Source: Exiguobacterium mexicanum (GTDB lineage: Bacteria > Bacillota > Bacilli > Exiguobacteriales > Exiguobacteriaceae). Taken from it: a stretch of 64,000 nt of DNA. Below, piece after piece: positions 1 to 64,000 of this stretch. The notes under the pieces were generated by a model. That model saw nothing but the letters and a program-made list of their open reading frames with translations. It had not been told where the DNA came from and did no database searches. The DNA lies in the NCBI RefSeq assembly GCF_005960665.1, contig NZ_CP040676.1, positions 1,064,501 through 1,128,500 of the forward strand, read 5' to 3'. A program made the position numbers and the translations under genes. Position 1 is the stretch's first letter, and every line of letters begins with the position of its first letter.

Positions 1-219
1 TAGTTTCAATTGGCCGACCGGGATGTTACGGGCGCCGACGATGTGGCCTCCCTTATACTCGTTCGGTTCACGGACGTCGATCAATTGTCCTTTACGGAGC
101 GACGCACGAAACTCTTCTTGTTTCATTTTCTTCAAACCGCGTGCCGGCAAGAAACGCCAGACGATGTATGCGATGAGCGCAGCCCATAGGATGATGACGA
201 GGATAGTTTCGATTCCCAT
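1..219 (-). CDS. Rhodanese-like domain protein, YqhL type (3' end cut off)
   Basis: The gene runs off the left edge of the window; 73 N-terminal codons are visible. The start is the ATG at 219. An N-terminal membrane segment (about residues 3-18, ILVIILWAALIAYIVW) is followed by the beginning of a rhodanese domain, with the typical LIDVREPNEYKGGHIVGARN stretch near residues 47-66. The catalytic cysteine would lie beyond the edge. B. subtilis has a membrane-anchored rhodanese, YqhL, next to mntR, and the same neighbour is present here on the opposite strand. Rhodaneses move sulfane sulfur; the substrate of this one is not known. Confidence 0.85.
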   Translation of the reverse strand, partial: MGIETILVIILWAALIAYIVWRFLPARGLKKMKQEEFRASLRKGQLIDVREPNEYKGGHIVGARNIPVGQLKL

Positions 220-383
220 TGATGTTCTCCCTTTCTCTATTAAGTTTCACCAACATCCATTATAAAGAATATAAGGTCATGAGACAATGATTGACTGATG
301 GATTTACCCGTTCTGCTTTCGGTTTCTAGGTGGTTGCGTTAAAATAGAGGTTGCAGAACGGAACATAAGGGGAGGCTACGCCC

Positions 384-812
384 ATGCCGACACCGAGTAT
401 GGAAGATTACTTAGAACGAATTTATTTGCTAATGGTCGAGAAAGGATACGCCCGCGTGTCCGATATCGCCGAACATTTAGGGGTGCATCCCTCCTCTGTC
501 ACGAAAATGGTGCAAAAGCTCGACCGGGAAGACTATTTGATTTATGAGAAATATAGAGGACTCATGTTGACGAAAAAAGGTCAAAAAATCGGGAAACGAC
601 TCGTCGAGCGTCATGCGATGCTCGAATCATTTTTACGTTTGATTGGTGTCGACGAGGCCCATGTCTACGAGGACGTCGAAGGGATCGAGCACCATTTGAG
701 CTCGAACACGCTTGACTGCATGACCCAGTTCGTCGAATTTTTTGATGATAAGCCCGAACTGATGGCCCAGTTTCGCGCGTTTCAAGAACTGAATACGAAC
801 GACGATGAGTGA
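384..812 (+). CDS. mntR: Manganese-responsive DtxR-family repressor MntR
   Basis: The 142-residue protein matches Bacillus MntR in length and nearly residue for residue in the N-terminal winged helix ([10 protein letters not shown] near 38-47). All metal ligands known for MntR are present at their usual numbers: Asp8, Glu11, His77, Glu99, Glu102 and His103. MntR binds Mn2+ in the cytoplasm and represses Mn importers such as MntH and MntABCD, and activates exporters. A GGGGAGG ribosome site lies 10 bases before the ATG. It is transcribed away from the rhodanese gene and ends in its own terminator, as in other Bacillales. No importer gene lies nearby. Confidence 0.95.
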
Positions 813-820
813 GTCTAGAT

Positions 821-859
821 GACCGCGACCGATGAATCGATTCGGGAGCGGTCTTTTTT
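821..859 (+). terminator. Rho-independent terminator of mntR
   Basis: The arms GACCGC (821-826) and GCGGTC (848-853) pair perfectly, with an inner CCGA/TCGG pairing, and are followed at once by a run of six T. Confidence 0.8.
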
Positions 860-960
860 ATCAAAACGCCTCTAGAACCGAACGATAAAACGTTTTAATT
901 GAATTTTAGTCTGTTTTTGAGTTGTTTTTGTGATAGAATGGGTGCTGGTAAGAATGATAA

Positions 961-986
961 GGGGGTGACGGCGAACAATCGCCGAC
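961..986 (+). promoter_or_regulatory. Displaced ribosome site of hpt with a hairpin in the spacer
   Basis: The only good Shine-Dalgarno sequence, GGGGGTGA at 961-968, lies about 19 bases from the ATG at 987, much too far for normal initiation. Between them sits a perfect hairpin, GGCGA (970-974), loop ACAA, TCGCC (979-983). Folding it would shorten the effective spacer to about 4 bases. No in-frame start lies closer to the ribosome site: a TGA at 966 closes the frame. Confidence 0.55.
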
Positions 987-1517
987 ATGATGGATATTCA
1001 AATCAAAGGGACACTGTTTGACGAAGCACAAATCAAACAGCGCGTGGCGGAACTCGCTGAACAAATCGAACGGGATGCGGCCGGGACACCAATCGTCCTC
1101 GTGGCCGTCTTGAAAGGGTCGCTCGTCTTTGCGGCTGATTTGATGAGACAGATGACGGGCAGTGTCCAACTTGATACGGTGGCGACGTCTTCTTATGGGA
1201 AGAAATCGACTTCGAGCGGGAACGTCCAACTCCGGAAAGATTTAGACCTCGATGTCGAAGGGAAGTACGTCGTCATCATCGAAGACATCATCGACACGGG
1301 ACAGACGCTTAAATTCTTGTGTCAGCATATGACGTTACATCAACCGGGGCAATTGAAGATTTGTACACTTCTCGACAAGCCGGCCCGCCGACTCGTCACG
1401 CTCGACGCCGATTACGTCGGCTTCGAGATCCCGGATGAGTTCGTCATCGGGTACGGTATCGACTACGCCGAACAGTATCGCAATCTACCGTATATCGGTT
1501 TCGTCGAAACGGACTGA
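987..1517 (+). CDS. hpt: Hypoxanthine phosphoribosyltransferase (stand-alone copy)
   Basis: The 176-residue protein is a complete type I phosphoribosyltransferase. It carries the PRPP-binding motif IIEDIIDTGQTL (about residues 97-108), the VLKGSL loop near 41-46 and the conserved C-terminal DYAEQYRNLPYIG segment. It converts hypoxanthine or guanine plus PRPP to IMP or GMP in purine salvage. In Bacillus the usual hpt gene lies between tilS and ftsH, not beside mntR; here the gene is monocistronic with its own terminator, so it may be a second copy or a relocated one. The window cannot decide between these. Substrate preference is inferred from the family. Its translation signal is unusual (see the separate entry). 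Confidence 0.88.
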   Translation: MMDIQIKGTLFDEAQIKQRVAELAEQIERDAAGTPIVLVAVLKGSLVFAADLMRQMTGSVQLDTVATSSYGKKSTSSGNVQLRKDLDLDVEGKYVVIIEDIIDTGQTLKFLCQHMTLHQPGQLKICTLLDKPARRLVTLDADYVGFEIPDEFVIGYGIDYAEQYRNLPYIGFVETD

Positions 1518-1537
1518 CTTCCGAATCACGACAAAAA

Positions 1538-1574
1538 ACGAACCAGGTCGCCCGTGGCGATCTGGTTCGTTTTC
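1538..1574. terminator. Bidirectional terminator between hpt and yqhP
   Basis: A long near-perfect hairpin (ACGAACCAGGTCGCC / GGCGATCTGGTTCGT, one G-T pair) has a T run on each side, so it can end both hpt on the plus strand and the yqhQ-yqhP unit on the minus strand. Confidence 0.85.
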
Positions 1575-1986
1575 ACATGTTCGCTTTCTTTTTCTTCTTG
1601 CCTTTCTTCCCCTCGATGACGGTGAGGTGAGGGGCGTCGCTACGATGCGTCGAACGAGCCGGGCGCTTCGAGAGTTTCGTCACGTTTGAACCAGGTTTCG
1701 CTTTCTTTTTCGTCGTCGCGGACGGTTTCACTTTAGGGTTCGCACCGGGACGTTGCATCCGTTTTTTGGAAGCCTGAGCGGTCTTCCGGTACCGCATATC
1801 CTCGGCTGAGATTTTAGGAGCCATGAACACACGATAAATCACATAGAAGATTAACCCGAAAATACCGATGAAGAGCAACTGTCTGAACAAGCGACCGGGG
1901 TCGGTCGCGAGCATATGTCCGACTCCGATGAAGCCTAAGATGAACACGATCGTGGCAGCGGTCGTACCGATTCTTTGTCTGATCAT
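1573..1986 (-). CDS. yqhP: YqhP / SA1362-family small membrane protein
   Basis: The 137-residue protein has two predicted membrane helices (about residues 8-26 and 35-54) and then a strongly basic tail rich in Lys and Arg, ending in a lysine cluster. This arrangement matches the uncharacterised Bacillales YqhP/SA1362 family; the function is unknown. An AGGAGG site lies 8 bases before the ATG. It follows yqhQ by 16 bases on the same strand, as in B. subtilis, so the two are probably one transcript. The basic tail might contact nucleic acid or membrane phospholipid; that is only inference. Confidence 0.75.
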   Translation of the reverse strand: MIRQRIGTTAATIVFILGFIGVGHMLATDPGRLFRQLLFIGIFGLIFYVIYRVFMAPKISAEDMRYRKTAQASKKRMQRPGANPKVKPSATTKKKAKPGSNVTKLSKRPARSTHRSDAPHLTVIEGKKGKKKKKANM

Positions 1987-2002
1987 GGTGCTTTCCTCCT
2001 CT

Positions 2003-2947
2003 TTATCCCTCTCTTTGCGCGGCCGGTTGACCTAGTTCTGAACGTTCCCATGTTTCGAAAGCCTCGATGGCGACGCGGATTTGCTCATCGTTTGGTTCAC
2101 GCGTCGTCAACAGCTGTAGCGATAGTCCCGGCTTGCCGAGGACGGATAGGAAGCGATGTTCACGAAAACGGTTTGTGAATTGGAGCACCTCGAACGAGAT
2201 GCCGATGACCACCGGTAACAAGGCGATGCGGCTGACGAGTCGGACCCAGAGCGGATCGATCGGGACGACCATATAGACGCCGATGCCAACGAAAACGGTG
2301 AACAGGATGAAGCTTGACCCACAGCGATAGTGGAGGCGTGAGCTCGAGCGGACGTTGTCGACGGTGATCGGTCGTCCGGACTCATAACAGTTGATGACCT
2401 TGTGTTCAGCGCCGTGATATTGAAACACGCGTCGAATGAGCGGTGTCAAGGAAATCAAATAGAGGTAACTGAGCAGCAATACTAATTTTATTCCCCCTTC
2501 GAGGAGGTTTTGAATCACGTGACCGGACAATGCGGGCACACTTTGGAACATGGCGGCGAGCAGGGCCGGTGTGACGTTAAAAATGAGCTTGCCGAACACG
2601 TACGAGATGATCCCGACGACCGCGATCATGATGACCATCAAGATGTTCTGTTTCTTCTCATCCGGTTTCGTCGCCTCGTCCTCGCTCGGATCGACGTCAT
2701 AGCGGTCACTGGCGAAGTTCATGTGGGCGGAACCGTTTTTGAGCGATTCGTATAAGGCGACCACGCCGCGCAGGAACGGGACTTTCTTTAACGATTGGAC
2801 CCAGGGGACGAGGATGCGAGGTTGCTCGAACGTCTCGATGGATCCGTCCTTCCGGCGGATTGCCGAGGCACTCTCGGTGCGTCCTTGAAACATGACGCCT
2901 TCCACAAGCGCTTGCCCTCCAACGGGGATCAGTGGTTTAGTTTTCAT
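2003..2947 (-). CDS. yqhQ: YqhQ, DUF1385 membrane protein
   Basis: The protein (314 residues from the ATG at 2947, preceded by GAGGAA) begins with the hallmark GGQALVEGVMFQGR and contains the family signature YHGAEHKVINCYE near the middle, with about four membrane segments (IVGIISYVFGKLIF, IKLVLLLSYLYLISL, FILFTVFVGIGVYMV and IALLPVVIGISFEV). DUF1385 proteins are widespread and may bind metal through their His/Glu motif, but no reaction is established. An upstream in-frame ATG at 2998 has no ribosome site. The gene is divergent from aroQ and leads the yqhQ-yqhP unit. Confidence 0.88.
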   Translation of the reverse strand: MKTKPLIPVGGQALVEGVMFQGRTESASAIRRKDGSIETFEQPRILVPWVQSLKKVPFLRGVVALYESLKNGSAHMNFASDRYDVDPSEDEATKPDEKKQNILMVIMIAVVGIISYVFGKLIFNVTPALLAAMFQSVPALSGHVIQNLLEGGIKLVLLLSYLYLISLTPLIRRVFQYHGAEHKVINCYESGRPITVDNVRSSSRLHYRCGSSFILFTVFVGIGVYMVVPIDPLWVRLVSRIALLPVVIGISFEVLQFTNRFREHRFLSVLGKPGLSLQLLTTREPNDEQIRVAIEAFETWERSELGQPAAQREG

Positions 2948-3048
2948 GGCGTTTCCTCGATTCCTACAGTTATATAGTTGAATTATACCGTGATTCACCT
3001 AAAAAACGAAACCACATGAACGTCAATTGTCGCTACAACCGTTAAATT

Positions 3049-3057
3049 TGTTACAAT
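3049..3057 (+). promoter_or_regulatory. Extended -10 promoter of aroQ-pepQ
   Basis: TGTTACAAT forms an extended -10 (TGn plus TACAAT). It predicts a start near 3064, just upstream of the ribosome site and GTG of aroQ, and so argues against a TTG start at 3067. No convincing -35 is visible. Confidence 0.5.
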
Positions 3058-3090
3058 AGAGGCGACTTGACGAACAGGGGGGGAAGACTT

Positions 3091-3528
3091 GTGCACATAC
3101 TCGTCTTGAATGGGCCGAATTTGAATCTACTCGGGAGACGTGAACCGGACGTATATGGTGACGTCTCGTTGAAGGGACTGACGGCGGAGCTGTTGCTCGC
3201 CGCGCCAGATGACGTCGAGTTGACGTTCGTCCAATCCAACCATGAAGGCGAACTGATCGACGCGCTACACGAAGCGTACGATTATGTGGGGGTCATCTTC
3301 AACGCCGGGGCGTATACACATACGTCAATCGCGCTTCGAGATGCCATCGCCGCCATCAAGGCCCCGGTCGTCGAAGTACATATCTCGAACGTGCATGCAC
3401 GAGAGTCGTTTCGTCATGAATCCAAGCTCGCCGGCGTCTGTCTCGGCGTCATCAGCGGCTTCGGGTTGACGAGTTACACGCTCGCGTTGCAGGCGCTGAT
3501 CGAACATTGGAGGAATCGACATGATTGA
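3091..3528 (+). CDS. aroQ: Type II 3-dehydroquinate dehydratase
   Basis: The 145-residue protein is a typical class II dehydroquinase: LNGPNLNLLGRREPDVYG at the N-terminus holds the catalytic Arg and Tyr, QSNHEGELID follows near residue 49, and the substrate-binding VEVHISNVHARE region is near 94. It removes water from 3-dehydroquinate in the shikimate pathway. The start is the GTG at 3091 because the AGGGGGGGA site lies just before it. It overlaps the next gene by 8 bases, so translation is probably coupled. B. subtilis has the same order (yqhS-yqhT-efp). Confidence 0.93.
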   Translation: MHILVLNGPNLNLLGRREPDVYGDVSLKGLTAELLLAAPDDVELTFVQSNHEGELIDALHEAYDYVGVIFNAGAYTHTSIALRDAIAAIKAPVVEVHISNVHARESFRHESKLAGVCLGVISGFGLTSYTLALQALIEHWRNRHD

Positions 3529-4591
3529 ACGGGTCAACAAACTGCAAGCTCAGCTAGAAGCGAACGGAATTGACGGATTGCTCGTGACGAAACGGGAGAA
3601 CATCCGCTACTTGTCGGGGTTCACCGGGTCGAGTGGCGTCCTTGTGATCACGCCAAAGTCGGCGAGCTTCATCACCGACTTCCGCTACACGGAACAGGCC
3701 GCGAGCCAAGTGAAAGGGTTCGACATCATTGAACACAAGACATCGCTCATCAAGTCGGTCGCAGAAGTCGTGGACCGGGAAGCGGTCGCACGCCTCGGTA
3801 TCGAGCAAGATGACATGACGGTCGGGCAATTCCGGACGTATGAAAAAGACGTCAACGCCGAACTCGTCGAGACATCAGGCATCGTCGAAAAGCTACGCTT
3901 GATTAAGGATGAGTCAGAGATTAAGATAATGAAGGAAGCTGCGGCGATTGCGGATGCGGCGTTCACCCATATCCAGTCGTTTATCCGCCCGGGCCGGACA
4001 GAGAAAGAGGTCGCGAATGAACTCGAGATGTTCATGCGTGCTCAAGGAGCCGACTCGTCGTCGTTTGATATGATCGTTGCATCGGGCCATCGCTCGGCAT
4101 TGCCGCACGGTGTGGCCAGTGATAAGGTCATCGAGGCAGGCGAACTCGTGACACTCGACTTCGGGGCTTACTATCAGGGGTACTGCTCGGACATCACGCG
4201 CACGCTCGCCGTCGGAGAGATCTCAGACGAGTTGCGCAACATCTATGATACAGTACTCCGCGCACAACTCGCGGGTGTCGAAGGCACGAAAGCCGGGATC
4301 ACGGGAATCGAGGCGGACGCGTTGACGCGTGATGTGATCAAAGAAGCCGGTTATGGTGAGTACTTTGGGCATTCGACGGGACACGGTCTCGGCATGGAAG
4401 TCCATGAGGCGCCAGGGCTGTCATTCCGTTCGGAGACGGTGCTTGAACCGGGGATGGTCGTCACGGTCGAACCAGGCATCTACATCGCCGGAATCGGCGG
4501 ATGTCGCATCGAGGACGATATCGTCATCACTGAGACTGGCAATTTCCGTCTCACGCAGTCGCCAAAAGAGTTAATTACGATTGAGGCTTGA
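3521..4591 (+). CDS. M24-family Xaa-Pro aminopeptidase/dipeptidase (YqhT type)
   Basis: The 356-residue protein has a creatinase-like N-terminal domain (1-125) and a pita-bread catalytic domain. The five metal ligands of the M24 family are visible: Asp in VTLDFGAYY, Asp in CSDITRT, His in GHSTGHGLG, Glu in VTVEPGIYI and Glu in GCRIEDDIVI. It should release the N-terminal residue from X-Pro peptides in the cytoplasm. Sitting directly upstream of efp, the factor that rescues ribosomes stalled on polyproline, gives a loose proline theme, but that is inference. It overlaps aroQ by 8 bases. Confidence 0.9.
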   Translation: MIERVNKLQAQLEANGIDGLLVTKRENIRYLSGFTGSSGVLVITPKSASFITDFRYTEQAASQVKGFDIIEHKTSLIKSVAEVVDREAVARLGIEQDDMTVGQFRTYEKDVNAELVETSGIVEKLRLIKDESEIKIMKEAAAIADAAFTHIQSFIRPGRTEKEVANELEMFMRAQGADSSSFDMIVASGHRSALPHGVASDKVIEAGELVTLDFGAYYQGYCSDITRTLAVGEISDELRNIYDTVLRAQLAGVEGTKAGITGIEADALTRDVIKEAGYGEYFGHSTGHGLGMEVHEAPGLSFRSETVLEPGMVVTVEPGIYIAGIGGCRIEDDIVITETGNFRLTQSPKELITIEA

Positions 4592-4620
4592 GTCTCAGCT
4601 CATCTTAGGAGGAAATCAAC

Positions 4621-5187
4621 ATGGTATCAGTTAACGATTTAAAAACAGGCTTAACGGTCAAAACGTCGGACGGATCGATTTGGCAAGTCATCGAATTCCA
4701 ACACGTCAAGCCGGGTAAAGGCGCGGCTTTCGTTCGTACGAAGATGCGTAACTTGCGCACGGGGGCGATTCAAGAGACGACGTTCCGTGGCGGCGAGCGC
4801 ATCGAGCGTGCCCACATCGAACGTAAACGTATGCAGTACCTCTACCCGATGGGCGACACGTACGTGTTCATGGACACAGAGTCGTATGAGCAGCTCGAAC
4901 TCACGGGCGAGCAAGTGAAAGCGGCGCTCCCGTACATGCTTGAAAACATGGAAGTGAGCATCGCTGACTACGATGGCGAGATTCTCGGCATCGAGCTCCC
5001 GACGACGGTCGTCTTGACGATTGTCGAGGCCGATCCAGGCGTCAAAGGTGACACGGCATCGAACGTGAAGAAAAATGCGACGGTCGAAACGGGCCACATC
5101 ATTCAAGTGCCGCTCTTCATCGAGCCAGGCGAAAAAGTAACGGTCGACACGCGCACAGGCGAGTTCACGGGCCGCTATAACGGGTAA
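4621..5187 (+). CDS. efp: Translation elongation factor P
   Basis: The 188-residue protein has the three-domain EF-P length. The modified-lysine loop reads KPGKGAAF with the tip lysine at position 33, one residue later than Lys32 of B. subtilis because of a one-residue insertion near 17. The KPGKGA loop is the Bacillus type that carries 5-aminopentanol, not the beta-lysyl type. EF-P promotes peptide bonds between consecutive prolines. The start has TAGGAGGAAATCAAC before the ATG, and the gene ends in a strong terminator. It follows pepQ by 29 bases. Confidence 0.97.
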
Positions 5188-5190
5188 GGC

Positions 5191-5226
5191 AAAGGGTGTC
5201 CATTCTTCGGAATGGGCCCTTTTTTT
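5191..5226 (+). terminator. Terminator after efp
   Basis: AAAGGGTGTCCATTC pairs with GAATGGGCCCTTT around a TTCG tetraloop and is followed by a run of T. Confidence 0.85.
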
Positions 5227-5230
5227 GTCG

Positions 5231-5259
5231 TTGCATTCACTGGTCTGACCAGTTATAGT
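5231..5259 (+). promoter_or_regulatory. Promoter of accB-accC with a perfect palindrome in the spacer
   Basis: A -35 of TTGCAT (5231-5236) and a -10 of TATAGT (5254-5259) are separated by exactly 17 bases. The spacer holds a perfect 15-base palindrome, ACTGGTCTGACCAGT (5239-5253), which fills the space between the two boxes and is placed to block RNA polymerase if a protein binds it. The regulator is not known to me. Confidence 0.7.
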
Positions 5260-5269
5260 AGAGTAGAGA

Positions 5270-5286
5270 TTAGTACCAGGTATAAA
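5270..5286 (+). promoter_or_regulatory. FapR-like operator downstream of the accB promoter
   Basis: TTAGTACCAGGTATAAA is an imperfect inverted repeat whose left arm matches the FapR consensus arm (TTAGTACC). It spans about +4 to +20 of the predicted accB transcript. The last 16 bases recur exactly inside buk (22295-22310). FapR is the malonyl-CoA-responsive repressor of lipid synthesis in Bacillales. Assignment to FapR is inference. Confidence 0.5.
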
Positions 5287-5300
5287 CAGGGGGTTATTTC

Positions 5301-5756
5301 ATGCAAATCGAACATATTAAAGAGCTGATCACAATGCTCGATCAGACGTCGGTCCACGAGCTGGAGCTCGAGACGTCAGAATTTAAACTATCATTGAAAA
5401 AAGAAGCGGCCCCGCAACTCGCCGCCCATCATACACCAGCCGCCCAAGCGGCGCCGGTCGCTGCACCTACACCGGCCGCTCAAACGGAGCAAGCAGTCAC
5501 ACCGGAAGCGGCCCCGAGCAACTTACGGACGATCACGTCGCCGATGGTCGGGACGTTCTATTCGCGCCCGGCACCGGACAAGGAGGCCTACGTCCAAGTC
5601 GGCGATCGCGTCGAAGCTGGACAAGTGGTCTGTATTTTAGAAGCGATGAAGCTGTTCAATGACGTCGAGGCGGAAATCAGCGGAGAAATCGTCGAGATGC
5701 TCGTCGCTGACGGCGATTTAGTCGAATATGGTCAAGCGCTCTTCAGCGTGAAGTGA
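5301..5756 (+). CDS. accB: Acetyl-CoA carboxylase biotin carboxyl carrier protein
   Basis: The 151-residue protein has an N-terminal dimerisation region (1-35), an Ala/Pro-rich linker (about 37-72) and a C-terminal biotinyl domain (75-151). The biotinylated lysine is Lys117 in EAMKLF, and the thumb region [13 protein letters not shown] is present. It carries carboxybiotin between AccC and AccAD, making malonyl-CoA, the first step of fatty acid synthesis. The spoIIIA operon, which separates efp and accB in Bacillus, is absent. It is followed after 7 bases by accC, and the two form an operon with its own promoter and terminator. Confidence 0.96.
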
Positions 5757-5763
5757 GGTGTCT

Positions 5764-7107
5764 ATGAAACTACTCATTGCAAACCGTGGAGAAATTGCGG
5801 TCCGGATCATCCGGGCCGCGAAAGAGTTGAACATTCCGACGGTCGCCGTCTTCTCCGAGGCCGACCGTGAAGCGCTACACGTCCGTCTCGCCGACGAGGC
5901 GTACTGCATCGGACCGAACCCGTCCAAAGACTCATACTTGAATATCCCGAACATCCTATCGGTCGCTTGTGCGGTCGATGCGACGATGATTCATCCGGGT
6001 TACGGTTTTTTGGCCGAAAACGCCGAATTCGCCGAGATGAGCGAGGCGTGCGGCATCCAATTCGTCGGACCGAGCAGTTATGCGATTCGGAAGATGGGCA
6101 TTAAAGACGAAGCGAAGCGAACGATGATCGAGTCGGGCGTTCCGGTCGTTCCGGGATCGAGTGGGGTCGTGACCGACGAGGAAGCGGTCGAACTCGCCCG
6201 TGAAATCGGTTATCCGGTCATCATCAAAGCGACGGCCGGAGGCGGAGGACGCGGAATCCGTGTCGCCTATGATGAGACAGAGCTTGTCAAAGGGCTCACG
6301 GATACTCGTAAAGAAGCGAAGCAGGCGTTCGGCAACGGCGACGTCTATCTCGAGAAGTACATCGAGTCGTTCCGCCACGTCGAGGTGCAAGTGCTCGCCG
6401 ACCAGTACGGCAACGTCATCCATCTCGGAGAACGTGATTGTACGATTCAGCGCCGGATGCAGAAGCTGATCGAGGAGGCACCGTCGCCGGCGATCGATGA
6501 GGCGACGCGCCAAGCGATGGGAGATGCGGCCGTGAAAGCGGCCAAAGCGATCCGTTATTCTGGTGCCGGTACGATCGAGTTCATCTACGTCCCGGAGTCG
6601 AACGAGTTCTATTTCATGGAAATGAACACGCGAATCCAAGTCGAACATCCGGTCACCGAGATGATCACCGGCTTCGACCTCGTCCAAGCACAACTCGAGG
6701 TCGCGCTCGGTCATCCGCTCGCGATCAGTCAAGCCGACATCACGTTCAGCGGACACTCGATCGAGTGCCGCATCAACGCCGAGGACCCGTTTGCCGACTT
6801 CCGTCCGATGGCTGGGAAAATTGATCAGTACATCGTGCCGGGCGGTATGGGTGTCCGGGTCGACAGCGGTCTGTTCGCAGGCGCGGTCATCCCGCCGTTC
6901 TATGATTCGATGGTGGCGAAGTTGATCGTCCATGCCCCGACGCGGGAAGAGGCGATCGCGAAGATGCTTCGCGCGCTCGATGAGTTCACGGTATCGGGCA
7001 TTCATACGACGATTCCATTCCATCAACAAGTCATGGCGCACGAACGTTTCCGAGCGGGCGCGTTCGACACGAAATTTGTCGAAAAAGAAATGACGCTCAC
7101 AAAATGA
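5764..7107 (+). CDS. accC: Acetyl-CoA carboxylase biotin carboxylase subunit
   Basis: The 447-residue protein is a full ATP-grasp biotin carboxylase: [19 protein letters not shown] at the N-terminus, the glycine-rich ATP loop [12 protein letters not shown] near residue 159, and the metal- and biotin-site segment [16 protein letters not shown] near 284. It carboxylates the biotin of AccB with ATP and bicarbonate. The ATG at 5764 is preferred over the GTG at 5758 because GAGGTG overlaps the latter. The Bacillus neighbour yqhY (Asp23 family), normally between accC and nusB, is missing. Confidence 0.96.
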
Positions 7108-7112
7108 ACCGT

Positions 7113-7152
7113 ACCAGGAAGCCCGAACATTATTTGGGCTTCCTGGTTTTTT
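7113..7152 (+). terminator. Terminator after accC
   Basis: A perfect 12-bp stem (ACCAGGAAGCCC / GGGCTTCCTGGT) is followed by six T. Confidence 0.92.
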
Positions 7153-7179
7153 GTACTGAATTTATGGAGGCTTTATGCT
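7151..7179 (+). promoter_or_regulatory. Candidate promoter of nusB
   Basis: TTGTAC (7151-7156) and TATGCT (7174-7179) are 17 bases apart, directly after the accC terminator. Each box differs from consensus at two positions. Confidence 0.4.
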
Positions 7180-7219
7180 AAACTATCACAATGAAAGCAT
7201 GCAAAAGGAGAGTATCTGA

Positions 7220-7603
7220 ATGAAACGTCATGAAGCACGAGAAAAAGCGATTCAAACGCTTTTTCAAATCGAAGTATCAAAACTTAAGGTGGACGAGGCC
7301 ATCGAATTCGCCCTCGACGGTATGGATTCGGATCCATTCTACGAACAACTCGTCGTTGAGACGTTAGAAAAGAAAGACGAAATTGACGAACTGCTCGTCG
7401 AAAACTTGAAAAACTGGAGACTCGATCGCCTCGGCAACGTCGAGCGGACGATTCTCCGCATGGCGACGTACGAGTTGCTCTATGTCGAGACGATTCCGGA
7501 CAAAGTGACGATCAACGAGGCGGTCGAACTCGCCAAGTCGTTCGCCGACGAAGAAGCGGCCAAGCTCGTCAACGGCGTCCTCGGCAACATTATTAAAGCG
7601 TAA
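7220..7603 (+). CDS. nusB: Transcription antitermination factor NusB
   Basis: The 127-residue protein matches NusB in length and pattern: MKRHEAREKAIQTLFQIE at the N-terminus, WRLDRLGNVERTILRMATYELLY in the second half, and the closing NEAVELAKSFADEEAAKLVNGVLG. NusB with NusE (S10) binds boxA RNA and supports rRNA transcription antitermination. A GGAGAG site lies before the ATG. It leads toward folD after an 84-base gap in which no clear terminator is visible, so nusB, folD, xseA, xseB and ispA may be one transcript, as in Bacillus. Confidence 0.95.
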   Translation: MKRHEAREKAIQTLFQIEVSKLKVDEAIEFALDGMDSDPFYEQLVVETLEKKDEIDELLVENLKNWRLDRLGNVERTILRMATYELLYVETIPDKVTINEAVELAKSFADEEAAKLVNGVLGNIIKA

Positions 7604-7687
7604 ACGAAGAGAGAGAAACGCGTCATACAAATAGAGAAGACACCACACCAACTACAGAGAAACCTAAGATAACGGGGGATGAGAGAG

Positions 7688-8524
7688 ATGGCAGTAGTGA
7701 TCGACGGGAAACAAATCGCAGCATCATATCGGGAAACGTTGAAAGAACGGGTCAGTGCGCTTCGTGCGCGCGGCATCGTTCCGAAACTGAAAGTCATTTT
7801 AATCGGGGATGATCCGGCGAGCCACAGCTACGTCCGGGGTAAAGAACGGGCAGCAGCTGAGATCGGGATCGATTCACAAGTGATTCGTTTCGATGAGACG
7901 ATCTCGGAACGTGAAGTGCTCGAACTGATTGATTCGATGAACGAGGACGACGAGCTCCATGGCATCCTCGTTCAATTGCCGCTACCGAAGCATATCGATG
8001 AGAACCGTGTCATCATGCGCATCTCGCCAGACAAGGATGTGGATGGGTTCCATCCGACCAACGTCGGGAAGATGATGCTCGGTCTCGAGACACTGTTGCC
8101 GTGCACGCCGCACGGAATTCTCCATCTCGTCAAGACACAGACTGACCTCGTCGGTAAACACGTCGTCGTCGTCGGTCGCAGCCAAATCGTCGGGAAACCT
8201 GTCGGGATGCTGTTTTTAAACGAGTCGGCCACGGTGACATACTGTCACTCGAAAACGGTCGACCTCGGTGCGATGACGCGTCAAGCCGACATTTTGATCG
8301 TCGCCGTCGGTCGGGCCGGTCTCGTCACGAACGAGATGGTCAAACCGGGAGCGATCGTCATCGATGTCGGTGTCAACCGCGTCGACAGCCGTCTCGTCGG
8401 AGATGTTGACTTTGATGGTGTCCGCGACGTCGCTGGCGCCATCACCCCGGTTCCGGGTGGTGTCGGTCCGATGACGATCACGATGCTCATGCACAATACG
8501 GTCGAGGTCGCCTCACGTGGCTAA
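7688..8524 (+). CDS. folD: Methylenetetrahydrofolate dehydrogenase/cyclohydrolase
   Basis: The protein (278 residues from the ATG at 7688) has the conserved substrate motif SHSYVRGKERA near 45 with the catalytic Lys, and the Rossmann segment VVVGRSQIVGKPVGMLF near 158-174; it ends with the PVPGGVGPMTITML signature. FolD interconverts 5,10-methylene-THF and 10-formyl-THF, using NADP. The in-frame ATG at 7679 is less likely because the GGGGG site abuts it. The last 8 bases overlap the GTG start of xseA. Confidence 0.94.
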   Translation: MAVVIDGKQIAASYRETLKERVSALRARGIVPKLKVILIGDDPASHSYVRGKERAAAEIGIDSQVIRFDETISEREVLELIDSMNEDDELHGILVQLPLPKHIDENRVIMRISPDKDVDGFHPTNVGKMMLGLETLLPCTPHGILHLVKTQTDLVGKHVVVVGRSQIVGKPVGMLFLNESATVTYCHSKTVDLGAMTRQADILIVAVGRAGLVTNEMVKPGAIVIDVGVNRVDSRLVGDVDFDGVRDVAGAITPVPGGVGPMTITMLMHNTVEVASRG

Positions 8525-9866
8525 TCCGATTCAAGTCTCTGAAGTCGTCCGTTATGTGAAACGTCAACTCGACGGTGACCCGGTGTTGCAACAAGTCGCC
8601 GTCATCGGCGAAATCTCGAACTTTAAACGGTACGCCTCAGGGCACTGCTATTTCACACTGAAAGACGAATCGTCCCGCATGAAGGCGGTCATGTTCTCAC
8701 GAGATGCCCGCACGCTCAACTTTGAACCTACGGACGGGATGAACGTGGTCGTCGTCGCTCGAGTGACGATGTATGAGTCGACCGGTGATGTTCAATTGTA
8801 CGTCGAGCTCATGCGGCAAGACGGCATCGGCATCTTGTTCGAACGCTATGAGGCACGAAAACGTGAGCTCGAGGCGAAGGGCTGGTTCGCGGCGGAACGG
8901 AAACGTCCGCTACCGGCGTTCCCTGAGCGCATCGGAATCATCACGTCTCCGAAAGGCGCAGCCTTGCACGATATCGCGACGACGCTTAGACGGCGGGCAC
9001 CGCACGTGGCCATCACGTTCGCTCCTGTCGCAGTCCAAGGTGAACAAGCCGCTCCGCAAGTGGCGAGTGCGATTCGGTGGATGAATGAACGCACCGACTG
9101 CGATGTATTGATTGTCGGACGCGGAGGTGGATCGATTGAGGAATTGTGGGCGTTCAACGAGGATGTCGTCGTCGAAGCAATCTACGATTCCGAGATTCCT
9201 GTCATTTCGGCCGTCGGTCACGAGACAGATTTTACGTTGGCTGATTTCGTCGCCGACGTACGGGCTGCCACTCCGACAGCGGCGGCGGAGCTCGCGACGG
9301 CAACAATCGAAGCGCAACGAAAAGATGTGGAGCGCTTAAGTCGCGCACTCACGCGGGTCGTGACGACGCAAATGGCCTCGCTTCGCGAACGTGTCGAGCG
9401 CATGAAAAACAGTTACGGCCTCAAGTCGCCCCGCTATACGATCATTCAAAAGCGAGAGCGGTTCGCCCAGGCCGAGATTCGGCTCGAACAGAGTGCCACG
9501 AAACAAGTGACGCACGCGCGGCACCGTTTCGCAGCGTCGTCCCAACGCCTCGACGTCCGCAATCTGATGCAAGTGTTCCGAACGCAAGACGACCGTTTCC
9601 GGCAATATGAAGGACGGTTAGAACGCATTCGACCTCTCGAGAGACCGGCGGTTCAATTCGCCCAGTTGGCAGGACGATTGCAATCTGTCAGCCCGCTCGC
9701 CGTGCTCGCGAGAGGATACACGTTCGTCGAACAGGACGGGACGTACGTGAAAGATGTCAAACAACTACATGACGGCCTGGTGACGATCCGATTTCGGGAT
9801 GGCCATGCCGTCGCGGAAGTGAAGGAGAGACACGATGGCGAAGAAACAAGAAGAACTGACGTTTGA
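8517..9866 (+). CDS. xseA: Exodeoxyribonuclease VII large subunit
   Basis: The 449-residue protein begins at a GTG. It has an N-terminal OB fold (about 1-105, with VIGEISNFKRYASGHCYFTLKD), the catalytic domain with ITSPKGAALHDI near 140 and VGRGGGSIEELWAFN near 200, the SAVGHETDFTLADFVAD block, and a long helical C-terminal region. Exonuclease VII degrades single-stranded DNA. The start overlaps folD by 8 bases and the end overlaps xseB by 32, so the three are translationally coupled. Confidence 0.95.
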   Translation: MANPIQVSEVVRYVKRQLDGDPVLQQVAVIGEISNFKRYASGHCYFTLKDESSRMKAVMFSRDARTLNFEPTDGMNVVVVARVTMYESTGDVQLYVELMRQDGIGILFERYEARKRELEAKGWFAAERKRPLPAFPERIGIITSPKGAALHDIATTLRRRAPHVAITFAPVAVQGEQAAPQVASAIRWMNERTDCDVLIVGRGGGSIEELWAFNEDVVVEAIYDSEIPVISAVGHETDFTLADFVADVRAATPTAAAELATATIEAQRKDVERLSRALTRVVTTQMASLRERVERMKNSYGLKSPRYTIIQKRERFAQAEIRLEQSATKQVTHARHRFAASSQRLDVRNLMQVFRTQDDRFRQYEGRLERIRPLERPAVQFAQLAGRLQSVSPLAVLARGYTFVEQDGTYVKDVKQLHDGLVTIRFRDGHAVAEVKERHDGEETRRTDV

Positions 9867-10065
9867 AGCGGCGCTCGCCCGGCTCGAGGAAATCGTGACA
9901 CAACTCGAGACGGGAGAAGTCGCCCTTGAAGAAGCGATGACCCTTTACGAGGAAGGCGTGCGATTGTCTGCCCTCTGTCAGACCAAATTGACGGCGGCGG
10001 AACAAAAAATGGACGAAATTCTTGAACTCGACGGGACGCTCCGTGAAAAAGGAGGGACCGTATGA
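9835..10065 (+). CDS. xseB: Exodeoxyribonuclease VII small subunit
   Basis: The 76-residue protein has the typical FEAALARLEEIVTQLETGEVALEEAMTLYEEG helical core. Several small subunits bind the helical arm of each XseA. The GAAGGAGAG site lies inside xseA. The TGA stop overlaps the ATG of ispA as ATGA. Confidence 0.94.
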   Translation: MAKKQEELTFEAALARLEEIVTQLETGEVALEEAMTLYEEGVRLSALCQTKLTAAEQKMDEILELDGTLREKGGTV

Positions 10066-10940
10066 GCGTGCAGGTCCATCTACAGGCATGGAAAGAAGAG
10101 GTCGAACAGGCGACGCGTCGCTTGCTCGATCCGTCTCTGATGCCGGAGCGCTTGTTTCAATCGATGACATACTCCCTCGAGGCGGGTGGGAAACGGATTC
10201 GTCCGGCTCTTCTTTATGCCGTCCTCGATACATATGGCCGTCCGAGGGCGCTCGGGCATGAAGCGGCCGTCGCCCTCGAGATGGTCCACACATACTCGCT
10301 CATCCATGATGACCTTCCGGCGATGGATGACGATGACGTCCGTCGCGGGCGTCCGACGAACCATCGTCAGTTCGATGAGGCGACCGCGATTCTCGCAGGC
10401 GACGCCTTGCTGACGGATGCGTTTCATCTCATTGCACGGGCCGATTTGGAAGCGACGAAAGTCGTCGCCCTCATGACACGGTTCAGTGAAGCGGCAGGCA
10501 GCGCCGGCATGGTCGGCGGTCAGCTCGATGACATGCTCGCTGAGAAACGGAGCGGTGTGACACTGTCGACTCTGCAATCGATCCATGAGCGGAAGACGGG
10601 GGCGCTTCTCGTGTATGCCCTTGAAGCGGGGGCCATCCTTTCGGACGCTTCCGAGACGGATCGTCAGGCGCTCGCACGGTTCGGAAAACATCTCGGGGTC
10701 GCCTTCCAAATCCAAGATGATATTTTAGACGTCGAAGGAGACGAGGCGCTCATCGGGAAACGAGTCGGTTCGGACGAAGGAAACGATAAAGCGACGTATC
10801 CGAAACTGCTCGGTCTCGATGGAGCGAAAAAAGCGCTGGAACAAGAAGTCACGGAAAGTGAGGCCGCACTGGCCGAACTTTCGGTCGAGGCCCCACTTTT
10901 ACGGGAGCTTCTCGACTTCGTCGTACGACGCAATCATTAA
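10062..10940 (+). CDS. ispA: Farnesyl diphosphate synthase (polyprenyl synthase)
   Basis: The 292-residue protein is a short-chain prenyltransferase. The first aspartate-rich motif is DDLPAMD (83-89), in the six-residue bacterial form, and the second is DDILD (219-223); the GGKRIRP diphosphate site is at 42-48. It condenses isopentenyl and dimethylallyl/geranyl diphosphates to farnesyl diphosphate, the precursor of quinones, undecaprenol and, in Exiguobacterium, carotenoids. Start and stop are coupled to xseB. A strong terminator separates it from dxs, unlike the read-through order in some Bacillus species. Confidence 0.93.
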   Translation: MSVQVHLQAWKEEVEQATRRLLDPSLMPERLFQSMTYSLEAGGKRIRPALLYAVLDTYGRPRALGHEAAVALEMVHTYSLIHDDLPAMDDDDVRRGRPTNHRQFDEATAILAGDALLTDAFHLIARADLEATKVVALMTRFSEAAGSAGMVGGQLDDMLAEKRSGVTLSTLQSIHERKTGALLVYALEAGAILSDASETDRQALARFGKHLGVAFQIQDDILDVEGDEALIGKRVGSDEGNDKATYPKLLGLDGAKKALEQEVTESEAALAELSVEAPLLRELLDFVVRRNH

Positions 10941-10944
10941 TCTC

Positions 10945-10980
10945 GGTGACACGATGAGCACATCGTGTCACCTTTGTTTT
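10945..10980 (+). terminator. Terminator after ispA
   Basis: A perfect 12-bp stem (GGTGACACGATG / CATCGTGTCACC) is followed by a T-rich tail. Confidence 0.9.
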
Positions 10981-11054
10981 TGTGAATGTATAGCATCTAT
11001 GGACACATTCTTGTAAAATGTAAGGTACGAATCAGTAATAAGACAGGAGAAAGG

Positions 11055-12956
11055 ATGGTCATCATGGACTTGACATCCATTCAAGACCCGTCATTCTTAA
11101 AAAAGATGTCGGTACCCGAGTTAGAAGCGCTCGGCGCAGACATCAGACGGTTTTTGATTGAAAAATTGGCTGAAACGGGAGGGCACTTGGGACCAAACCT
11201 AGGGGTTGTCGAATTGACGCTTGCCTTGCACCGTGTATTTGACAGTCCGAAAGACCAACTCGTATGGGACGTGGGGCATCAAGCGTACGTCCACAAAATC
11301 TTGACAGGACGAACGAGTCAGTTCGATACGCTGCGTCAATACAACGGCTTATGCGGATTCCCGAAGCGTTGTGAGAGCAATCATGACGTCTGGGAGACGG
11401 GGCACAGCTCGACGTCCTTATCGGCCGCGATGGGAATCGCCATCGCGAACGAGTTGAAAGGACGCTCGAACGACCGGGCCATCGCCATCATCGGGGACGG
11501 GGCGCTAACTGGGGGAATGGCGCTCGAAGCGCTCAACCATATCGGCGCCGAGAAACAAAATGTCATCGTCATCTTGAACGATAACGAGATGTCGATCGCG
11601 CCGAACGTCGGCGCGATGCACAACATGCTCGGCCGGATGCGGTCGTCACGTAAACTGAAACACGCCCGTGAGGAAGTCGAGACGCTCATCAAACATATCC
11701 CGATCGTCGGCAACTCGCTCGAACGGAGCGTGGAACGCGTGAAGGATATGCTGAAATCAGCGCTCATCCCAGGGACGTTCTTCGAAGAGCTCGGATTCAC
11801 GTACTTCGGACCGACGGACGGTCACGATTTACGCGACCTGCTCGAGACGCTCGAGTACGCCAAGAAAATCGATGGACCGGTCATCGTTCACGTCATCACG
11901 AAAAAAGGCAAGGGCTATCGTCCGGCCGAACTCGATGGTGTCGGCACGTGGCACGGTCTCGGACCGTATAAAATCGAGTCGGGAGAAGTCATCAAAGGCA
12001 AGGTCAAAGGACCGAGCTATTCGAAGGTCGTCGCTGAGACGATCACGAAAGTCGCCGAGACGGACGAGCGCGTGACACTCATCACACCAGCGATGAGCGT
12101 CGGCTCGAAACTCGATTGCTTCAACAAGCAATTCCCGGAGCGGATGTTTGACGTCGGCATTGCCGAGCAACATGCGGTCACATTGGCCGGAGGACAGGCG
12201 ACACAAGGCTTGAAGCCGGTCGTCTCGATTTATTCGACGTTCTTCCAACGCGCCTATGATCAGCTCGTGCACGACATTTGCCGTCAAAACTTGAACGTCA
12301 TCTTCACGATCGATCGTTCTGGTCTCGTCGGAGCGGACGGGGAGACGCACCAAGGCGTGTTCGATATCGCCTTTATGCGCCACGTGCCGAACATTCGCAT
12401 CTTGATGGCGAAAGACGAAGAGGAATTGCAACATCTCGTCTATTCGGCGCTGAAGTATGATGACGGTCCAATCGCCGTCCGTTTCCCGCGCGGCGAAGGA
12501 ATCGGGACACCGATGAGCGAGACGCTCCGCGAATTGCCGCTCGACGTCTGGGAGACGGTCGCGGACGGAACGGATGTCGCCATCTTGACGTTCGGTCCAC
12601 AAGTGCAAGACGCGCTTGAAGTGCGTGCACTGCTTGAAGGGCAAGTGAGCGTCCGTGTCATCAACGCTCGTACGATCAAACCGCTCGACGACGTCATGCT
12701 CTCCGCTTTATACGCGGAAGGCATCCCGCTCGTCACGTTAGAGGAAGCGGCGCTCGCCGGAGGTTTCGGCAGCAGTGTGCTCGAACATGCGAGCGATGCC
12801 GGGCAGTTCCCGCGTGTGCTCCGACTTGGCATTCCGGACCGCTATATCGAACACGGCGGCGTCAATCAATTGCTCGAAGAAATCGGGCTCCGTCCGACGC
12901 AAATCGCTGACTCGGTTCAGCAGTTCGTTCAAGTGACAAATCGACAGAATGTGTGA
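11055..12956 (+). CDS. dxs: 1-deoxy-D-xylulose-5-phosphate synthase
   Basis: The protein (633 residues from the ATG at 11055) follows DXS throughout: thiamine diphosphate contacts in [10 protein letters not shown] and [15 protein letters not shown] with the NDN segment, the transketolase-like catalytic Glu region [14 protein letters not shown], and the ARFP-type FPRGEG loop late in the protein. It joins pyruvate and glyceraldehyde 3-phosphate in the first step of the MEP isoprenoid pathway. GGAG lies 5 bases before 11055; the ATG at 11064 aligns with the B. subtilis start and is the alternative. yqxC follows after 6 bases. Confidence 0.95.
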
Positions 12957-12962
12957 GGAACT

Positions 12963-13784
12963 ATGGAAAAACGAAAGAAAACTAGATTAGATGTACTCCT
13001 CGTCGACCGCGGGTTAGCGGAGACGAGAGAGAAAGCGAAACGGGCCGTCATGGCCGGTCTCGTCTATAGTGGGACCGAACGGCTTGATAAGGCGGGGGAC
13101 AAAGTGTTTGACGACATCCCGCTCGAAGTGAAAGGCCAAGTGTTGCCATACGTCGGACGGGGGGGACTGAAGCTTGAAAAAGCGCTCCAAGTCTTCCCGT
13201 TCGATGTGGCTGGTAACATCGGCATCGATATCGGTTCATCGACAGGCGGGTTTACTGATTGCGCGCTCCAAAACGGCGCTGCGCAGATGTATGCCGTCGA
13301 CGTCGGTTATAACCAATTGGCATGGAAGCTGCGGAGCGATGACCGTGTCGTCGTCATGGAGCGGATGAACTTCCGCCATGCGACCGCGGACCAGTTTCCG
13401 GTGGCGCCGGACTTTGCGACGATTGACGTCTCATTTATCTCGCTTCGGCTCATGATTCCGCCGTTGAAGACGATTTTGAAGCCTAACGGCATCGTCATGG
13501 CGCTCGTCAAACCGCAATTTGAGGCCGGGAAGGCCGATGTCGGCAAGAAAGGCATCGTCCGGGACCGTGCCATCCATGAACGGGTCGTCGACGACATGGT
13601 CCGTTACTTCGCCTCGGAAGGGTTCGAAGTTGCGGGACTCGACTTCTCGCCGATCACCGGTGGGGATGGGAATATCGAGTTCTTATTGTTCGCCCGTTTC
13701 ACCGGCGTCGGCAGTGTCGACCCAGCCATCGACGTGGACGCGGTCATCGACGCCGCCCACGCGCAATTGAAGAAGAACGCTTGA
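12963..13784 (+). CDS. yqxC: TlyA/YqxC-family rRNA methyltransferase
   Basis: The 273-residue protein has an N-terminal S4 RNA-binding domain (about 8-65: RLDVLLVDRGLAETREKAK) and a FtsJ-like methyltransferase domain with the SAM loop DIGSSTGGFTDCALQ (about 90-104) and ATIDVSFISLRL further on. The family includes TlyA, which 2'-O-methylates rRNA in mycobacteria and can also act as a hemolysin; the target in Bacillales is not settled. It is the last gene of the dxs unit and is followed by a terminator. Confidence 0.9.
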   Translation: MEKRKKTRLDVLLVDRGLAETREKAKRAVMAGLVYSGTERLDKAGDKVFDDIPLEVKGQVLPYVGRGGLKLEKALQVFPFDVAGNIGIDIGSSTGGFTDCALQNGAAQMYAVDVGYNQLAWKLRSDDRVVVMERMNFRHATADQFPVAPDFATIDVSFISLRLMIPPLKTILKPNGIVMALVKPQFEAGKADVGKKGIVRDRAIHERVVDDMVRYFASEGFEVAGLDFSPITGGDGNIEFLLFARFTGVGSVDPAIDVDAVIDAAHAQLKKNA

Positions 13785-13785
13785 G

Positions 13786-13814
13786 CTGCAGACGTCTTGT
13801 CTGCAGTTTTTTTG
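13786..13814 (+). terminator. Terminator after yqxC
   Basis: CTGCAGAC and GTCTGCAG form a perfect 8-bp stem followed by seven T. Confidence 0.9.
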
Positions 13815-13923
13815 TGTCCGCTCGCCGATCCAGGGAATTCATCCCGCGAAAGCTAGACCTTTTTTCGACAATACTTTAGAATGATACTGAGTATGCGAAA
13901 CATAAAATGAGGTGTCAGCGAGT

Positions 13924-14373
13924 ATGAACAAAGGACAGCGCTTGATTAAAATTCGAGAAATCGTGACCAATCGTGAAATCGAGACACAAGACGAGCTCGT
14001 CGATGAGCTCCACCGCTCCGGCTATCCGGTGACGCAAGCGACAGTTTCGCGGGATATCAAAGAACTTCATCTCGTGAAAGTGCCGCTCAACGACGGTCGC
14101 TATAAGTATAGTCTCCCGGCCGATCAACGCTTCAATCCGTACGGCAAGATGAAGCGGATCCTCGGTGACAGCTTCGTCTCGGTCGACTCGGCTCAAAACT
14201 TGGTCGTCATGAAAGTGTTGCCGGGCAATGCGGATGCGATCGGTGTCTTGATCGATCATTTGTCATGGGACGAGCTGATTGGAACGGTATGTGGAGACGA
14301 CACGATTTTGATGATCGCCCGTGACGAAGACCAGGCGAAACGAATCATCGAACGACTACTCGGAATGTTATGA
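13924..14373 (+). CDS. argR: Arginine repressor ArgR/AhrC
   Basis: The 149-residue protein has the N-terminal winged helix with the [17 protein letters not shown] recognition region (about 37-53) and the C-terminal hexamerisation and arginine-binding domain with [13 protein letters not shown] (about 122-134), including the two Asp residues that contact arginine. It represses arginine synthesis and activates catabolism. GAGGTG lies 9 bases before the ATG. It is followed by recN after 13 bases, the usual Bacillales order. Confidence 0.95.
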
Positions 14374-14386
14374 GGTGAATTATCGT

Positions 14387-16084
14387 ATGTTAGCAGAACT
14401 ATCGATCAAACAATTTGCGATCATCGATGAACTGAATATCACGTTCAAACGTGGGATGACCGTATTGACAGGGGAGACCGGGGCCGGGAAGTCAATCTTA
14501 CTCGACGCCATCGGTTTGCTCGTCGGGGGACGCGGCTCGAGCGAGTTCGTCCGTTACGGTCAAGACAAGGCGGAGATCGAAGGGCTGTTCATCGTCGAAC
14601 CGGACCACCCGATCCTCGAGGCGGCGACCCAATACGGGATCGAGATCGAAGAAGGGACCGTCATTTTACGCCGCGACTTACATAGCAGCGGAAAGAGCGT
14701 ATGCCGGGTCAACGGCAAGATGATGCCGCTATCGACGCTACGCGAACTCGGCCGACTGCTCGTCGATATCCATGGCCAGCACGAGCATCAGCACTTGATG
14801 GATGCCGAGTACCATCTCGGTATTTTGGACAGCTTTGCTGAATCCGAGCTCGCCCCGCTCCTCGAGCGATATCGCGAGGCTTACGTCGATTGGAAAAACG
14901 TCGCCGATGAGTTGAAACGGTTGAGTCAAAGTGAACAAGAGTTGGCCCAACGCATGGACTTGCTCGCGTTCCAGACGAATGAGATCGAGGCGGCCGAGCT
15001 GAAAGTCGGTGAAGAACAGGCGCTCACGGAGGAACGGAACGAGCTCGCCAACTTCGAGCGGATTCATCAGCACGTCCGGTTATCGTATGAGGCGGTCGCG
15101 GATGAGGCGAAAGGGCTCGACCAGATCGGCATCGCCATGCGCGAGATGGAGGAAGCCTCCGCATTGTCGACATCGCTCGCGCCGATGGCCGAGACGATCT
15201 CGAACGCTTACTTCTTGCTCGAAGACGCGAAATTTCAGTTGCGTGACCAGCTCGACTCGCTCGAATTCGATCCGATCCGGCTCGATGAGATCGAGACGCG
15301 GCTCGCTTTGTTCCAACAGCTGAAGCGGAAATACGGTGCCACGATCGACGAGGTCATCACGTACGGCGAAAAAATTGCCGATGAGTTAAAATCGATGACG
15401 AATCGGGAAGAACATTTGCAAGAACTATCGGACCGGCTCGCCCAGCTCGAACAAAAAGTACGTACGTCCGGGCTGACGCTATCGGCGGCCCGTAAACAAG
15501 CGGCTACCGAGCTCGAGAAGGCGATTCAGCGTGAATTGAAAGAATTATATATGGAGAAGACCCAGTTCGAAGTTCGGTTCAAAGAAGGACTGTTCAAGGC
15601 GGACGGGCTCGATCAAGTCGAATTCTATATGATGACGAACGTCGGGGAGCCTTTCAAGCCGCTCGCCAAAGTGGCCTCCGGCGGAGAATTGTCCCGCGTC
15701 ATGCTCGCCTTGAAGTCGATTTTCTCGCGAACGGTCGGCGTCGCGTCGATCATTTTCGATGAAGTGGACACGGGTGTCTCGGGGCGGGTCGCCCAAGCGA
15801 TGGGTGAGAAGATCTTCCGTCTGTCGGTCGGCTCACAAGTGCTCTGTATCACCCATTTGGCTCAAGTGGCCGCCATGGCAGATCAGCACTTGTACATCAC
15901 GAAGACGGAGACGGATGATCGCACGAAGACGAACGTCTCCACGCTTGGTCATGCCGAACGAGTCGATGAGCTCGGGCGCATGATCGCCGGGGCGCAGATG
16001 ACGGATTTGACGAAACAACATGTGGAGGAACTGCTCACTATGTCTCTCCAATTAAAACGGAAGTTTATCGAAGGGGTGTCTTAA
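14387..16084 (+). CDS. recN: DNA repair protein RecN
   Basis: The 565-residue protein is an SMC-like ATPase: Walker A GETGAGKS at 29-36, two long coiled-coil stretches in the middle (about 150-370), and the C-terminal ABC signature VASGGELSRVMLALK followed by Walker B IIFDEVDTG and the ITHLAQVAA switch. RecN acts early at DNA double-strand breaks. The start has TGAGGTGAATTATCGT before the ATG. In Bacillus spoIVB follows recN; here the stop codon is immediately followed by the spo0A start. Confidence 0.95.
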   Translation: MLAELSIKQFAIIDELNITFKRGMTVLTGETGAGKSILLDAIGLLVGGRGSSEFVRYGQDKAEIEGLFIVEPDHPILEAATQYGIEIEEGTVILRRDLHSSGKSVCRVNGKMMPLSTLRELGRLLVDIHGQHEHQHLMDAEYHLGILDSFAESELAPLLERYREAYVDWKNVADELKRLSQSEQELAQRMDLLAFQTNEIEAAELKVGEEQALTEERNELANFERIHQHVRLSYEAVADEAKGLDQIGIAMREMEEASALSTSLAPMAETISNAYFLLEDAKFQLRDQLDSLEFDPIRLDEIETRLALFQQLKRKYGATIDEVITYGEKIADELKSMTNREEHLQELSDRLAQLEQKVRTSGLTLSAARKQAATELEKAIQRELKELYMEKTQFEVRFKEGLFKADGLDQVEFYMMTNVGEPFKPLAKVASGGELSRVMLALKSIFSRTVGVASIIFDEVDTGVSGRVAQAMGEKIFRLSVGSQVLCITHLAQVAAMADQHLYITKTETDDRTKTNVSTLGHAERVDELGRMIAGAQMTDLTKQHVEELLTMSLQLKRKFIEGVS

Positions 16085-16816
16085 TTGATCACATTATGCA
16101 TCGCGGACGACAATCGAGAAATCGTCGACTTGTTGACCCGACAACTCGAGTCCGAGGACGACTTAAAAGTCGTCGGGACCGCCTACGACGGCGAGGCATG
16201 CTTAGACGTCGTCAAGACACACCAGCCGGACGTGCTGCTGCTCGACATCATCATGCCGCACCTGGACGGCATCGGCGTCCTCGAACGGTTACAGACGGAA
16301 TTGGCTCATGCCAAACCGGAAGTGATCATGCTCAGTGCGTTCGGGAAAGATGAAGTGACGAAACAGGCAGTTCAACTCGGCGCTTCTTACTTTTTAGTCA
16401 AGCCGTTCAACATTCAACAATTGATCACGAAAATCCGCGAACTCGCCGCTGGTTCGAGCCGAGAATTCGAGGCGATGTCGCCGGAAGAACTCGATATCTC
16501 GCTGTTGTTGCAACAACTCGGGATTTCACCGCGCATCAAAGGATTCAAATATATTCGTCAAGCCGTCGTCTACGTCCGGGAGCGCCAAGAGCTGCTCGGA
16601 TTGATCACGAAGGAACTGTATCCGATGATCGCGAAAGAGCATGAGACGACGTCGTCCCGTGTCGAGCGGGCGATGCGCCATGCCATCAAGACGGCATGGG
16701 AGAACGGGATGCGCGACCATGAGATGTTCGATGGCCGGCCTGAGCGCGAGCGCAGTCCGAAAAACTCTGAATTCATTTCATATTTCGTCACGTATCAATC
16801 GTTTAAACAGAAATGA
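16085..16816 (+). CDS. spo0A: Spo0A-family master response regulator
   Basis: The 243-residue protein starts at a TTG directly after the recN stop, with AAGGGGTG as ribosome site. The receiver domain has the acidic pair Asp8/Asp9, the phospho-acceptor Asp54 in LLLDIIMPHLDG and the conserved Lys in FLVKPF; the switch Thr is Ser (MLSAFG). The C-terminal domain keeps the Spo0A DNA-recognition block TTSSRVERAMRHAI. The linker is shorter than in B. subtilis and the last 15 residues diverge. Spo0A controls sporulation, biofilm and stationary-phase genes in Bacillus. The neighbouring spoIIIA and spoIVB genes are absent, so it probably serves a non-sporulation role here. Confidence 0.93.
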   Translation: MITLCIADDNREIVDLLTRQLESEDDLKVVGTAYDGEACLDVVKTHQPDVLLLDIIMPHLDGIGVLERLQTELAHAKPEVIMLSAFGKDEVTKQAVQLGASYFLVKPFNIQQLITKIRELAAGSSREFEAMSPEELDISLLLQQLGISPRIKGFKYIRQAVVYVRERQELLGLITKELYPMIAKEHETTSSRVERAMRHAIKTAWENGMRDHEMFDGRPERERSPKNSEFISYFVTYQSFKQK

Positions 16817-16819
16817 CCG

Positions 16820-16845
16820 ATCAGGGGGTTCTCCTCCTGATTTTC
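16820..16845 (+). terminator. Terminator after spo0A
   Basis: ATCAGGGGG pairs with CCTCCTGAT (one G-T pair) around TTCT and is followed by TTTTC. Confidence 0.75.
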
Positions 16846-16859
16846 TTTAATATTGTGAA

Positions 16860-16873
16860 AGAAAGCGCTTGCA
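16860..16873 (+). promoter_or_regulatory. cre-like CcpA site overlapping the ncRNA promoter
   Basis: AGAAAGCGCTTGCA fits the cre consensus TGWAANCGNTWNCA with one mismatch (the first base). It overlaps the -35 box, the position from which CcpA normally represses. Confidence 0.5.
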
Positions 16874-16896
16874 AAATTGCCGGAACTTGTTATAAT
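16869..16896 (+). promoter_or_regulatory. Strong promoter of the large structured RNA
   Basis: The -35 is TTGCAA (16869-16874), the spacer 16 bases, and the -10 a perfect TATAAT (16891-16896) preceded by TGT, an extended -10. The predicted start is about 16903. Confidence 0.8.
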
Positions 16897-16902
16897 AAAG
16901 GT

Positions 16903-17425
16903 GTACCAAGTTACTTGGACGAGCGTCAGATGAACGCTTTCTAACGTGTTCCGGAACAGGTTAGAGCAAGAAATCATCTCGGACCGCTATCCGTCAATAG
17001 CTCAGAGGTGGGAACGACATCTCAAATCGTCATCGTCCCGACGAGAGGTCGCGACGTACGCTCATTCGCGAGGCGATTCCGGCATCGGTTCGAAGCTAGG
17101 GACCGTGTTTGGGGAAAACGAATCGTTCAGTTCACCAAAAGGAGTGTTGTCAACCGTTGAACAGTTTATGGCAAGCGTTCGACTTCACGATGGATGGTTC
17201 GACATGACCCGATGACTATTTGTTAGTAACTCGAATGGGTACGTTTCCGTTCACGCAAGACGGCAGTTACTAATTTCTTTCAAACTTCTTCATTAAGAAG
17301 ACCATTGGACCTCATGTCACAAGATTGTAGCAAGTAGGAGAGGAGATCATCCGTAGTGATCACAATTCAATACGAATAAAAAGGTTCCGCACTTGAAATG
17401 AAGTCAAGTTAGGGAACCTTTTTTG
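16903..17425 (+). ncRNA. Large structured non-coding RNA (about 0.52 kb), family not identified
   Basis: This 580-base gap between spo0A and yqzF has a strong promoter and ends in a strong terminator. Between them I find a chain of local hairpins: CCAAG/CTTGG (16906-16918); AGCGT/ACGCT (16922-16938); CTAAC plus TGTT closing on a CCGG loop and pairing with AACA and GTTAG (16941-16964); GCTAT/ATAGC (16986-17001); GAGGTG/CATCTC (17005-17023); CGTC-C-CGAC with GTCG-C-GACG on a GAGAG loop (17034-17056); CGAT/ATCG or the competing CGGTTC/GGACCG (17074-17105); GTTCA/TGAAC (17125-17162); a 9-bp TTAGTAACT/AGTTACTAA stem (17223-17273); CTTCTT/AAGAAG (17285-17300); GATCA/TGATC (17345-17361). An 89-codon frame at 16946 lacks a ribosome site. 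It lacks the RNase P GAGGAAAGTCC core and the tmRNA ends. OLE RNA is the first known family to test, since in Bacillus halodurans it lies in the nearby ispA-dxs-recN cluster; I cannot confirm it. Confidence 0.75.
17378..17424. terminator. Bidirectional terminator of the ncRNA and yqzF
   Basis: A perfect 11-bp outer stem (AAAAAGGTTCC / GGAACCTTTTT) is topped by a second 6-bp stem (ACTTGA / TCAAGT). Both strands have T tails, so it ends the RNA on the plus strand and yqzF on the minus strand. Confidence 0.92.
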
Positions 17426-17428
17426 TGT

Positions 17429-17677
17429 TCAAGAATCTATTCGCGGGACTTTGCCTGTTTTCTTGTCACGATTGAAGATATAACCTGCCACAAAACCAAT
17501 CCCGCCCATCGCGATCAACAGCCCGAACGTTCCTTGGAGCATCGAGGCGGCTGCCACCGACTCGATCCAAGAGAATGGGACGCTCGTTTTGAGGAAGAAA
17601 CTGTCGCGAAGCAACTTGATGCCATAGACACCAAGTAGGCCAGGGATGATTAAGATCAGCAGTGCGATGATACGCAT
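17429..17677 (-). CDS. yqzF: YqzF, DUF2627 small membrane protein
   Basis: The 82-residue protein has two membrane helices (about residues 3-20 and 45-69), separated by a short soluble stretch, and a basic tail (NRDKKTGK). It matches the DUF2627 family, whose member YqzF lies beside bkdR in B. subtilis; no function is known. An AGGAGGAGATCCT site precedes the ATG. It is divergent from bkdR and ends at the terminator shared with the RNA gene. Confidence 0.8.
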   Translation of the reverse strand: MRIIALLILIIPGLLGVYGIKLLRDSFFLKTSVPFSWIESVAAASMLQGTFGLLIAMGGIGFVAGYIFNRDKKTGKVPRIDS

Positions 17678-17807
17678 AGGATCTCCTCCTTAACACTCAT
17701 TATTTTAACAGAAAATACATAGCTCGACACGGCCTTTTTTGTGAGGTTGCGAAATCAGTTCAGGTTCAGTAGCATGGATGCAGAACGGTAAAATGGGGGA
17801 TATTAGA

Positions 17808-19445
17808 ATGAATAAACGATTGATGATTGTCGGTGCGGGGAAAGGCGGGACCGAGGTGTTGAAGATGTTGCTCGACTCGCCGCTCGTCACCGTCGTCGCC
17901 GTCATCGACCCGGAAGCGATGGCCGAAGGCGTGCAGCTCGCGCGCAACCACGGGATTATGACGGCGGGGGATTGGCGGGTATGTGCTGCAACACGTCTCG
18001 ATTTCGTGATCGAGACGACCGGACGCTCTGAGACGTTTGATGAGTTGAAAGAACATTTTGCGGACGCGGTCGTCTTGCCCGGGGAGTTCATCCGTATCGT
18101 CGTCGAACGGCTGAAGCAAAACCAACAGATGCTCGAGGCGATCATCGACTGTACGAGCGAGGCGATCTCGGTCGCCGACCACAACGGGAATACGATTTTA
18201 ATCAACCCGTCCTATACGCGACTGACGGGATTCAAGAAAGAAGACGTCGTCGATAAGCCGGCGACGGCCGACATCGGCATGCAGGAGAGCGTTCACTTGA
18301 AAGTGCTGTCGACCGGGCAAGGAGTCCGCGATATCCGGATGCAAATCGGGGCGACGCGGCGCGACATTCTCGTCAATGCCGAACCGATTATCGTCGAAGG
18401 GAAACTGCGCGGGTCGGTCGGTGTGATCCGGGACGTGTCTCAAATCCGGGCGCTCCGTGACGAGCTGCAAGAAGCGAAGACGCGTATCCGCAACCTTGAG
18501 GCGAAATACCAGTTTGCCGACATCATCGCGTCGAGCGACGCGATGCGCTTCGTCATCGAACAGGCCCGCCTCGCCGCGGTCACGCCGGTCACCGTCCTCA
18601 TTCGCGGGGAGTCGGGAACAGGTAAGGAGTTGTTCGCCCATGCGATCCACGGAGAGTCTCCGCGGAAATATAAAAAGTTCGTCCGCGTCAATTGCGCGGC
18701 CATCTCCCCGACGCTCCTCGAGAGTGAGTTGTTCGGTTATGAGGACGGTGCCTTCAGTGGGGCGAAACGTGGTGGGAAGGTCGGCTATTTCGAAGAGGCC
18801 GATGGCGGCTCACTCTTCTTAGACGAAATTGGCGAACTGCCGGTCGACGTCCAAGTCAAACTCCTCCGTGTCCTGCAGGAACATGAGATCGTCCGGGTCG
18901 GGGGCACGAATGCGATTCCGGTCGACGTCCGCATCATCGCGGCGACGAACGCCGACCTCGAACAGAAAGTGGCGGACGGCACGTTCCGTGAAGACTTGTA
19001 CTATCGGATCAATCGGATGCCGATTCATATCCCGCCGCTCCGGGACCGGCTTGAAGAAGTCGAGCCGCTCTGTGAGCGCATCGTCCGTAAATTGAATCAA
19101 GAGTACGGCCGCAGTGTGCGCGGTGTGAACCGTGAGGCGACCGAACTGCTGAAGAGCCAATACTGGAAAGGCAACGTCCGTGAACTCGAGAACGTGCTCG
19201 GCCGGGCGATGATCTATATGGCGAGCAGCGAACAGTGGATCGCCCCGCACCATCTTCAACTCTCAGCCCGTGTCCCGTCGACACGACCGACCGACGCGCT
19301 TTCCTTGCAAGACGCCGTCGCACGTTACGAACGAGATTTGATTGAACGGGCGATCGAGGAAGCGGACGGCAACAAGTCGGAAGCGGCTCGTCGATTACAC
19401 ATCTCGATCCGAACGCTGTATAATAAACTTGAACGTCTGCAATAA
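17808..19445 (+). CDS. bkdR: Sigma-54-dependent activator of the bkd operon (BkdR type)
   Basis: The 545-residue protein has four parts. Residues 1-95 begin with MIVGAGKGGTEVL, a GxGxxG dinucleotide-binding pattern followed by a beta-strand ending AVIDPEA, and look like a small Rossmann domain. Residues 105-215 form a PAS domain. Residues 235-460 are the AAA+ ATPase with Walker A GESGTGKE (267-274), the sigma-54 contact loop as GAFSGA (314-319, Ser for the usual Thr), and Walker B SLFLDE (335-340). The C-terminus is a Fis-type helix-turn-helix (NKSEAARRLHISIRTLYNKL). It should bind upstream of the ptb-bkd promoter and drive it with RpoN/SigL. The Rossmann-like N-terminus suggests NAD(H) or another nucleotide as signal, which is inference. 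Confidence 0.85.
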   Translation: MNKRLMIVGAGKGGTEVLKMLLDSPLVTVVAVIDPEAMAEGVQLARNHGIMTAGDWRVCAATRLDFVIETTGRSETFDELKEHFADAVVLPGEFIRIVVERLKQNQQMLEAIIDCTSEAISVADHNGNTILINPSYTRLTGFKKEDVVDKPATADIGMQESVHLKVLSTGQGVRDIRMQIGATRRDILVNAEPIIVEGKLRGSVGVIRDVSQIRALRDELQEAKTRIRNLEAKYQFADIIASSDAMRFVIEQARLAAVTPVTVLIRGESGTGKELFAHAIHGESPRKYKKFVRVNCAAISPTLLESELFGYEDGAFSGAKRGGKVGYFEEADGGSLFLDEIGELPVDVQVKLLRVLQEHEIVRVGGTNAIPVDVRIIAATNADLEQKVADGTFREDLYYRINRMPIHIPPLRDRLEEVEPLCERIVRKLNQEYGRSVRGVNREATELLKSQYWKGNVRELENVLGRAMIYMASSEQWIAPHHLQLSARVPSTRPTDALSLQDAVARYERDLIERAIEEADGNKSEAARRLHISIRTLYNKLERLQ

Positions 19446-19498
19446 ATTACCTGCACTTTTTTTCATACCATGCAATAATGTGCGTAATGTGCAACTGA

Positions 19499-19512
19499 TT
19501 AAAGCGCTTTCA
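19499..19512 (+). promoter_or_regulatory. cre-like CcpA site upstream of the bkd operon
   Basis: TTAAAGCGCTTTCA differs from the cre consensus TGWAANCGNTWNCA only at the second base and has a palindromic core. It ends 4 bases before the -24 element of the sigma-54 promoter, so CcpA binding would compete with polymerase. Confidence 0.6.
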
Positions 19513-19516
19513 AAAA

Positions 19517-19532
19517 TGGAAACAATCTTGCA
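19517..19532 (+). promoter_or_regulatory. Sigma-54 (SigL) -24/-12 promoter of the bkd operon
   Basis: TGGAAACAATCTTGCA aligns without gaps to the TGGCACGNNNNTTGCW consensus, with the invariant GG and GC correctly spaced. It lies 36 bases before the ptb start and just downstream of the activator gene, as expected from the B. subtilis bkd operon. Confidence 0.85.
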
Positions 19533-19567
19533 TGATAGTAAGTGAAGACAGGCAAGGGGGGACACGC

Positions 19568-20464
19568 ATGAATTTTGAACGGATGCTCGAACAAGCGAAA
19601 CAACTGAACGGGCGCACCGTCTCGATCGCCGGGGCGGCCGACGTAGAAGTCATCCGCGCCGTCAAGCTCGCGACCGATCACGGATTGTCTCGGTTCAAAC
19701 TGATCGGGGAGGCCCGAGAGATTAAACGATTGTGTGATGATCACGGCATCGACGAGGACGCGGTCGACATCATCCACGTCAAAGGCGACAAAGAGATTGC
19801 CAAACGGGCCACACTCGCCGTCAAAACGGGGGAAGCCGATGTGCTCATGAAAGGAATGGTCGCGACGTCGACGTTCATGAAAGCCGTGCTCAGCCGGGAG
19901 ACGGGGCTGAGGACGAACCGGACGCTCAGCCATATCGCCCTGTTCCAAATCCCGAATCGGGACCGGCTGATCGGGGTGACCGACGCGGCGATCCATATCG
20001 CGCCGACACTCGATGAAAAAGTCGACATCATTCATAACGCCGTGGCGGCGATGCATGACATCGGTTACGCGTCGCCGAAAGTGGCCGCCATCGCGGCGGT
20101 CGAAGTCGTCAATCCGCAGATGACGGCGACACTGGACGCCGCACTGCTCAGTCAGATGAACCGGCGCGGACAAATCAAAGGTTGTATCGTCGACGGGCCG
20201 CTCGCGCTCGATAACGCCGTCGACATGGTCGCGGCCAAACAGAAAGGCATCGCCAGCGACGTCGCCGGACAAGCCGACCTATTGCTCGTCCCATACATAG
20301 AGGTCGGCAACGTCCTTTATAAGTCGATGATGTACTTTGCCGGAGCAAGTGTGGCGGCCATCGTCGTCGGCGCGGCCGCCCCGGTCGTCTTGACGAGTCG
20401 GGCCGATACGGCCGAGGCCAAGCTGTACTCACTCGCGTTCGCATTACTGCACGCCAAAAAATAA
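19568..20464 (+). CDS. ptb: Phosphate butyryltransferase
   Basis: The 298-residue protein is a phosphotransacetylase-family enzyme of the Ptb type: the conserved MKGMVATSTFMKAVL block near 97-111 and the C-terminal GAAAPVVLTSRADTAEAK segment. It exchanges the CoA of butyryl-, isobutyryl- or isovaleryl-CoA for phosphate, feeding butyrate kinase. A GGGGGG site precedes the ATG. It is the first gene behind the sigma-54 promoter, and leucine dehydrogenase follows after 24 bases. The order matches the yqiS-yqiV segment of B. subtilis. Confidence 0.92.
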   Translation: MNFERMLEQAKQLNGRTVSIAGAADVEVIRAVKLATDHGLSRFKLIGEAREIKRLCDDHGIDEDAVDIIHVKGDKEIAKRATLAVKTGEADVLMKGMVATSTFMKAVLSRETGLRTNRTLSHIALFQIPNRDRLIGVTDAAIHIAPTLDEKVDIIHNAVAAMHDIGYASPKVAAIAAVEVVNPQMTATLDAALLSQMNRRGQIKGCIVDGPLALDNAVDMVAAKQKGIASDVAGQADLLLVPYIEVGNVLYKSMMYFAGASVAAIVVGAAAPVVLTSRADTAEAKLYSLAFALLHAKK

Positions 20465-20488
20465 ACTACGCATATGGAGGAATCATCA

Positions 20489-21610
20489 ATGATGGAAACT
20501 AACATGGAACCACGCTTTCGTATTTTCGACGTCTTACATGCTGAAGACTATGAGCAAATCGTCTTCTGTCAAGATCAGGCATCGGGATTGAAGGCGATTA
20601 TCGCGATTCATGATACGACGCTCGGACCGGCTCTCGGGGGGCTGCGGATGTGGAACTACGCTTCAGAAGAAGAGGCGCTCACGGACGTTCTCCGTCTCGC
20701 CAAAGGGATGACGTATAAGAACGCGGCGGCGGGACTCAACCTTGGTGGCGGGAAGGCCGTCATCATCGGCAATGCGAAGACGGACAAATCAGAGGCGTTG
20801 TTCCGTGCATTCGGTCGTTACGTGCAATCGCTCAGCGGGCGCTACATCACGGCCGAGGACGTCAATACGTCGGTCGCCGATATGGACTTCATCCACATGG
20901 AAACGGATTACGTGACCGGTGTCAGCCCGGCGTTCGGGTCGAGCGGCAACCCATCACCGGTGACGGCGTATGGCGTGTATCGCGGCATGAAGGCGGCAGC
21001 GAAATGGAAGTTCGGTTCGGATTCGCTCGCCGGCAAGACGGTCGCCGTCCAAGGGGTCGGGAACGTCGCCTATAACTTGTGCCGCCACTTACATGAAGAA
21101 GGGGCACACTTGGTCGTCACCGACATCAACGAAGAGGCGCTCAAACGGGCCGAGACGGACTTCGGCGCGACGGTCGTCAAGCCGGACGAGATTTATGCGG
21201 TCGATTGTGACATCTTCGCCCCGTGTGCGCTCGGTGCGGTCATCAATGATAAGACGATTCCGATGCTCAAAGCCCAAATCGTCGCCGGAGCGGCGAACAA
21301 CCAGCTCGCTGAGGATCGTCACGGGGACGTGCTCGAGGAGCGCGGTATCCTTTACGCCCCAGACTTCGTCATCAACGCGGGCGGTGTCATCAACGTGGCC
21401 GACGAGCTCGAAGGCTATAACCGCGAGCGGGCGATGAAGAAAGTCGAGCTCATTTACGACAACATGCAGCGCGTCTTCGAGATTGCCGAACGGGACGGGG
21501 TACCGACCCACGTCGCGGCCGAGAAGATGGCTGAAGAGCGCATTCAGATGATGGCACGTTCACGCAGCCAGTTCTTGAAAGTCGAAAAGAGTCTGTTAGG
21601 TGGTCGCTAA
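20489..21610 (+). CDS. bcd: Leucine dehydrogenase
   Basis: The 373-residue protein belongs to the Glu/Leu/Phe dehydrogenase family. The active-site stretch [11 protein letters not shown] and [21 protein letters not shown] carries the catalytic lysines (Lys in TYKNAA and GGGKA), and the NAD fold has [14 protein letters not shown]. It deaminates leucine, valine and isoleucine to the branched 2-keto acids used by the bkd complex. GGAGG lies 8 bases before the ATG at 20489, so the earlier ATG at 20474 is not used. buk follows at once. Confidence 0.95.
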
Positions 21611-21611
21611 A

Positions 21612-22703
21612 ATGACAAGACAGCTCATTCTTGCCATCAACCCTGGTTCGACTTCGACGAAGGTCGGCTTGTTTGACGGAGCGGTCGAGATCATGTCTCG
21701 GACCGTCCGTCATGGGGCCGACGTCACAGGATTGTCAATTCCGAAGCAACTTTCGCATCGGGAACGGGAAGTACGAGCCTTGTTGGCCGAGACGGGCATC
21801 GCGGGCGAGGACTTGTCCGCGATCGTCGGTCGCGGTGGCTTGCTTGCCCCGATGACGTCGGGGACGTACGCCGTCAATCCGCTCATGCAGGAAGACTTGG
21901 CGAGCGGACGTTTCGGCATGCACGCCTCGAACTTGGGCGGTTTGCTCGCCCACAAGCTCGGTGAGTTATTTCAAGTACCGAATTTTATCGTTGACCCAGT
22001 AGTCGTCGACGAGCTCGGACCGCTCGCGCGACCAACGGGAATGCCTGAAATCAACCGACGCAGCATCTTCCACGCCTTGAACCAAAAAGCGGTCGCGAAG
22101 CGTTTTGCCGCCGAAAATGGAAGCGATTACAAAGAACTCAACCTAATCATCGCTCACCTCGGAGGCGGCATCACGGTCGGCGCCCATGCCAAAGGGACGG
22201 TCATCGATGTGAACAACGGACTCGATGGCGACGGACCGCTCGCGCCGGAACGAGCCGGTTCGATTCCTGTTGGACAGGTAGTAGAACTATGTTATAGTAC
22301 CAGGTATAAAGAGTCGGAAATGAAACAAAAAATCGTCGGACGCGGTGGTTTGTTTGCCCACCTCGGGACGTTCGACGCGATCGAGATCGAACAGCGGATG
22401 GCAGACGGTGATGAGCAAGCCGCACTCCTTTACGAGACGATGGCGTACCGGGTCGCCCAAGAAATCGCCAAACATGGCGCCACCTTATTTGGTGACGTCG
22501 ACGCGATTCTGTTGACGGGCGGCATCGCCTATTCGACTTGGCTGACCGAGCAAATCAGTGCGCGCGTCGGCTATTTGGCGCCGGTCCACATCTATCCTGG
22601 TGAAGATGAGTTGAAGGCACTCGCCGAAGGCGCACTCCGGGCCATCCGACAAGAAGAAGCAGTTCGAGAATATGAGGGGGATACACATGGCACGAGAATT
22701 TGA
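21612..22703 (+). CDS. buk: Butyrate kinase
   Basis: The 363-residue protein is an acetokinase-family enzyme: INPGSTSTKVGLFD at the N-terminus binds phosphate, and NLIIAHLGGGITVGAH and the GGIAYS motif follow. It makes ATP from butyryl- or branched-chain acyl-phosphate, giving free short-chain acids. The ATG at 21612 has AGGTGG upstream; the GTG at 21600 is the alternative. The last 17 bases overlap lpd. The coding region contains a promoter-like sequence with a FapR-like element (see separate entries), which would serve lpd and the E1/E2 genes. Confidence 0.93.
   Translation: MTRQLILAINPGSTSTKVGLFDGAVEIMSRTVRHGADVTGLSIPKQLSHREREVRALLAETGIAGEDLSAIVGRGGLLAPMTSGTYAVNPLMQEDLASGRFGMHASNLGGLLAHKLGELFQVPNFIVDPVVVDELGPLARPTGMPEINRRSIFHALNQKAVAKRFAAENGSDYKELNLIIAHLGGGITVGAHAKGTVIDVNNGLDGDGPLAPERAGSIPVGQVVELCYSTRYKESEMKQKIVGRGGLFAHLGTFDAIEIEQRMADGDEQAALLYETMAYRVAQEIAKHGATLFGDVDAILLTGGIAYSTWLTEQISARVGYLAPVHIYPGEDELKALAEGALRAIRQEEAVREYEGDTHGTRI
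22270..22298 (+). promoter_or_regulatory. Candidate internal promoter within buk
   Basis: TTGGAC (22270-22275) and TATAGT (22293-22298) are exactly 17 bases apart inside the buk coding region. The -10 is identical to that of accB. It would transcribe lpd-bkdAA-bkdAB-bkdB independently of the sigma-54 promoter. Confidence 0.5.
22295..22310 (+). promoter_or_regulatory. FapR-like element inside buk, identical to that at accB
   Basis: TAGTACCAGGTATAAA here is the same 16 bases as at 5271-5286. It overlaps the candidate -10 and start of the internal promoter. In a coding region such an exact promoter-linked repeat is unlikely to be driven by the protein sequence alone. Confidence 0.5.
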
Positions 22704-24096
22704 GATCGCCGTCATCGGCGGCGGTCCTGGCGGATATGTCGCGGCCATCAAGGCGGCCCAAGCCGGTAAAACTGTCGCAATCGTGGAGGCCGAGAAACTC
22801 GGCGGGACATGTCTACATAAAGGCTGCATCCCGACGAAGGCGTTGTTGAAAGCGGCCCACGTCTATCAGACGGCGAAACATGGGAGCGCCTACGGCGTCG
22901 AGACGGGAACGGTCACGTTCAACATGGAACGCGCCCAGTCGTTCAAACGCGATTTGGTCGCAGGGCTTGAGAAAGGCATCGAGCACTTGATGAAACAAGG
23001 CAAGATCGAGGTATTCCGCGGCAAGGCCTCGATTTTAGGGCCGAGCATCTTCTCGCCGCAGCCGGGAACGGTCGCGGTCGAGGACAGCTCGGGCGAGTCT
23101 GAGCTCATCTTGCCGAACCAGCTCATCATCGCGACGGGGTCGATTCCGCGCGAACTGCCTGGTCTGCCGTTTGACCATACACGGATTTTAAACTCGGACG
23201 ACCTGCTCCAATTCGAACAGTTGCCGGCATCGATCGCCATCGTTGGCGGTGGGGTCATCGGTGTCGAATGGGCCTCGATGCTCATCGACCTCGACGTTGA
23301 CGTCACCTTGATCGAAGTCGGAGAGCGACTGTTGCCGCTCGAAGACAAGGCGGTGTCACGGGAAGTCGAACGACTCCTGAAAAAACGGGGCGTCCGTGTG
23401 TTGAAGAACGTCACTGTCGATCCGGAGCGTACAGAAGTAGCAACCGATGCCGTCTCGCTCGCGGTCGGCGAAGAGACGATCTCGGTCGAGTGTGTGCTCG
23501 TCTCGGTCGGACGGGTCGCCAATACGGAACATCTCGGGTTACAGAACACATCGATTGTCGTCGAGAACGGTGTCATCCAAGTCGATGAGCAGTATCGGAC
23601 GAAAGAACGTCACATCTTCGCCATCGGGGACTGCATCGGCAAGCTCCAGCTCGCCCATGTCGCCTCAGCGGAAGGTGTCAAGGCGGTCGAGACGATTCTC
23701 GGTCACGAGCCGACTCCGCTCGATTATGCGTTGATCCCGCGTTGCGTCTACGGGGTGCCGGAAGTCGCATCGGTCGGCATGACCGAGGAAGCGGCCAAAG
23801 CGGCCGGTCATGAAGTGAAGACGGGCACGTATCGTTTCAACGGCCTCGGCAAGGCCCGCATCGAAGGACCGGCGGACGGATTCGTCAAGCTCGTGTCCGA
23901 CAAGTCGACCGACGACCTGCTCGGTGTGCATATCGTCGGGCCAAAAGCGACAGAACTGATCACAGAAGGCGGACTCGCTCTCGTCTTGAACGCCACGGCA
24001 TGGGAAATGGGCCAACTCGTCCATCCTCACCCGGCGCTTAGCGAAGCGTTCCAAGAAGCGGCACTGGCCGTTGACGGATTACCGATTCACGCCTAA
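22687..24096 (+). CDS. lpdV: Dihydrolipoyl dehydrogenase of the branched-chain keto acid complex (E3)
   Basis: The 469-residue protein is a complete flavoprotein disulfide reductase: FAD-binding VIGGGPGGYVAA at 9-20, the redox pair Cys42/Cys47 in GGTCLHKGC, the NAD fold IAIVGGGVIGVEW, the IFAIGDCIG segment and the C-terminal HPHPALSEAFQEA with the catalytic His-Glu. It reoxidises the lipoyl groups of BkdB with NAD+. GGGGG lies 6 bases before the ATG, inside the buk end. Confidence 0.95.
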   Translation: MAREFEIAVIGGGPGGYVAAIKAAQAGKTVAIVEAEKLGGTCLHKGCIPTKALLKAAHVYQTAKHGSAYGVETGTVTFNMERAQSFKRDLVAGLEKGIEHLMKQGKIEVFRGKASILGPSIFSPQPGTVAVEDSSGESELILPNQLIIATGSIPRELPGLPFDHTRILNSDDLLQFEQLPASIAIVGGGVIGVEWASMLIDLDVDVTLIEVGERLLPLEDKAVSREVERLLKKRGVRVLKNVTVDPERTEVATDAVSLAVGEETISVECVLVSVGRVANTEHLGLQNTSIVVENGVIQVDEQYRTKERHIFAIGDCIGKLQLAHVASAEGVKAVETILGHEPTPLDYALIPRCVYGVPEVASVGMTEEAAKAAGHEVKTGTYRFNGLGKARIEGPADGFVKLVSDKSTDDLLGVHIVGPKATELITEGGLALVLNATAWEMGQLVHPHPALSEAFQEAALAVDGLPIHA

Positions 24097-24108
24097 GGAG
24101 GAAACAGA

Positions 24109-25116
24109 ATGGAACAGATGACTGTGAATTCATATGAGGAACTAGGATTGACGAAACAAGACCTCGGTGCGATGTACGAGACGATGGTCCGCGCCCGTAA
24201 AATCGATGAGCGCATGTGGAAATTGAACCGTGCCGGAAAAATCCCGTTCGTCGTCTCGTGTCAAGGACAAGAGGCGGCCCAAGTCGGGGCAGCGTTCGCG
24301 CTTGAGAAAGGGACGGACTATATTCTCCCGTATTACCGCGATGTCGCCGTTGTCCTCCACTTCGGACAGACGGCTCGCGACTTGATGTTGTCGGCGTTCG
24401 CCAAGGCGGAAGACCCGAACTCGGGCGGTCGTCAGATGCCAGGGCATTTCGGTTCAAAACAGCACCGCATTGTGACGGGTTCGTCTCCTGTGACGACGCA
24501 AGTACCGCATGCGGTCGGTGTAGCGCTCGCCGCCAAACTGAAAAATGAAGAGCTCGTCACATTCGTATCGTTTGGAGAAGGCTCATCGAACCAAGGCGAC
24601 TTCCACGAAGGTGCAAACTTCGCCGGTGTCCACAAGCTACCGGTCATCTTGTTCTGTGAGAACAACAAATATGCCATCTCGGTACCGCTCTCGAAGCAGC
24701 TCGCTTGTGAGCGTGTATCGGACCGCGCCAAAGGTTACGGGATGCCGGGCGTCACGGTCGATGGGACAGATCCGATTGCCGTCTATGTCGCCGTGAAAGA
24801 AGCCCGCGACCGCGCTCTTCGCGGCGAAGGCCCGACGCTCATCGAAGCCGAAGTCGAACGTCTCGTACCGCACTCGTCGGATGACGATGACAAAGCGTAC
24901 CGCTCGTTCGAAGAGTTGGCTGACCTTAAAAATCGCGACGGGAATCAATTGTTCCGGAAGCGTTTGATTGAGGATGGCGTCATGACCGAGGAAGAACTCG
25001 CAGAGATCGAGGCAAACGTCGATCGTGAAGTCAATGAGGCGACTGCGTACGCCGACAAGGCACCCTATGCGTCTCCTGAATCGACGATGGACCATGTGTA
25101 CGAGGAGGAAATGTGA
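24109..25116 (+). CDS. bkdAA: Branched-chain 2-oxoacid dehydrogenase E1 alpha
   Basis: The 335-residue protein matches E1 alpha subunits: SRQMPGH-like region GGRQMPGHFGSKQHRIV near 105, the thiamine diphosphate motif FGEGSSNQGDFHEGANFAGVH and the conserved phosphorylation-loop region (PHSSDDDD). With BkdAB it decarboxylates branched 2-keto acids and transfers the acyl group to BkdB, supplying isobutyryl-, isovaleryl- and 2-methylbutyryl-CoA as primers for iso and anteiso fatty acids. AAGGAGG lies before the ATG. The gene touches bkdAB. Confidence 0.95.
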   Translation: MEQMTVNSYEELGLTKQDLGAMYETMVRARKIDERMWKLNRAGKIPFVVSCQGQEAAQVGAAFALEKGTDYILPYYRDVAVVLHFGQTARDLMLSAFAKAEDPNSGGRQMPGHFGSKQHRIVTGSSPVTTQVPHAVGVALAAKLKNEELVTFVSFGEGSSNQGDFHEGANFAGVHKLPVILFCENNKYAISVPLSKQLACERVSDRAKGYGMPGVTVDGTDPIAVYVAVKEARDRALRGEGPTLIEAEVERLVPHSSDDDDKAYRSFEELADLKNRDGNQLFRKRLIEDGVMTEEELAEIEANVDREVNEATAYADKAPYASPESTMDHVYEEEM

Positions 25117-26093
25117 TGAAAACGTTTATTGAAGCGATCAATGAAGCGATTCATGAAGAGATGGAACGCGATGAGAACGTCTTCGTGCTCGGGGAAGATG
25201 TCGGCGTCCGAGGCGGTGTGTTCCGCGCGACCCAAGGCTTGATTGAGAAGTACGGCGAGGACCGCGTCATCGATGCGCCACTCGCCGAGAGCGCAATCGC
25301 AGGTGTCGGAATCGGAGCGGCCATGTATGGCATGCGTCCGATTGCCGAAATGCAATTCGCCGACTTCATCATGCCGGCGGTCAACCAAATCGTCTCGGAA
25401 GCGGCGAAAATCCGCTATCGTTCAAATAACGATTGGACGTGCCCGATGGTCATCCGTGCACCGTTCGGCGGTGGAATCCATGGTGCGCTCTATCACTCTC
25501 AATCGGTCGAGGCGATGTTCAACTCGACGCCTGGACTCAAGGTCGTCATCCCGTCCGATCCGGTCGATGCGAAAGGGTTGCTTAAGGCAGCCATTCGTTC
25601 GAATGACCCGGTTCTCTTCTTTGAGCACAAACGGGCGTATCGTCTATTGAAGTCGGAACTCCCGACCGAAGAGTATACGGTCGAGATCGGCAAGGCCGCC
25701 GTCAAGCGGGAAGGTGACGATATCACGATCATCACGTACGGTCTGTGCGTCCACATGGCCCAGGAAGCGGCGAAGACGCTTGAAGCCGAAGGGGTCAGCA
25801 CGCACATCCTCGATTTGCGCACAATTTATCCGCTCGACCAAGACGCCATCGTCGAATCCGTCAAGAAAACCGGGAAAGTGCTCCTCGTCACCGAGGACAA
25901 TAAAGAAGGCAGCATCATCGGGGAAGTCGCGGCCATCATCGCTGAGAAAGCACTATTTGAACTCGATGCGCCGATCGAACGTCTGGCGGGACCGGACGTT
26001 CCGTCGATGCCGTATGCACCACCGATGGAGAAATTCTTCATCGTCTCCCCTGAAAAAATCGCGGAGCGGGCACGTCAGCTCGCCGCCTTTTAA
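25116..26093 (+). CDS. bkdAB: Branched-chain 2-oxoacid dehydrogenase E1 beta
   Basis: The 325-residue protein is a standard E1 beta subunit: VLGEDVGVRGGVFRAT near 23, PLAESAIAGVGIGAAM near 56 and the VTEDNKEGSIIGEV segment in the C-terminal third. It forms the alpha2beta2 tetramer with BkdAA. The start overlaps the bkdAA stop as TGATG with GAGGAGG upstream. Confidence 0.96.
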   Translation: MKTFIEAINEAIHEEMERDENVFVLGEDVGVRGGVFRATQGLIEKYGEDRVIDAPLAESAIAGVGIGAAMYGMRPIAEMQFADFIMPAVNQIVSEAAKIRYRSNNDWTCPMVIRAPFGGGIHGALYHSQSVEAMFNSTPGLKVVIPSDPVDAKGLLKAAIRSNDPVLFFEHKRAYRLLKSELPTEEYTVEIGKAAVKREGDDITIITYGLCVHMAQEAAKTLEAEGVSTHILDLRTIYPLDQDAIVESVKKTGKVLLVTEDNKEGSIIGEVAAIIAEKALFELDAPIERLAGPDVPSMPYAPPMEKFFIVSPEKIAERARQLAAF

Positions 26094-26104
26094 GGAGGGG
26101 TCAT

Positions 26105-27448
26105 ATGGAACAGACAATTAAAATGCCACAGCTCGGGGAAAGTGTCACCGAGGGGACGATCACGACGTTTCTCGTCAAACCAGGTGACCGCGTCGAGGAG
26201 TATGAGCCGCTCGCCGAGGTCATGACCGATAAAGTGACGGCTGAGATCCCGGCGACGAGTGCCGGCGTCGTGAAAGAAATGTTAATCAGTGAAGGGGACA
26301 CGGTCGCCGTCGGCACGCCAGTCCTCATCATGGAAGTCGAAGGTGCCGAGTCTACACCGGCAAAAGCAGAACCGAAAGCAGAACCGGCACAAGTCGAATC
26401 GGCCCCGGTCGAGACGAAGCAAGCGGTCACTGCCGCGTCGGCCGCCCCGCGAAAACAGAATAATGGACGTTTCTCGCCGGCGGTCATCCGACTCGCCAAT
26501 GAGAATGCGATCGACTTGAACGAGCTCGACGGCAGCGGCCTCGGTGGTCGCATCACGCGCAAAGATGTCCTCCGCTACTTGTCAGAAGGTCGTCCGGTCA
26601 AACCGGAAGCGGCGACGCAGACGCCAGTCCAAGAGACGATGACCCAAGTGAAGCTCGAAGTGCCTGAAACAGTTGCTGCCCCGGCTGTAACGCCAGCTGC
26701 CCCGGCTGTAACGCCAGCTGCTACGACTTCTGCTGACGTCTCAACGGACCGCGTCGAGTTGATTCCGACGGCCGGTGTCCGTCAAGCGATCGCGAGCAAC
26801 ATGGTCCGCTCGAAACATGAGGCCCCGCATGCGTGGCTCATGATCGAGGTCGATGTGACGAACCTCGTCTCAGCGCGGGCCAAGTTGAAAGACGAGTTCT
26901 TCAAGCGCGAAGGTGTCAAACTGACATTCATGCCGTTCTTTATGAAGGCGGCGATCGAGGCGTTGAAAAAACATCCGATGATGAACTCGGAATGGGCGGG
27001 CGATCACATCAAAGTCCATCAAGATATCCATCTGTCGGTCGCCGTCGCAGCGAACGACGCCCTCTACGTCCCGGTCATCAAACATGCGGACGAGAAGAAC
27101 ATCAAAGGGCTCGCTGTCGCCCTTCAAGACGTGGCGGCCCGTGCCCGCGGCAACCGTTTGAAAGCGGACGAGATGCGCGGTGGCACGTTCACGATCAACA
27201 ATACGGGTGCGTTCGGTTCGATTCAATCGGCGCCGATCTTGAACTATCCGCAAGCGGCCATCCTGTCGGTCGAGTCAATCGTGAAACGTCCCGTTTGGGT
27301 GAATGGGATGTTCGCAGCGCGTGATATGGTCAACTTGTGTATGTCGGTCGACCACCGTGTCCTCGACGGTCTCGTCGCCGGTCAATTCTTGCAGGCGATC
27401 AAGCAGTCGCTCGAATCGATCGATCCAGACACGTATACGCTCTATTGA
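26105..27448 (+). CDS. bkdB: Branched-chain dihydrolipoamide acyltransferase E2
   Basis: The 447-residue protein has one lipoyl domain (1-78, lipoylated Lys43 in MTDKVTAE), an Ala/Pro-rich linker, a peripheral-subunit-binding domain (about 118-160, RFSPAVIRLANENAID), a second Ala/Pro linker and the catalytic domain with the active-site MSVDHRVLDG near the C-terminus. It forms the core of the complex and passes the acyl group to CoA. The second linker contains two exact tandem 21-base copies (26675-26716). It is the last gene of the operon, followed by a terminator. Confidence 0.95.
   Translation: MEQTIKMPQLGESVTEGTITTFLVKPGDRVEEYEPLAEVMTDKVTAEIPATSAGVVKEMLISEGDTVAVGTPVLIMEVEGAESTPAKAEPKAEPAQVESAPVETKQAVTAASAAPRKQNNGRFSPAVIRLANENAIDLNELDGSGLGGRITRKDVLRYLSEGRPVKPEAATQTPVQETMTQVKLEVPETVAAPAVTPAAPAVTPAATTSADVSTDRVELIPTAGVRQAIASNMVRSKHEAPHAWLMIEVDVTNLVSARAKLKDEFFKREGVKLTFMPFFMKAAIEALKKHPMMNSEWAGDHIKVHQDIHLSVAVAANDALYVPVIKHADEKNIKGLAVALQDVAARARGNRLKADEMRGGTFTINNTGAFGSIQSAPILNYPQAAILSVESIVKRPVWVNGMFAARDMVNLCMSVDHRVLDGLVAGQFLQAIKQSLESIDPDTYTLY
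26675..26716 (+). repeat. Two tandem 21-bp repeats in the bkdB linker
   Basis: Units 26675-26695 and 26696-26716 are identical and in frame, encoding two seven-residue Ala/Pro units (AAPAVTP). A copy-number change would lengthen or shorten only the flexible linker. Confidence 0.9.
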
Positions 27449-27454
27449 TTCACG

Positions 27455-27484
27455 TCCTGCCTTCGATCGAGGGCAGGATTTTTC
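27455..27484 (+). terminator. Terminator of the bkd operon
   Basis: TCCTGCC pairs with GGCAGGA, with inner TCG/CGA pairs, followed by TTTTT. Confidence 0.85.
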
Positions 27485-27490
27485 ATATGG

Positions 27491-27521
27491 AAAATAAAAA
27501 AGCCACGGAATTTTCCGTGGC
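27491..27521 (-). terminator. Terminator of spo0M
   Basis: A perfect 9-bp stem (GCCACGGAA / TTCCGTGGC) has a T run on the minus-strand side, just downstream of the spo0M stop. Confidence 0.85.
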
Positions 27522-27529
27522 AACATGGT

Positions 27530-28306
27530 TCAGATGGAACGTTCAATCAATGCCTCGAGATCGCGGCGAATCCGTTCGGGCGAGGCGAGCTCGGTGTTCG
27601 TATAGCTGAGTCGGTGCGTCGACTCGTCGGTCCCCGTCAAGTCGGCGAACAGGCTGCCGAGATTATGGACGCTCTTGTCGACTTGAATCAATAAGTCTAG
27701 AGACGACTCCGTTTGGAGCATGACGACTTCGAGCTCATCGAGTTTGCGTCCATAGCTCGTTCCGTTCGGTGAATATTCGAGTTCTTGGGCAATCGGGAGA
27801 CGGCCGGAACGATGGCGGGCCGGGAGCATCTCCGTATCAGCCTTCTTCAAGCGGAAGCCGATGTCGTCGAGCACGTCGAGGACGACCTGTTGAGCGTGGT
27901 TCGGTTTGACGAGAATCGAGTCCTCGTCTTTCGGGTCGACGGCCTGGGCGATATCGAGACCGGTCTCAATCCACGATTTCGATTGGCTGACCGAAATCGG
28001 CGTGTTGAACGGCACGTCGATCGTGAACGGGATTTCTTTCACTTCGTCGGGACCAATCATGAACGGCGCTTCGTTCAACAAAATCTTCTCAATCGTGAAC
28101 GTCGAGTACGTTGTCTTGTCGTTCACCTCATGCTTATAGAGCGTGTTGAAGAAGATGTAAATCCGGTCGACCGATTGCTCGGTGCTGCCGCCCTTGATAT
28201 GGACGACACCATCGAGCGTCCCGCCTGGCACACAGGCGTTCTCCGCGAGCCGTGTATCGACCGTCGCGGCACCGATCCCAATCGATGATAATAACTTTTT
28301 GAACAT
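27530..28306 (-). CDS. spo0M: Spo0M-family (arrestin-like) protein
   Basis: The 258-residue protein (from the ATG at 28306, AGGAGG upstream) shows the Spo0M pattern MFKKLLSSIGIGAATVDTRL, an arrestin-like beta-sandwich with CVPGGTLDGVVHIKGGS near 27 and the IPFTIDVPFNTPIS segment, and a C-terminal acidic/helical region. In Bacillus Spo0M modulates sporulation entry and has been linked to cytoskeleton and cell shape; homologues are common in non-sporulating bacteria. It lies alone between two terminators and is divergent from the methyltransferase. In this probably non-sporulating organism the role is open. Confidence 0.85.
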   Translation of the reverse strand: MFKKLLSSIGIGAATVDTRLAENACVPGGTLDGVVHIKGGSTEQSVDRIYIFFNTLYKHEVNDKTTYSTFTIEKILLNEAPFMIGPDEVKEIPFTIDVPFNTPISVSQSKSWIETGLDIAQAVDPKDEDSILVKPNHAQQVVLDVLDDIGFRLKKADTEMLPARHRSGRLPIAQELEYSPNGTSYGRKLDELEVVMLQTESSLDLLIQVDKSVHNLGSLFADLTGTDESTHRLSYTNTELASPERIRRDLEALIERSI

Positions 28307-28405
28307 ACAATAATCCTCCTTTGACGTTTGCACGTGTTCGTGTAATAGTATGTACGAATACACGTGAACAAAAGTTTCGAAACTATTGAAAAAAGGATGA
28401 ACGCA

Positions 28406-29590
28406 GTGGAATATACAGAGTTAAAACAGCGACTCGCTGATGTGATTCGCCAGAACGAGCTCGTGACGGCGACAATCAGCCAACCGCGTCAAAAGTCGAA
28501 CGATTTGCGCCGGGTCAAATTGAAGCCGGTCCTGTTGAAAGGCGAGTACCATATACAGTTCGAATACCAATTTGAACGGGTGATGAAACATAAAAATCTC
28601 ACACCGGACGAGGCGGTCATCGAGCTCGATGAATTGCTCGAGACGTTCCGCCAAGGTCAGTTCCAGTTGACGGCGTCCGAGGTCCACTTTCAACTGTCTA
28701 AAAAGTTCAAAGTGACGTTCAAAGAACGTGAGACGGCCGTCAAACAAGTGAAGCTGAACCATAACCGCGAGAAGCAGTATGTGTTACCGCTCGATGAACC
28801 GGTACCGTTCCTCATCCGCCTCGGCGTCCAGTCCGAGGACGGAAAAGTGAAGCGTCAAAAATACGACAAGTTCAAACAAATCAACCGCTTCCTCGAGTTT
28901 ATCGAAGACTCAATCAAACATTTACCGACCGACCGGACCGTCCGGATTCTCGATTTCGGCTCAGGGAAGTCATATTTGACGTTCGCCCTCTATCACTTCT
29001 TGCATGAAATGAAAGGCTATGACGTCCATATCACAGGGCTCGATTTGAAGAAGGAAGTCATCGAAGAATGTGCCGGGATTGCCCGTGACCTCGGCTATGA
29101 GCGCCTCGAGTTTCTCGTCGGGGACATCAACGAGTTCGAAGGCGAGACGGCGGTCGATATGGTCGTCACGCTTCATGCCTGTGACGTCGCGACGGACATG
29201 GCGCTCGCCCGGGCCGTTCGCTGGGGAGCTAAAGTCATCTTGAGCGTCCCTTGTTGTCAAAAAGAATTGAATCGTCAACTCGAGGCGCCGAGCCTCGACG
29301 TCATGCTGCAGCATGGACTCGTCAAAGAACGGTTCGCGGCGCTCGCCACCGATTCGATTCGGGCCGAATTACTTGGACTCGTCGGCTATGAGGCGCAACT
29401 GCTCGAGTTCATCGACATGGAGCACACGCCGAAAAACATCCTGATTCGGGCGTATCTCACGAACCGGGAAGCGACCGCTGAAGCGCGGGCCCGCTATGTG
29501 GCCTTCAAGACGCTGTTGAACGCGACACCGTTCCTCGAAGGACAATTGAGCGATAGACTTGTCCTAACCGATCCACTAGACGTAAAATAA
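28406..29590 (+). CDS. SAM-dependent methyltransferase (Methyltransf_32-like)
   Basis: The protein (394 residues from the GTG at 28406) has an uncharacterised N-terminal half and a class I methyltransferase half with the SAM loop [19 protein letters not shown] (about 191-209), acidic-loop [11 protein letters not shown], and the downstream motifs [12 protein letters not shown] and SVPCCQKEL. The last two are characteristic of the family that includes eukaryotic GSTCD-like proteins and bacterial proteins of unknown target; RNA is a plausible substrate. The start is uncertain: AAAGGA is well spaced for the GTG at 28406, while an ATG at 28397 and a GTG at 28364 are in frame but poorly placed. Confidence 0.78.
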
Positions 29591-29624
29591 GAAAGAACAG
29601 ACGCAAGTCGAAAGGGGAAACAAT

Positions 29625-30053
29625 ATGGATTTTCAATTATACTTTCAAGATGTAGTCGAACAAGCTCGCAATGAGGTACGCGCTGCAGGGTACACAGAAC
29701 TCACGACACCGGAAGAAGTCGACGCGGCGTTAACAAAAGAAGGCAAAACGCTCGTGCTCGTCAACTCGGTATGTGGCTGTGCTGGTGGCATCGCTCGTCC
29801 GGCAGCAGCGTACGTGAACAAGATGGAAGGCGTCAAACCGGACCAGTTCGTGACTGTGTTCGCGGGTCAAGACCGTGAAGCGACGGACCGGGCCCGTGAA
29901 TACTTCGAAGGTTACGCCCCGTCGTCACCATCGATCGCGCTGTTAGAAGACGGCAATATTGTCACGATGGTCGAACGGAGCACGATCGAGTCATCGACGG
30001 CCGAAGAGCTCGTCGAGCAGTTACAGACGTTGTTCGATATTTACTACGCCTAA
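29625..30053 (+). CDS. brxB: Bacilliredoxin BrxB (YqiW type)
   Basis: The 142-residue protein is a thioredoxin-fold bacilliredoxin with the CGC active site at Cys50-Gly51-Cys52 (NSVCGCAGG), the family hallmark. It removes bacillithiol from bacillithiolated proteins after oxidative stress. In B. subtilis yqiW also lies just downstream of the bkd region. An AAAGGGGA site precedes the ATG, and a hairpin terminator follows, so it is probably monocistronic. Confidence 0.93.
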
Positions 30054-30060
30054 GAAGTGA

Positions 30061-30088
30061 GCGCAGAGGCATTGCCTTTGCGCTTTTC
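30061..30088 (+). terminator. Terminator after brxB
   Basis: GCGCAGAGGC and GCCTTTGCGC form a hairpin (one G-T pair) with ATT loop, followed by TTTTCCTT. Confidence 0.75.
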
Positions 30089-30108
30089 CTTAAGAAGGGA
30101 TCGATGAG

Positions 30109-30450
30109 ATGGAACCAGTCGTCAAAATCATGAGCGAGGCCGAATATACGATTGCTTTGTCGCGCGGCGAGATCAACGAGCCGACCCTCCAGACGGAAGG
30201 TTATATTCGTTGTTGCACCCCGCAACAGATCGGCAAATTCGTGCGTCGACATTATCATGGGGAGCGAGTCGTGCTCGTCTCGTTCCATGTCGGACGTCTC
30301 GGCGGCCTGCTCCACTACGAGTTTGACGAGGACGGGGAACGCTATCCCCACGTGTATAGCGCCATCCCGATCGCGTCGGTCAAACGGGTGCAGCCCTACG
30401 GCTCTCGCGACAACGGTACGGTCACTTATTTTGCTTACGAGCGAATGTGA
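30109..30450 (+). CDS. DUF952 domain protein
   Basis: The 113-residue protein matches the DUF952 pattern: an N-terminal IMSEAEYTIALSRGEI, the GYIRCCTPQQI segment (usually GFIHLST, so the His is Cys here), LHYEFDEDGERYPHVYSAIPI and a short C-terminus. DUF952 proteins resemble glutathione S-transferase-associated or ADP-ribosyltransferase-like small folds; no function is established. A GAAGGGA site precedes the ATG. The terminator overlaps the last codons. Confidence 0.75.
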   Translation: MEPVVKIMSEAEYTIALSRGEINEPTLQTEGYIRCCTPQQIGKFVRRHYHGERVVLVSFHVGRLGGLLHYEFDEDGERYPHVYSAIPIASVKRVQPYGSRDNGTVTYFAYERM

Positions 30451-30463
30451 CCGTATTTTTTTT
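30417..30463 (+). terminator. Terminator overlapping the end of the DUF952 gene
   Basis: A perfect 9-bp stem (TACGGTCAC / GTGACCGTA) encloses the last codons and stop, followed by eight T. Confidence 0.8.
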
Positions 30464-30589
30464 ATATTTTATGCATGAATATACTTTACAAGTAATAATT
30501 ATGTGTATATAGTGGTTGAAGAACAAGTCGGACATATGATGAGTTGAAGAACAGTTGAGCACTATTCACATATATGTCATAATTTTTTT

Positions 30590-30604
30590 AAAGTTCTGAT
30601 AATT
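30590..30604 (+). promoter_or_regulatory. CodY-box-like sequence upstream of artP
   Basis: AAAGTTCTGATAATT matches the CodY consensus AATTTTCWGAAAATT at 12 of 15 positions. It lies 30 bases before the artP start in an unusually AT-rich 160-base intergenic region. CodY control of an amino acid importer would be expected. Confidence 0.4.
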
Positions 30605-30634
30605 TCATCCTATATGAAGAAAGGGACGATGAAT

Positions 30635-31423
30635 ATGAAAAAAGGTTTTCTAGCATTATGTATCGCAAGTCTTGCCGCTTTCACGGTAGCTTGTGGGGCA
30701 GACGTGAACGAAGGAGGTTCGACGTCGACCGATGAGAAGGATAAAGTCATCGTCATGGGGACGAGTGCGGACTACTTCCCATATGAGTTCGTCGATACGG
30801 CGAACGGCGACGAGATCGTCGGTTTCGATATCGACATCGCCAAGCAAGTGGCCGAGAACATGGGCTATGAATTGAAAATTGAAGACATGGATTTCGGTAG
30901 CCTACTCGGGGCGCTGAACGCTGGCCGTGTCGATTTCGTCATGGCAGGTATGACACCGACAGAAGAACGAAAAGAGAACGCTGATTTCTCAGACATCTAC
31001 TTCACGGCGAAGAACTTGATCTTGTCAAAAGGGGATGCCATCCAGTCGCTTGAAGATTTAGACGGGAAACAAGTCGGGGTCCAACTTGGTTCGATTCAAG
31101 AAGGAATCGCTAAAGAACAAATCCCGGGCGCTGAAATTGTCGCCTTGAACAAGATCCCGGAGATCATCCAGGAAATCAAGACTGGTCGCATCGATGCAAT
31201 GGTCATCGAGGATACGGTCGCGAAGAAATACCTCGACCAAGACAGCGAACTTTCAACGTTTGAAATCGTCGACGAGGAAGAGGCCGGTTCTGCCGCCGCC
31301 TTCCGTAAGGACGATGAGCTCCGCGATCAATTCAATGAAGAATTGAACAAGATGATTGATTCAGGAGAAATCGAGAAGTTGGCACAAAAATGGTTCGAAC
31401 AAGAAGCAGCACCAGCTGAATAA
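30635..31423 (+). CDS. artP: Amino acid (probably arginine) ABC transporter substrate-binding lipoprotein
   Basis: The 262-residue protein has a lipoprotein signal (lipobox TVAC, Cys about residue 20) and a type 3 periplasmic-binding fold with the family signature DYFPYEFVD, GFDIDIAKQVAENMGYELKIED and the FVMAGMTPTEERKE segment. It captures a polar amino acid outside the membrane. The order binding protein-permease-ATPase beside the bacilliredoxin gene equals B. subtilis yqiXYZ (artPQR), hence the arginine assignment, which is inference from synteny. The ATG at 30635 fits the AAAGGGA site best. Confidence 0.88.
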   Translation: MKKGFLALCIASLAAFTVACGADVNEGGSTSTDEKDKVIVMGTSADYFPYEFVDTANGDEIVGFDIDIAKQVAENMGYELKIEDMDFGSLLGALNAGRVDFVMAGMTPTEERKENADFSDIYFTAKNLILSKGDAIQSLEDLDGKQVGVQLGSIQEGIAKEQIPGAEIVALNKIPEIIQEIKTGRIDAMVIEDTVAKKYLDQDSELSTFEIVDEEEAGSAAAFRKDDELRDQFNEELNKMIDSGEIEKLAQKWFEQEAAPAE

Positions 31424-31432
31424 AGATTGAAG

Positions 31433-31465
31433 AAGGCTGACTGAAAATATCAGTCAGCCTTTTTT
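31433..31465 (+). terminator. Intercistronic terminator-like hairpin between artP and artQ
   Basis: A perfect 12-bp stem (AAGGCTGACTGA / TCAGTCAGCCTT) with a T run sits between the genes, and the artQ ribosome site AGGAGG follows the T run directly. Partial termination, or 3' protection of the artP message, would give more binding protein than permease. Confidence 0.85.
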
Positions 31466-31479
31466 AGGAGGAACTCACA

Positions 31480-32139
31480 ATGGATTTTAGTCGGATTTAT
31501 GATTCTATCCCGTATATTCTCGAAGGGATCCCGGTCATGTTTCAAGTCGTGCTCGTCTCAGCCTTGCTCGGGATCACGCTCGGGGTCGTCGTCGCCACAT
31601 TCAAGATCGTCCCAAACCGTCTCATCAACTTCATCGGGCACGCCTACACGGCCGTGTTCCGCGGGACACCGCTCATCTTGCAACTCGCGATCATCCACTT
31701 CGGGTTACCGCAATTGACCGGTTATATCACGACGCCGTATCAGTCGGCCGTCATCGCCTTCTCACTCAACTCGGCGGCGTATATCTCGGAAATCATTCGG
31801 GCCGGGATTCAAGCGGTCGATAAAGGCCAGTGGGAAGCGTCGGATGCCCTCGGCGTCCCGTACGTCAAACAACTGCGGTCAATCATCTTGCCGCAGGCGT
31901 TCAAAAACATCTTGCCGGCCCTCGTCAACGAGATGATCACGCTCACGAAAGAATCGGCGCTCGTCTCGACGGTCGGTGTGCTCGACATCATGCGTCGGGC
32001 GCAAATCGTCGGTGGGCAAAAGGCGATCTACTTTGAACCGCTCCTGTTTGCCGGTGTGATATACTTTACAATAGTGATGGTGTTGACGTATCTTGGTCAA
32101 CGTCTAGAAAAACGGCTTAGAAAGAGTGATGGCAGATGA
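31480..32139 (+). CDS. artQ: Amino acid ABC transporter permease
   Basis: The 219-residue protein is a HisM/GlnP-type permease with about five membrane helices. The EAA loop that docks the ATPase is [22 protein letters not shown] near 117-138. It forms the membrane channel for the ArtP substrate. AGGAGG precedes the ATG. The stop overlaps artR by 4 bases. Confidence 0.93.
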
Positions 32140-32858
32140 TACAAGTAAAGGATTTATACAAACAATTTGGTGACCTCGAGGTCCTCAAAGGCATTACGAC
32201 ATCGATTGAGAAAGGGGAAGTCGTCGCCGTCATCGGTCCGTCCGGTTCCGGGAAATCGACGTTCCTCCGTTGCTTGAACATGCTTGAAGTGCCGACGTCC
32301 GGCACGGTCAGCGTCGCCGGCTATGAGCTCACGAAAAAAGGGGCGAACGTCTCGAAGGCTCGTCAAAACATCGGCATGGTGTTCCAACAGTTCAACTTGT
32401 TCCCGCATATGAGCGTGCTCGACAATTTGACGTACGCGCCGATCAACGTCTTGAAAGTGAGCAAGGCCGAAGCAATCGAACGAGCTAAAAAGCTCCTCGA
32501 ACGCGTCGGATTATCGGAGAAGATTGACGCTTACCCGAGCCAACTGTCGGGTGGACAGAAGCAACGGGTCGCGATCGCCCGGGCGCTCGCCATGGAGCCG
32601 AACGTCATGTTGTTCGATGAGCCGACGTCGGCGCTCGACCCAGAGATGGTCAACGAAGTGCTCGACGTCATGAAAGGACTCGCCGATTCAGGGATGACGA
32701 TGGTCGTCGTCACGCACGAGATGGGCTTTGCCCGCGAAGTGGCGGACCGCGTCCTCTTTCTCGACGAAGGTATCTTGATGGAGGAAGGCAAACCGGCCGA
32801 CCTGCTCCTCAACCCGCAGACCGACCGCGCAAAACGCTTCTTAGAAAAAGTATTATAA
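32136..32858 (+). CDS. artR: Amino acid ABC transporter ATPase
   Basis: The 240-residue protein is a complete ABC subunit: Walker [10 protein letters not shown] near 34-42, Q-loop [17 protein letters not shown], signature LSGGQKQR, Walker [14 protein letters not shown] and the VTHEMGFA switch. It powers ArtPQ. Length and sequence follow GlnQ/ArtR. Confidence 0.95.
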
Positions 32859-32897
32859 GTGAAAGATTCCATCTGATAACAGAAAGGGAGGATTTCT

Positions 32898-33572
32898 ATG
32901 AAGATCACCTACTATGGCCATGCGACCGTACAACTCGATATCGACGGGACATCCGTCTTGATCGACCCGTTCTTGACGAGCAACCCGCATACGGACGTCG
33001 ACCCGGCGAGCGTCAAAGCAGACTATATCCTGCTCACCCACGCTCATTTCGACCATATCGAAGACGTGGAACTGATCGCGAAACAGACGGGCGCGACAAT
33101 CGTCGCGACGCACGAACTGGCGACATATTATGAGAAAAAAGGCTATTCGGTCCACGGGATGAACATCGGGGGCGGCCATTCGTTTTCGTTCGGTCGCGTC
33201 ACGATGACGCAGGCTTTCCATAGCTCGAGTCTTGATATGGGGGACGTCCCGATCTACATGGGTATGCCGGGCGGGTTCATCATCGAGACAGAGGCGCTCA
33301 CGGTGTATCACGCCGGGGACACGGCCCTGTTCTCGGACATGAAACTGTACGGGGAGCGGTTCGATATCGACGTCGCGTTCCTCCCGATCGGTGACAACTT
33401 CACGATGGGACCGGTCGACGCACTCGATGCGGCGCACTGGCTCCAAGCGAAACGGGTCGTACCGATTCACTTCGACACGTTCCCACCCATCAAACAAGAC
33501 GCACAGGCTTTCTGCGATCAATTGCATCAACGCGGCCTCTTGATCGAGCCGAACACGACGATCGAGATTTGA
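32898..33572 (+). CDS. Metallo-beta-lactamase-fold hydrolase, UPF0173 family
   Basis: The 224-residue protein has the MBL metal motif [10 protein letters not shown] (about residues 50-59), a second His in [19 protein letters not shown] and the C-terminal [11 protein letters not shown]. This pattern fits the UPF0173 metal-dependent hydrolases such as B. subtilis YtkL, whose substrate is unknown. GGGAGG precedes the ATG. The stop overlaps the next start as ATGA-type coupling, so it is co-translated with the HD protein. Confidence 0.88.
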
Positions 33573-34159
33573 TGAGTCATCCAGCGGTGCTCGAGACCGA
33601 ACGGTACGTGACAAAGCTCCATGCCGGAGACCATACCGGGCATGACATGACTCATCTCGACCGCGTCCGCCGTTTGGCGATGCATCTCGCGGAAGGCGAG
33701 GTGGTCGATGGTCTCGCCTTGACGCTCGCGGCGCTCTTGCACGACGTCGAGGATGAGAAGCTCGGTCGCGAGGCGGGGCTCGTCGCGCGTCACTTGGACA
33801 CGTTAGCGCTCGACCCGAATCGACGGGCGCACGTCCTGACGATCATCGGCGAGACATCGTTCTCGAAACATAGAAGTCCATCGACGTTGGAAAGTGCCAT
33901 CCTGCAAGATGCGGATCGACTCGACGCGATTGGGGCGATCGGCATCGCCCGCACGTTCCAATTCGCGGGGTCACGCGGAACGGCTTTATATGACCCGAAC
34001 GATGCGACAAGTGCGGTCGCCCACTTCGATGATAAGTTGCTCCGGCTCGCGGATGGGATGCATACGGAACGGGCACGACAGATTGCTCGGGAACGCCACG
34101 CATTCATGGTCTCATTTTTGGACAGGTTCGAAGCGGAATGGACGGGACAAGACATATGA
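33572..34159 (+). CDS. HD-domain phosphohydrolase
   Basis: The 195-residue protein has the HD signature: His in HDMTHLDRV, HD in ALLHDVEDEKL near 52-62 and the late Asp in ILQDADRLDAIGAIGIARTF. Such YedJ/YpgQ-like proteins hydrolyse nucleotides or pyrophosphate; the substrate here is unknown. It is translated from an ATG overlapping the stop of the UPF0173 gene. Confidence 0.85.
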   Translation: MSHPAVLETERYVTKLHAGDHTGHDMTHLDRVRRLAMHLAEGEVVDGLALTLAALLHDVEDEKLGREAGLVARHLDTLALDPNRRAHVLTIIGETSFSKHRSPSTLESAILQDADRLDAIGAIGIARTFQFAGSRGTALYDPNDATSAVAHFDDKLLRLADGMHTERARQIARERHAFMVSFLDRFEAEWTGQDI

Positions 34160-34187
34160 AACGGCCGAGGAATCTCCTCGGCCGTTT
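34159..34187. terminator. Bidirectional terminator between the HD protein and fadH
   Basis: AAACGGCCGAGGA pairs with TCCTCGGCCGTTT around ATC, with a T tail on the plus strand and A/T-rich sequence on the other side. Confidence 0.85.
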
Positions 34188-34191
34188 TAGG

Positions 34192-34956
34192 TTAGAACGG
34201 ATGTTTATTGAGCCAATGGCCGCCGTCGAGCGAGATACATTCTCCGTTCAAATAGCGCATCTCGTCCGACGCCATCCAATAGGTGAGGTCGGCAATCTCT
34301 TCGGGTGTGCCGAACCGTCCGAGCGGCACGTTACGACGGATGCGCTCGACTTCTTTGACGTGGACGGCGAGTTTGTCGGCACCACCGGTCCGCTCGATTG
34401 GGCCCGGGCTGATCGCGTTCACGCGTGCCCCGAACTGATACCCCCATTCGACGGCGAGCGTCCGCGTCAAATTGAGCACCCCGGCCTTAGCGGCGGCGCT
34501 CGGGGCGACACCGGCGCCCGCTTGCCAGGCGTAGGAGGCGACCATGTTGATGATGGAGCCGTCCCGCAGTTGCTCCCGTTCCCAATGTTTGCCGAGGACG
34601 TGGGTACAATTGAACGTCCCGTTCAAGACGATGTCGATGACGCTCGTCCAGCCGTTCGGCGTCAAGTCGAGCGTCGGACAGACGAAGTTGCCGGCTGCGT
34701 TATTGACGAGCGCATGCACCGGTCCGAACCGTTGGCTGATTTGATCGAGTGCTTGTGAACACGCCTCGTAGTCACGCACATCGTGTTGCACGGCCATCGC
34801 TGCTCCGGCCCCGATGGCCTCCAGTTCGCCCATCGCTTCTTGTAGCCGCTCTTCGTTGCGGCCGCTGATGGCGACGTTCCAACCCTCGGTTTTGAATTTT
34901 AGCGCCATCGCCTTGCCCATCCCCGATGAGCCACCTGTGATCCAAATCGTTTTCAT
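34192..34956 (-). CDS. fadH: 2,4-dienoyl-CoA reductase (SDR family)
   Basis: The 254-residue protein is an SDR: TGGSSGMGKAMA near residues 7-18 binds NADPH, NNAAGNF follows near 88, and the C-terminal block ISPGPIERTGGADKL and the ending GGHWLNKHPF match Bacillus FadH (YkuF). The YxxxK motif is replaced by SAAAK, as in FadH and its eukaryotic relatives, which use a different catalytic residue. It reduces 2,4-dienoyl-CoA in breakdown of unsaturated fatty acids. GGGGGA precedes the ATG and a FadR-like operator lies just upstream. Confidence 0.88.
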   Translation of the reverse strand: MKTIWITGGSSGMGKAMALKFKTEGWNVAISGRNEERLQEAMGELEAIGAGAAMAVQHDVRDYEACSQALDQISQRFGPVHALVNNAAGNFVCPTLDLTPNGWTSVIDIVLNGTFNCTHVLGKHWEREQLRDGSIINMVASYAWQAGAGVAPSAAAKAGVLNLTRTLAVEWGYQFGARVNAISPGPIERTGGADKLAVHVKEVERIRRNVPLGRFGTPEEIADLTYWMASDEMRYLNGECISLDGGHWLNKHPF

Positions 34957-34974
34957 ACAAATCCCCCTTTGGAA

Positions 34975-34992
34975 TGAATGGTCGTTCATTTA
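34975..34992 (-). promoter_or_regulatory. FadR-like operator upstream of fadH
   Basis: TGAATGGTCGTTCATTTA keeps both arms of the Bacillus FadR (TetR-family) consensus TGAATGAMTANTCATTCA, with most differences in the centre. It lies 19-36 bases upstream of the fadH start codon. In B. subtilis the fadH-fadG unit is repressed by FadR and induced by long-chain acyl-CoA. Confidence 0.55.
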
Positions 34993-35023
34993 GGTATTCG
35001 CTCAGCGAAGGGGGGATTCCTGC

Positions 35024-35053
35024 AAAAAAAATGACGGCCGCCGTGGCCGTCAT
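35024..35053 (-). terminator. Terminator of the glucosaminidase gene
   Basis: ATGACGGCC and GGCCGTCAT form a perfect 9-bp stem that overlaps the stop codon and is followed on the minus strand by eight T. Confidence 0.88.
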
Positions 35054-36120
35054 TTTAGCTGTTTGAAATAGGTTAATCCGAGTTCACGATCGATGCGATA
35101 CATCGTCCCGGCGACTTTCTCGCCCCAATATGGGTCCGAGGCGTAAAAGACGTTGACGCCTTCTTGTTTATTGCCCGGAAACGGACCGCGGTCGTAATCT
35201 CCGGTCACGTACTTCTCGGCGAATAAACGAGCCGCCGCATCGATGCTCGCCTCGACGGATGGATAAGAGGCCGCATTTCCGCTCGGATCGTTGTCGGTCG
35301 CTTGGAATCCGAACAAGTTATTTTTTTCACGGGCGATGGCAGACGTACCGAAACCGGACTCGTGTCCGGCTACAGCCATGAGGAACAAGGCGTTGATGCC
35401 GAATTCGGCCTCGGCGTCCTTGAAGGCGTCGCCTTTCCCAGCGAGCGGGCTATCGTCGAGTGATTCGAGGAATGCGTCGAGCTCGCGAGCCGAATACGGT
35501 GCCTTCGACGCGATTGAAGCGAATTGGTAGGGCGAATCGAACACGTCGCGTACGTCCTCCGTGTAATATCGGTCGGACGACTGTTGCGGTGCCGGTCCGA
35601 CGAGAAACGTCCCGGCCAAATTGCCGTTCGCCTCGACGGTATGGAACACTTGTCCGTCCTGTATCTGATAGAAGCCGCGCCGCTCGACGACAGCGTCCGG
35701 GTAAAGCGTCATGTCGGCCGGCTTCACGTAGACATCGGCCCCAGAGATATTTACCAACAAATGCTTGTCGCCCGTTTGTATGAGACGGAGACGTGTTCCA
35801 CCGGCGACATAGGACTGCCGTTTCTTAAACTCGGCGTCCTGATATAGGTTTGTGATTCGGTCGGTCGGGGTGACCGCGATTCCAGTACCCGTGAAATCGA
35901 TGACGTCTCCCGACGCATCGAGTAGGGCGCGATTGCCCCCGCGTTCCATGTAGGCGCGCGCCTCATCGAGCGACTCGAACGCCCGGGTCGAGACGTCCCC
36001 GTTGTCATAGGTCTGAACGGTATACGACCCGCTCGGACGATCTTGGAGCCAAAGGAAACCGGATATGGCGAGAGCGAGCGTGAGAATCGTCGGGATCACG
36101 CCGCGTTTCTTTCTTTTCAA
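35050..36120 (-). CDS. Membrane-anchored endo-beta-N-acetylglucosaminidase (GH73)
   Basis: The 356-residue protein starts at a TTG (36120) with GGAAGTGAT upstream. It has an N-terminal signal anchor (about 8-24), a 200-residue extracellular region without a recognised motif, and a C-terminal LytD/LytG-type domain with the catalytic-Glu segment AVAGHESGFGTSAIAREKNN and the GVNVFYASDPYWGEKVAGT ending. It should cleave the peptidoglycan glycan strand at GlcNAc and act in wall turnover or separation. It is upstream of fadH but separated by a terminator, and divergent from yqjA. Confidence 0.85.
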   Translation of the reverse strand: MKRKKRGVIPTILTLALAISGFLWLQDRPSGSYTVQTYDNGDVSTRAFESLDEARAYMERGGNRALLDASGDVIDFTGTGIAVTPTDRITNLYQDAEFKKRQSYVAGGTRLRLIQTGDKHLLVNISGADVYVKPADMTLYPDAVVERRGFYQIQDGQVFHTVEANGNLAGTFLVGPAPQQSSDRYYTEDVRDVFDSPYQFASIASKAPYSARELDAFLESLDDSPLAGKGDAFKDAEAEFGINALFLMAVAGHESGFGTSAIAREKNNLFGFQATDNDPSGNAASYPSVEASIDAAARLFAEKYVTGDYDRGPFPGNKQEGVNVFYASDPYWGEKVAGTMYRIDRELGLTYFKQLK

Positions 36121-36196
36121 TACGATCACTTCCAAACATATGGATTGCCAAACGGAAGAAACTAGTGAACAATTTTGTGAGAGAGGAGGAGATATT

Positions 36197-37186
36197 ATGA
36201 AAATCGGATCACGTACGCTCAAGACGGCGGCAGCCGCCGGGATTGCCATGCTCATCTCGGAGACGATTCATCTCGACTATTACGTCTTCGCGGCCATCAT
36301 CGCCATCCTCAGTATTCAGGAGACGCGGAAAAAGTCGTTTCGGGCCTCCTATGAACGGGTCATGGCCAGCTTGATTGCCATCGGCATGGGTGCGTTGATG
36401 TTCACCTTGCTCGGCTATTCGCCAGCGACGCTCACACTTTATTTTGTCATGTTCATCCCGCTCGTACAACAGCTCAAACTGCAAGATGGCATGATCACAA
36501 GTGTCGTCATCCTGACCCATCTGTATACGGAAGGACAGTTCTCACTCGATTTGTTCGTGAACGAATTGTTGTTGATCGCCATCGGGGTCGGGGTCGGGCT
36601 CGTCGTCAACATGTATATGCCGACGCTCGATAAAGAGATCGAACGCATCAAGGACAATATCGACCGGGCGCTCGCCGTACATTTTTATGATGTGGCCGCA
36701 TGTGTCGAGACCGGCGTCTATAACGACCATTCGATGATGCTGTTGAAGACACGCGATTATTTGAAGCAAGGAAAAGATCTTGCGCTCCGCCGGATGGGGA
36801 ATTCGATCGGGAAGCGGAACGAGGACATGGATTACTTGTACTTCCGAATGCGGGAGCGGCAATATGACATCTTGAAACGCATCGCCGAGAACTCACGGGA
36901 AATCACACTCGTCGTCAATGAAGCCAAACCGGTCGCGACGTTCCTTCGACTCGTCGGCGACAACGTCAACCAACAAGCCGACGCCTCGACGTTTTTGCGG
37001 GAGCTCGAGGAGACGATTGAGCATTATCGAAAAAACGTACCCCTCCCCACGACACGTGAGGAATTTGAGGTACGTTCATCGTTGCTCAATATTTTGTCTG
37101 ATGTGAAGAGCTACTTGATTTTGAAAGAGCGCTATATCCTATTGTTACAGGAACATGGCCATCCCCGACAAAAACGTGCTCAATAA
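36197..37186 (+). CDS. yqjA: YqjA-type aromatic acid exporter family protein (DUF939)
   Basis: The 329-residue protein has four to five membrane helices in its first 150 residues (starting MKIGSRTLKTAAAAGIAMLI) and a long helical cytoplasmic C-terminal half. It fits the DUF939/FUSC-like family named for aromatic acid export; the real substrate is unknown. AGGAGGAG precedes the ATG. In B. subtilis yqjA lies between the art genes and yqjE, as here. Its last 42 bases overlap, on the other strand, a very short Prli42-like gene. Confidence 0.85.
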   Translation: MKIGSRTLKTAAAAGIAMLISETIHLDYYVFAAIIAILSIQETRKKSFRASYERVMASLIAIGMGALMFTLLGYSPATLTLYFVMFIPLVQQLKLQDGMITSVVILTHLYTEGQFSLDLFVNELLLIAIGVGVGLVVNMYMPTLDKEIERIKDNIDRALAVHFYDVAACVETGVYNDHSMMLLKTRDYLKQGKDLALRRMGNSIGKRNEDMDYLYFRMRERQYDILKRIAENSREITLVVNEAKPVATFLRLVGDNVNQQADASTFLRELEETIEHYRKNVPLPTTREEFEVRSSLLNILSDVKSYLILKERYILLLQEHGHPRQKRAQ

Positions 37187-37255
37187 AAAGATGGATACGA
37201 TGACGACGACACCGATTTGAATGATGCGTTGTCGCTTTTTCTGTTTCTTACTCAT
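37145..37255 (-). CDS. Prli42-like stressosome membrane miniprotein (36 residues)
   Basis: This 36-codon gene reads a basic N-terminus (MSKKQKKRQRIIQI), one membrane helix and the ending LLSTFLSGMAMFL, the pattern of the Prli42 family. In Listeria Prli42 tethers the RsbR stressosome to the membrane. A textbook ribosome site, GGAGGAACGTC, precedes the ATG, which supports translation. It is antisense to the last 42 bases of yqjA, ending in convergent overlap. The family name rests on resemblance from memory. The lysine/arginine-rich start and single helix make it a credible protein even without it. Confidence 0.75.
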   Translation of the reverse strand: MSKKQKKRQRIIQIGVVVIVSIFLLSTFLSGMAMFL

Positions 37256-37324
37256 GACGTTCCTCCAAATGTGTTTGTCCTCATTGTACAGAATGGAAAA
37301 GGTTCGTGCAAACGGCACGAGTTT

Positions 37325-37332
37325 GTTATAAT
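37325..37332 (+). promoter_or_regulatory. Extended -10 promoter of yqjE
   Basis: TGTTATAAT carries a TGn extension and a perfect -10, about 34 bases upstream of the yqjE start codon. No good -35 is visible. Confidence 0.5.
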
Positions 37333-37365
37333 AACCTAGAAATGTTTGGATGGAGGGATGTTTTC

Positions 37366-38496
37366 ATGGTAAACGAGAAACGGGTGCTTGACACATTTTT
37401 ACATTTGGTCGGCATCGATTCGGAGACGAAAGAAGAGGCAGTCATCTGTGAGCATTTAAAGGCGGTCTTCACTGAGCTCGGATGTGACGTCTACGAGGAC
37501 GACGCATCGACGAAAACGGCTCATTCAGGTAACAACCTCATCATCACGCTACCTGCTACGAAACAAGGCGTCGACCCGATTTATTTCACGGCGCATATGG
37601 ATACGGTCACACCAGGTAAAGCGATCAAGACGAGTATTCAAGATGGCTACGTCGTGACGGATGGGACGACCATCCTCGGCGCTGATGATAAAACTGGTTT
37701 GACGGCGATGATTGAGCTGGTCCGTGTTTTGACGGAACAAGCGATTCCGCACGGTCAAATCCAATTCGTCATCACGGTCGGCGAAGAGTCAGGTCTCGTC
37801 GGGGCGAAAGTACTCGACTTGTCGAAAATTGATGCGAAGTTCGGTTTCGCGCTCGACTCGGACGGCCCGGTCGGCGATATCATCGTCGCTGCCCCGACAC
37901 AAGCGAAAGTGAACGCTAGAATTTACGGTAAGACGGCGCATGCCGGTGTCGCGCCTGAGAAAGGGGTCTCGGCCATTCAAATCGCGGCGAAAGCGATCGC
38001 GAAGATGAAGCTTGGACGAATCGATGACGAGACGACAGCGAATATCGGACGGTTCGAAGGCGGACGTGCCACGAACATCGTCTGCGATTACGTCGAGGTG
38101 CTCGCCGAAGCGCGCTCGCTCATCCACGAGAAGATGGAAGCCCAAGCCGAGTCGATGAAACAAGCTTACGTCGAGGCGGCAGCGGCACATGGTGGCCGAG
38201 CCGAAGTCGACATCGACATCATGTACCCGGGCTTCAAGTTCGAAGAAGGCGACGAAGTCGTCGAAGTCGCGAAAGCGGCGGCAGCGGCCATCGGACGCCC
38301 GACACGAATCTTACATTCAGGTGGAGGGTCAGATGCGAACGTCATCGCTGGGGGCGGGATTCCGACCGTTAACCTCGCTGTCGGTTATGAAGAGATTCAT
38401 ACGACGAACGAGCGCATGCCGCTCGTCGAGCTATACAAGTTGGTTGAATATGTCGTTCAAATTGTCGAGCACGTCGCGACACCGAAAACGAAGTGA
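37366..38496 (+). CDS. yqjE: M20-family peptidase T-like protein (YqjE)
   Basis: The 376-residue protein is an M20 metallopeptidase: FTAHMDTVTPG near 72 with the first metal ligands, LGADDKTGLTAM near 105 with the bridging Asp, ITVGEESGLVGA near 136 with the catalytic Glu-Glu, the ALDSDGPVG ligand and HSGGGSDANV late in the chain. It should remove residues from tripeptides or similar peptides. GGAGGG precedes the ATG. A B. subtilis orthologue, YqjE, lies at the same place. Confidence 0.9.
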   Translation: MVNEKRVLDTFLHLVGIDSETKEEAVICEHLKAVFTELGCDVYEDDASTKTAHSGNNLIITLPATKQGVDPIYFTAHMDTVTPGKAIKTSIQDGYVVTDGTTILGADDKTGLTAMIELVRVLTEQAIPHGQIQFVITVGEESGLVGAKVLDLSKIDAKFGFALDSDGPVGDIIVAAPTQAKVNARIYGKTAHAGVAPEKGVSAIQIAAKAIAKMKLGRIDDETTANIGRFEGGRATNIVCDYVEVLAEARSLIHEKMEAQAESMKQAYVEAAAAHGGRAEVDIDIMYPGFKFEEGDEVVEVAKAAAAAIGRPTRILHSGGGSDANVIAGGGIPTVNLAVGYEEIHTTNERMPLVELYKLVEYVVQIVEHVATPKTK

Positions 38497-38500
38497 AAAA

Positions 38501-38521
38501 GAGCCGACGCGATGTCGGCTC
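38501..38521 (-). terminator. Terminator hairpin of the 57-residue gene
   Basis: A perfect 8-bp stem (GAGCCGAC / GTCGGCTC) has a T run only on the minus strand, so it mainly ends the short gene at 38541; it may also slow transcription leaving yqjE. Confidence 0.75.
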
Positions 38522-38540
38522 TTCCTATGTGTTCGAGTGA

Positions 38541-38714
38541 TTATGCGGCGAATTCCAATGATTCCAAGACGAGTTCGTCTGAACAGTGAAGTTCCATCGC
38601 TATGTCGTGAATGTGGATTGAGGTGCCTAGTTCTTGTTGGTGTTTGCGATTCATTGAAGTCGCCCGTTCCCGGATCAGTTCATAGATCGAGTCGGAATGT
38701 TCAACTTTATTCAT
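38541..38714 (-). CDS. Small conserved-looking protein of unknown function (57 residues)
   Basis: The 57-codon gene encodes a soluble, helical, His-rich protein (start MNKVEHSDSIYELIRERATS, later HQQELGTSIHIHDIAMELHC). The ribosome site AAAGGATGTGAT matches the 16S anti-SD complement at 11 of 12 positions, 11 bases before the ATG, and a terminator follows. I recognise no family. Signs that it is real are the signals at both ends and the lack of any competing gene in the interval. Confidence 0.65.
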   Translation of the reverse strand: MNKVEHSDSIYELIRERATSMNRKHQQELGTSIHIHDIAMELHCSDELVLESLEFAA

Positions 38715-38789
38715 CACGGATCACATCCTTTATCAACGATTGCCTACAGTATAGCATGGAATGCACTAGAAGAAAGGACAAAATTATTT

Positions 38790-39695
38790 ATGAAGTTACA
38801 ATTTTTAGGAACTGGCTCCGGCATGCCCTCGAAACAACGGAACGTTTCCGGTCTGGCGCTCACGCTTTCGAAACAGACGTGGCTCATCGATTGCGGTGAA
38901 GCGACCCAGCACCAAATGCTTCATACGAAAGTCAAACCGCGTAAAGTCTCGGCCGTCTGGGTGACCCACCTCCACGGTGACCACGTGTTCGGCCTGCCCG
39001 GTTTCTTGTCGACGCGTTCAGCGCTCGATGGGTCAAGCCCGCTCACGCTTTACGGACCGAAAGGCATCAAGAAGTGGCTCGAGTTGACGATGAAAGTGAC
39101 TGGGTCGTATCTCGGTTATGACTTGTCGATCGTCGAATATGAGGACGGCGATACGTTCGAACAGGACGGTCATCTCGTCACGGTCAAACGATTGGACCAT
39201 CGTTTTCCGTCGTACGGATTCCGGATCGAGGCACCCGAAAAGCCCGGTGCGCTTCTCGTCGATAAAGTGAAGGCGCTCGGGATTCCGAGCGGACCGATCT
39301 ATCGGACGATCAAGCAAGAGGAGACGTTCGAGTTTGAAGGAGAAACCTATCTCTCTAAAGAATACGTCACTGACGCGGTCCGTGGACCAATCGTGGCGAT
39401 TCTGGGGGATACGATTCCTTGTCCGAACGCGGTCGTCCTCGCCGAAGGCGTCGATGTGCTCGTCCACGAGGCGACGTTCATGGACGAAGAGGCAAAGCTC
39501 GCCCGTCAATATGGTCACTCGACGACGGTCGAGGCGGCGACGCTCGCGAAGACGGTTCAAGCCGGACGCTTGATTGTCACCCATATCTCGGCCCGCTATC
39601 AAGGTCGGGATGATGAATTTTTAGACGAAGTCCGAGCCGTCTTCAAAGACAGTTTTGTCGCCAGCGACTTCTTCGAGTTTACAGTGGGGGATTAA
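38790..39695 (+). CDS. rnz: Ribonuclease Z
   Basis: The 301-residue protein is a short-form tRNase Z: FLGTGSGMPSKQRN at the N-terminus, the metal motif THLHGDHVFGLPG near 61-73, LDHRFPSYGFRIE, LGDT near 213 and the late HISARY. It removes the 3' trailer of tRNA precursors. In B. subtilis rnz (yqjK) is in the same neighbourhood. The stop is one base before the start of the next gene, so the following six genes may be co-transcribed with it. Confidence 0.95.
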   Translation: MKLQFLGTGSGMPSKQRNVSGLALTLSKQTWLIDCGEATQHQMLHTKVKPRKVSAVWVTHLHGDHVFGLPGFLSTRSALDGSSPLTLYGPKGIKKWLELTMKVTGSYLGYDLSIVEYEDGDTFEQDGHLVTVKRLDHRFPSYGFRIEAPEKPGALLVDKVKALGIPSGPIYRTIKQEETFEFEGETYLSKEYVTDAVRGPIVAILGDTIPCPNAVVLAEGVDVLVHEATFMDEEAKLARQYGHSTTVEAATLAKTVQAGRLIVTHISARYQGRDDEFLDEVRAVFKDSFVASDFFEFTVGD

Positions 39696-39696
39696 C

Positions 39697-40587
39697 GTGA
39701 CAGTACAACTATACGTATGGCTTGGATTTTTTGTCATCAGTACGTTGCTAGGTTTACGCTTGAATCAACTGAAAGAACCCGAACCGAACTTTTTCTTTAA
39801 ATTTTTATTTTTCTCTTTGCTCGGAATCGTGTCGTTCCCGATTGGCGGGTTCCATATCCCCATCGGTTTTCTCATGTCATTCTTGTTTTTTCCGAAACGA
39901 AATAGCCGCTATAAATGGTACGGTGCGCTCGTCGGCTTCTTTTTCTTCATCGTCTTGTTGTTCGTCCCGTTGTTTGATCAATCTGAGTTCCGGGCCGAGT
40001 CGCAACAAATCGGGGCGGTGTCGATTCAAGACGAGACATTTGACCGGATGACGGACAATATCTTACGTCGCATCAATAGTGACTCGATTAAACTCGACCG
40101 AAGCAAGATGGTGTTCACCGAGGACGGGGAACTCCGCTCGCTCGAATATTTGCTCATGGTCGAGCGCTCGAACTCGTTTCAACAGATTCGAATCAACTAT
40201 GACGAGTCCGGTGAGTTGTCGTATCGCCAAGTCGACGAGCTGAACATGGACTCGGGAAGTGCGTTTTTCGAGAAGCTCGTCGACTTTGAACATATGCTCG
40301 ATGCCGTACGCGACACGCCTTGGTCTGAATTTGCGGACCGAGTCGACGCGCCGCTTCTCCAGTTCTCGTTTGACGGCCTGTACGACATGTACACGTTCGA
40401 GAACGAGTCGATGCTCATGATCAATCGTGATCGCAGGCTCGTCAAGTTCTGGTTGCAACGAGAACCTGTGCTCGCCAACAGCATCCAATTGTCTGGGCTC
40501 AGTCAAGAAGGCCGGACGACTGGTGAAAAATATACGATTCTATACAATTATTCTATCCATCAACGAGAGGATTTGACCGACCAATGA
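39697..40587 (+). CDS. Membrane protein of unknown function
   Basis: The 296-residue protein starts at a GTG with GGGGG nearby. Three hydrophobic segments occupy the first 105 residues (VWLGFFVISTLLGL, FFFKFLFFSLLGIVSF and GALVGFFFFIVLLFV); the remaining 190 residues are hydrophilic and acidic, with EDGELRSLEYLLMVERS and repeated Asp/Glu, and lie on one side of the membrane. I recognise no family. It begins one base after the rnz stop and overlaps the DUF4430 lipoprotein gene by 4 bases. It may be an accessory part of the ECF-like system that follows. Confidence 0.8.
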   Translation: MTVQLYVWLGFFVISTLLGLRLNQLKEPEPNFFFKFLFFSLLGIVSFPIGGFHIPIGFLMSFLFFPKRNSRYKWYGALVGFFFFIVLLFVPLFDQSEFRAESQQIGAVSIQDETFDRMTDNILRRINSDSIKLDRSKMVFTEDGELRSLEYLLMVERSNSFQQIRINYDESGELSYRQVDELNMDSGSAFFEKLVDFEHMLDAVRDTPWSEFADRVDAPLLQFSFDGLYDMYTFENESMLMINRDRRLVKFWLQREPVLANSIQLSGLSQEGRTTGEKYTILYNYSIHQREDLTDQ

Positions 40588-40994
40588 AAAAACTGCTCCT
40601 GATGAGTTTACTCGTCCCACTTTTGACCGCATGCGGCGGGGAAGAAACGACGAACGGAGATGCGGCCTGTGACGTCGAACCGACGATTTCCGTTTATGAT
40701 GCTGCGACCGAGGAGACGTTGTTCCATGAGAAGAGCGTCTGTTTAGAGGACGGGGCGACAGTGCTCGATGCCCTTGAAGCGACTGAACTCGACATCGAAT
40801 CGGTCGGTAGCGGGGAGATGACGTACGTGACGGCGATCGACGGCATTCAAGAGAAGTCGGCCGGTCAATCGTCGGGCTGGGTCTACGCCTTTAATGGAAG
40901 CCCGGGCGACGAAGGCGCTGGGGCCAAAGAAGTCGAATCGACCGATATTATTCAATGGCGTTTCGAAGAAGATGCGATTTCTTTCTTCGAATAA
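40584..40994 (+). CDS. DUF4430 domain lipoprotein
   Basis: The 136-residue protein has a lipoprotein signal (lipobox LTAC, Cys17) and a single small beta-domain with ISVYDAATEETLF, DGATVLDALEA and SGWVYAFNGSPGDEGAGAKEV, the DUF4430 or transcobalamin-like pattern. Such domains occur in surface proteins beside cobalamin or other vitamin transporters. It sits in front of an ECF-like transporter and should present the substrate at the outer face. The two interior Cys residues (29 and 53 in the precursor) might form a disulfide. Confidence 0.82.
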   Translation: MKKLLLMSLLVPLLTACGGEETTNGDAACDVEPTISVYDAATEETLFHEKSVCLEDGATVLDALEATELDIESVGSGEMTYVTAIDGIQEKSAGQSSGWVYAFNGSPGDEGAGAKEVESTDIIQWRFEEDAISFFE

Positions 40995-41640
40995 GGCAGA
41001 TTGGGAGCGCAGACATCCGGTCACGCTCCTTTTCTTCTTAGTGGCCCATCTGTTCATCCTGACTTATTTAAATGACTCGGTCTGGTTCCTTCTTGGACTT
41101 GTCGGCCTGTTGCTCCTCGAACGACGGTTTCCGCTGGCGATGCTCGGTGTTTTGGCCGCGTTCATGCTGATCTCGTTTGCACCGATTGTTTTTGGGTGGA
41201 ACGTCTCTCTCATGGGCATCACGAATCAATTGATTCCATTAGCCACATTTTTGTTCGGTATGATCTGGGTGAACCGGTTCATGCGACTCGAACGATTGCT
41301 TCCGTTCTTGAACAGATGGCCGCGTTCGACCCGGTTGCTCTATGGGGGATGGGCCCTCGTCCCGTCGATGGAGCGGGCGGTGCGATTATCCATTGCGAGC
41401 CATCCGAGGCGCGAGTGGCAAGAGGCGATCGTGGTCGGTATCGACAGTCAACGCCTTGAACCGGTGTACGTGACGAATCGAATGCGACGTTTCGAACGGC
41501 ATGACACCGTCCAATGCCTCGTCTTGCTCGGTTTCGTGGCGATCGCCTCGATGGGAGTGCCGGTCGTGTGGTTACTGTATCCATATTTGACGAAAGGAGG
41601 GTTGCGCGATGCGTTGGTTATCCTTGACAGACGGACATGA
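40972..41640 (+). CDS. EcfT-like transmembrane protein
   Basis: The 222-residue protein has about five membrane helices (three before residue 75, one near 95 and one near 190-210) and between the last two a soluble, Arg-rich region (RLERLLPFLNRWPRS and SHPRREWQEA), the arrangement of EcfT coupling proteins. It overlaps the DUF4430 gene by 23 bases and the ATPase gene by 32. The canonical Ala-Arg-Gly motifs are not obvious, so it is a diverged member at best. It would link the ATPase to the S component. Confidence 0.6.
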   Translation: MRFLSSNKADWERRHPVTLLFFLVAHLFILTYLNDSVWFLLGLVGLLLLERRFPLAMLGVLAAFMLISFAPIVFGWNVSLMGITNQLIPLATFLFGMIWVNRFMRLERLLPFLNRWPRSTRLLYGGWALVPSMERAVRLSIASHPRREWQEAIVVGIDSQRLEPVYVTNRMRRFERHDTVQCLVLLGFVAIASMGVPVVWLLYPYLTKGGLRDALVILDRRT

Positions 41641-42571
41641 TGAATTCGATGAGTGGGTGAGGGAAGAACGAGCGCGAGTCATCCGCCTTGATACCCCGCT
41701 TGCCGGGAAGGTTTCATCGCTCATTTCTGGGAGTGACGCCCTGCGAGGAGCCGAACTGGCTGCCATTCTTCAAATCGATCATCTATTTCATAAGCGATTC
41801 GATGAGTGCTCAAGTGGAGAACGGCAACTCGTCCACATCGCTCACGCCCTCGCCGATTCAGCCGAGGCGCTCGTCTTGATTGAGCCGTTTCGACATTTAG
41901 ATCGGTTTCGGGTCGAGCATTTAACGATGTTGCTCAGCAGGCTGACCGGGCTCGGCGTTCGGATTGCTTACACGGATAGGGCGCGCGAACATAGTCCGTC
42001 CGGCGCGTTTCACGTCAATCCGACCATGAATCAGCCTCAACTTGTCGTCACGGACGTGTCCTATCGCCACCCGTTACAGGCGTCCTATGCGGTCGAGCAT
42101 GTGTCTTACGAAATGAAGGGGCCGGGTCTGACCGTCTGTATCGGTACGAATGGTAGCGGGAAGTCGACGTTGCTCGAATTGATTGCCAAAAGCGTGCGTC
42201 CGTTGTATGGGAAGGTCAAATGGACCGAGCGGCCGGTTTATTTACCGGCCGAGCAAGAGTTTGGTCCGTTCCTGCATACGACGAATCGTCGTCTCGCTCA
42301 ACTGCAAGCCATATTCGATTCTGAGGCATCTCTGTTCTTGTTGGACGAGCCAAGCGTGGGCTTGACCGAGCAAGAGCGCTCTCAGTTTGAACGGGCGTTA
42401 ATCGAGAAAGCCGGGACGGCGCACATCATGTGTGCCACCCATGACGAGCAACTGATTGAGGCGGCAGACCGCATCATTTGCCTGTCGAACGGGATGCTCG
42501 TCTTTGATGGGGATCGCAGCGACTATATGAAACGGAGTGCGCTATGGTCACATATGTCCTCATCCTCTTGA
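41609..42571 (+). CDS. Fused, complementary-degenerate ABC ATPase (EcfA-like)
   Basis: The 320-residue protein holds two ABC-like halves, each incomplete. The first half (1-135) has a signature-like CSSGERQ (67-73) and a Walker B-like ALVLIEP (87-93) but no Walker A, and only 66 residues precede the signature. The second half (145-315) has Walker A GTNGSGKST (179-187), Q-loop Gln216, Walker B LFLLDEP (242-248), the D-loop SVGL and switch His278, but only about 20 residues separate Q-loop and Walker B, so the helical signature region is missing. Together they could form one full ATP site. It should power the neighbouring EcfT- and S-like proteins. AAAGGAGG precedes the ATG. Confidence 0.75.
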   Translation: MRWLSLTDGHDEFDEWVREERARVIRLDTPLAGKVSSLISGSDALRGAELAAILQIDHLFHKRFDECSSGERQLVHIAHALADSAEALVLIEPFRHLDRFRVEHLTMLLSRLTGLGVRIAYTDRAREHSPSGAFHVNPTMNQPQLVVTDVSYRHPLQASYAVEHVSYEMKGPGLTVCIGTNGSGKSTLLELIAKSVRPLYGKVKWTERPVYLPAEQEFGPFLHTTNRRLAQLQAIFDSEASLFLLDEPSVGLTEQERSQFERALIEKAGTAHIMCATHDEQLIEAADRIICLSNGMLVFDGDRSDYMKRSALWSHMSSSS

Positions 42572-43089
42572 TTGCAGCGGGGGTCATGTCGAGGTTCGAA
42601 CGGAGTGACGCCCCGATTGCCGTCTTGACGCAAATTCTCGCTCTCGCGGTCATCGGACGTTGGCTGTTCGTGGCCATCCCGAATGTCCAACCTTCGACAG
42701 CGCTGCTCATGCTGACGACCCTTTATTTTGGATTCACGAGTGGGGCCATGTTGGCATTGTTCGTTCCGATTTTATCAGGTCTGTTGCTCGGGGTCGGCCC
42801 GTTCATTCTGTTTCAATTTTTAGGGTGGCTCCTTGTCGTCGTCGTCGTCTCGTTCTTGAAGCCATTGCTCCGTCGCTCCCGGTTGTTCCTTGCCGCCGTC
42901 GGTCTCGGGGCCGGCTTTTTATTCGGATGGACGGCCAACCTGTCCTTCGCCGAGGTGATCGGGATCGACTTCGTCAAATTGCTCGTGCTCAGTTTGCCGT
43001 TCGATATGGCCCATGGCATCGGGAATGCCATCTTTCTCGTCTTATTGCACGATCTGTTCGTTCGCATATTTGTACGAGAAGACGGGTAA
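42544..43089 (+). CDS. ECF-transporter S-component-like membrane protein
   Basis: The 181-residue protein has about five or six membrane helices and contains the segment GRWLFVAIPNVQPSTALLML followed by a long Gly-rich helix, as in ECF S components that bind a vitamin. It overlaps the ATPase gene by 28 bases, with GGAG six bases before the ATG. The DUF4430 lipoprotein in the same operon points to cobalamin or a related corrinoid, but there is no riboswitch to support it. The substrate remains open. Confidence 0.65.
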   Translation: MVTYVLILLIAAGVMSRFERSDAPIAVLTQILALAVIGRWLFVAIPNVQPSTALLMLTTLYFGFTSGAMLALFVPILSGLLLGVGPFILFQFLGWLLVVVVVSFLKPLLRRSRLFLAAVGLGAGFLFGWTANLSFAEVIGIDFVKLLVLSLPFDMAHGIGNAIFLVLLHDLFVRIFVREDG

Positions 43090-43124
43090 CAAGTAGATAT
43101 CACACCGAGTGAGGTGACGCGTGC

Positions 43125-43445
43125 ATGAGCGGATACGTCAATCTAGTTGAAATCGGTTGGTTTCTTTTCATTGGACTGTTGTTTATGGGACTCAATTTAT
43201 TGTTGATGTCTCGTCGTCTCATTCGAACGCGCTATGGGATGCTCAGTATTCTCGGCGCGAGTGTATGGCCTGCACTAATGATCGTCCTGTCTGTACAAGG
43301 GGGACGCGTCCTTGACGGACTGGCCGAGCGAGCGGTCACGCTCGAGAGCGTGTTGGCCTGGGCAGTCATCGTGGCGACGGCTCTGATGGTGTGTATTCCG
43401 GGTGTTGCACTGATTCGGCGCATGGTGCAGTTGGCTCGACATTGA
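43125..43445 (+). CDS. Small membrane protein of unknown function
   Basis: The 106-residue protein has three hydrophobic stretches (about 10-28, 40-58 and 74-96). I recognise no family. GAGGTGAC precedes the ATG, 36 bases after the S-like gene. It is the last gene of the rnz-ECF transcript, followed by a strong terminator. Confidence 0.7.
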   Translation: MSGYVNLVEIGWFLFIGLLFMGLNLLLMSRRLIRTRYGMLSILGASVWPALMIVLSVQGGRVLDGLAERAVTLESVLAWAVIVATALMVCIPGVALIRRMVQLARH

Positions 43446-43460
43446 ACAATCACTATACGT

Positions 43461-43499
43461 AAAAGGAGGAGGTCCCACAACGGGAACCTCCTCCTTTTT
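43461..43499. terminator. Bidirectional terminator after the ECF-like operon
   Basis: AAAAGGAGGAGGTCCC and GGGAACCTCCTCCTTTT form a long stem with a T run on the plus side and an A run on the other, serving also the convergent SDR gene. Confidence 0.9.
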
Positions 43500-43513
43500 A
43501 TTGATTATGATTG

Positions 43514-44308
43514 TCAGGTCGTCGGCACATCTTCCATTCCGGCATCTGACGGTTTTTGGAACCGGCGCAAGATCTCGAGGCTGACCGCCCTAGGCATGAG
43601 TTTGGCCGCGGCCACGAGCAACTGGTTCGAGACGCCGGGAACGACCACGCGTTTGTTGTTCATGACGCCTTTATAGCCGAAGAAGGCGACGAGGTGGGAC
43701 GGCATTTTCGACACCATCATTTCGCTGCCGGCACGATTGAAGAAACCGGTATCGGTCGGTCCCGGGCACAGGACGCTCACGTTCACACCTGTTCCTTTCA
43801 CTTCGGCATGGAGCGCCTCGGTGAGTGACAACACGTACGCTTTCGTCGCATAATAGACCGCCATGTAAGGGCCAGGTTGGAAGGCGGCGACTGAGGCGAC
43901 ATTTAAGACATAACCATGATTTCGCTCGACCATGCCAGGTAAGTAGGCTTTCGTCAGTTCGGTCAAGGCGTTGACGTTCAAGCGGACCTCTTCGGCCTCG
44001 GTCTCGGCGTCGAGGTCGATGAACTCGCCGGCCGTCCCGAAACCGGCGTTGTTGATTAAAAAGTCGACCGTCAGTCCGGCGTCTTCAATCGCGTTTGTCA
44101 GTCGTTTTGCGGCCTGATGTTCAGACAAGTCGAGGGCGAATACGTGCACGTGGACACGGTACCGCTTCTCAAGTACTTTTTTCAATTCGTGCAAACGGGG
44201 CTCGTTGCGAGACACGAGGATACAGTCAAACCCGTCCCGGGCCGCTAAAACGGCAAGATCGAGGCCAATTCCGGTCGAGGCTCCAGTAATTAAGGCGGTT
44301 TTTGTCAA
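43514..44308 (-). CDS. Short-chain dehydrogenase/reductase (DltE/YqjQ-like)
   Basis: The 264-residue protein is a classical SDR: TGASTGIGLDLA near 8-19, NNAGFG near 87, catalytic Ser-Tyr-Lys with YYATKAYVLSLTEALHAE, and the PGPTDTGFF loop. The start is a TTG at 44308 with GGAGTG 7 bases upstream. It reduces or oxidises an unknown carbonyl substrate with NAD(P). It is convergent with the ECF-like operon and divergent from the U32 pair. Confidence 0.85.
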   Translation of the reverse strand: MTKTALITGASTGIGLDLAVLAARDGFDCILVSRNEPRLHELKKVLEKRYRVHVHVFALDLSEHQAAKRLTNAIEDAGLTVDFLINNAGFGTAGEFIDLDAETEAEEVRLNVNALTELTKAYLPGMVERNHGYVLNVASVAAFQPGPYMAVYYATKAYVLSLTEALHAEVKGTGVNVSVLCPGPTDTGFFNRAGSEMMVSKMPSHLVAFFGYKGVMNNKRVVVPGVSNQLLVAAAKLMPRAVSLEILRRFQKPSDAGMEDVPTT

Positions 44309-44458
44309 AATCGTCCACTCCTTCGATGTAAAAAGTCATACATTGTTACTGATTTCTTCACGAGTTGTTAAATTCCTGCACGGCCACCACATCAAAACGT
44401 GTGCTAGAGTATAGCAAGAATATGTGATTAGACTCACAAAGTGAGGAGAAGAAAGCAA

Positions 44459-45361
44459 ATGATGATTCAGCTAGTGACTACGGCACAAAGCGTCGAGCAA
44501 GCAGAGGCGCTAATCATGGCGGGCTCCGACCGCATCTATATCGGAGATTCAAAATACGGGTTACGCCACAAAGGTGACTGGTCACTTCCGGCTGTGCGAG
44601 AAGTCACAGCAGTAGCCCACCGATACGGCAAAGAAGTGACGGTCGCTGTCAATAACTTGATGCATAACGAGCAGATCGAGACGCTCCCTGAATATTTGCA
44701 GGAACTCAAAGCGATCGGAATCGACAGTGTGACGGCAGGCGACCCTGGCGCCATCCGTCTGATCCGTAATGCCAATATCCCCTATTGGTATGATGCTCAA
44801 ACGCTCGTCACGTCGGCGAGACACATTCAGTTTTGGGGGAAGCGTGACGCCATCGGGGCGATCACAGCCCGTGAACTGACGTTGACCGAACTCGGGATGA
44901 TCCAACAACAGATCGGTTTGCCGGTCGAAGTGCAAGTGTATGGCCCGACGTGCATCCATCATTCGAAACGTCCGCTCTTGACGAACTACTTCAACGAGAT
45001 CGGCCGGTCGAACACATTGGCAGAAGCACGAGAGTATTATGTGAGCGAACCGTCGGATGCGGACAGTCGCTACCCCGTCTATCAAGACGACAACGGTACA
45101 CACGTCTTCTCTGAAGATTTGACACTCATGGGACAATTGCCCACGCTCTTGAAGGGCGGGTTGCACACGTGGAAACTCGAAGGCTGGCATGCGGGCGATG
45201 CGTTCGTCGACATCGTCCGTCTGTTCGATAAAGCCCGGTCGGATCTATTGAACGGGCGGTTCGACCGTCATGGCATGGAACGGCGTCTCGCCGAACTCCA
45301 ACCTGAACAATTCCGGCTCGGGACCGGACTGTTGTTACGAAATCCAGAAGAGATCAAGTGA
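44459..45361 (+). CDS. trhP1: U32-family tRNA hydroxylation protein, TrhP1 type
   Basis: The 300-residue protein matches the short U32 protein of Bacillus (YrrN): an N-terminal TIM-barrel half with AQSVEQAEALIMAGSDRIYIG and DYSKYGLRHKGDWS-like region, and the VYGPTCIHHSKRPLL cysteine/histidine segment late in the chain. With its longer partner it hydroxylates U34 of tRNAs, using prephenate, towards mo5U and related wobble bases. The pair trhP1-trhP2 is adjacent here, 10 bases apart. GAGGAG precedes the ATG. Confidence 0.88.
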   Translation: MMIQLVTTAQSVEQAEALIMAGSDRIYIGDSKYGLRHKGDWSLPAVREVTAVAHRYGKEVTVAVNNLMHNEQIETLPEYLQELKAIGIDSVTAGDPGAIRLIRNANIPYWYDAQTLVTSARHIQFWGKRDAIGAITARELTLTELGMIQQQIGLPVEVQVYGPTCIHHSKRPLLTNYFNEIGRSNTLAEAREYYVSEPSDADSRYPVYQDDNGTHVFSEDLTLMGQLPTLLKGGLHTWKLEGWHAGDAFVDIVRLFDKARSDLLNGRFDRHGMERRLAELQPEQFRLGTGLLLRNPEEIK

Positions 45362-45371
45362 GGGAACCGAG

Positions 45372-46625
45372 ATGAAAAAACGTCCAGAACTATTAGCACC
45401 AGCTGGGAACTTAGAAAAATTGAAGATGGCGATTTTGTACGGGGCCGATGCGGTCTTTATCGGGGGGCAACAGTTCGGGCTCCGTTCCCGGGCGGGTAAC
45501 TTCGGTTATGAAGAGATGGCCGAAGGAGTCGCGTTCGCCCATGCTCGTGGCGCAAAAGTGTATGTCGCGGCCAACATGGTGACGCATGAAGGGGATATCG
45601 ACGGTGCTGGCGAGTTCTTTTGCAAGCTTCGCGATATCGGCATCGATGCCGTCATCGTGTCCGATCCGGCCATGATCGAGGTGTGCCTCACGGATGCACC
45701 GGGACTTCCGGTCCACTTGTCGACGCAGGCGTCAGCAACAAATTACGAGACACTCCGTTTCTGGCAAGAGGAAGGATTGGAGCGAATCGTCCTCGCCCGC
45801 GAAGTTTCGATGGAGGAAATCAAAGAAATGAAACGGCAAGTCGATGTCGAAATCGAGACGTTCATCCATGGGGCGATGTGCATCTCGTACTCGGGGCGTT
45901 GCACGTTATCAAATCATATGGCGCTCCGCGATGCGAACCGGGGTGGCTGTGCCCAATCTTGTCGTTGGAAATATGGTTTCTTCGAGGCGGACGAGCTGTT
46001 GACCGACGAGATGGCGGCACGCGACGAGGAACCGTTCTCGATGAGCTCGGTCGATTTGGCGATGGTACGCCACATCCCGGACTTGGTCGATGCTGGCGTC
46101 GACAGCTTGAAAATTGAGGGACGGATGAAATCGATTCACTATGTGGCAACCGTCTGTAACGTCTACCGTCAAGTCATCGACGCCTACTGCGCCGATCCTG
46201 AAGGGTTCGAGTTCGACCCGGCGTGGGAAGAAGAAATTTGGAAAGCGGCACAACGAGAACTCGCGACCGGATTCTATTACGGCGTCCCGACCGAGAACGA
46301 GCAACTGTTCGGCAAGCCGCGCGCCATCCCGCAATATGCATTTGCGGCACGCGTCATCTCCTATGATCCGACGACACAAATGGCAACACTCGAGCAGCGG
46401 AACCATTTCCGACGCGGAGAAGAAGTCGAGTTCTTCGGCCCCGGCTTCGTCCGTTTCTCCCAGCGAATCGATGAGCTGTACGATGAGTCGGGAGAAAGAC
46501 TTGAGACGGCGAACCAGGCGATGATGACGGTGCGCGTCAAAGTCGAGCAGCCGGTCGTGACCGATTTCATTATGCGCAAACGAAAAGCCGGCGTCGTGAG
46601 CCCTCCAGTGCCGAGCCCGGTCTGA
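45372..46625 (+). CDS. trhP2: U32-family tRNA hydroxylation protein, TrhP2 type
   Basis: The 417-residue protein is a U32 protein: PELLAPAGNLEKLKMAILYGADAV at the start, VDVEIETFIHGAMCISYSGRC near 156-176 and CAQSCRWKY near 190, which hold the cysteines for the iron-sulfur cluster, then LKIEGRMKSIHYVA and a C-terminal beta domain (340-417). It should act with TrhP1 in prephenate-dependent U34 hydroxylation of tRNA. GAGGG lies before the ATG. Confidence 0.92.
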   Translation: MKKRPELLAPAGNLEKLKMAILYGADAVFIGGQQFGLRSRAGNFGYEEMAEGVAFAHARGAKVYVAANMVTHEGDIDGAGEFFCKLRDIGIDAVIVSDPAMIEVCLTDAPGLPVHLSTQASATNYETLRFWQEEGLERIVLAREVSMEEIKEMKRQVDVEIETFIHGAMCISYSGRCTLSNHMALRDANRGGCAQSCRWKYGFFEADELLTDEMAARDEEPFSMSSVDLAMVRHIPDLVDAGVDSLKIEGRMKSIHYVATVCNVYRQVIDAYCADPEGFEFDPAWEEEIWKAAQRELATGFYYGVPTENEQLFGKPRAIPQYAFAARVISYDPTTQMATLEQRNHFRRGEEVEFFGPGFVRFSQRIDELYDESGERLETANQAMMTVRVKVEQPVVTDFIMRKRKAGVVSPPVPSPV

Positions 46626-46706
46626 CACATCCGGTAAGACAACATAGTCGACCGTTCCATCCAATCTTGCTACCCTATTAACATAGACGAAAAAGGGGAT
46701 GGAAGC

Positions 46707-48092
46707 ATGAATCAAAATACGGAGCAGCTCCGGACCGACCCGATCGGACGCCTGCTATTCAAGCTGTCGCTACCTGCGATGATCGGCATGCTGGTGACGG
46801 CGCTCTACAATATCATCGATACGATCTTCGTCGCCCGCGGCATCGGGGCGACCGCCGTGGCCGCCATCGGGATCGCTTTCCCGATCCAGATGATTCTCAT
46901 GGCCGTCTCGAGCGCGGTCGGGTTGGGCGGCGCCTCGATCAGTTCACGGAAACTAGGTAAAGGGGATGATGCCGGTGCCGCCGTCACGTTCTTGAACGTC
47001 CTCGTCCTCGTCGGGGTGTTTGCGGCCTTCGCAGTCAGTTCCGCCTTTTTCATGTTAGATGACATTTTGACAGTGTTCGGAGCGACGTCGGCCATCATGG
47101 AACTGAGCCGTCAATACTTATCTGTCGTGCTGATCAGCTCGCCGTTCTTCATGTTCACACTCGCGGCGAGCGCGATGGTACGGGCTGAAGGGCAAGCGCC
47201 CTATCAGATGAAAGTGATGCTCACGACCGTCGTCGTCAATTTGGTGACGACACCGCTATTCATCTTCACGTTCGACTGGGGCATTTACGGTGCGGCCTGG
47301 TCGACTGCGCTCGCCCAAGTCGTCGGATCGGTCCTCATGCTTCGGTTCTTCTTCGCGAAAAAAAATCGCCGGACCGAGCTCGACTTCCAATGGCGGAAGT
47401 TTCGACTACGGTTCGGCGAATTAAAAGAGATTATGGCGATTGGGTCGTCCTCATTCATCATGATGGTGTCGCAATCGATTCTATTCGTCGGCGTCAACGT
47501 CATGCTCGGAACGTATGGTGGCACCGAGGAGCTCGCCATCTTTGCGATCATCAATAAATTCATGGCGCTCGTCGGGATGCCGATCATGGGCATCGTTCAA
47601 GGCATGCAGCCGATCGTCGGGTACAATTTCGGGGCCAGACAATTCGACCGGATGCGCGAGACGATCTGGACGGCGTTGCGGGTCGGGATTGCCATCGCGG
47701 TCATCATCTGGCTGACGCTCCAGTTGATTCCGGAACAGCTCATGCGGATGTTCACGACCGACGCGAACTTGATTGCCGGCGGGGTGACGGCCATCCATGT
47801 GTTGTTCGCCGTCTCGTTTCTCCCGAGCGTGCAAATGCTCATCAACGGCATTTATCAATCGCTCGGAAAGGCCCGTGTCGCGATGTTCTTGTCACTGTCG
47901 CGCCAAACGCTCTATACGATTCCGCTCGTCTTCATCTTGCCGAACTTCTTCGGCGTGTTCGGGGTGTGGCTCGCGTTTCCAATCGCCGATGCCATGACCT
48001 TCTTGACGGCGGTCGGTATGGCGGTGTGGGACCGCAAGTTATTGTTCCGCCCGTCTGAGGAAGAAGTCGAAGCGAAAGCGACCAACTTATAA
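46707..48092 (+). CDS. MATE-family efflux transporter
   Basis: The 461-residue protein has the twelve-helix MATE pattern: LLFKLSLPAMIGMLVTALYNIIDTIFV at the start, GLGGASISSRKLGKGD near 71, a second MATE half beginning ELKEIMAIGSSSFIMMV and QGMQPIVGYNFGARQFDRM near 295. It exports drugs or metabolites with Na+ or H+. GGGGATGGAAGC precedes the ATG. Its stop overlaps the convergent EamA gene by 6 bases. Confidence 0.93.
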   Translation: MNQNTEQLRTDPIGRLLFKLSLPAMIGMLVTALYNIIDTIFVARGIGATAVAAIGIAFPIQMILMAVSSAVGLGGASISSRKLGKGDDAGAAVTFLNVLVLVGVFAAFAVSSAFFMLDDILTVFGATSAIMELSRQYLSVVLISSPFFMFTLAASAMVRAEGQAPYQMKVMLTTVVVNLVTTPLFIFTFDWGIYGAAWSTALAQVVGSVLMLRFFFAKKNRRTELDFQWRKFRLRFGELKEIMAIGSSSFIMMVSQSILFVGVNVMLGTYGGTEELAIFAIINKFMALVGMPIMGIVQGMQPIVGYNFGARQFDRMRETIWTALRVGIAIAVIIWLTLQLIPEQLMRMFTTDANLIAGGVTAIHVLFAVSFLPSVQMLINGIYQSLGKARVAMFLSLSRQTLYTIPLVFILPNFFGVFGVWLAFPIADAMTFLTAVGMAVWDRKLLFRPSEEEVEAKATNL

Positions 48093-48956
48093 AGCGACGT
48101 CCGTTCTGGTGGAACGGGCGTCTTCTTTTAGGAACAAATAGATTCCGCCGAGCAGGACGGCCGCGCCGATCCATTGCATTACGCCGAGACGTTCGTCGAA
48201 GAAGACGAACCCGAACAGCATGCCCCACAGTGCCTCGCCAAGGATGGTGATGCTGACGACGGTGGCACTGACCCGGGCGAGCGCATAGTTGAACAAGTTA
48301 TGCCCTAAAATCGTCGGGAAGAAGGCGAGGGCGAGGAAATACCACCAGTTGACCGATTCGAACGCGGTGAACGTCGTCCCCCGCACGAGGAGCATGAAGC
48401 AGAGGACGACCGTCGCGACGAGATAGACGCTGAACGAGTAAGTATTCGTGTTCATCTCGGTCCGGACGTGTTGACCGACGAGCCAATAGCCGGCGATAAG
48501 AAGGGCGGCGATTAAGGCGAGCAGGTCCCCGAAGAGCGCTTCGCGTCCAAGTTGGATGTCACCCGCCGCGACAAGCATGCCCCCAAGGACGGCGATGAGT
48601 GCAAAGGCTAAACCTTTTCGGGTCGGATTCTTTTTAAAAATCAAGGCGTTCCCGATTAAAACGAAAATCGGACTCGACGTCACGAATAACGTTGAACTCG
48701 CGACGGTCGTATAATCGAGCGATAAAAACCAGAGCCAAAAGTGGAACGCCAACAACGTCCCGCTGAGCAACAAGGCATATCTCGTCATGAGACGCGTCCC
48801 GATGAGTGACTTGAAGTCGACAAACGGCAACAACATCAGACACGTGATCAGCATTCGGTAAAACGCGGCCGTCTCGGCCGGTGCGGACGTCCATTTGACG
48901 AATAATACGCTCGTCGACAAGAAAAATACAGCGGCGAATAAAATGAGATAAGACAA
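48087..48956 (-). CDS. EamA-family (DMT) transporter
   Basis: The 289-residue protein has ten membrane helices in two EamA repeats, as in RhaT/DMT exporters: FFLSTSVLFVKWTSAPAE with YRML near residue 34 and the C-terminal TILGEALWGMLFGFVFFDERLG. Its substrate is unknown. The start is a TTG at 48956 with AAAGGGGG upstream; an ATG further out lacks a ribosome site. It is divergent from topB. Confidence 0.87.
   Translation of the reverse strand: MSYLILFAAVFFLSTSVLFVKWTSAPAETAAFYRMLITCLMLLPFVDFKSLIGTRLMTRYALLLSGTLLAFHFWLWFLSLDYTTVASSTLFVTSSPIFVLIGNALIFKKNPTRKGLAFALIAVLGGMLVAAGDIQLGREALFGDLLALIAALLIAGYWLVGQHVRTEMNTNTYSFSVYLVATVVLCFMLLVRGTTFTAFESVNWWYFLALAFFPTILGHNLFNYALARVSATVVSITILGEALWGMLFGFVFFDERLGVMQWIGAAVLLGGIYLFLKEDARSTRTDVAL
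48095..48129 (+). terminator. Terminator of the MATE gene
   Basis: GACGTCCGTTC and GAACGGGCGTC form a stem (one G-T pair) followed by TTCTTTT. It lies within the 3' end of the convergent EamA gene. Confidence 0.7.
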
Positions 48957-49082
48957 TCGACATCCCCCTTTATGTTGTACATACTCTTCTAATGATATTA
49001 TAGAATAGATAAGAAAATACATTCTTTCTCGAAAGTGTCGTTCCGACGAGATATTTCGGATGACTTTGAAAGTAGGGATCCT

Positions 49083-51209
49083 ATGAGACTAATCATCGCG
49101 GAGAAACCGTCGCAGGCTCAAAAACTGGCTGCGCCGTATCCATCAAAAAAGAAAAAAGACGAGATTGAGATTGCTTCTTGCGCCCGTTTCCCGGAAGGTG
49201 CCATCGTCGTGTGGGCGGTCGGTCACTTATGCGAGCTTCAAGAACCGTCCCACTATAAACCGGAATGGAAGTCGTGGAAATATGAGTCGCTCCCGATTGT
49301 GCCGGACCGATTCGACTATCGCATCTCGAAAGGTAAATCGAAACCGTTCCAGACGATCAAAAAATGGCTGCACGATCGCTCCATCACCGATATCATCATC
49401 GCGTCCGATGCCGAGCGAGAAGGAGAAGCGATTGTCCGGCTCATTTTACGACTCGCTGGCAATAAAAAACCGTTGTCACGCCTTTGGATCTCAAGTTTGA
49501 CCGAACAGGCGGTCGACCGTGGTTTCGCCGAACTGTTGCCCGGCGACCAGACCGTCCCTTATTATCATGAGGCGATGAGTCGTGCTTGTGCCGACTGGCT
49601 CGTCGGTATGAACGCCTCAAGGGCATATACGACGCTGTTGAAGACGATCGGTATCGAGGACGTGTTCTCGCTCGGTCGTGTCCAGACGCCGACGCTCGCT
49701 TTGATCGTCAATCGTGAACGTGAGATTAAACAGTTCGTCCCAGAGCCGTATTTCGAGGTCGAGGCGACACTTCAAAAAGGACGTGGCACGTTCAAAGCGA
49801 AATACACGCTCGGGAAGACGACGAAACTGAAGACACGCGAACAAGCCGATGCGGTCGTCAACCGGGCGACCGGGACAGCGATTGTCCGTTCGATTGACAA
49901 AGAGGACAAGACGGAATACCCGCCGTTTTGGTTCAGTTTATCGGGTTTGCAGGCCGAGGCCGGCAAGCGGTTCGGCTTTGGGGCGAAGAAGACGCTCGAT
50001 ATCGCTCAAAAGTTGTATACAAAAGGGTGGATCAGTTATCCACGAACCGACTCGAGCTTCGTCACACCGGACGAAGCGACACTGTTCCCGCAGACGAAAG
50101 CCCGGCTGTTGAAGTCCGCGGCCTATGCCGGACTTCAGGACGTGTTGACCGAGAATCCGTCGCGAAACAGTCGCTACGTCAATGCGAAAAAGGTCAGTGA
50201 TCACTATGCGATCATCCCGACGGAGGCGTGTGGCGATGTGGCTCGGCTCAGCGGGGACGAGGCAAAACTATACGATTTGATTAACCGTCGCTTTCTTGCG
50301 GCGTTCGCCCCTCCGGCGAAGCTTGAGAAGACGACGGTCGACCTCATGGACGGGGACGACCTATACCGGGCGAAAGGGACGGTCGTCGTCAGCCCCGGGT
50401 ACCGGCAAGTCGTCGAGATGAAGTCCAAGGACGTGGAGCTCCCGGCACTTACGGTCGGTGAACCGTTGACCGAAAAAAAAGTCGAAGTATTATCGAAACA
50501 GACGGAGCCACCGAAACGGTATACGGAAGGGGCACTGATCATGGCGATGAAAGTGGCCGGCAAGCAACTCGATGATGAGGAACTGATTCACATCATGAAA
50601 GAAGTCGAAGGGCTCGGCACCGAGGCCACGCGGGCCAATATTATCGACGGATTGAAAAAACGGGGTTATGTCGACCTGCAAAAGAAAGAGCTCGTCCCGA
50701 CCGACAAGGGCCGTCTCTTGATCGATGTGCTCGGCGACAGCATCCTCGCCTCGCCGGCCATGACAGCGAAGTGGGAGAAGCGGCTCCATGAGATTGGACA
50801 GGCATCGGCATCCGCCGCCGAGTTTATCGAACAGGCGAAAAAGATGTCGATTCATCTCGTCGAAGAGGCGAAAGCGCGTGTCGAGTCGGCAAACCCGGAA
50901 GGCTACACGATCGAAGCAAGACGTTTCGGGAAAAAATCTGCGGCACGGCCAAAAGCGTCGTTCGGCATCTGTCCGAGCTGCGGCAAAGGGCTCGTCGAGC
51001 ATCCGAAGTTTATCGGCTGCAGCGGTTATCGCGAAGGGTGCAAGTTCACGATGTCGAAACAAGTGCTCGGCGTCGGGATTGCCAAGGATGAGCTGAAACA
51101 GATGATCAACGGCGGCCAGTCGAACGTGCATACGTTCAAAAAAGGGGACAAGACGTTCGACGCTGCGCTCTATCTTGAAAAAGGGGCGCTCCGATTCGAA
51201 TTTAAATAA
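49083..51209 (+). CDS. topB: DNA topoisomerase III
   Basis: The 708-residue protein is a type IA topoisomerase: toprim Glu7 and the Asp109-Glu111 motif SDAEREGEAI, the RVQTPTLALIV block near 199, and the nucleophile Tyr319 in SYPRTDSS. The C-terminus (about 635-668) has one four-cysteine zinc motif (CPSCGKGLVEH and CSGYREGC). It relaxes and decatenates DNA. The ATG at 49083 follows GTAGGGATCCT. It is divergent from the EamA gene and followed by a bidirectional terminator. Confidence 0.95.
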   Translation: MRLIIAEKPSQAQKLAAPYPSKKKKDEIEIASCARFPEGAIVVWAVGHLCELQEPSHYKPEWKSWKYESLPIVPDRFDYRISKGKSKPFQTIKKWLHDRSITDIIIASDAEREGEAIVRLILRLAGNKKPLSRLWISSLTEQAVDRGFAELLPGDQTVPYYHEAMSRACADWLVGMNASRAYTTLLKTIGIEDVFSLGRVQTPTLALIVNREREIKQFVPEPYFEVEATLQKGRGTFKAKYTLGKTTKLKTREQADAVVNRATGTAIVRSIDKEDKTEYPPFWFSLSGLQAEAGKRFGFGAKKTLDIAQKLYTKGWISYPRTDSSFVTPDEATLFPQTKARLLKSAAYAGLQDVLTENPSRNSRYVNAKKVSDHYAIIPTEACGDVARLSGDEAKLYDLINRRFLAAFAPPAKLEKTTVDLMDGDDLYRAKGTVVVSPGYRQVVEMKSKDVELPALTVGEPLTEKKVEVLSKQTEPPKRYTEGALIMAMKVAGKQLDDEELIHIMKEVEGLGTEATRANIIDGLKKRGYVDLQKKELVPTDKGRLLIDVLGDSILASPAMTAKWEKRLHEIGQASASAAEFIEQAKKMSIHLVEEAKARVESANPEGYTIEARRFGKKSAARPKASFGICPSCGKGLVEHPKFIGCSGYREGCKFTMSKQVLGVGIAKDELKQMINGGQSNVHTFKKGDKTFDAALYLEKGALRFEFK

Positions 51210-51247
51210 AAAATAAGAGCCATCCGTCGTGGATAGCTCTTATTTTT
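51210..51247. terminator. Bidirectional terminator after topB
   Basis: AAAAATAAGAGC-ATCC pairs with GGAT-GCTCTTATTTTT, with T runs on both strands, serving topB and the convergent small gene. Confidence 0.9.
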
Positions 51248-51407
51248 TCTGCTGCTCATCTTCGGTGATGCGGCGGTTAATCTCCTCGTAATCGAGCACG
51301 ATGTCGTCTTTGTTGTCCTTGTAGGCGTATCCTTTTTGAATGACGACGATCGAGGCAATCAAGACGAGCAAGATAATCAAACCGCTCACTGCAAAAATCC
51401 ATCCCAT
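51240..51407 (-). CDS. Small single-pass membrane protein (55 residues)
   Basis: The 55-residue protein has one hydrophobic helix (about residues 4-24) and an acidic, charged cytoplasmic tail (YKDNKDDIVLDYEE). GAGGAA lies 7 bases before the ATG and the gene ends in the shared terminator, so it is very likely translated. I recognise no family. It is divergent from the receiver-PP2C gene, with 160 bases between the starts. Confidence 0.7.
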   Translation of the reverse strand: MGWIFAVSGLIILLVLIASIVVIQKGYAYKDNKDDIVLDYEEINRRITEDEQQKK

Positions 51408-51519
51408 GGGCCATTCCTCGCTTTCGTACTTCTAGTATGCCAAAAACGAAAGAGATTCTCCATCTTTCGGGTACTTCGAACTGTCACAGCATTGAAATAC
51501 CTAATGAGGCGATTAGATA

Positions 51520-51528
51520 TGATACAAT
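51520..51528 (+). promoter_or_regulatory. Extended -10 promoter of the receiver-PP2C gene
   Basis: TGATACAAT provides the TGn extension and a TACAAT -10; the start would be near 51535, leaving a 34-base leader to the AGGG site and the ATG at 51569. Confidence 0.5.
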
Positions 51529-51568
51529 AATATGCAGAAGAACACTGACAGAGAAAGTAGGGATGACT

Positions 51569-52681
51569 ATGGCGATTTTGATTGTGGACGACGAACCGGT
51601 CAATACGATGGTTCTCGAACAATTATTGCATCAACATGATTATGAGACGATTTCGGTCTCAAGTGGTGAAGATGCGCTCGCGCTCCTGATGGATCCGCAA
51701 GCCCCGTCGCTATACGACCTTGTCCTGCTTGATGTCGAGATGCCAGGGATTTCTGGGATTGAGACATGCAAACGGATTCGACAGATGACCGGTTACGAGG
51801 AATTGCCCGTGATCATGGTCTCGGGCCGCACCGAAGAAAAGCAGATTGCGGAAGGACTTGACGCTGAGGCGTCCGATTATACGACGAAACCGATTAAAAT
51901 CACGGAACTGCTCGCACGGATCCGTTCGGCACTTCGCTATAAAGCAGCCGTGGATGAACGGAAGAAATATGAGGCACGTCTTCAATATGACCTCGATCTC
52001 GCGCAAAAGATTCAACAGAGTGCCTTGACCCCACCGATCAGTAACGATGAGATTGACGTCCGGGCCTTGTATTTGCCGTCTAAAAAACTGGCCGGTGACA
52101 TGTATGCCTGGTTCCAAGTCGCACCTGATCGCTACGGCGTCATCATCTTTGATGTGATGGGGCATGGCGTGTCGTCGGCGTTGATTACGATGGGCATTCG
52201 TTCGATTTTACCGGGCCTCGTCGGCAACGTCCAATATCCGGTCGATGTGATGAGCGAGTTGAACCGCCAGATGACGTTCTTGTTCTCGGGAGAGGACATG
52301 CAGAGCTACTTCACGGCCGTATACTGCTATATCGATACGACGAAGCGTCAAATCGAGTACGTCAACGCCGGACATCCGCCAATCATCGTGACGTCTGATA
52401 CAGGCGTCACGCGCCTCGAGACGACCGGAGTGCCGGTCGGTATGTTCGAGGAGCCGAACTATGAGTCAAACGTGATTGACATCGAGCCGGGTATGACGAT
52501 GCATATGTATACGGATGGGCTGATGGAATGTTACAGCAAAGACATCGATGACGGCATCCGTTGGCTCGAGAAGGACATCGCGTCCTACGGGCTCGACTAC
52601 GCACGCCATGTCGCCGAACAGCTCGTCCCTAAAATCGAGATCGACGATGACCTTTGTCTCGTCACGGTCAAATTGATGTAA
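51569..52681 (+). CDS. Response regulator with PP2C (SpoIIE/RsbU-type) phosphatase output
   Basis: The 370-residue protein has an N-terminal receiver domain (1-120, phospho-acceptor Asp55 in LLDVEMPG) and, after a coiled-coil linker, a SpoIIE-like serine phosphatase domain with FDVMGHGVSSALITM near 192 and NAGHPPIIV near 273. Such proteins dephosphorylate anti-anti-sigma factors in partner-switching pathways. No anti-sigma or STAS gene lies beside it. AGGG is six bases before the ATG at 51569, which is preferred over the ATG at 51563. Confidence 0.88.
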   Translation: MAILIVDDEPVNTMVLEQLLHQHDYETISVSSGEDALALLMDPQAPSLYDLVLLDVEMPGISGIETCKRIRQMTGYEELPVIMVSGRTEEKQIAEGLDAEASDYTTKPIKITELLARIRSALRYKAAVDERKKYEARLQYDLDLAQKIQQSALTPPISNDEIDVRALYLPSKKLAGDMYAWFQVAPDRYGVIIFDVMGHGVSSALITMGIRSILPGLVGNVQYPVDVMSELNRQMTFLFSGEDMQSYFTAVYCYIDTTKRQIEYVNAGHPPIIVTSDTGVTRLETTGVPVGMFEEPNYESNVIDIEPGMTMHMYTDGLMECYSKDIDDGIRWLEKDIASYGLDYARHVAEQLVPKIEIDDDLCLVTVKLM

Positions 52682-52685
52682 ATAA

Positions 52686-52721
52686 GAGGGTGTCACCGTA
52701 GCCGGCGACACCCTCCTTTTC
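52686..52721. terminator. Bidirectional terminator between the PP2C gene and corA
   Basis: GAGGGTGTC and GACACCCTC form a perfect 9-bp stem with an inner CCG/CGG pair; T-rich sequence follows on both strands. Confidence 0.85.
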
Positions 52722-52722
52722 T

Positions 52723-53658
52723 TTAGAAATAACGCTTACGCCACAAAATATAAAAGGCGAGGCTTGAGAAGCCGACCATCATCGCGAGCGCGAACACGAA
52801 ACCGATCGATTGGCCTTCCCATGGGACTTGAACGTTCATCCCGAATATCCCAGAGATCATCGTCGGGATGCTCAGCACGATTGTGATCGAGGCCAAGAAC
52901 TTCATGACGAAGTTGACGTTGTTCGAGATGATCGAACCGAAGGCGTCCATTTTAATGCTGATGATGTCGTTATAGATCGACGCCATCTCCATCGCCTGGC
53001 GGTGCTCGACGAACACGTCTTCGAGCAATTCCTCGTCTTCCTCGTGCTTCTCGAGGCTCGGTGTCTTGACGATGCGGTCGAGGACGCTGTCGTTCGCTTT
53101 AAGTGAGGTCATGAAATAGACGAGCGACTTCTGTAAGTTCATCAATTGAAAGATTTCCTGATTTCGCATCGAACGTTGCAACTCTTGCTCGAGCTCGTCC
53201 ATGCGCCGGTCGATTTGGCGAAGGAAACGCAAGTACGTCATGCTGACTCGGTGCAAAATCTGGAAGACGAACCGGCTCCGATAGTTCGTTCGGAACAGCC
53301 GGGCTTTTCCGTTGGCGAACAGGTTGAGCACGTCGAGGTCTCGTGAGCAGACGGTGATGAAATGTCGGCCGGTGACGATGATACCGAGGGGAATCGTGTT
53401 GTAGGCGCGTCCCGTATCATCCTCTTCCACGTACGGGACGTCGATGATCATGAGGAGCCCCTCATCATCTTTTTCAAATCGTGGTTTTTCTTCAATATCA
53501 AGCGGGTCGTAGACGAAGTCTTCAGGAATGCCGGAGGCGGCGATGACTTGATCAGCCTCGTCTTTCGTCGGATTGACGAGTTGGATCCAGCTTCCTTTAT
53601 CAAAGTCGTCGATTTCGTCGACACGCCCAGATGCGTCGGTACGGTAAATCGTTAGCAT
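52723..53658 (-). CDS. corA: CorA-family divalent metal ion transporter
   Basis: The 311-residue protein has a cytoplasmic alpha/beta funnel (1-240), a long stalk helix and two C-terminal membrane helices joined by the CorA selectivity motif GMN (FGMNVQVP, about residues 274-281). It moves Mg2+ or a similar ion. AGGAGGAAC precedes the ATG. It is convergent with the PP2C gene and divergent from the Hpt gene. The exact metal is not shown by the sequence. Confidence 0.92.
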   Translation of the reverse strand: MLTIYRTDASGRVDEIDDFDKGSWIQLVNPTKDEADQVIAASGIPEDFVYDPLDIEEKPRFEKDDEGLLMIIDVPYVEEDDTGRAYNTIPLGIIVTGRHFITVCSRDLDVLNLFANGKARLFRTNYRSRFVFQILHRVSMTYLRFLRQIDRRMDELEQELQRSMRNQEIFQLMNLQKSLVYFMTSLKANDSVLDRIVKTPSLEKHEEDEELLEDVFVEHRQAMEMASIYNDIISIKMDAFGSIISNNVNFVMKFLASITIVLSIPTMISGIFGMNVQVPWEGQSIGFVFALAMMVGFSSLAFYILWRKRYF

Positions 53659-53805
53659 AATGTTCCTCCTACCTTAGCTCAACCTAATTATAGGTAGGGG
53701 ATTGAGAGAGTGCAATCGGAAAAGGAGGAGTTTTTTTGTTTTTTCTCGAAAACATGCTACAGTGGGAAAGAATGGTAGTAGGATTGAGTCAAAGGAGGGA
53801 TGGAG

Positions 53806-54177
53806 TTGTCACAAACGCCCCATAATGCTCTGTTTAACGAAGAAAAGTTGGCGGAGCTCCATCAAATCGCCAGCGGAAATAAAGAATTTTTGAAAAAGAT
53901 TGCCGATACGTACGTGCGTCAATTCGAGGCGAAGTTCCCTGAATTGAAGCAGATGGTGCGTGAACAAAATCACGAACAAATCGAACAACTTGCTCACTTG
54001 TTGAAAGGGGCCTCTTATTCTGTCGGGCTCGATGAGACGGCCGCTCGATTCCATCAGCTCGAAATGGCTGGGGAGACGAACGAGACGTCGAACCTCGAAC
54101 CGATTCTCGATGAGATTGAAGCCGATATGCATCGCTTCGATCAAGAATGGGACACCCACTTGAACGAGTTGCCATAG
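53806..54177 (+). CDS. Stand-alone histidine phosphotransfer (Hpt) protein
   Basis: The 123-residue protein is an Hpt four-helix bundle with the phospho-acceptor His64 in QLAHLLKGAS and a Gly-containing turn just after it. Single Hpt proteins carry phosphate between receivers. AAAGGAGGG sits only one base from the ATG at 53800 but 7 from the TTG at 53806, so TTG is the likely start. No histidine kinase lies nearby; a receiver-PP2C and CheV are its neighbours. The partner is unknown. Confidence 0.85.
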   Translation: MSQTPHNALFNEEKLAELHQIASGNKEFLKKIADTYVRQFEAKFPELKQMVREQNHEQIEQLAHLLKGASYSVGLDETAARFHQLEMAGETNETSNLEPILDEIEADMHRFDQEWDTHLNELP

Positions 54178-54178
54178 G

Positions 54179-54216
54179 AAAAACGGGATTCCGCCGCGAG
54201 GCGAAATCCCGTTTTT
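54179..54216. terminator. Bidirectional terminator between hpt-type gene and cheV
   Basis: AAAAACGGGATT-CGCC pairs with GGCG-AATCCCGTTTTT around GCGA, with T and A runs at the two ends. Confidence 0.92.
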
Positions 54217-54220
54217 CAAA

Positions 54221-55102
54221 TCAGGCTAAAAATTCGTCGAGTGTGGCGATCAACATGCCGATCTCTGGTTTTGTAATCTGGGCGTTCGCCCCGACCGCGT
54301 CGCCTTTATGCTTCAAATCATCCGAGATGAGTGAAGAGAAGATGACGATTGGCAGGTCGGCAAATTGGTCCATCTCACGGAGTCGTTTCGTCAAATGCAA
54401 GCCGTCCATTTGCGGCATCTCGATGTCGGTGATGAGCAGGTCGCAATGAACGTCGCTCTGTTCGAACGCATCGAGCGCTTCCTTTCCGTTGTTGAAGATC
54501 GTCGTGTTGAAGTAGCCGGCATCGTCGAGCGTGTCGATGATGAGCGTCCGTAACATCTCTGAATCTTCCGCGATCCACACTTGTTTGTTCGACCGTTCCC
54601 GGGCACCGAGCCGTTTGACCGATTCGCGGGCCATGATATCCTTTCGTGACAATTCGAGCGCAATCCGCTCGTAATCGAGAAGGATAATCATCTGGTCTCC
54701 CGTTTTGACGACCCCGTTCGTGATGCCTTGCATGCCGCGCGCGAGATCGGACGGCGTGTCAATCTGTTCCCATGAGATTCGTTTAATTTCGGTCACTTGA
54801 TCGACGCGGAGCACCGACTTCTCTCCGTTGAACTCACAGACGATCAAGCGGTCGTTCTCTCCAACGTCACGCGGGTGACCGATGACCATTGGTAAATCGA
54901 TGACGGTCATGACCTCGCCGCGAAGCTCGATGAGCCCCATGATCGCTTCCGGGGTACCCGGTAGCGGGGTGAGGGGAAGCATCGTGATGATTTCACGTAC
55001 TTTCATGACGTTGATCCCGAAAATGAACGGGCCAGATTGGAAAATGACGATTTCTAATTCGTTCGTGCCTGCCTCAAGTAAAATATTATGATCCATGCTC
55101 AC
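54221..55102 (-). CDS. cheV: Chemotaxis protein CheV
   Basis: The 293-residue protein has an N-terminal CheW-like domain (1-155, with PFIFGINVMKVREII and GLIELRGEVMTVIDLP) and a C-terminal receiver domain (175-293) with phospho-acceptor Asp226 in LITDIEMPQ. CheV couples receptors to CheA and adapts the signal. It starts at a GTG with AGGAGGG 7 bases upstream. It is convergent with the Hpt gene and divergent from gapN. No other chemotaxis gene lies in the window. Confidence 0.93.
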   Translation of the reverse strand: MSMDHNILLEAGTNELEIVIFQSGPFIFGINVMKVREIITMLPLTPLPGTPEAIMGLIELRGEVMTVIDLPMVIGHPRDVGENDRLIVCEFNGEKSVLRVDQVTEIKRISWEQIDTPSDLARGMQGITNGVVKTGDQMIILLDYERIALELSRKDIMARESVKRLGARERSNKQVWIAEDSEMLRTLIIDTLDDAGYFNTTIFNNGKEALDAFEQSDVHCDLLITDIEMPQMDGLHLTKRLREMDQFADLPIVIFSSLISDDLKHKGDAVGANAQITKPEIGMLIATLDEFLA

Positions 55103-55138
55103 TGGTGGTCCCTCCTAGTTCACGTACTCTCTTCCTTT

Positions 55139-55164
55139 CTATCGGTCGATTTGATGAACATCTA
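55139..55164 (-). promoter_or_regulatory. Weak SigD-like promoter of cheV
   Basis: On the minus strand TAGA (55161-55164) and ACCGATAG (55139-55146) are 14 bases apart, similar to the TAAA-N15-GCCGATAT flagellar sigma consensus but imperfect in all three parts. A motility sigma factor would be expected for cheV. Confidence 0.25.
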
Positions 55165-55217
55165 CAGTTGAAAGTGTCAAAGTCGAGGCGGAATTGACAA
55201 AAAATTTACGAGTAACC

Positions 55218-55234
55218 GTTTACATTACATAAAC
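55218..55234 (+). promoter_or_regulatory. Inverted repeat over the gapN -35 box
   Basis: GTTTA and TAAAC are perfect arms around 7 bases and overlap the -35 (TTTACA, 55219-55224). The matching -10 is TATAGT (55243-55248), 18 bases on. It could be an operator for a glycolytic regulator; none is identified. Confidence 0.4.
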
Positions 55235-55326
55235 TGAATCTTTATAGTTGTTCTACCGATTTGATTTTGCATACAATGGGGGTGGCAACGAGATATCAAA
55301 GCTTACTCAGGAGGCAGATAGAGATT

Positions 55327-56760
55327 ATGAGTATGAACACGTATCCATATTTAATTAATGGACAATGGCAGGAATCAACAACGAACGAAACAATCGAACT
55401 CGTTTCACCTTATACAGAAGAAGTCGTCGGACATGTCCAGGCGATGTCTCGTGATGAAGTCGATGAGGCAATTCACGGCGCGAAAAGCGCACAACAGGAA
55501 TGGGCGGCGCTTCCGGTCAACAAGCGTGCCGAACTGTTGTATGCTTGGGCGGACAAACTCGAAGAGCGCGTAGATGAGATCGGTCAAATCATCATGCGCG
55601 AAGTCGGGAAAAACTTGAGCGATGCGAAGAAAGAAGTCGTCCGGACAGCAGAAATCATTCGCTATACGGCGGAAGAAGGACTTCGCTTCACAGGCGGATT
55701 CATGCAAGGCGACTCATTCCCGGGCGGTTCGAAGAACAAGATGGCGATCATCAAGAAAGAAGCACTCGGTGTCGTCCTCGCGATCTCGCCGTTCAACTAT
55801 CCGGTCAACTTGGCAGCAGCCAAAATCGCACCGGCTCTTATCACTGGTAACGCGGTCGTGTTTAAACCAGCGACACAAGGCGCTATCAGCGGTGTGAAAA
55901 TGGTCGAGGCGCTTCAAGATGCAGGTCTCCCGAGCGGTCTATTGAACCTCGTAACAGGACGCGGATCGGTCATCGGTGACTACTTGACGTCACACCCTGG
56001 CATCGACATGATCACATTCACAGGTGGTACCGGGACAGGTCAACACTTGTCGCAACAGGCATCGATGGTACCTGTCGTGCTCGAACTCGGCGGGAAAGAT
56101 CCGGCCCTCGTCCTCGAAGATGCGGACCTCACCCTGGCTGCCGATCAAATCATCAGCGGGGCGTTCTCGTATTCAGGACAACGCTGTACGGCGATCAAGC
56201 GCGTATTCGTGCTCGAGCATCAAGCAGACGAACTCGTCGGTATGTTGAAAGAACGTGTCGAGAAGCTCACGGTCGGCTCACCGGTCGATAACAGCTTTAT
56301 CGTCCCACTCATCGACAAGAAGTCGGCAGATTACGTCCAAGGTTTGATTGACGACGCCGTCAACAAACAAGCGACGGTCGTCCACGGAAACGAACGCGAC
56401 GGCAACCTCCTTCATCCGACGCTCCTCGACCATGTCACGCGTGAGATGCGCGTCGCTTGGGAAGAGCCGTTCGGACCGGTGTTGCCGGTCATCCGCGTCA
56501 AGTCGCTCGACGAGATGATTGAACTCACGAACGAGTCTGAGTTCGGTCTTCAAGCGAGCGTGTTCACACAAAACGTGAACAACGCCTTCACGGTCGCCGA
56601 CAAGCTCGAAGTCGGTACAGTCCAAGTGAACGGTCGCACAGAACGCGGCCCTGACCACTTCCCGTTCATCGGCGTGAAGCAATCAGGCCTCGGGGTCCAA
56701 GGGATTGGACGCAGCCTCGAGACGATGACACGCGATAAAGTTACCGTCATCAACTTATAA
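55327..56760 (+). CDS. gapN: NADP-dependent non-phosphorylating glyceraldehyde-3-phosphate dehydrogenase
   Basis: The 477-residue protein is an aldehyde dehydrogenase of the GapN type: catalytic Glu253 (VLELGGKDPA) and Cys287 (SYSGQRCTAIKR), and the family-specific GTVQVNGRTERGPDHFPF near the C-terminus. It oxidises glyceraldehyde 3-phosphate directly to 3-phosphoglycerate, making NADPH instead of ATP. AGGAGG lies 12 bases before the ATG at 55327. It has its own promoter and terminator. Confidence 0.93.
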   Translation: MSMNTYPYLINGQWQESTTNETIELVSPYTEEVVGHVQAMSRDEVDEAIHGAKSAQQEWAALPVNKRAELLYAWADKLEERVDEIGQIIMREVGKNLSDAKKEVVRTAEIIRYTAEEGLRFTGGFMQGDSFPGGSKNKMAIIKKEALGVVLAISPFNYPVNLAAAKIAPALITGNAVVFKPATQGAISGVKMVEALQDAGLPSGLLNLVTGRGSVIGDYLTSHPGIDMITFTGGTGTGQHLSQQASMVPVVLELGGKDPALVLEDADLTLAADQIISGAFSYSGQRCTAIKRVFVLEHQADELVGMLKERVEKLTVGSPVDNSFIVPLIDKKSADYVQGLIDDAVNKQATVVHGNERDGNLLHPTLLDHVTREMRVAWEEPFGPVLPVIRVKSLDEMIELTNESEFGLQASVFTQNVNNAFTVADKLEVGTVQVNGRTERGPDHFPFIGVKQSGLGVQGIGRSLETMTRDKVTVINL

Positions 56761-56766
56761 GTGATT

Positions 56767-56793
56767 GGAGAGGAGAAATCCTCTCCTTTTTTT
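56767..56793 (+). terminator. Terminator after gapN
   Basis: GGAGAGGA and TCCTCTCC form a perfect 8-bp stem on a GAAA loop, followed by seven T. Confidence 0.93.
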
Positions 56794-56799
56794 GTGTGA

Positions 56800-56829
56800 T
56801 TGAAATCCATTCTGATCGACAGGTATAAT
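56800..56829 (+). promoter_or_regulatory. Promoter of yqjP-yqjQ and possibly the ynj-like operon
   Basis: TTGAAA (56800-56805) and a perfect TATAAT (56824-56829) are 18 bases apart. The start near 56836 rules out a protein start at 56832. Confidence 0.7.
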
Positions 56830-56861
56830 GAGTGAAGATAGGTGGAAGGGGTTGTGGGGAC

Positions 56862-57839
56862 GTGGCGAACTGGATTTCAAGCCAACTGGCAAGACTCGAT
56901 ATACCGACGCCGTTCGAGGTCGGCAACGTGAACGTCTATGTCGTCGAACATATGAACCGTTTCTTCATGGTCGATTGTGGACCAGACACGGAAGAGGCGT
57001 GGACTTCATTGACGACACAATTGGCCGAGCTCGAACTGAATCTCGCGGATATTGATTTTTTATTTTTGACGCACCATCATGCCGACCATGCAGGGCAGGC
57101 CTGGCGTTTACGTGACGCCTCGATTCCTGTATATGGACACGAGAAGCTCGTTCGCTATTTGGAACAGACACCGAACTTCATCAAACGGGGCAACCAGTTC
57201 TTACACGACTTGGCGCACTGGTTTGGTACACCCGAGTCGATTGTGAACAAACTGCCTGATTATCGGGAAGCGCTTCGTTGGATCGGTCCGACGACCGTCA
57301 CGATGACGTTCGAGGACGGTCAGGATGTGACGAGTGACGGGGCATGGAAGACGATCCATCTGCCTGGTCATGCGAGTGACCAGCTCGGTCTGCTTGGTCC
57401 AGGCGGTGTCTTGATCGCGGGTGATCATTTGATCGATACGGTTGAACCGAACCCGCTCATTGAACAACCGTACGAGGAAGAAGGGTTTGCCTCACCGGTC
57501 GTCCTGTATCTCGATTCGCTCCGAAAACTTCAAGATGTCGATTTAAAGCTCGTCGTGAGCGGGCACGGGGAACCGATTCAAAAACCGCGACCGTTGATCG
57601 AGGCGCGCATCGCCCAGCGTTATGAACGGAGTGAGTTGCTGCTCGCCGATTGGGTCGACGGGTTGAGCGTGTTCGATTGGTCGATGCGCCTCTATGGCCG
57701 CAAGATGCGTCGGGCGATGCCGCTCGTCTTCAGTGAGGTGTTCGCGCGCTTGACGTTGCTCGAGGAACGTGGCCGCGTCGTCAAACGGTTGAAGGACGGA
57801 AAATGGATCTATATGAGAGCGGAGGAATTTGTGGAATGA
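56862..57839 (+). CDS. yqjP: Metallo-beta-lactamase-fold hydrolase (YqjP type)
   Basis: The 325-residue protein has an N-terminal MBL domain with THHHADHAGQ (about 75-84), HLPGHASDQLG near 175 and AGDHLID near 195, and a winged-helix-like C-terminal part from about 260. B. subtilis YqjP has the same layout and neighbour. Its substrate is unknown. The start is the GTG at 56862, with AAGGGG about ten bases upstream, consistent with the promoter. The stop overlaps the yqjQ start. Confidence 0.82.
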   Translation: MANWISSQLARLDIPTPFEVGNVNVYVVEHMNRFFMVDCGPDTEEAWTSLTTQLAELELNLADIDFLFLTHHHADHAGQAWRLRDASIPVYGHEKLVRYLEQTPNFIKRGNQFLHDLAHWFGTPESIVNKLPDYREALRWIGPTTVTMTFEDGQDVTSDGAWKTIHLPGHASDQLGLLGPGGVLIAGDHLIDTVEPNPLIEQPYEEEGFASPVVLYLDSLRKLQDVDLKLVVSGHGEPIQKPRPLIEARIAQRYERSELLLADWVDGLSVFDWSMRLYGRKMRRAMPLVFSEVFARLTLLEERGRVVKRLKDGKWIYMRAEEFVE

Positions 57840-58582
57840 GACATATTGTGATCACGGGTGCGTCGAGCGGCTTTGGGGCCGCGCTGGCGCATTCTTTTTA
57901 TGAGGCGGGTGCCCGCTTGACATTGATTGCACGAAGTGAGGACCGATTGCGTGAACTCGGCACGAAACTATCGGCCGATTGGCTCGTCGCCGACGTCTGT
58001 ACCGAATACGAGACGCTCGTGGCAAACGTCGAACGAACATACGGGCCAATCGACGTCTGGGTGAACAATTCCGGTATCGGTGAGTTCGACCGGGTCGTCG
58101 ATCAATCGACCGACGTCATCGAGGAGACGATGCGCTTGAACGCGATCGCCCCGATGATGCTCGCACGTGACTGTGCCCGGTCGATGCGCCGCGGCAGCAC
58201 GATCATCAACGTCTGCTCGCAAGCGGCGAAAGTACCGACGCCGAAGTCGGCCGTCTATGCCGGTTCAAAGGCGGCGTTACTTCAGTTCTCAAACGCGCTT
58301 CGGTTGGAACTGAAGCCGGAAGGGATTCATGTGTTGACGGTCAATCCGGGTCCGATCGCTACACCGTTCTTTCTCCGGGCCGACAAGAGTGGACGTTACG
58401 AGGCGAGCGTGAAATCGATTATGCTCGACCCCGATCGTCTCGCAAAACGCGTCGTCGCTGCATGTGAGGCGACAAAACGTGAAGTGAACGCCCCATGGTG
58501 GATGAATCTTGGCGCAAAACTGTACGCAATGTGCCCGGTCATGTTCGAGCGGCTCGCAAAACGGGGATTTGACAGAAAGTAA
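57836..58582 (+). CDS. yqjQ: Short-chain dehydrogenase/reductase (YqjQ type)
   Basis: The 248-residue protein is a classical SDR: TGASSGFGAALAH near 7-19, NNSGIGEFD near 76, catalytic YAGSKAALL near 141 and the PGPIATPFF loop. Its substrate is unknown. Its ATG overlaps the yqjP stop (ATGA). No terminator separates it from the ynj-like operon 34 bases downstream, so they may be transcribed together. Confidence 0.87.
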   Translation: MRHIVITGASSGFGAALAHSFYEAGARLTLIARSEDRLRELGTKLSADWLVADVCTEYETLVANVERTYGPIDVWVNNSGIGEFDRVVDQSTDVIEETMRLNAIAPMMLARDCARSMRRGSTIINVCSQAAKVPTPKSAVYAGSKAALLQFSNALRLELKPEGIHVLTVNPGPIATPFFLRADKSGRYEASVKSIMLDPDRLAKRVVAACEATKREVNAPWWMNLGAKLYAMCPVMFERLAKRGFDRK

Positions 58583-58616
58583 ATGGGTCAACACAGAGAA
58601 AAAAGGGGGAGACACG

Positions 58617-59786
58617 ATGCGCCGATTGAAACAATGTGGCTTGATGCTGTCACTCGTCTTCCTCGCTGCCTGCGGGACGACGCGCGCCGAAATCGCACCG
58701 ACGTTCGAACAGGCGGCTGAAGAAGCGAAACAGTCGACGGTCAATTTCTATATGTGGGGAGGCGATGACGGCATCAATCGCTATATCGATGAATATGTCG
58801 CGCCCCGTCTGAAAGAGACGTATGACGTGGAATTGAACCGCGTCCCGATGGACACGGCCGAATTCGTGCGCCAATTGTCGCTCGACAAACGGGCGAACCG
58901 AGAAGAAGGCACCATCGATCTGATGTGGATCAATGGGGACAATTTCCGTAACGCCGCCGAGGCGGAGTTGCTCCAAGGCGACCTGCTCGACAAAATCCCG
59001 AACGCTGCGCTGTTGAACGAAGAAGCCCAGGCAACTGATGCGGGCACCCCGACCGACGGGCTCGAGGTCGCCTGGGGGAACGTCCAGTTCGTCATGCACT
59101 ATGACGCGGACAAAGTGAAAAATCCGCCGACGACGTTCGACGAATTACATCGTTGGACCGAAGAAAATCCGGGCCGTTTCACGTATCCTGAAGTGACAGA
59201 CTTCACAGGGAACGCGTTCGTCCGCCATCTGCTCTACGCCGAGTATGGGGCTGCGGGCGGTGACGGTGAGATTCCAGACGCGTTCTGGGAGAAGCTTGCG
59301 ACGTGGTCGCCGACCCTATGGAAACAAGGGTCAACATATCCGAAGTCAATCGCCCAACTCGACCAGTTGTACGCCGCGGGTGACGTTTGGATGACGATGG
59401 GCTTCAATGAGCGGCGCGCCGAGGCGGAACGCAATGACGGCGTGTTTCCGAACGGGACACGGGCGCTCGTGCTCGAACATTCAATCGCCTCGACACACTT
59501 TCTCGCCGTACCGTTCAACGCGACCAATCCTAACGGTGCGCTCGTGGTCATCAATGAGTTACTGTCACCGGAAGCCCAGCTCGCCAAACAAGATGCGACA
59601 TACTGGGGGGACGGGACATCGCTTGATTTGACGAAACTCGATGCGTCCGACCGTGACGCCTTCTTGAAGCTTGATGACGGGGTCACTTATCCTGATCCGG
59701 AACGTCTCGCCGAACGATCGATTCCCGACTATGGGCCGGCCGTGATTGACGCAATTCGCGAGGAGTGGGAACGTGTCGCGCAGTAG
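58617..59786 (+). CDS. YnjB-like ABC transporter substrate-binding lipoprotein
   Basis: The 389-residue protein has a lipoprotein signal (lipobox LAAC, Cys19) and a type 2 binding-protein fold with FYMWGGDDGINRYIDEYVAPRL near 42, IDLMWINGDNF near 100 and WMTMGFNERRAEAE near 262. The WGGDDGINR-type N-terminus and the context resemble E. coli YnjB. It captures an unknown solute outside the cell. GGGGGAGACACG precedes the ATG. The gene overlaps the first permease by 14 bases. Confidence 0.8.
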   Translation: MRRLKQCGLMLSLVFLAACGTTRAEIAPTFEQAAEEAKQSTVNFYMWGGDDGINRYIDEYVAPRLKETYDVELNRVPMDTAEFVRQLSLDKRANREEGTIDLMWINGDNFRNAAEAELLQGDLLDKIPNAALLNEEAQATDAGTPTDGLEVAWGNVQFVMHYDADKVKNPPTTFDELHRWTEENPGRFTYPEVTDFTGNAFVRHLLYAEYGAAGGDGEIPDAFWEKLATWSPTLWKQGSTYPKSIAQLDQLYAAGDVWMTMGFNERRAEAERNDGVFPNGTRALVLEHSIASTHFLAVPFNATNPNGALVVINELLSPEAQLAKQDATYWGDGTSLDLTKLDASDRDAFLKLDDGVTYPDPERLAERSIPDYGPAVIDAIREEWERVAQ

Positions 59787-60546
59787 TCTATGGATCAGTC
59801 TGTTCGTTCTGGCCTTGCCGTTCACCGGTGTCGCCTTCTTGATCTACGAGACCGTCGGCTTCGACTGGTCTGAGTTGAACGATGAGGCCTGGCGCGCCAG
59901 TCTCGCCGTGACGCTGTATGTGACACTCGTCTCGACGGCCATGTCCCTTGTCATCGGGACATGGCTCGCCCGGTCGGTGTACCGACGCCGGTCGACATGG
60001 CTCGCGTCGCTACTCAGATGGCCGATGTTCGTCCCGCACGTCGCGGCCGCGTATTTATTTTATGTCTTGTTCTCGAGTGGCTTCCCGTTCTATGGGGTGG
60101 TGGAGGCGAACGAACGTCACCACCTCGTCGTCATTTTGACGTACGTTTGGAAAGAGGTGCCGTTCGTGTTTTTGATGGTAATCGGGACGTATGCCCAACT
60201 GAATCGGGGTTACGTCGACATGGCGAAGACGCTTCAACTGACGCCGTTCGAACAATTTAAAGTGGCCGAATGGCCGTTCCTCGTCAAACCGCTCCTCGAC
60301 TCGTTTTGGGTGCTCGTCGCGTTCATTTCGTTCGCTTATGAAGTTCCGGCCTTATTGGGGGTCACATTCCCCAAACTGCTCGGGGTGCTCGCGTATGAAC
60401 GGTTGACGACCGGGCTGTTTTTAAATGCATTCGAGTCGTATGCGGTCGCGCTCGCTTGGACATTTTTCATCTTCAGCGGCGTCATCGCATCCTACGCTTT
60501 GACGGCTAAGCGGAGACGCCGAATCGAACGGGGGGTGAGACGATGA
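59773..60546 (+). CDS. YnjC-like ABC permease, first half
   Basis: The 257-residue protein starts at a GTG with GGAGTGGG upstream and has six membrane helices. The EAA-type docking loop is MAKTLQLTPFEQFKVAEWPFL near 148-168. In E. coli YnjC is one double-length permease; here two separate genes encode the halves. The stop overlaps the next gene by 4 bases. Confidence 0.8.
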   Translation: MSRSSLWISLFVLALPFTGVAFLIYETVGFDWSELNDEAWRASLAVTLYVTLVSTAMSLVIGTWLARSVYRRRSTWLASLLRWPMFVPHVAAAYLFYVLFSSGFPFYGVVEANERHHLVVILTYVWKEVPFVFLMVIGTYAQLNRGYVDMAKTLQLTPFEQFKVAEWPFLVKPLLDSFWVLVAFISFAYEVPALLGVTFPKLLGVLAYERLTTGLFLNAFESYAVALAWTFFIFSGVIASYALTAKRRRRIERGVRR

Positions 60547-61244
60547 GTCGACTTTTCGTCGCTTGTTTCGTCGTCTTTCCATTCGTCGGGTTGTTTTTGA
60601 CGTTCCCGACGTCGCTCACGTGGGACGAGGCGATTTTGAACACGGTCGTCTACGTGGTCGCCGTGGCGCTCATCAACGTTTGGCTCGGCATCGGGACGGC
60701 CTGGTGGCTCTTGTTCACCGAGTCGAAATGGAAGGCGTGGGTCGAATGGCTCACGTTTCTGCCATTGTTTATCCCCGTCTTGGCGAGCATGTTCGGCATG
60801 TATATCGCCCTCGCCCAAGTCGGACTCATCGGGACGTACACGGGGGTCGGGCTCGTCCTACTCGTCACGACGTTGCCGTATTCGATTCGATTGGCATACA
60901 ACGCCATGTACGTGATCGGGAGACCGCTCCTCGAACAGTCACTGACGCTCGCGCCGCTCACCCGGATCGGGTTCGTCCTATTCCCGCTCATGAAAGAGTC
61001 GGTCCGGACGATCGTCTTGTTCTCGACCGTCATCGTGTTGAGTCAATTCGTGCTCGTCCAATTGATCGGGGCCGGACTCGTCCCGACGGTCACAACGCGA
61101 CTGTATCAGGCCTACGCAGGCAATGACGTCTCATTGTCGTTACAAAATACATGGGTGCTCGTCTCGTTGCCGGCCTTATTTTATATCGGGCTCGGTGCGA
61201 TGTTTGGCATCTGGATTAGATTGGTGAAGGGGCGTTTGCAATGA
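60543..61244 (+). CDS. YnjC-like ABC permease, second half
   Basis: The 233-residue protein has six membrane helices and the docking loop LLEQSLTLAPLTRIGFVLFPL near 128-148. It should pair with the preceding permease as a heterodimer. Start and stop overlap both neighbours by 4 bases, so the whole operon is translationally coupled. Confidence 0.8.
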   Translation: MSRLFVACFVVFPFVGLFLTFPTSLTWDEAILNTVVYVVAVALINVWLGIGTAWWLLFTESKWKAWVEWLTFLPLFIPVLASMFGMYIALAQVGLIGTYTGVGLVLLVTTLPYSIRLAYNAMYVIGRPLLEQSLTLAPLTRIGFVLFPLMKESVRTIVLFSTVIVLSQFVLVQLIGAGLVPTVTTRLYQAYAGNDVSLSLQNTWVLVSLPALFYIGLGAMFGIWIRLVKGRLQ

Positions 61245-62128
61245 GCTTGGTATTGTCAGGAATACGAAAACGTTTTAAAGACCGCGATGTGTTGTGCGGC
61301 ATCGATCTCACTATCCCGAACGGAGAAATCCATGCCCTCGTGGGTGTGAGCGGTTCCGGGAAGTCGACACTGCTCCGCATCGTCGCCGGACTTGAGACAC
61401 TTGATGCCGGGTCGGTGACGTGGGAGGAGATACCGCTCGATGGGGTACCGCCTCACTTGCGCCGGATTACGATGTTGTCCCAATCCCCGCTCTTGTTTCC
61501 GCATCTGACAGTCGGCGAGAACGTGACGCTCGCCACGCCGAACCGGTCACGGGAAGAAGCGGAAGCGTGGCTCACCCGGGTCAAGCTTCCTGGCCGCTAC
61601 GACGCTGAAATTCATGAATTGTCTGGAGGGGAACAGCAACGCGCGAGCTTCGCCCGGGCGCTCGCTGCCGCGCCTCGACTCATTCTGCTCGATGAGCCGT
61701 TCACGAACCTCGACCCCGGTCTCAAATCCGAGTTGCAACGACTGATTCGTGACCTCGTCCGTGAACTCGAGTTGACGGCGCTCCTTGTGACCCACGACCG
61801 GGAAGAAGCGATGCTCGTCGCCGACCGGGTGACATTACTCGAGACGGGTCGGGTTCTGGTGACCGGTACGCCGGGACGTTTATCCGAGACGGAGTCGACG
61901 TTCGGTGACTTTGTCGAAGTGAGCGGTACGCTGCTTCCGTCGACCGATATCGACGTGTCGACAGAGGCGACGTCCGATTCGATCGTGCTCGTCCGGACGT
62001 TCATTCGCTTCGGGCATCATTTCGGCGAGTACCGGCGCCCGACCGGGGAATATGTCATCTTACCGCGGAGCGAATCGTTCAAAGTCGGAGAGACGTATTA
62101 TTTGCGACAGAAACAAGGAGGAATTTGA
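61241..62128 (+). CDS. YnjD-like ABC transporter ATPase
   Basis: The 295-residue protein is a complete ABC subunit: Walker A GVSGSGKST near 37-45, Q-loop MLSQSPLLFPHLTVGEN, signature ELSGGEQQR, Walker B LILLDEPFTNLD and switch VTHDREEA. The last 75 residues form an extra domain, as in spermidine/iron-type importers. It powers the two permeases. Its stop overlaps the next start. Confidence 0.9.
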   Translation: MSLVLSGIRKRFKDRDVLCGIDLTIPNGEIHALVGVSGSGKSTLLRIVAGLETLDAGSVTWEEIPLDGVPPHLRRITMLSQSPLLFPHLTVGENVTLATPNRSREEAEAWLTRVKLPGRYDAEIHELSGGEQQRASFARALAAAPRLILLDEPFTNLDPGLKSELQRLIRDLVRELELTALLVTHDREEAMLVADRVTLLETGRVLVTGTPGRLSETESTFGDFVEVSGTLLPSTDIDVSTEATSDSIVLVRTFIRFGHHFGEYRRPTGEYVILPRSESFKVGETYYLRQKQGGI

Positions 62129-62709
62129 TGTTAGACACATACGGTAGCCGCTTCGTCCGTCCCGTCATCGAGCGCGGGGCCGATCGGCTTTTGAAATGGA
62201 ACTTTACCCCGAACGAGGTGACGATCCTCGGAGGCATCATCGGTGTCTCGGTCGGTCTGTTCATTTATAACGATATGTTGTGGACGGCCGTGTTGCTGTT
62301 ATGGGTGTCGGGTCTCTTCGACGTCCTCGATGGGACGATGGCCCGGCGCTCCCAAAAGACGGGGTTCGGCACGGTGCTCGACCTCGTCTTCGACCGTATC
62401 GTCGAGATTGCCGTCGTCATCGCGCTCGCTCTACGACATCCTGAACATATGCCGATCTTCCTGCTCTTGCTCGGGTCGTTCGTCGTGGCGATGACGTTAT
62501 TCCTCGCCGTCGGGGCGAGCAGCTCACGCCGTTCAGAGAAATCATTTTATTATCAGCCTGGTATTTTGGAGCGGACGGAATGTTTCATCTTGTTCACGCT
62601 CATGATTCTTTTCCCGACATGGATCGGCGTCATCGCGACGATTTTCCTCGTGCTTGAAGTGTTCACGATCCTCCAACGTTTGTTTGAAGCAAGGCGGATT
62701 CTAAGATGA
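62128..62709 (+). CDS. YnjF-like CDP-alcohol phosphatidyltransferase
   Basis: The 193-residue protein has about six membrane helices and the complete CDP-alcohol motif DG-x2-AR-x8-G-x3-D-x3-D, read as DGTMAR followed by GTVLDLVFD. The C-terminal part has KSFYYQPGILERTE and LFPTW, which I remember as shared with E. coli YnjF. Such enzymes attach a phosphatidyl group from CDP-diacylglycerol to an alcohol; the acceptor is unknown and could be the solute brought in by the importer. GGAGG precedes the ATG. Confidence 0.82.
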   Translation: MLDTYGSRFVRPVIERGADRLLKWNFTPNEVTILGGIIGVSVGLFIYNDMLWTAVLLLWVSGLFDVLDGTMARRSQKTGFGTVLDLVFDRIVEIAVVIALALRHPEHMPIFLLLLGSFVVAMTLFLAVGASSSRRSEKSFYYQPGILERTECFILFTLMILFPTWIGVIATIFLVLEVFTILQRLFEARRILR

Positions 62710-63638
62710 AGCCGCGCCTTGTCTTGGTCGGGCTCGGTCATGGGCAGCTCGAGATTCTCGAACATCTCGATGCGCTTAACGAAAACTACGAAGTGTCGTA
62801 TATCGGTGGACGAGAGGCGATTTATACGGGTGCGTTTCCTCAAGTGATCGCTGGCGAGATGGAATCGGCGACGACGCGGTTGCGTCGTGACGTCTCTCCC
62901 GTCGCCGAGCGCCTGATCGGTCTCGATCCGGATGCGCGCCTCGTCGAAACCGATCGCGGCCACGTCGCATATGACATCCTCGTGCTCGCGACCGGTGCGA
63001 AGAGTCGTGGGATCGGGAACCGGTTAAAACCGATGACGACAAACATGCTGGACGAGATTTTACAGAGTGATGCAATCACGATCGTCGGCGGGGGCAAAGC
63101 CGGAGTCGAACTCGCCTTCGCTTGCCTCAGACAGAAGCAACGCGTGACGCTCTATGCTCGTGACATCTTACCCGAACTTCCCCGTCATGTCGGGCGACAG
63201 ATGGCGCGACGTCTCGTCCGCAGCGGCGTGATGCTCATTCTGACGTCGTTCCAACCAGGGACTCAGACAGAGGGACTCGTCTTAGACGCGACCGGTGTCG
63301 TTCCTGATGAGTTTTGGTCTGAGGCTGGACTTGCGGACGATGGGGCGTTCATCGACACGGAAGACGATTTGCGACACCCGGTCTACCGCGAGATTTATAT
63401 CACCGGGGATATGGCGGCCCGATTGAACGGTGGTGTCGATGCCGTCCGTTCGGGTCGGCATGTCGCCCGTCAACTGCTCGGTACGCCACGCCGGTTCAAA
63501 TCGCGGACGTCGCTCAATATTTTGTTGACGACCCCAGGACGGGCACTCTTGACGTTCGGGAAGCTGACATGGCACGGTCGTCTGCCGTTTTGGCTAAAGC
63601 GGCGCATCGACCGGCGTTATCTCGAGCGCTTCAAGTGA
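62706..63638 (+). CDS. FAD-dependent pyridine nucleotide oxidoreductase (NDH-2-like)
   Basis: The 310-residue protein has an FAD fold (LVLVGLGHGQLEILEHL at 5-21), LVLATGAKSRGI near 92, an NAD fold IVGGGKAGVELAFACL near 125 and IYITGDMAARLNGGVDAV near 236. No CxxxxC redox pair is present, so it resembles type II NADH dehydrogenases, but is about 90 residues shorter. It overlaps the phosphatidyltransferase by 4 bases and is the last gene of the operon. Its role there is unknown. Confidence 0.8.
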   Translation: MKPRLVLVGLGHGQLEILEHLDALNENYEVSYIGGREAIYTGAFPQVIAGEMESATTRLRRDVSPVAERLIGLDPDARLVETDRGHVAYDILVLATGAKSRGIGNRLKPMTTNMLDEILQSDAITIVGGGKAGVELAFACLRQKQRVTLYARDILPELPRHVGRQMARRLVRSGVMLILTSFQPGTQTEGLVLDATGVVPDEFWSEAGLADDGAFIDTEDDLRHPVYREIYITGDMAARLNGGVDAVRSGRHVARQLLGTPRRFKSRTSLNILLTTPGRALLTFGKLTWHGRLPFWLKRRIDRRYLERFK

Positions 63639-63645
63639 ACAAAAA

Positions 63646-63673
63646 AAGACGACCACGACGGCCGTCTTTTTGT
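63646..63673. terminator. Bidirectional terminator after the ynj-like operon
   Basis: AAGACGACC and GGCCGTCTT pair with one mismatch; A and T runs flank the stem, so it also serves the convergent thioredoxin-like gene. Confidence 0.75.
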
Positions 63674-63988
63674 TTACGCGTTCAACGTATCGAGGAACGA
63701 GCGGATTTGCATCTCCGTCTTGGCGTTCGCCGAGTGGAGGTGTTCTTGTTTGACGCCTTCTTGATAGAAAAGAAGTGAGGGGATGCCTCGGACTTCTTGC
63801 GCGTCCGACAGTTCAGGCAACTCGTCGCGGTCGACGACGTACCAGTTGAACTGCGGATAATCTTTGACTAGTTCGTCGACGTACATATCAAGACGACGGC
63901 AGTCGGGACACCATGATGTCGTAAAGATGACCATACCTTTATTTTGGATGGCCTCTTGGAATTGTTGATCAGATTGGATCGGTTTCAT
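63674..63988 (-). CDS. Thioredoxin-family protein
   Basis: The 104-residue protein is a thioredoxin fold with the active site CPDC (TTSWCPDCRRLD, Cys27 and Cys30) and the cis-Pro loop GIPSLLFYQEG. The CPDC motif is common in small Bacillales thioredoxin-like proteins and glutaredoxin-like reductases. It probably reduces a cytoplasmic disulfide; the partner is unknown. It is convergent with the ynj-like operon. Start at the ATG 63988, with GGAGAG just at the window edge. Confidence 0.88.
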   Translation of the reverse strand: MKPIQSDQQFQEAIQNKGMVIFTTSWCPDCRRLDMYVDELVKDYPQFNWYVVDRDELPELSDAQEVRGIPSLLFYQEGVKQEHLHSANAKTEMQIRSFLDTLNA

Positions 63989-64000
63989 AAAAATCTCTCC

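Follow-up and report, generated by a model that had tools for sequence, protein, structure and literature searches.

The ABC ATPase of 320 residues encoded at positions 41609..42571 (+ strand) of the window, by which we mean the whole analysed stretch of 64,000 nucleotides, is in our view probably a motor that has been reduced from a two-site fused tandem EcfA to a single ATP site; it would belong to a group I ECF transporter whose substrate is most likely cobalamin. On balance, we also favor the more general reading that it represents a natural ABC importer motor with one ATP site in one polypeptide, no second site, one helical subdomain and an EcfT partner minus its coupling motif. An ATP site of an ABC dimer is composed of the Walker A, Walker B, A-, Q- and H-loops of one domain and the signature of its partner (PMC7756269), and it is the distribution of these elements over the two halves of the chain that carries our argument.

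Across 30 aligned orthologues, neither half holds the full ABC set (Walker A, Q-loop, signature, Walker B, D-loop and H-loop) in one domain. The N-half carries the signature CSSGERQ (residues 67-73, 41807..41827; this and the following motifs lie on the + strand), in which S68, G70, E71 and Q73 occur in 30/30, giving the pattern SxGExQ across orthologues, and a Leu-Asp D-loop (residues 97-98, 41897..41902; 30/30); its Walker A is absent and its switch histidine gone in every one of the 30. The C-half possesses a Walker A, GTNGSGKST (residues 179-187, 42143..42169; G179, N181, G182, G184, K185 and T187 in 30/30), a Walker B, LFLLDEP (residues 242-248, 42332..42352; D246, E247 and P248 in 30/30), and the switch histidine H278 (42440..42442; 30/30), and it is the C-half that lacks a signature and a helical subdomain in 30/30. 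The original prediction, made from the letters of this one gene, named the N-half signature, the missing N-half Walker A, the C-half Walker A, Walker B and switch histidine and the missing signature region of the C-half, and on these points it holds for the whole set of orthologues. Its assignment of a Walker B to the N-half stands only in part: the strand LVLIEP (residues 88-93, 41870..41887) retains its Pro and, in 28/30, its Glu, and the Asp has been replaced in all 30. The C-half Q-loop and D-loop that it also listed are both degenerate. The former Q-loop reads Pro-Ala (residues 213-214, 42245..42250) where the fused EcfA proteins have YLPQ, the Gln being found in 0/30 orthologues, with YLPA in 27 and YLPP in three, and the nearby Q216 is present in just 5/30. 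The D-loop persists as the remnant Gly-Leu-Thr (residues 251-253, 42359..42367), its Asp having changed to Thr or Ser in 28/30. A Gly-Lys pair in the N-half (residues 33-34) was also considered as a remnant of Walker A on the strength of one alignment; this now seems less likely, because trimmed and NBD-wide alignments, as well as the N-half model described below, place this stretch after the Q-loop region.

Judged by these motifs, the two halves appear complementary, the N-half keeping the elements that act in trans and the C-half those that act in cis, with the exception of the Q-loop. A single Walker A and a single signature in 30/30 do not provide for the two composite sites of fused EcfA, nor for a degenerate second site, in which an altered Walker A and signature still form a site, as both motifs are absent here. 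It had been proposed that the protein would have exactly one complete site, built from the C-half Walker A and the N-half signature; the motif counts support this, again with the Q-loop excepted, and suggest that one composite ATP site remains, whose closed form we infer. D-loops, too, act across the interface of an ABC dimer, and the loss of the C-half D-loop Asp, even though it corrects the earlier assignment, fits the one-site idea. The Q-loop Gln normally ties the ATP site to the helical subdomain and the membrane part and is a ligand of Mg. Its loss is understandable in a C-half that has no helical subdomain for it to link; it does, however, also remove the Mg ligand from the retained site, and this counts against the one-site reading.

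Structure prediction adds to this picture for the halves taken singly. The AlphaFold model of the whole chain (pLDDT 78.5, pTM 0.60) was built on an alignment of distant two-domain ABC proteins that constrains the first 44 residues poorly; it does not place the halves against each other with confidence, and when Foldseek compares it with two-domain ABC proteins the rmsd values are 20-30. Prediction of the monomer, suggested at the outset as a check, did not, at a pTM of 0.60, resolve the packing of the halves or the composite site; each half considered separately has an NBD-type fold. Residues 143-315 of the C-half superimpose on EcfA of 8bms, an ATP-bound ECF module, over 173 residues (Z 21.3, rmsd 2.5). 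About 65 of the 238 residues in that EcfA chain are left without a counterpart in the C-half, and these would correspond to the helical region, which agrees with the prediction that the signature-bearing helical region has been deleted. The N-half modelled alone (residues 1-136; pLDDT 82.6, pTM 0.77) aligns with all its 136 residues to about residues 35-215 of EcfA/CbiO (3gfo, Z 14.1, rmsd 2.3; 4hlu, Z 14.0), in the order strand, collapsed P-loop, helix, strand, short helical part, signature helix, Walker B strand, helix and strand. The N-half had been described as lacking Walker A; Walker A is indeed absent, and the model presents the whole half as a compressed ABC domain, a result that leans on an alignment cut to this region and is to be taken as consistency rather than proof. 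As a separate observation, a two-domain ABC protein of Streptococcus suis (L082:5902-7284) has an N-domain almost devoid of the helical subdomain, with LSGGE only a few residues past the Q-loop.

The gene encoding this protein has an intact frame that begins with ATG and is preceded by a strong ribosome-binding site, aaaggaggg. It overlaps both of its neighbors, the T-like gene ending at 41640 and the S-component gene starting at 42544, as would be expected of an operon with translational coupling. Pfam recognizes a single ABC_tran domain, best in residues 164-212, with 50.7 bits for PF00005, above the family cut-off of 25. In a search of 101 genomes, full-length orthologues were found in 19/19 genomes of the same genus (55-90% identity) and 19/19 of a sister genus (about 31-36%), and in all these 38 genomes of the host family the frames are intact and the protein has the same length. 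By its gene content and its two genera, this family of soil and water bacteria is probably Exiguobacteriaceae. Pairwise dN/dS is about 0.11 overall, ~0.09-0.10 for residues 45-135, 0.10-0.11 for the C-half and ~0.2 for residues 1-44; both halves are under purifying selection. A profile search of 399 Bacilli genomes and 398 genomes of the phylum returned no homologue outside the host family at E 1e-20, a wider scan of contigs brought up generic ABC proteins only, and a scan of viral sequences gave no match. The search for homologues with the same split thus ended with the reduced form in 38/38 members of the host family; close homologues with full halves were looked for and not found, two-site forms being confined to other genera.

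These two-site forms reveal where the protein may have come from. The CbrT-like S-component family occurs in 45/145 sampled Bacilli genera, and 61 loci outside the host family were readable. At 54 of them a fused tandem EcfA adjoins the S component, usually in the order DUF4430 protein, EcfT, EcfA and CbrT; the other seven have a DUF4430-CbrT pair with no adjacent ATPase. Two Walker A motifs are present in the fused ATPases of all 53 uncut loci, the 54th (L193) being cut by the end of its contig, and two signatures were recognized by pattern in all uncut ones save L205, where the first signature is a variant that the pattern missed. Aligned by hhalign to 19 fused EcfA proteins, the one-site ATPase gives one collinear match (45-314 against 139-549; P 100, E 2.3e-44), which points to shared ancestry along the whole chain and would make it either a reduced descendant of a two-site group I ECF ATPase or close kin to one. 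Among the 54 CbrT operons of other Bacilli, no form intermediate between two sites and one was seen; the short ATPase of L193 had been a candidate, and was dropped on account of the contig end.

The surroundings of the gene correspond to those of its two-site relatives. Upstream lie a DUF4430 lipoprotein (40584..40994, + strand; PF14478, E 3.5e-14), a type of neighbor found also in CbrT operons of other Bacilli, and a candidate EcfT-like membrane protein, divergent and shortened to 222 residues (40972..41640, + strand; it may start earlier, at 40894). Downstream is a CbrT-like S component of 181 residues (42544..43089, + strand; E 3.1e-22 in a profile comparison with PDB 6fnp_A; PF12822). Since S component, EcfT and ATPase are encoded together, both in the window and at orthologous loci, as judged by gene order and overlaps, the operon probably encodes a reduced group I ECF transporter. 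Operons of this group in other Bacilli (for example L149, L156 and L169) share with it the gene order, the partners, the collinear ATPase and the CbrT-type S component; they differ in having an ATPase of 535-775 residues in the listed ORFs (a few of whose starts are probably too long) with two Walker A motifs, two signatures and two sites, an EcfT of about 286-330 residues with an Ala-Arg-Gly motif, which the 222-residue T-like protein does not have, and an S component of about 220-300 residues rather than 181. Two further membrane proteins are encoded at the edges of the operon. One of 106 residues lies directly downstream of the S-component gene (43125..43445, + strand); by ORF listing it occupies the same place in host-family loci, where it measures about 106-128 residues, and it is without a family match and may be an extra subunit. 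The other, of 310 residues (39655-40587), is encoded by a gene that shares four bases with the DUF4430 gene, and its downstream end also precedes the DUF4430 gene in orthologous loci.

Like the ATPase, the T-like protein has shrunk. It has no convincing match in Pfam, the CbiQ/EcfT model misses it, and among 399 Bacilli genomes it is restricted to the host family; alignment of its profile by hhalign to 19 EcfT proteins (P 90, E 1.6e-6) hints, weakly, at homology. The two coupling helices of an ECF transporter end in X-Arg-X motifs, by which they are anchored in the two ATPases (PMC10368641). In the operons of other Bacilli, 19/19 EcfT proteins close a coupling helix with an Ala/Ser/Gly-Arg-Gly-Tyr/Phe-Gly motif, which is present in 0/28 T-like proteins. 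The loss of one helical subdomain by the ATPase and the loss of the coupling motif by EcfT would fit each other.

The substrate of the S component is most likely cobalamin, an assignment based on its match to CbrT, its DUF4430 partner and a PduO-type cobalamin adenosyltransferase, which is present in 38/38 genomes of the host family. The structure matched, 6FNP, shows ECF-CbrT, which transports cobalamin in Lactobacillus delbrueckii (PMC5997447). At two loci elsewhere (L146:6494-8136 and L175:6001-7601), DUF4430-CbrT pairs without ATPase genes adjoin a PduO-type-like cobalamin adenosyltransferase, a neighborhood that supports cobalamin for this S-component family. The only PF02310 match in the genome is a MerR-type regulator with a B12-binding domain (L177:1447-2304), a possible user of imported cobalamin. 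No riboswitch was detected in the window at the Rfam gathering score and no cobalamin riboswitch in the genome, so that the assignment rests on homology.

The model that we favor can be described as follows. A single ATP would be sandwiched within one chain, held on one side by the Walker A, Walker B and switch histidine that the C-half contributes and on the other by the N-half signature and D-loop. Binding would close the C-half onto the N-half, and hydrolysis would reopen and reset the motor. Closure would move the single remaining helical subdomain, that of the N-half, and this movement would be transmitted to the shortened EcfT, which would in turn topple the CbrT-like S component and then let it return. 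Since the second nucleotide site is absent altogether, one ATP per cycle must presumably suffice, and on the empty side something other than ATP would act as the hinge. Besides the lost Q-loop Gln, the low confidence with which the halves are placed in the predicted monomer, the weak homology of the T-like protein to EcfT and, as regards the substrate, the missing cobalamin riboswitch speak against this model.

The motifs on which this model is founded would serve an intermolecular site equally well, and sequence cannot distinguish between the two arrangements. The main rival is therefore a swapped homodimer, in which the signature in the N-half of each chain would pair with the Walker A in the other chain's C-half, giving two complete sites. 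We hold this to be rather unlikely, given that both halves lie within one chain that is collinear with a fused pseudo-dimer and that the operon contains one shortened EcfT and no sign of a second coupling partner. The genome also encodes EcfA1, EcfA2 and EcfT as a complete set and has another operon with tandem EcfA (L166, L167), and these, along with the lost C-half Q-loop Gln and the great divergence of the T-like protein, could be taken to mean that ATPase activity has been lost, that the protein now serves as an ATP sensor or structural subunit, and that the CbrT-like S component is powered by the housekeeping EcfA1/EcfA2, with the T-like protein as an accessory. A pure scaffold, however, would have no need of the invariant catalytic residues E247, D246, K185 and H278, and the low dN/dS extends over both halves, which makes this explanation quite unlikely as well.

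A milder departure from our model retains the one-site motor as proposed and assigns to it another corrinoid or an unrelated micronutrient as substrate. In its favor, families of S components can switch specificity, and no cobalamin riboswitch was found in the genome; against it stand the CbrT profile match, the DUF4430 partner and the adenosyltransferase encoded in all host-family genomes, and we consider it unlikely. Finally, both halves miss large parts that the fused EcfA proteins of other genera possess, which might be expected of a decaying pseudogene or of a local frameshift or deletion in an ordinary two-site ATPase. Yet 38 genomes of two genera share the architecture, with intact frames and low dN/dS; the orthologues rule out a local lesion, and we find decay hardly tenable.

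Several known systems come close to this motor in one respect or another. ECF-CbrT, a group II transporter, has an S component of the same family, but it relies on shared EcfA, EcfA' and EcfT, and its EcfA and EcfA' hold all motifs; a cost of two ATP hydrolysed for each cobalamin has been put forward, as a speculation, by its authors (PMC5997447). TAP, CFTR, Pdr5 and TM287/288 likewise have just one hydrolysis-competent site; unlike the ATPase described here, which has no second Walker A or signature, they retain two full NBD folds, and the degenerate second site of such asymmetric transporters still binds ATP and may act as a hinge (PMC7756269). Human ABCB5 beta resembles our protein in having an N-terminal NBD without A-loop and Walker A. 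It differs in that its second NBD is complete, that it carries a membrane domain, that a full-length gene gives rise to it as one isoform and that it depends on homo- or heterodimerisation for its function; no complementary loss in its other half was found described (PMC11391348). In the literature searched, which was large and incomplete, we found nothing comparable on a one-site ABC ATPase of this kind or on ECF transporters of Exiguobacterium. Degenerate second sites are well known; an ABC motor that has lost its second site wholly by complementary loss was not found described in this incomplete body of work.

Whether two ATP are needed per ABC cycle, and why a second site that does not hydrolyse should be kept, are old questions that have usually been approached with mutants. 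If our reading is true, a natural and conserved motor without a second site would give a direct answer as to whether one ATP suffices and by what means the hinge is replaced. That the ATPase and EcfT have shrunk in parallel would amount to a natural experiment on how closure around ATP is passed to the membrane part, and a one-site motor would let biologists test the need of such pumps for two sites.
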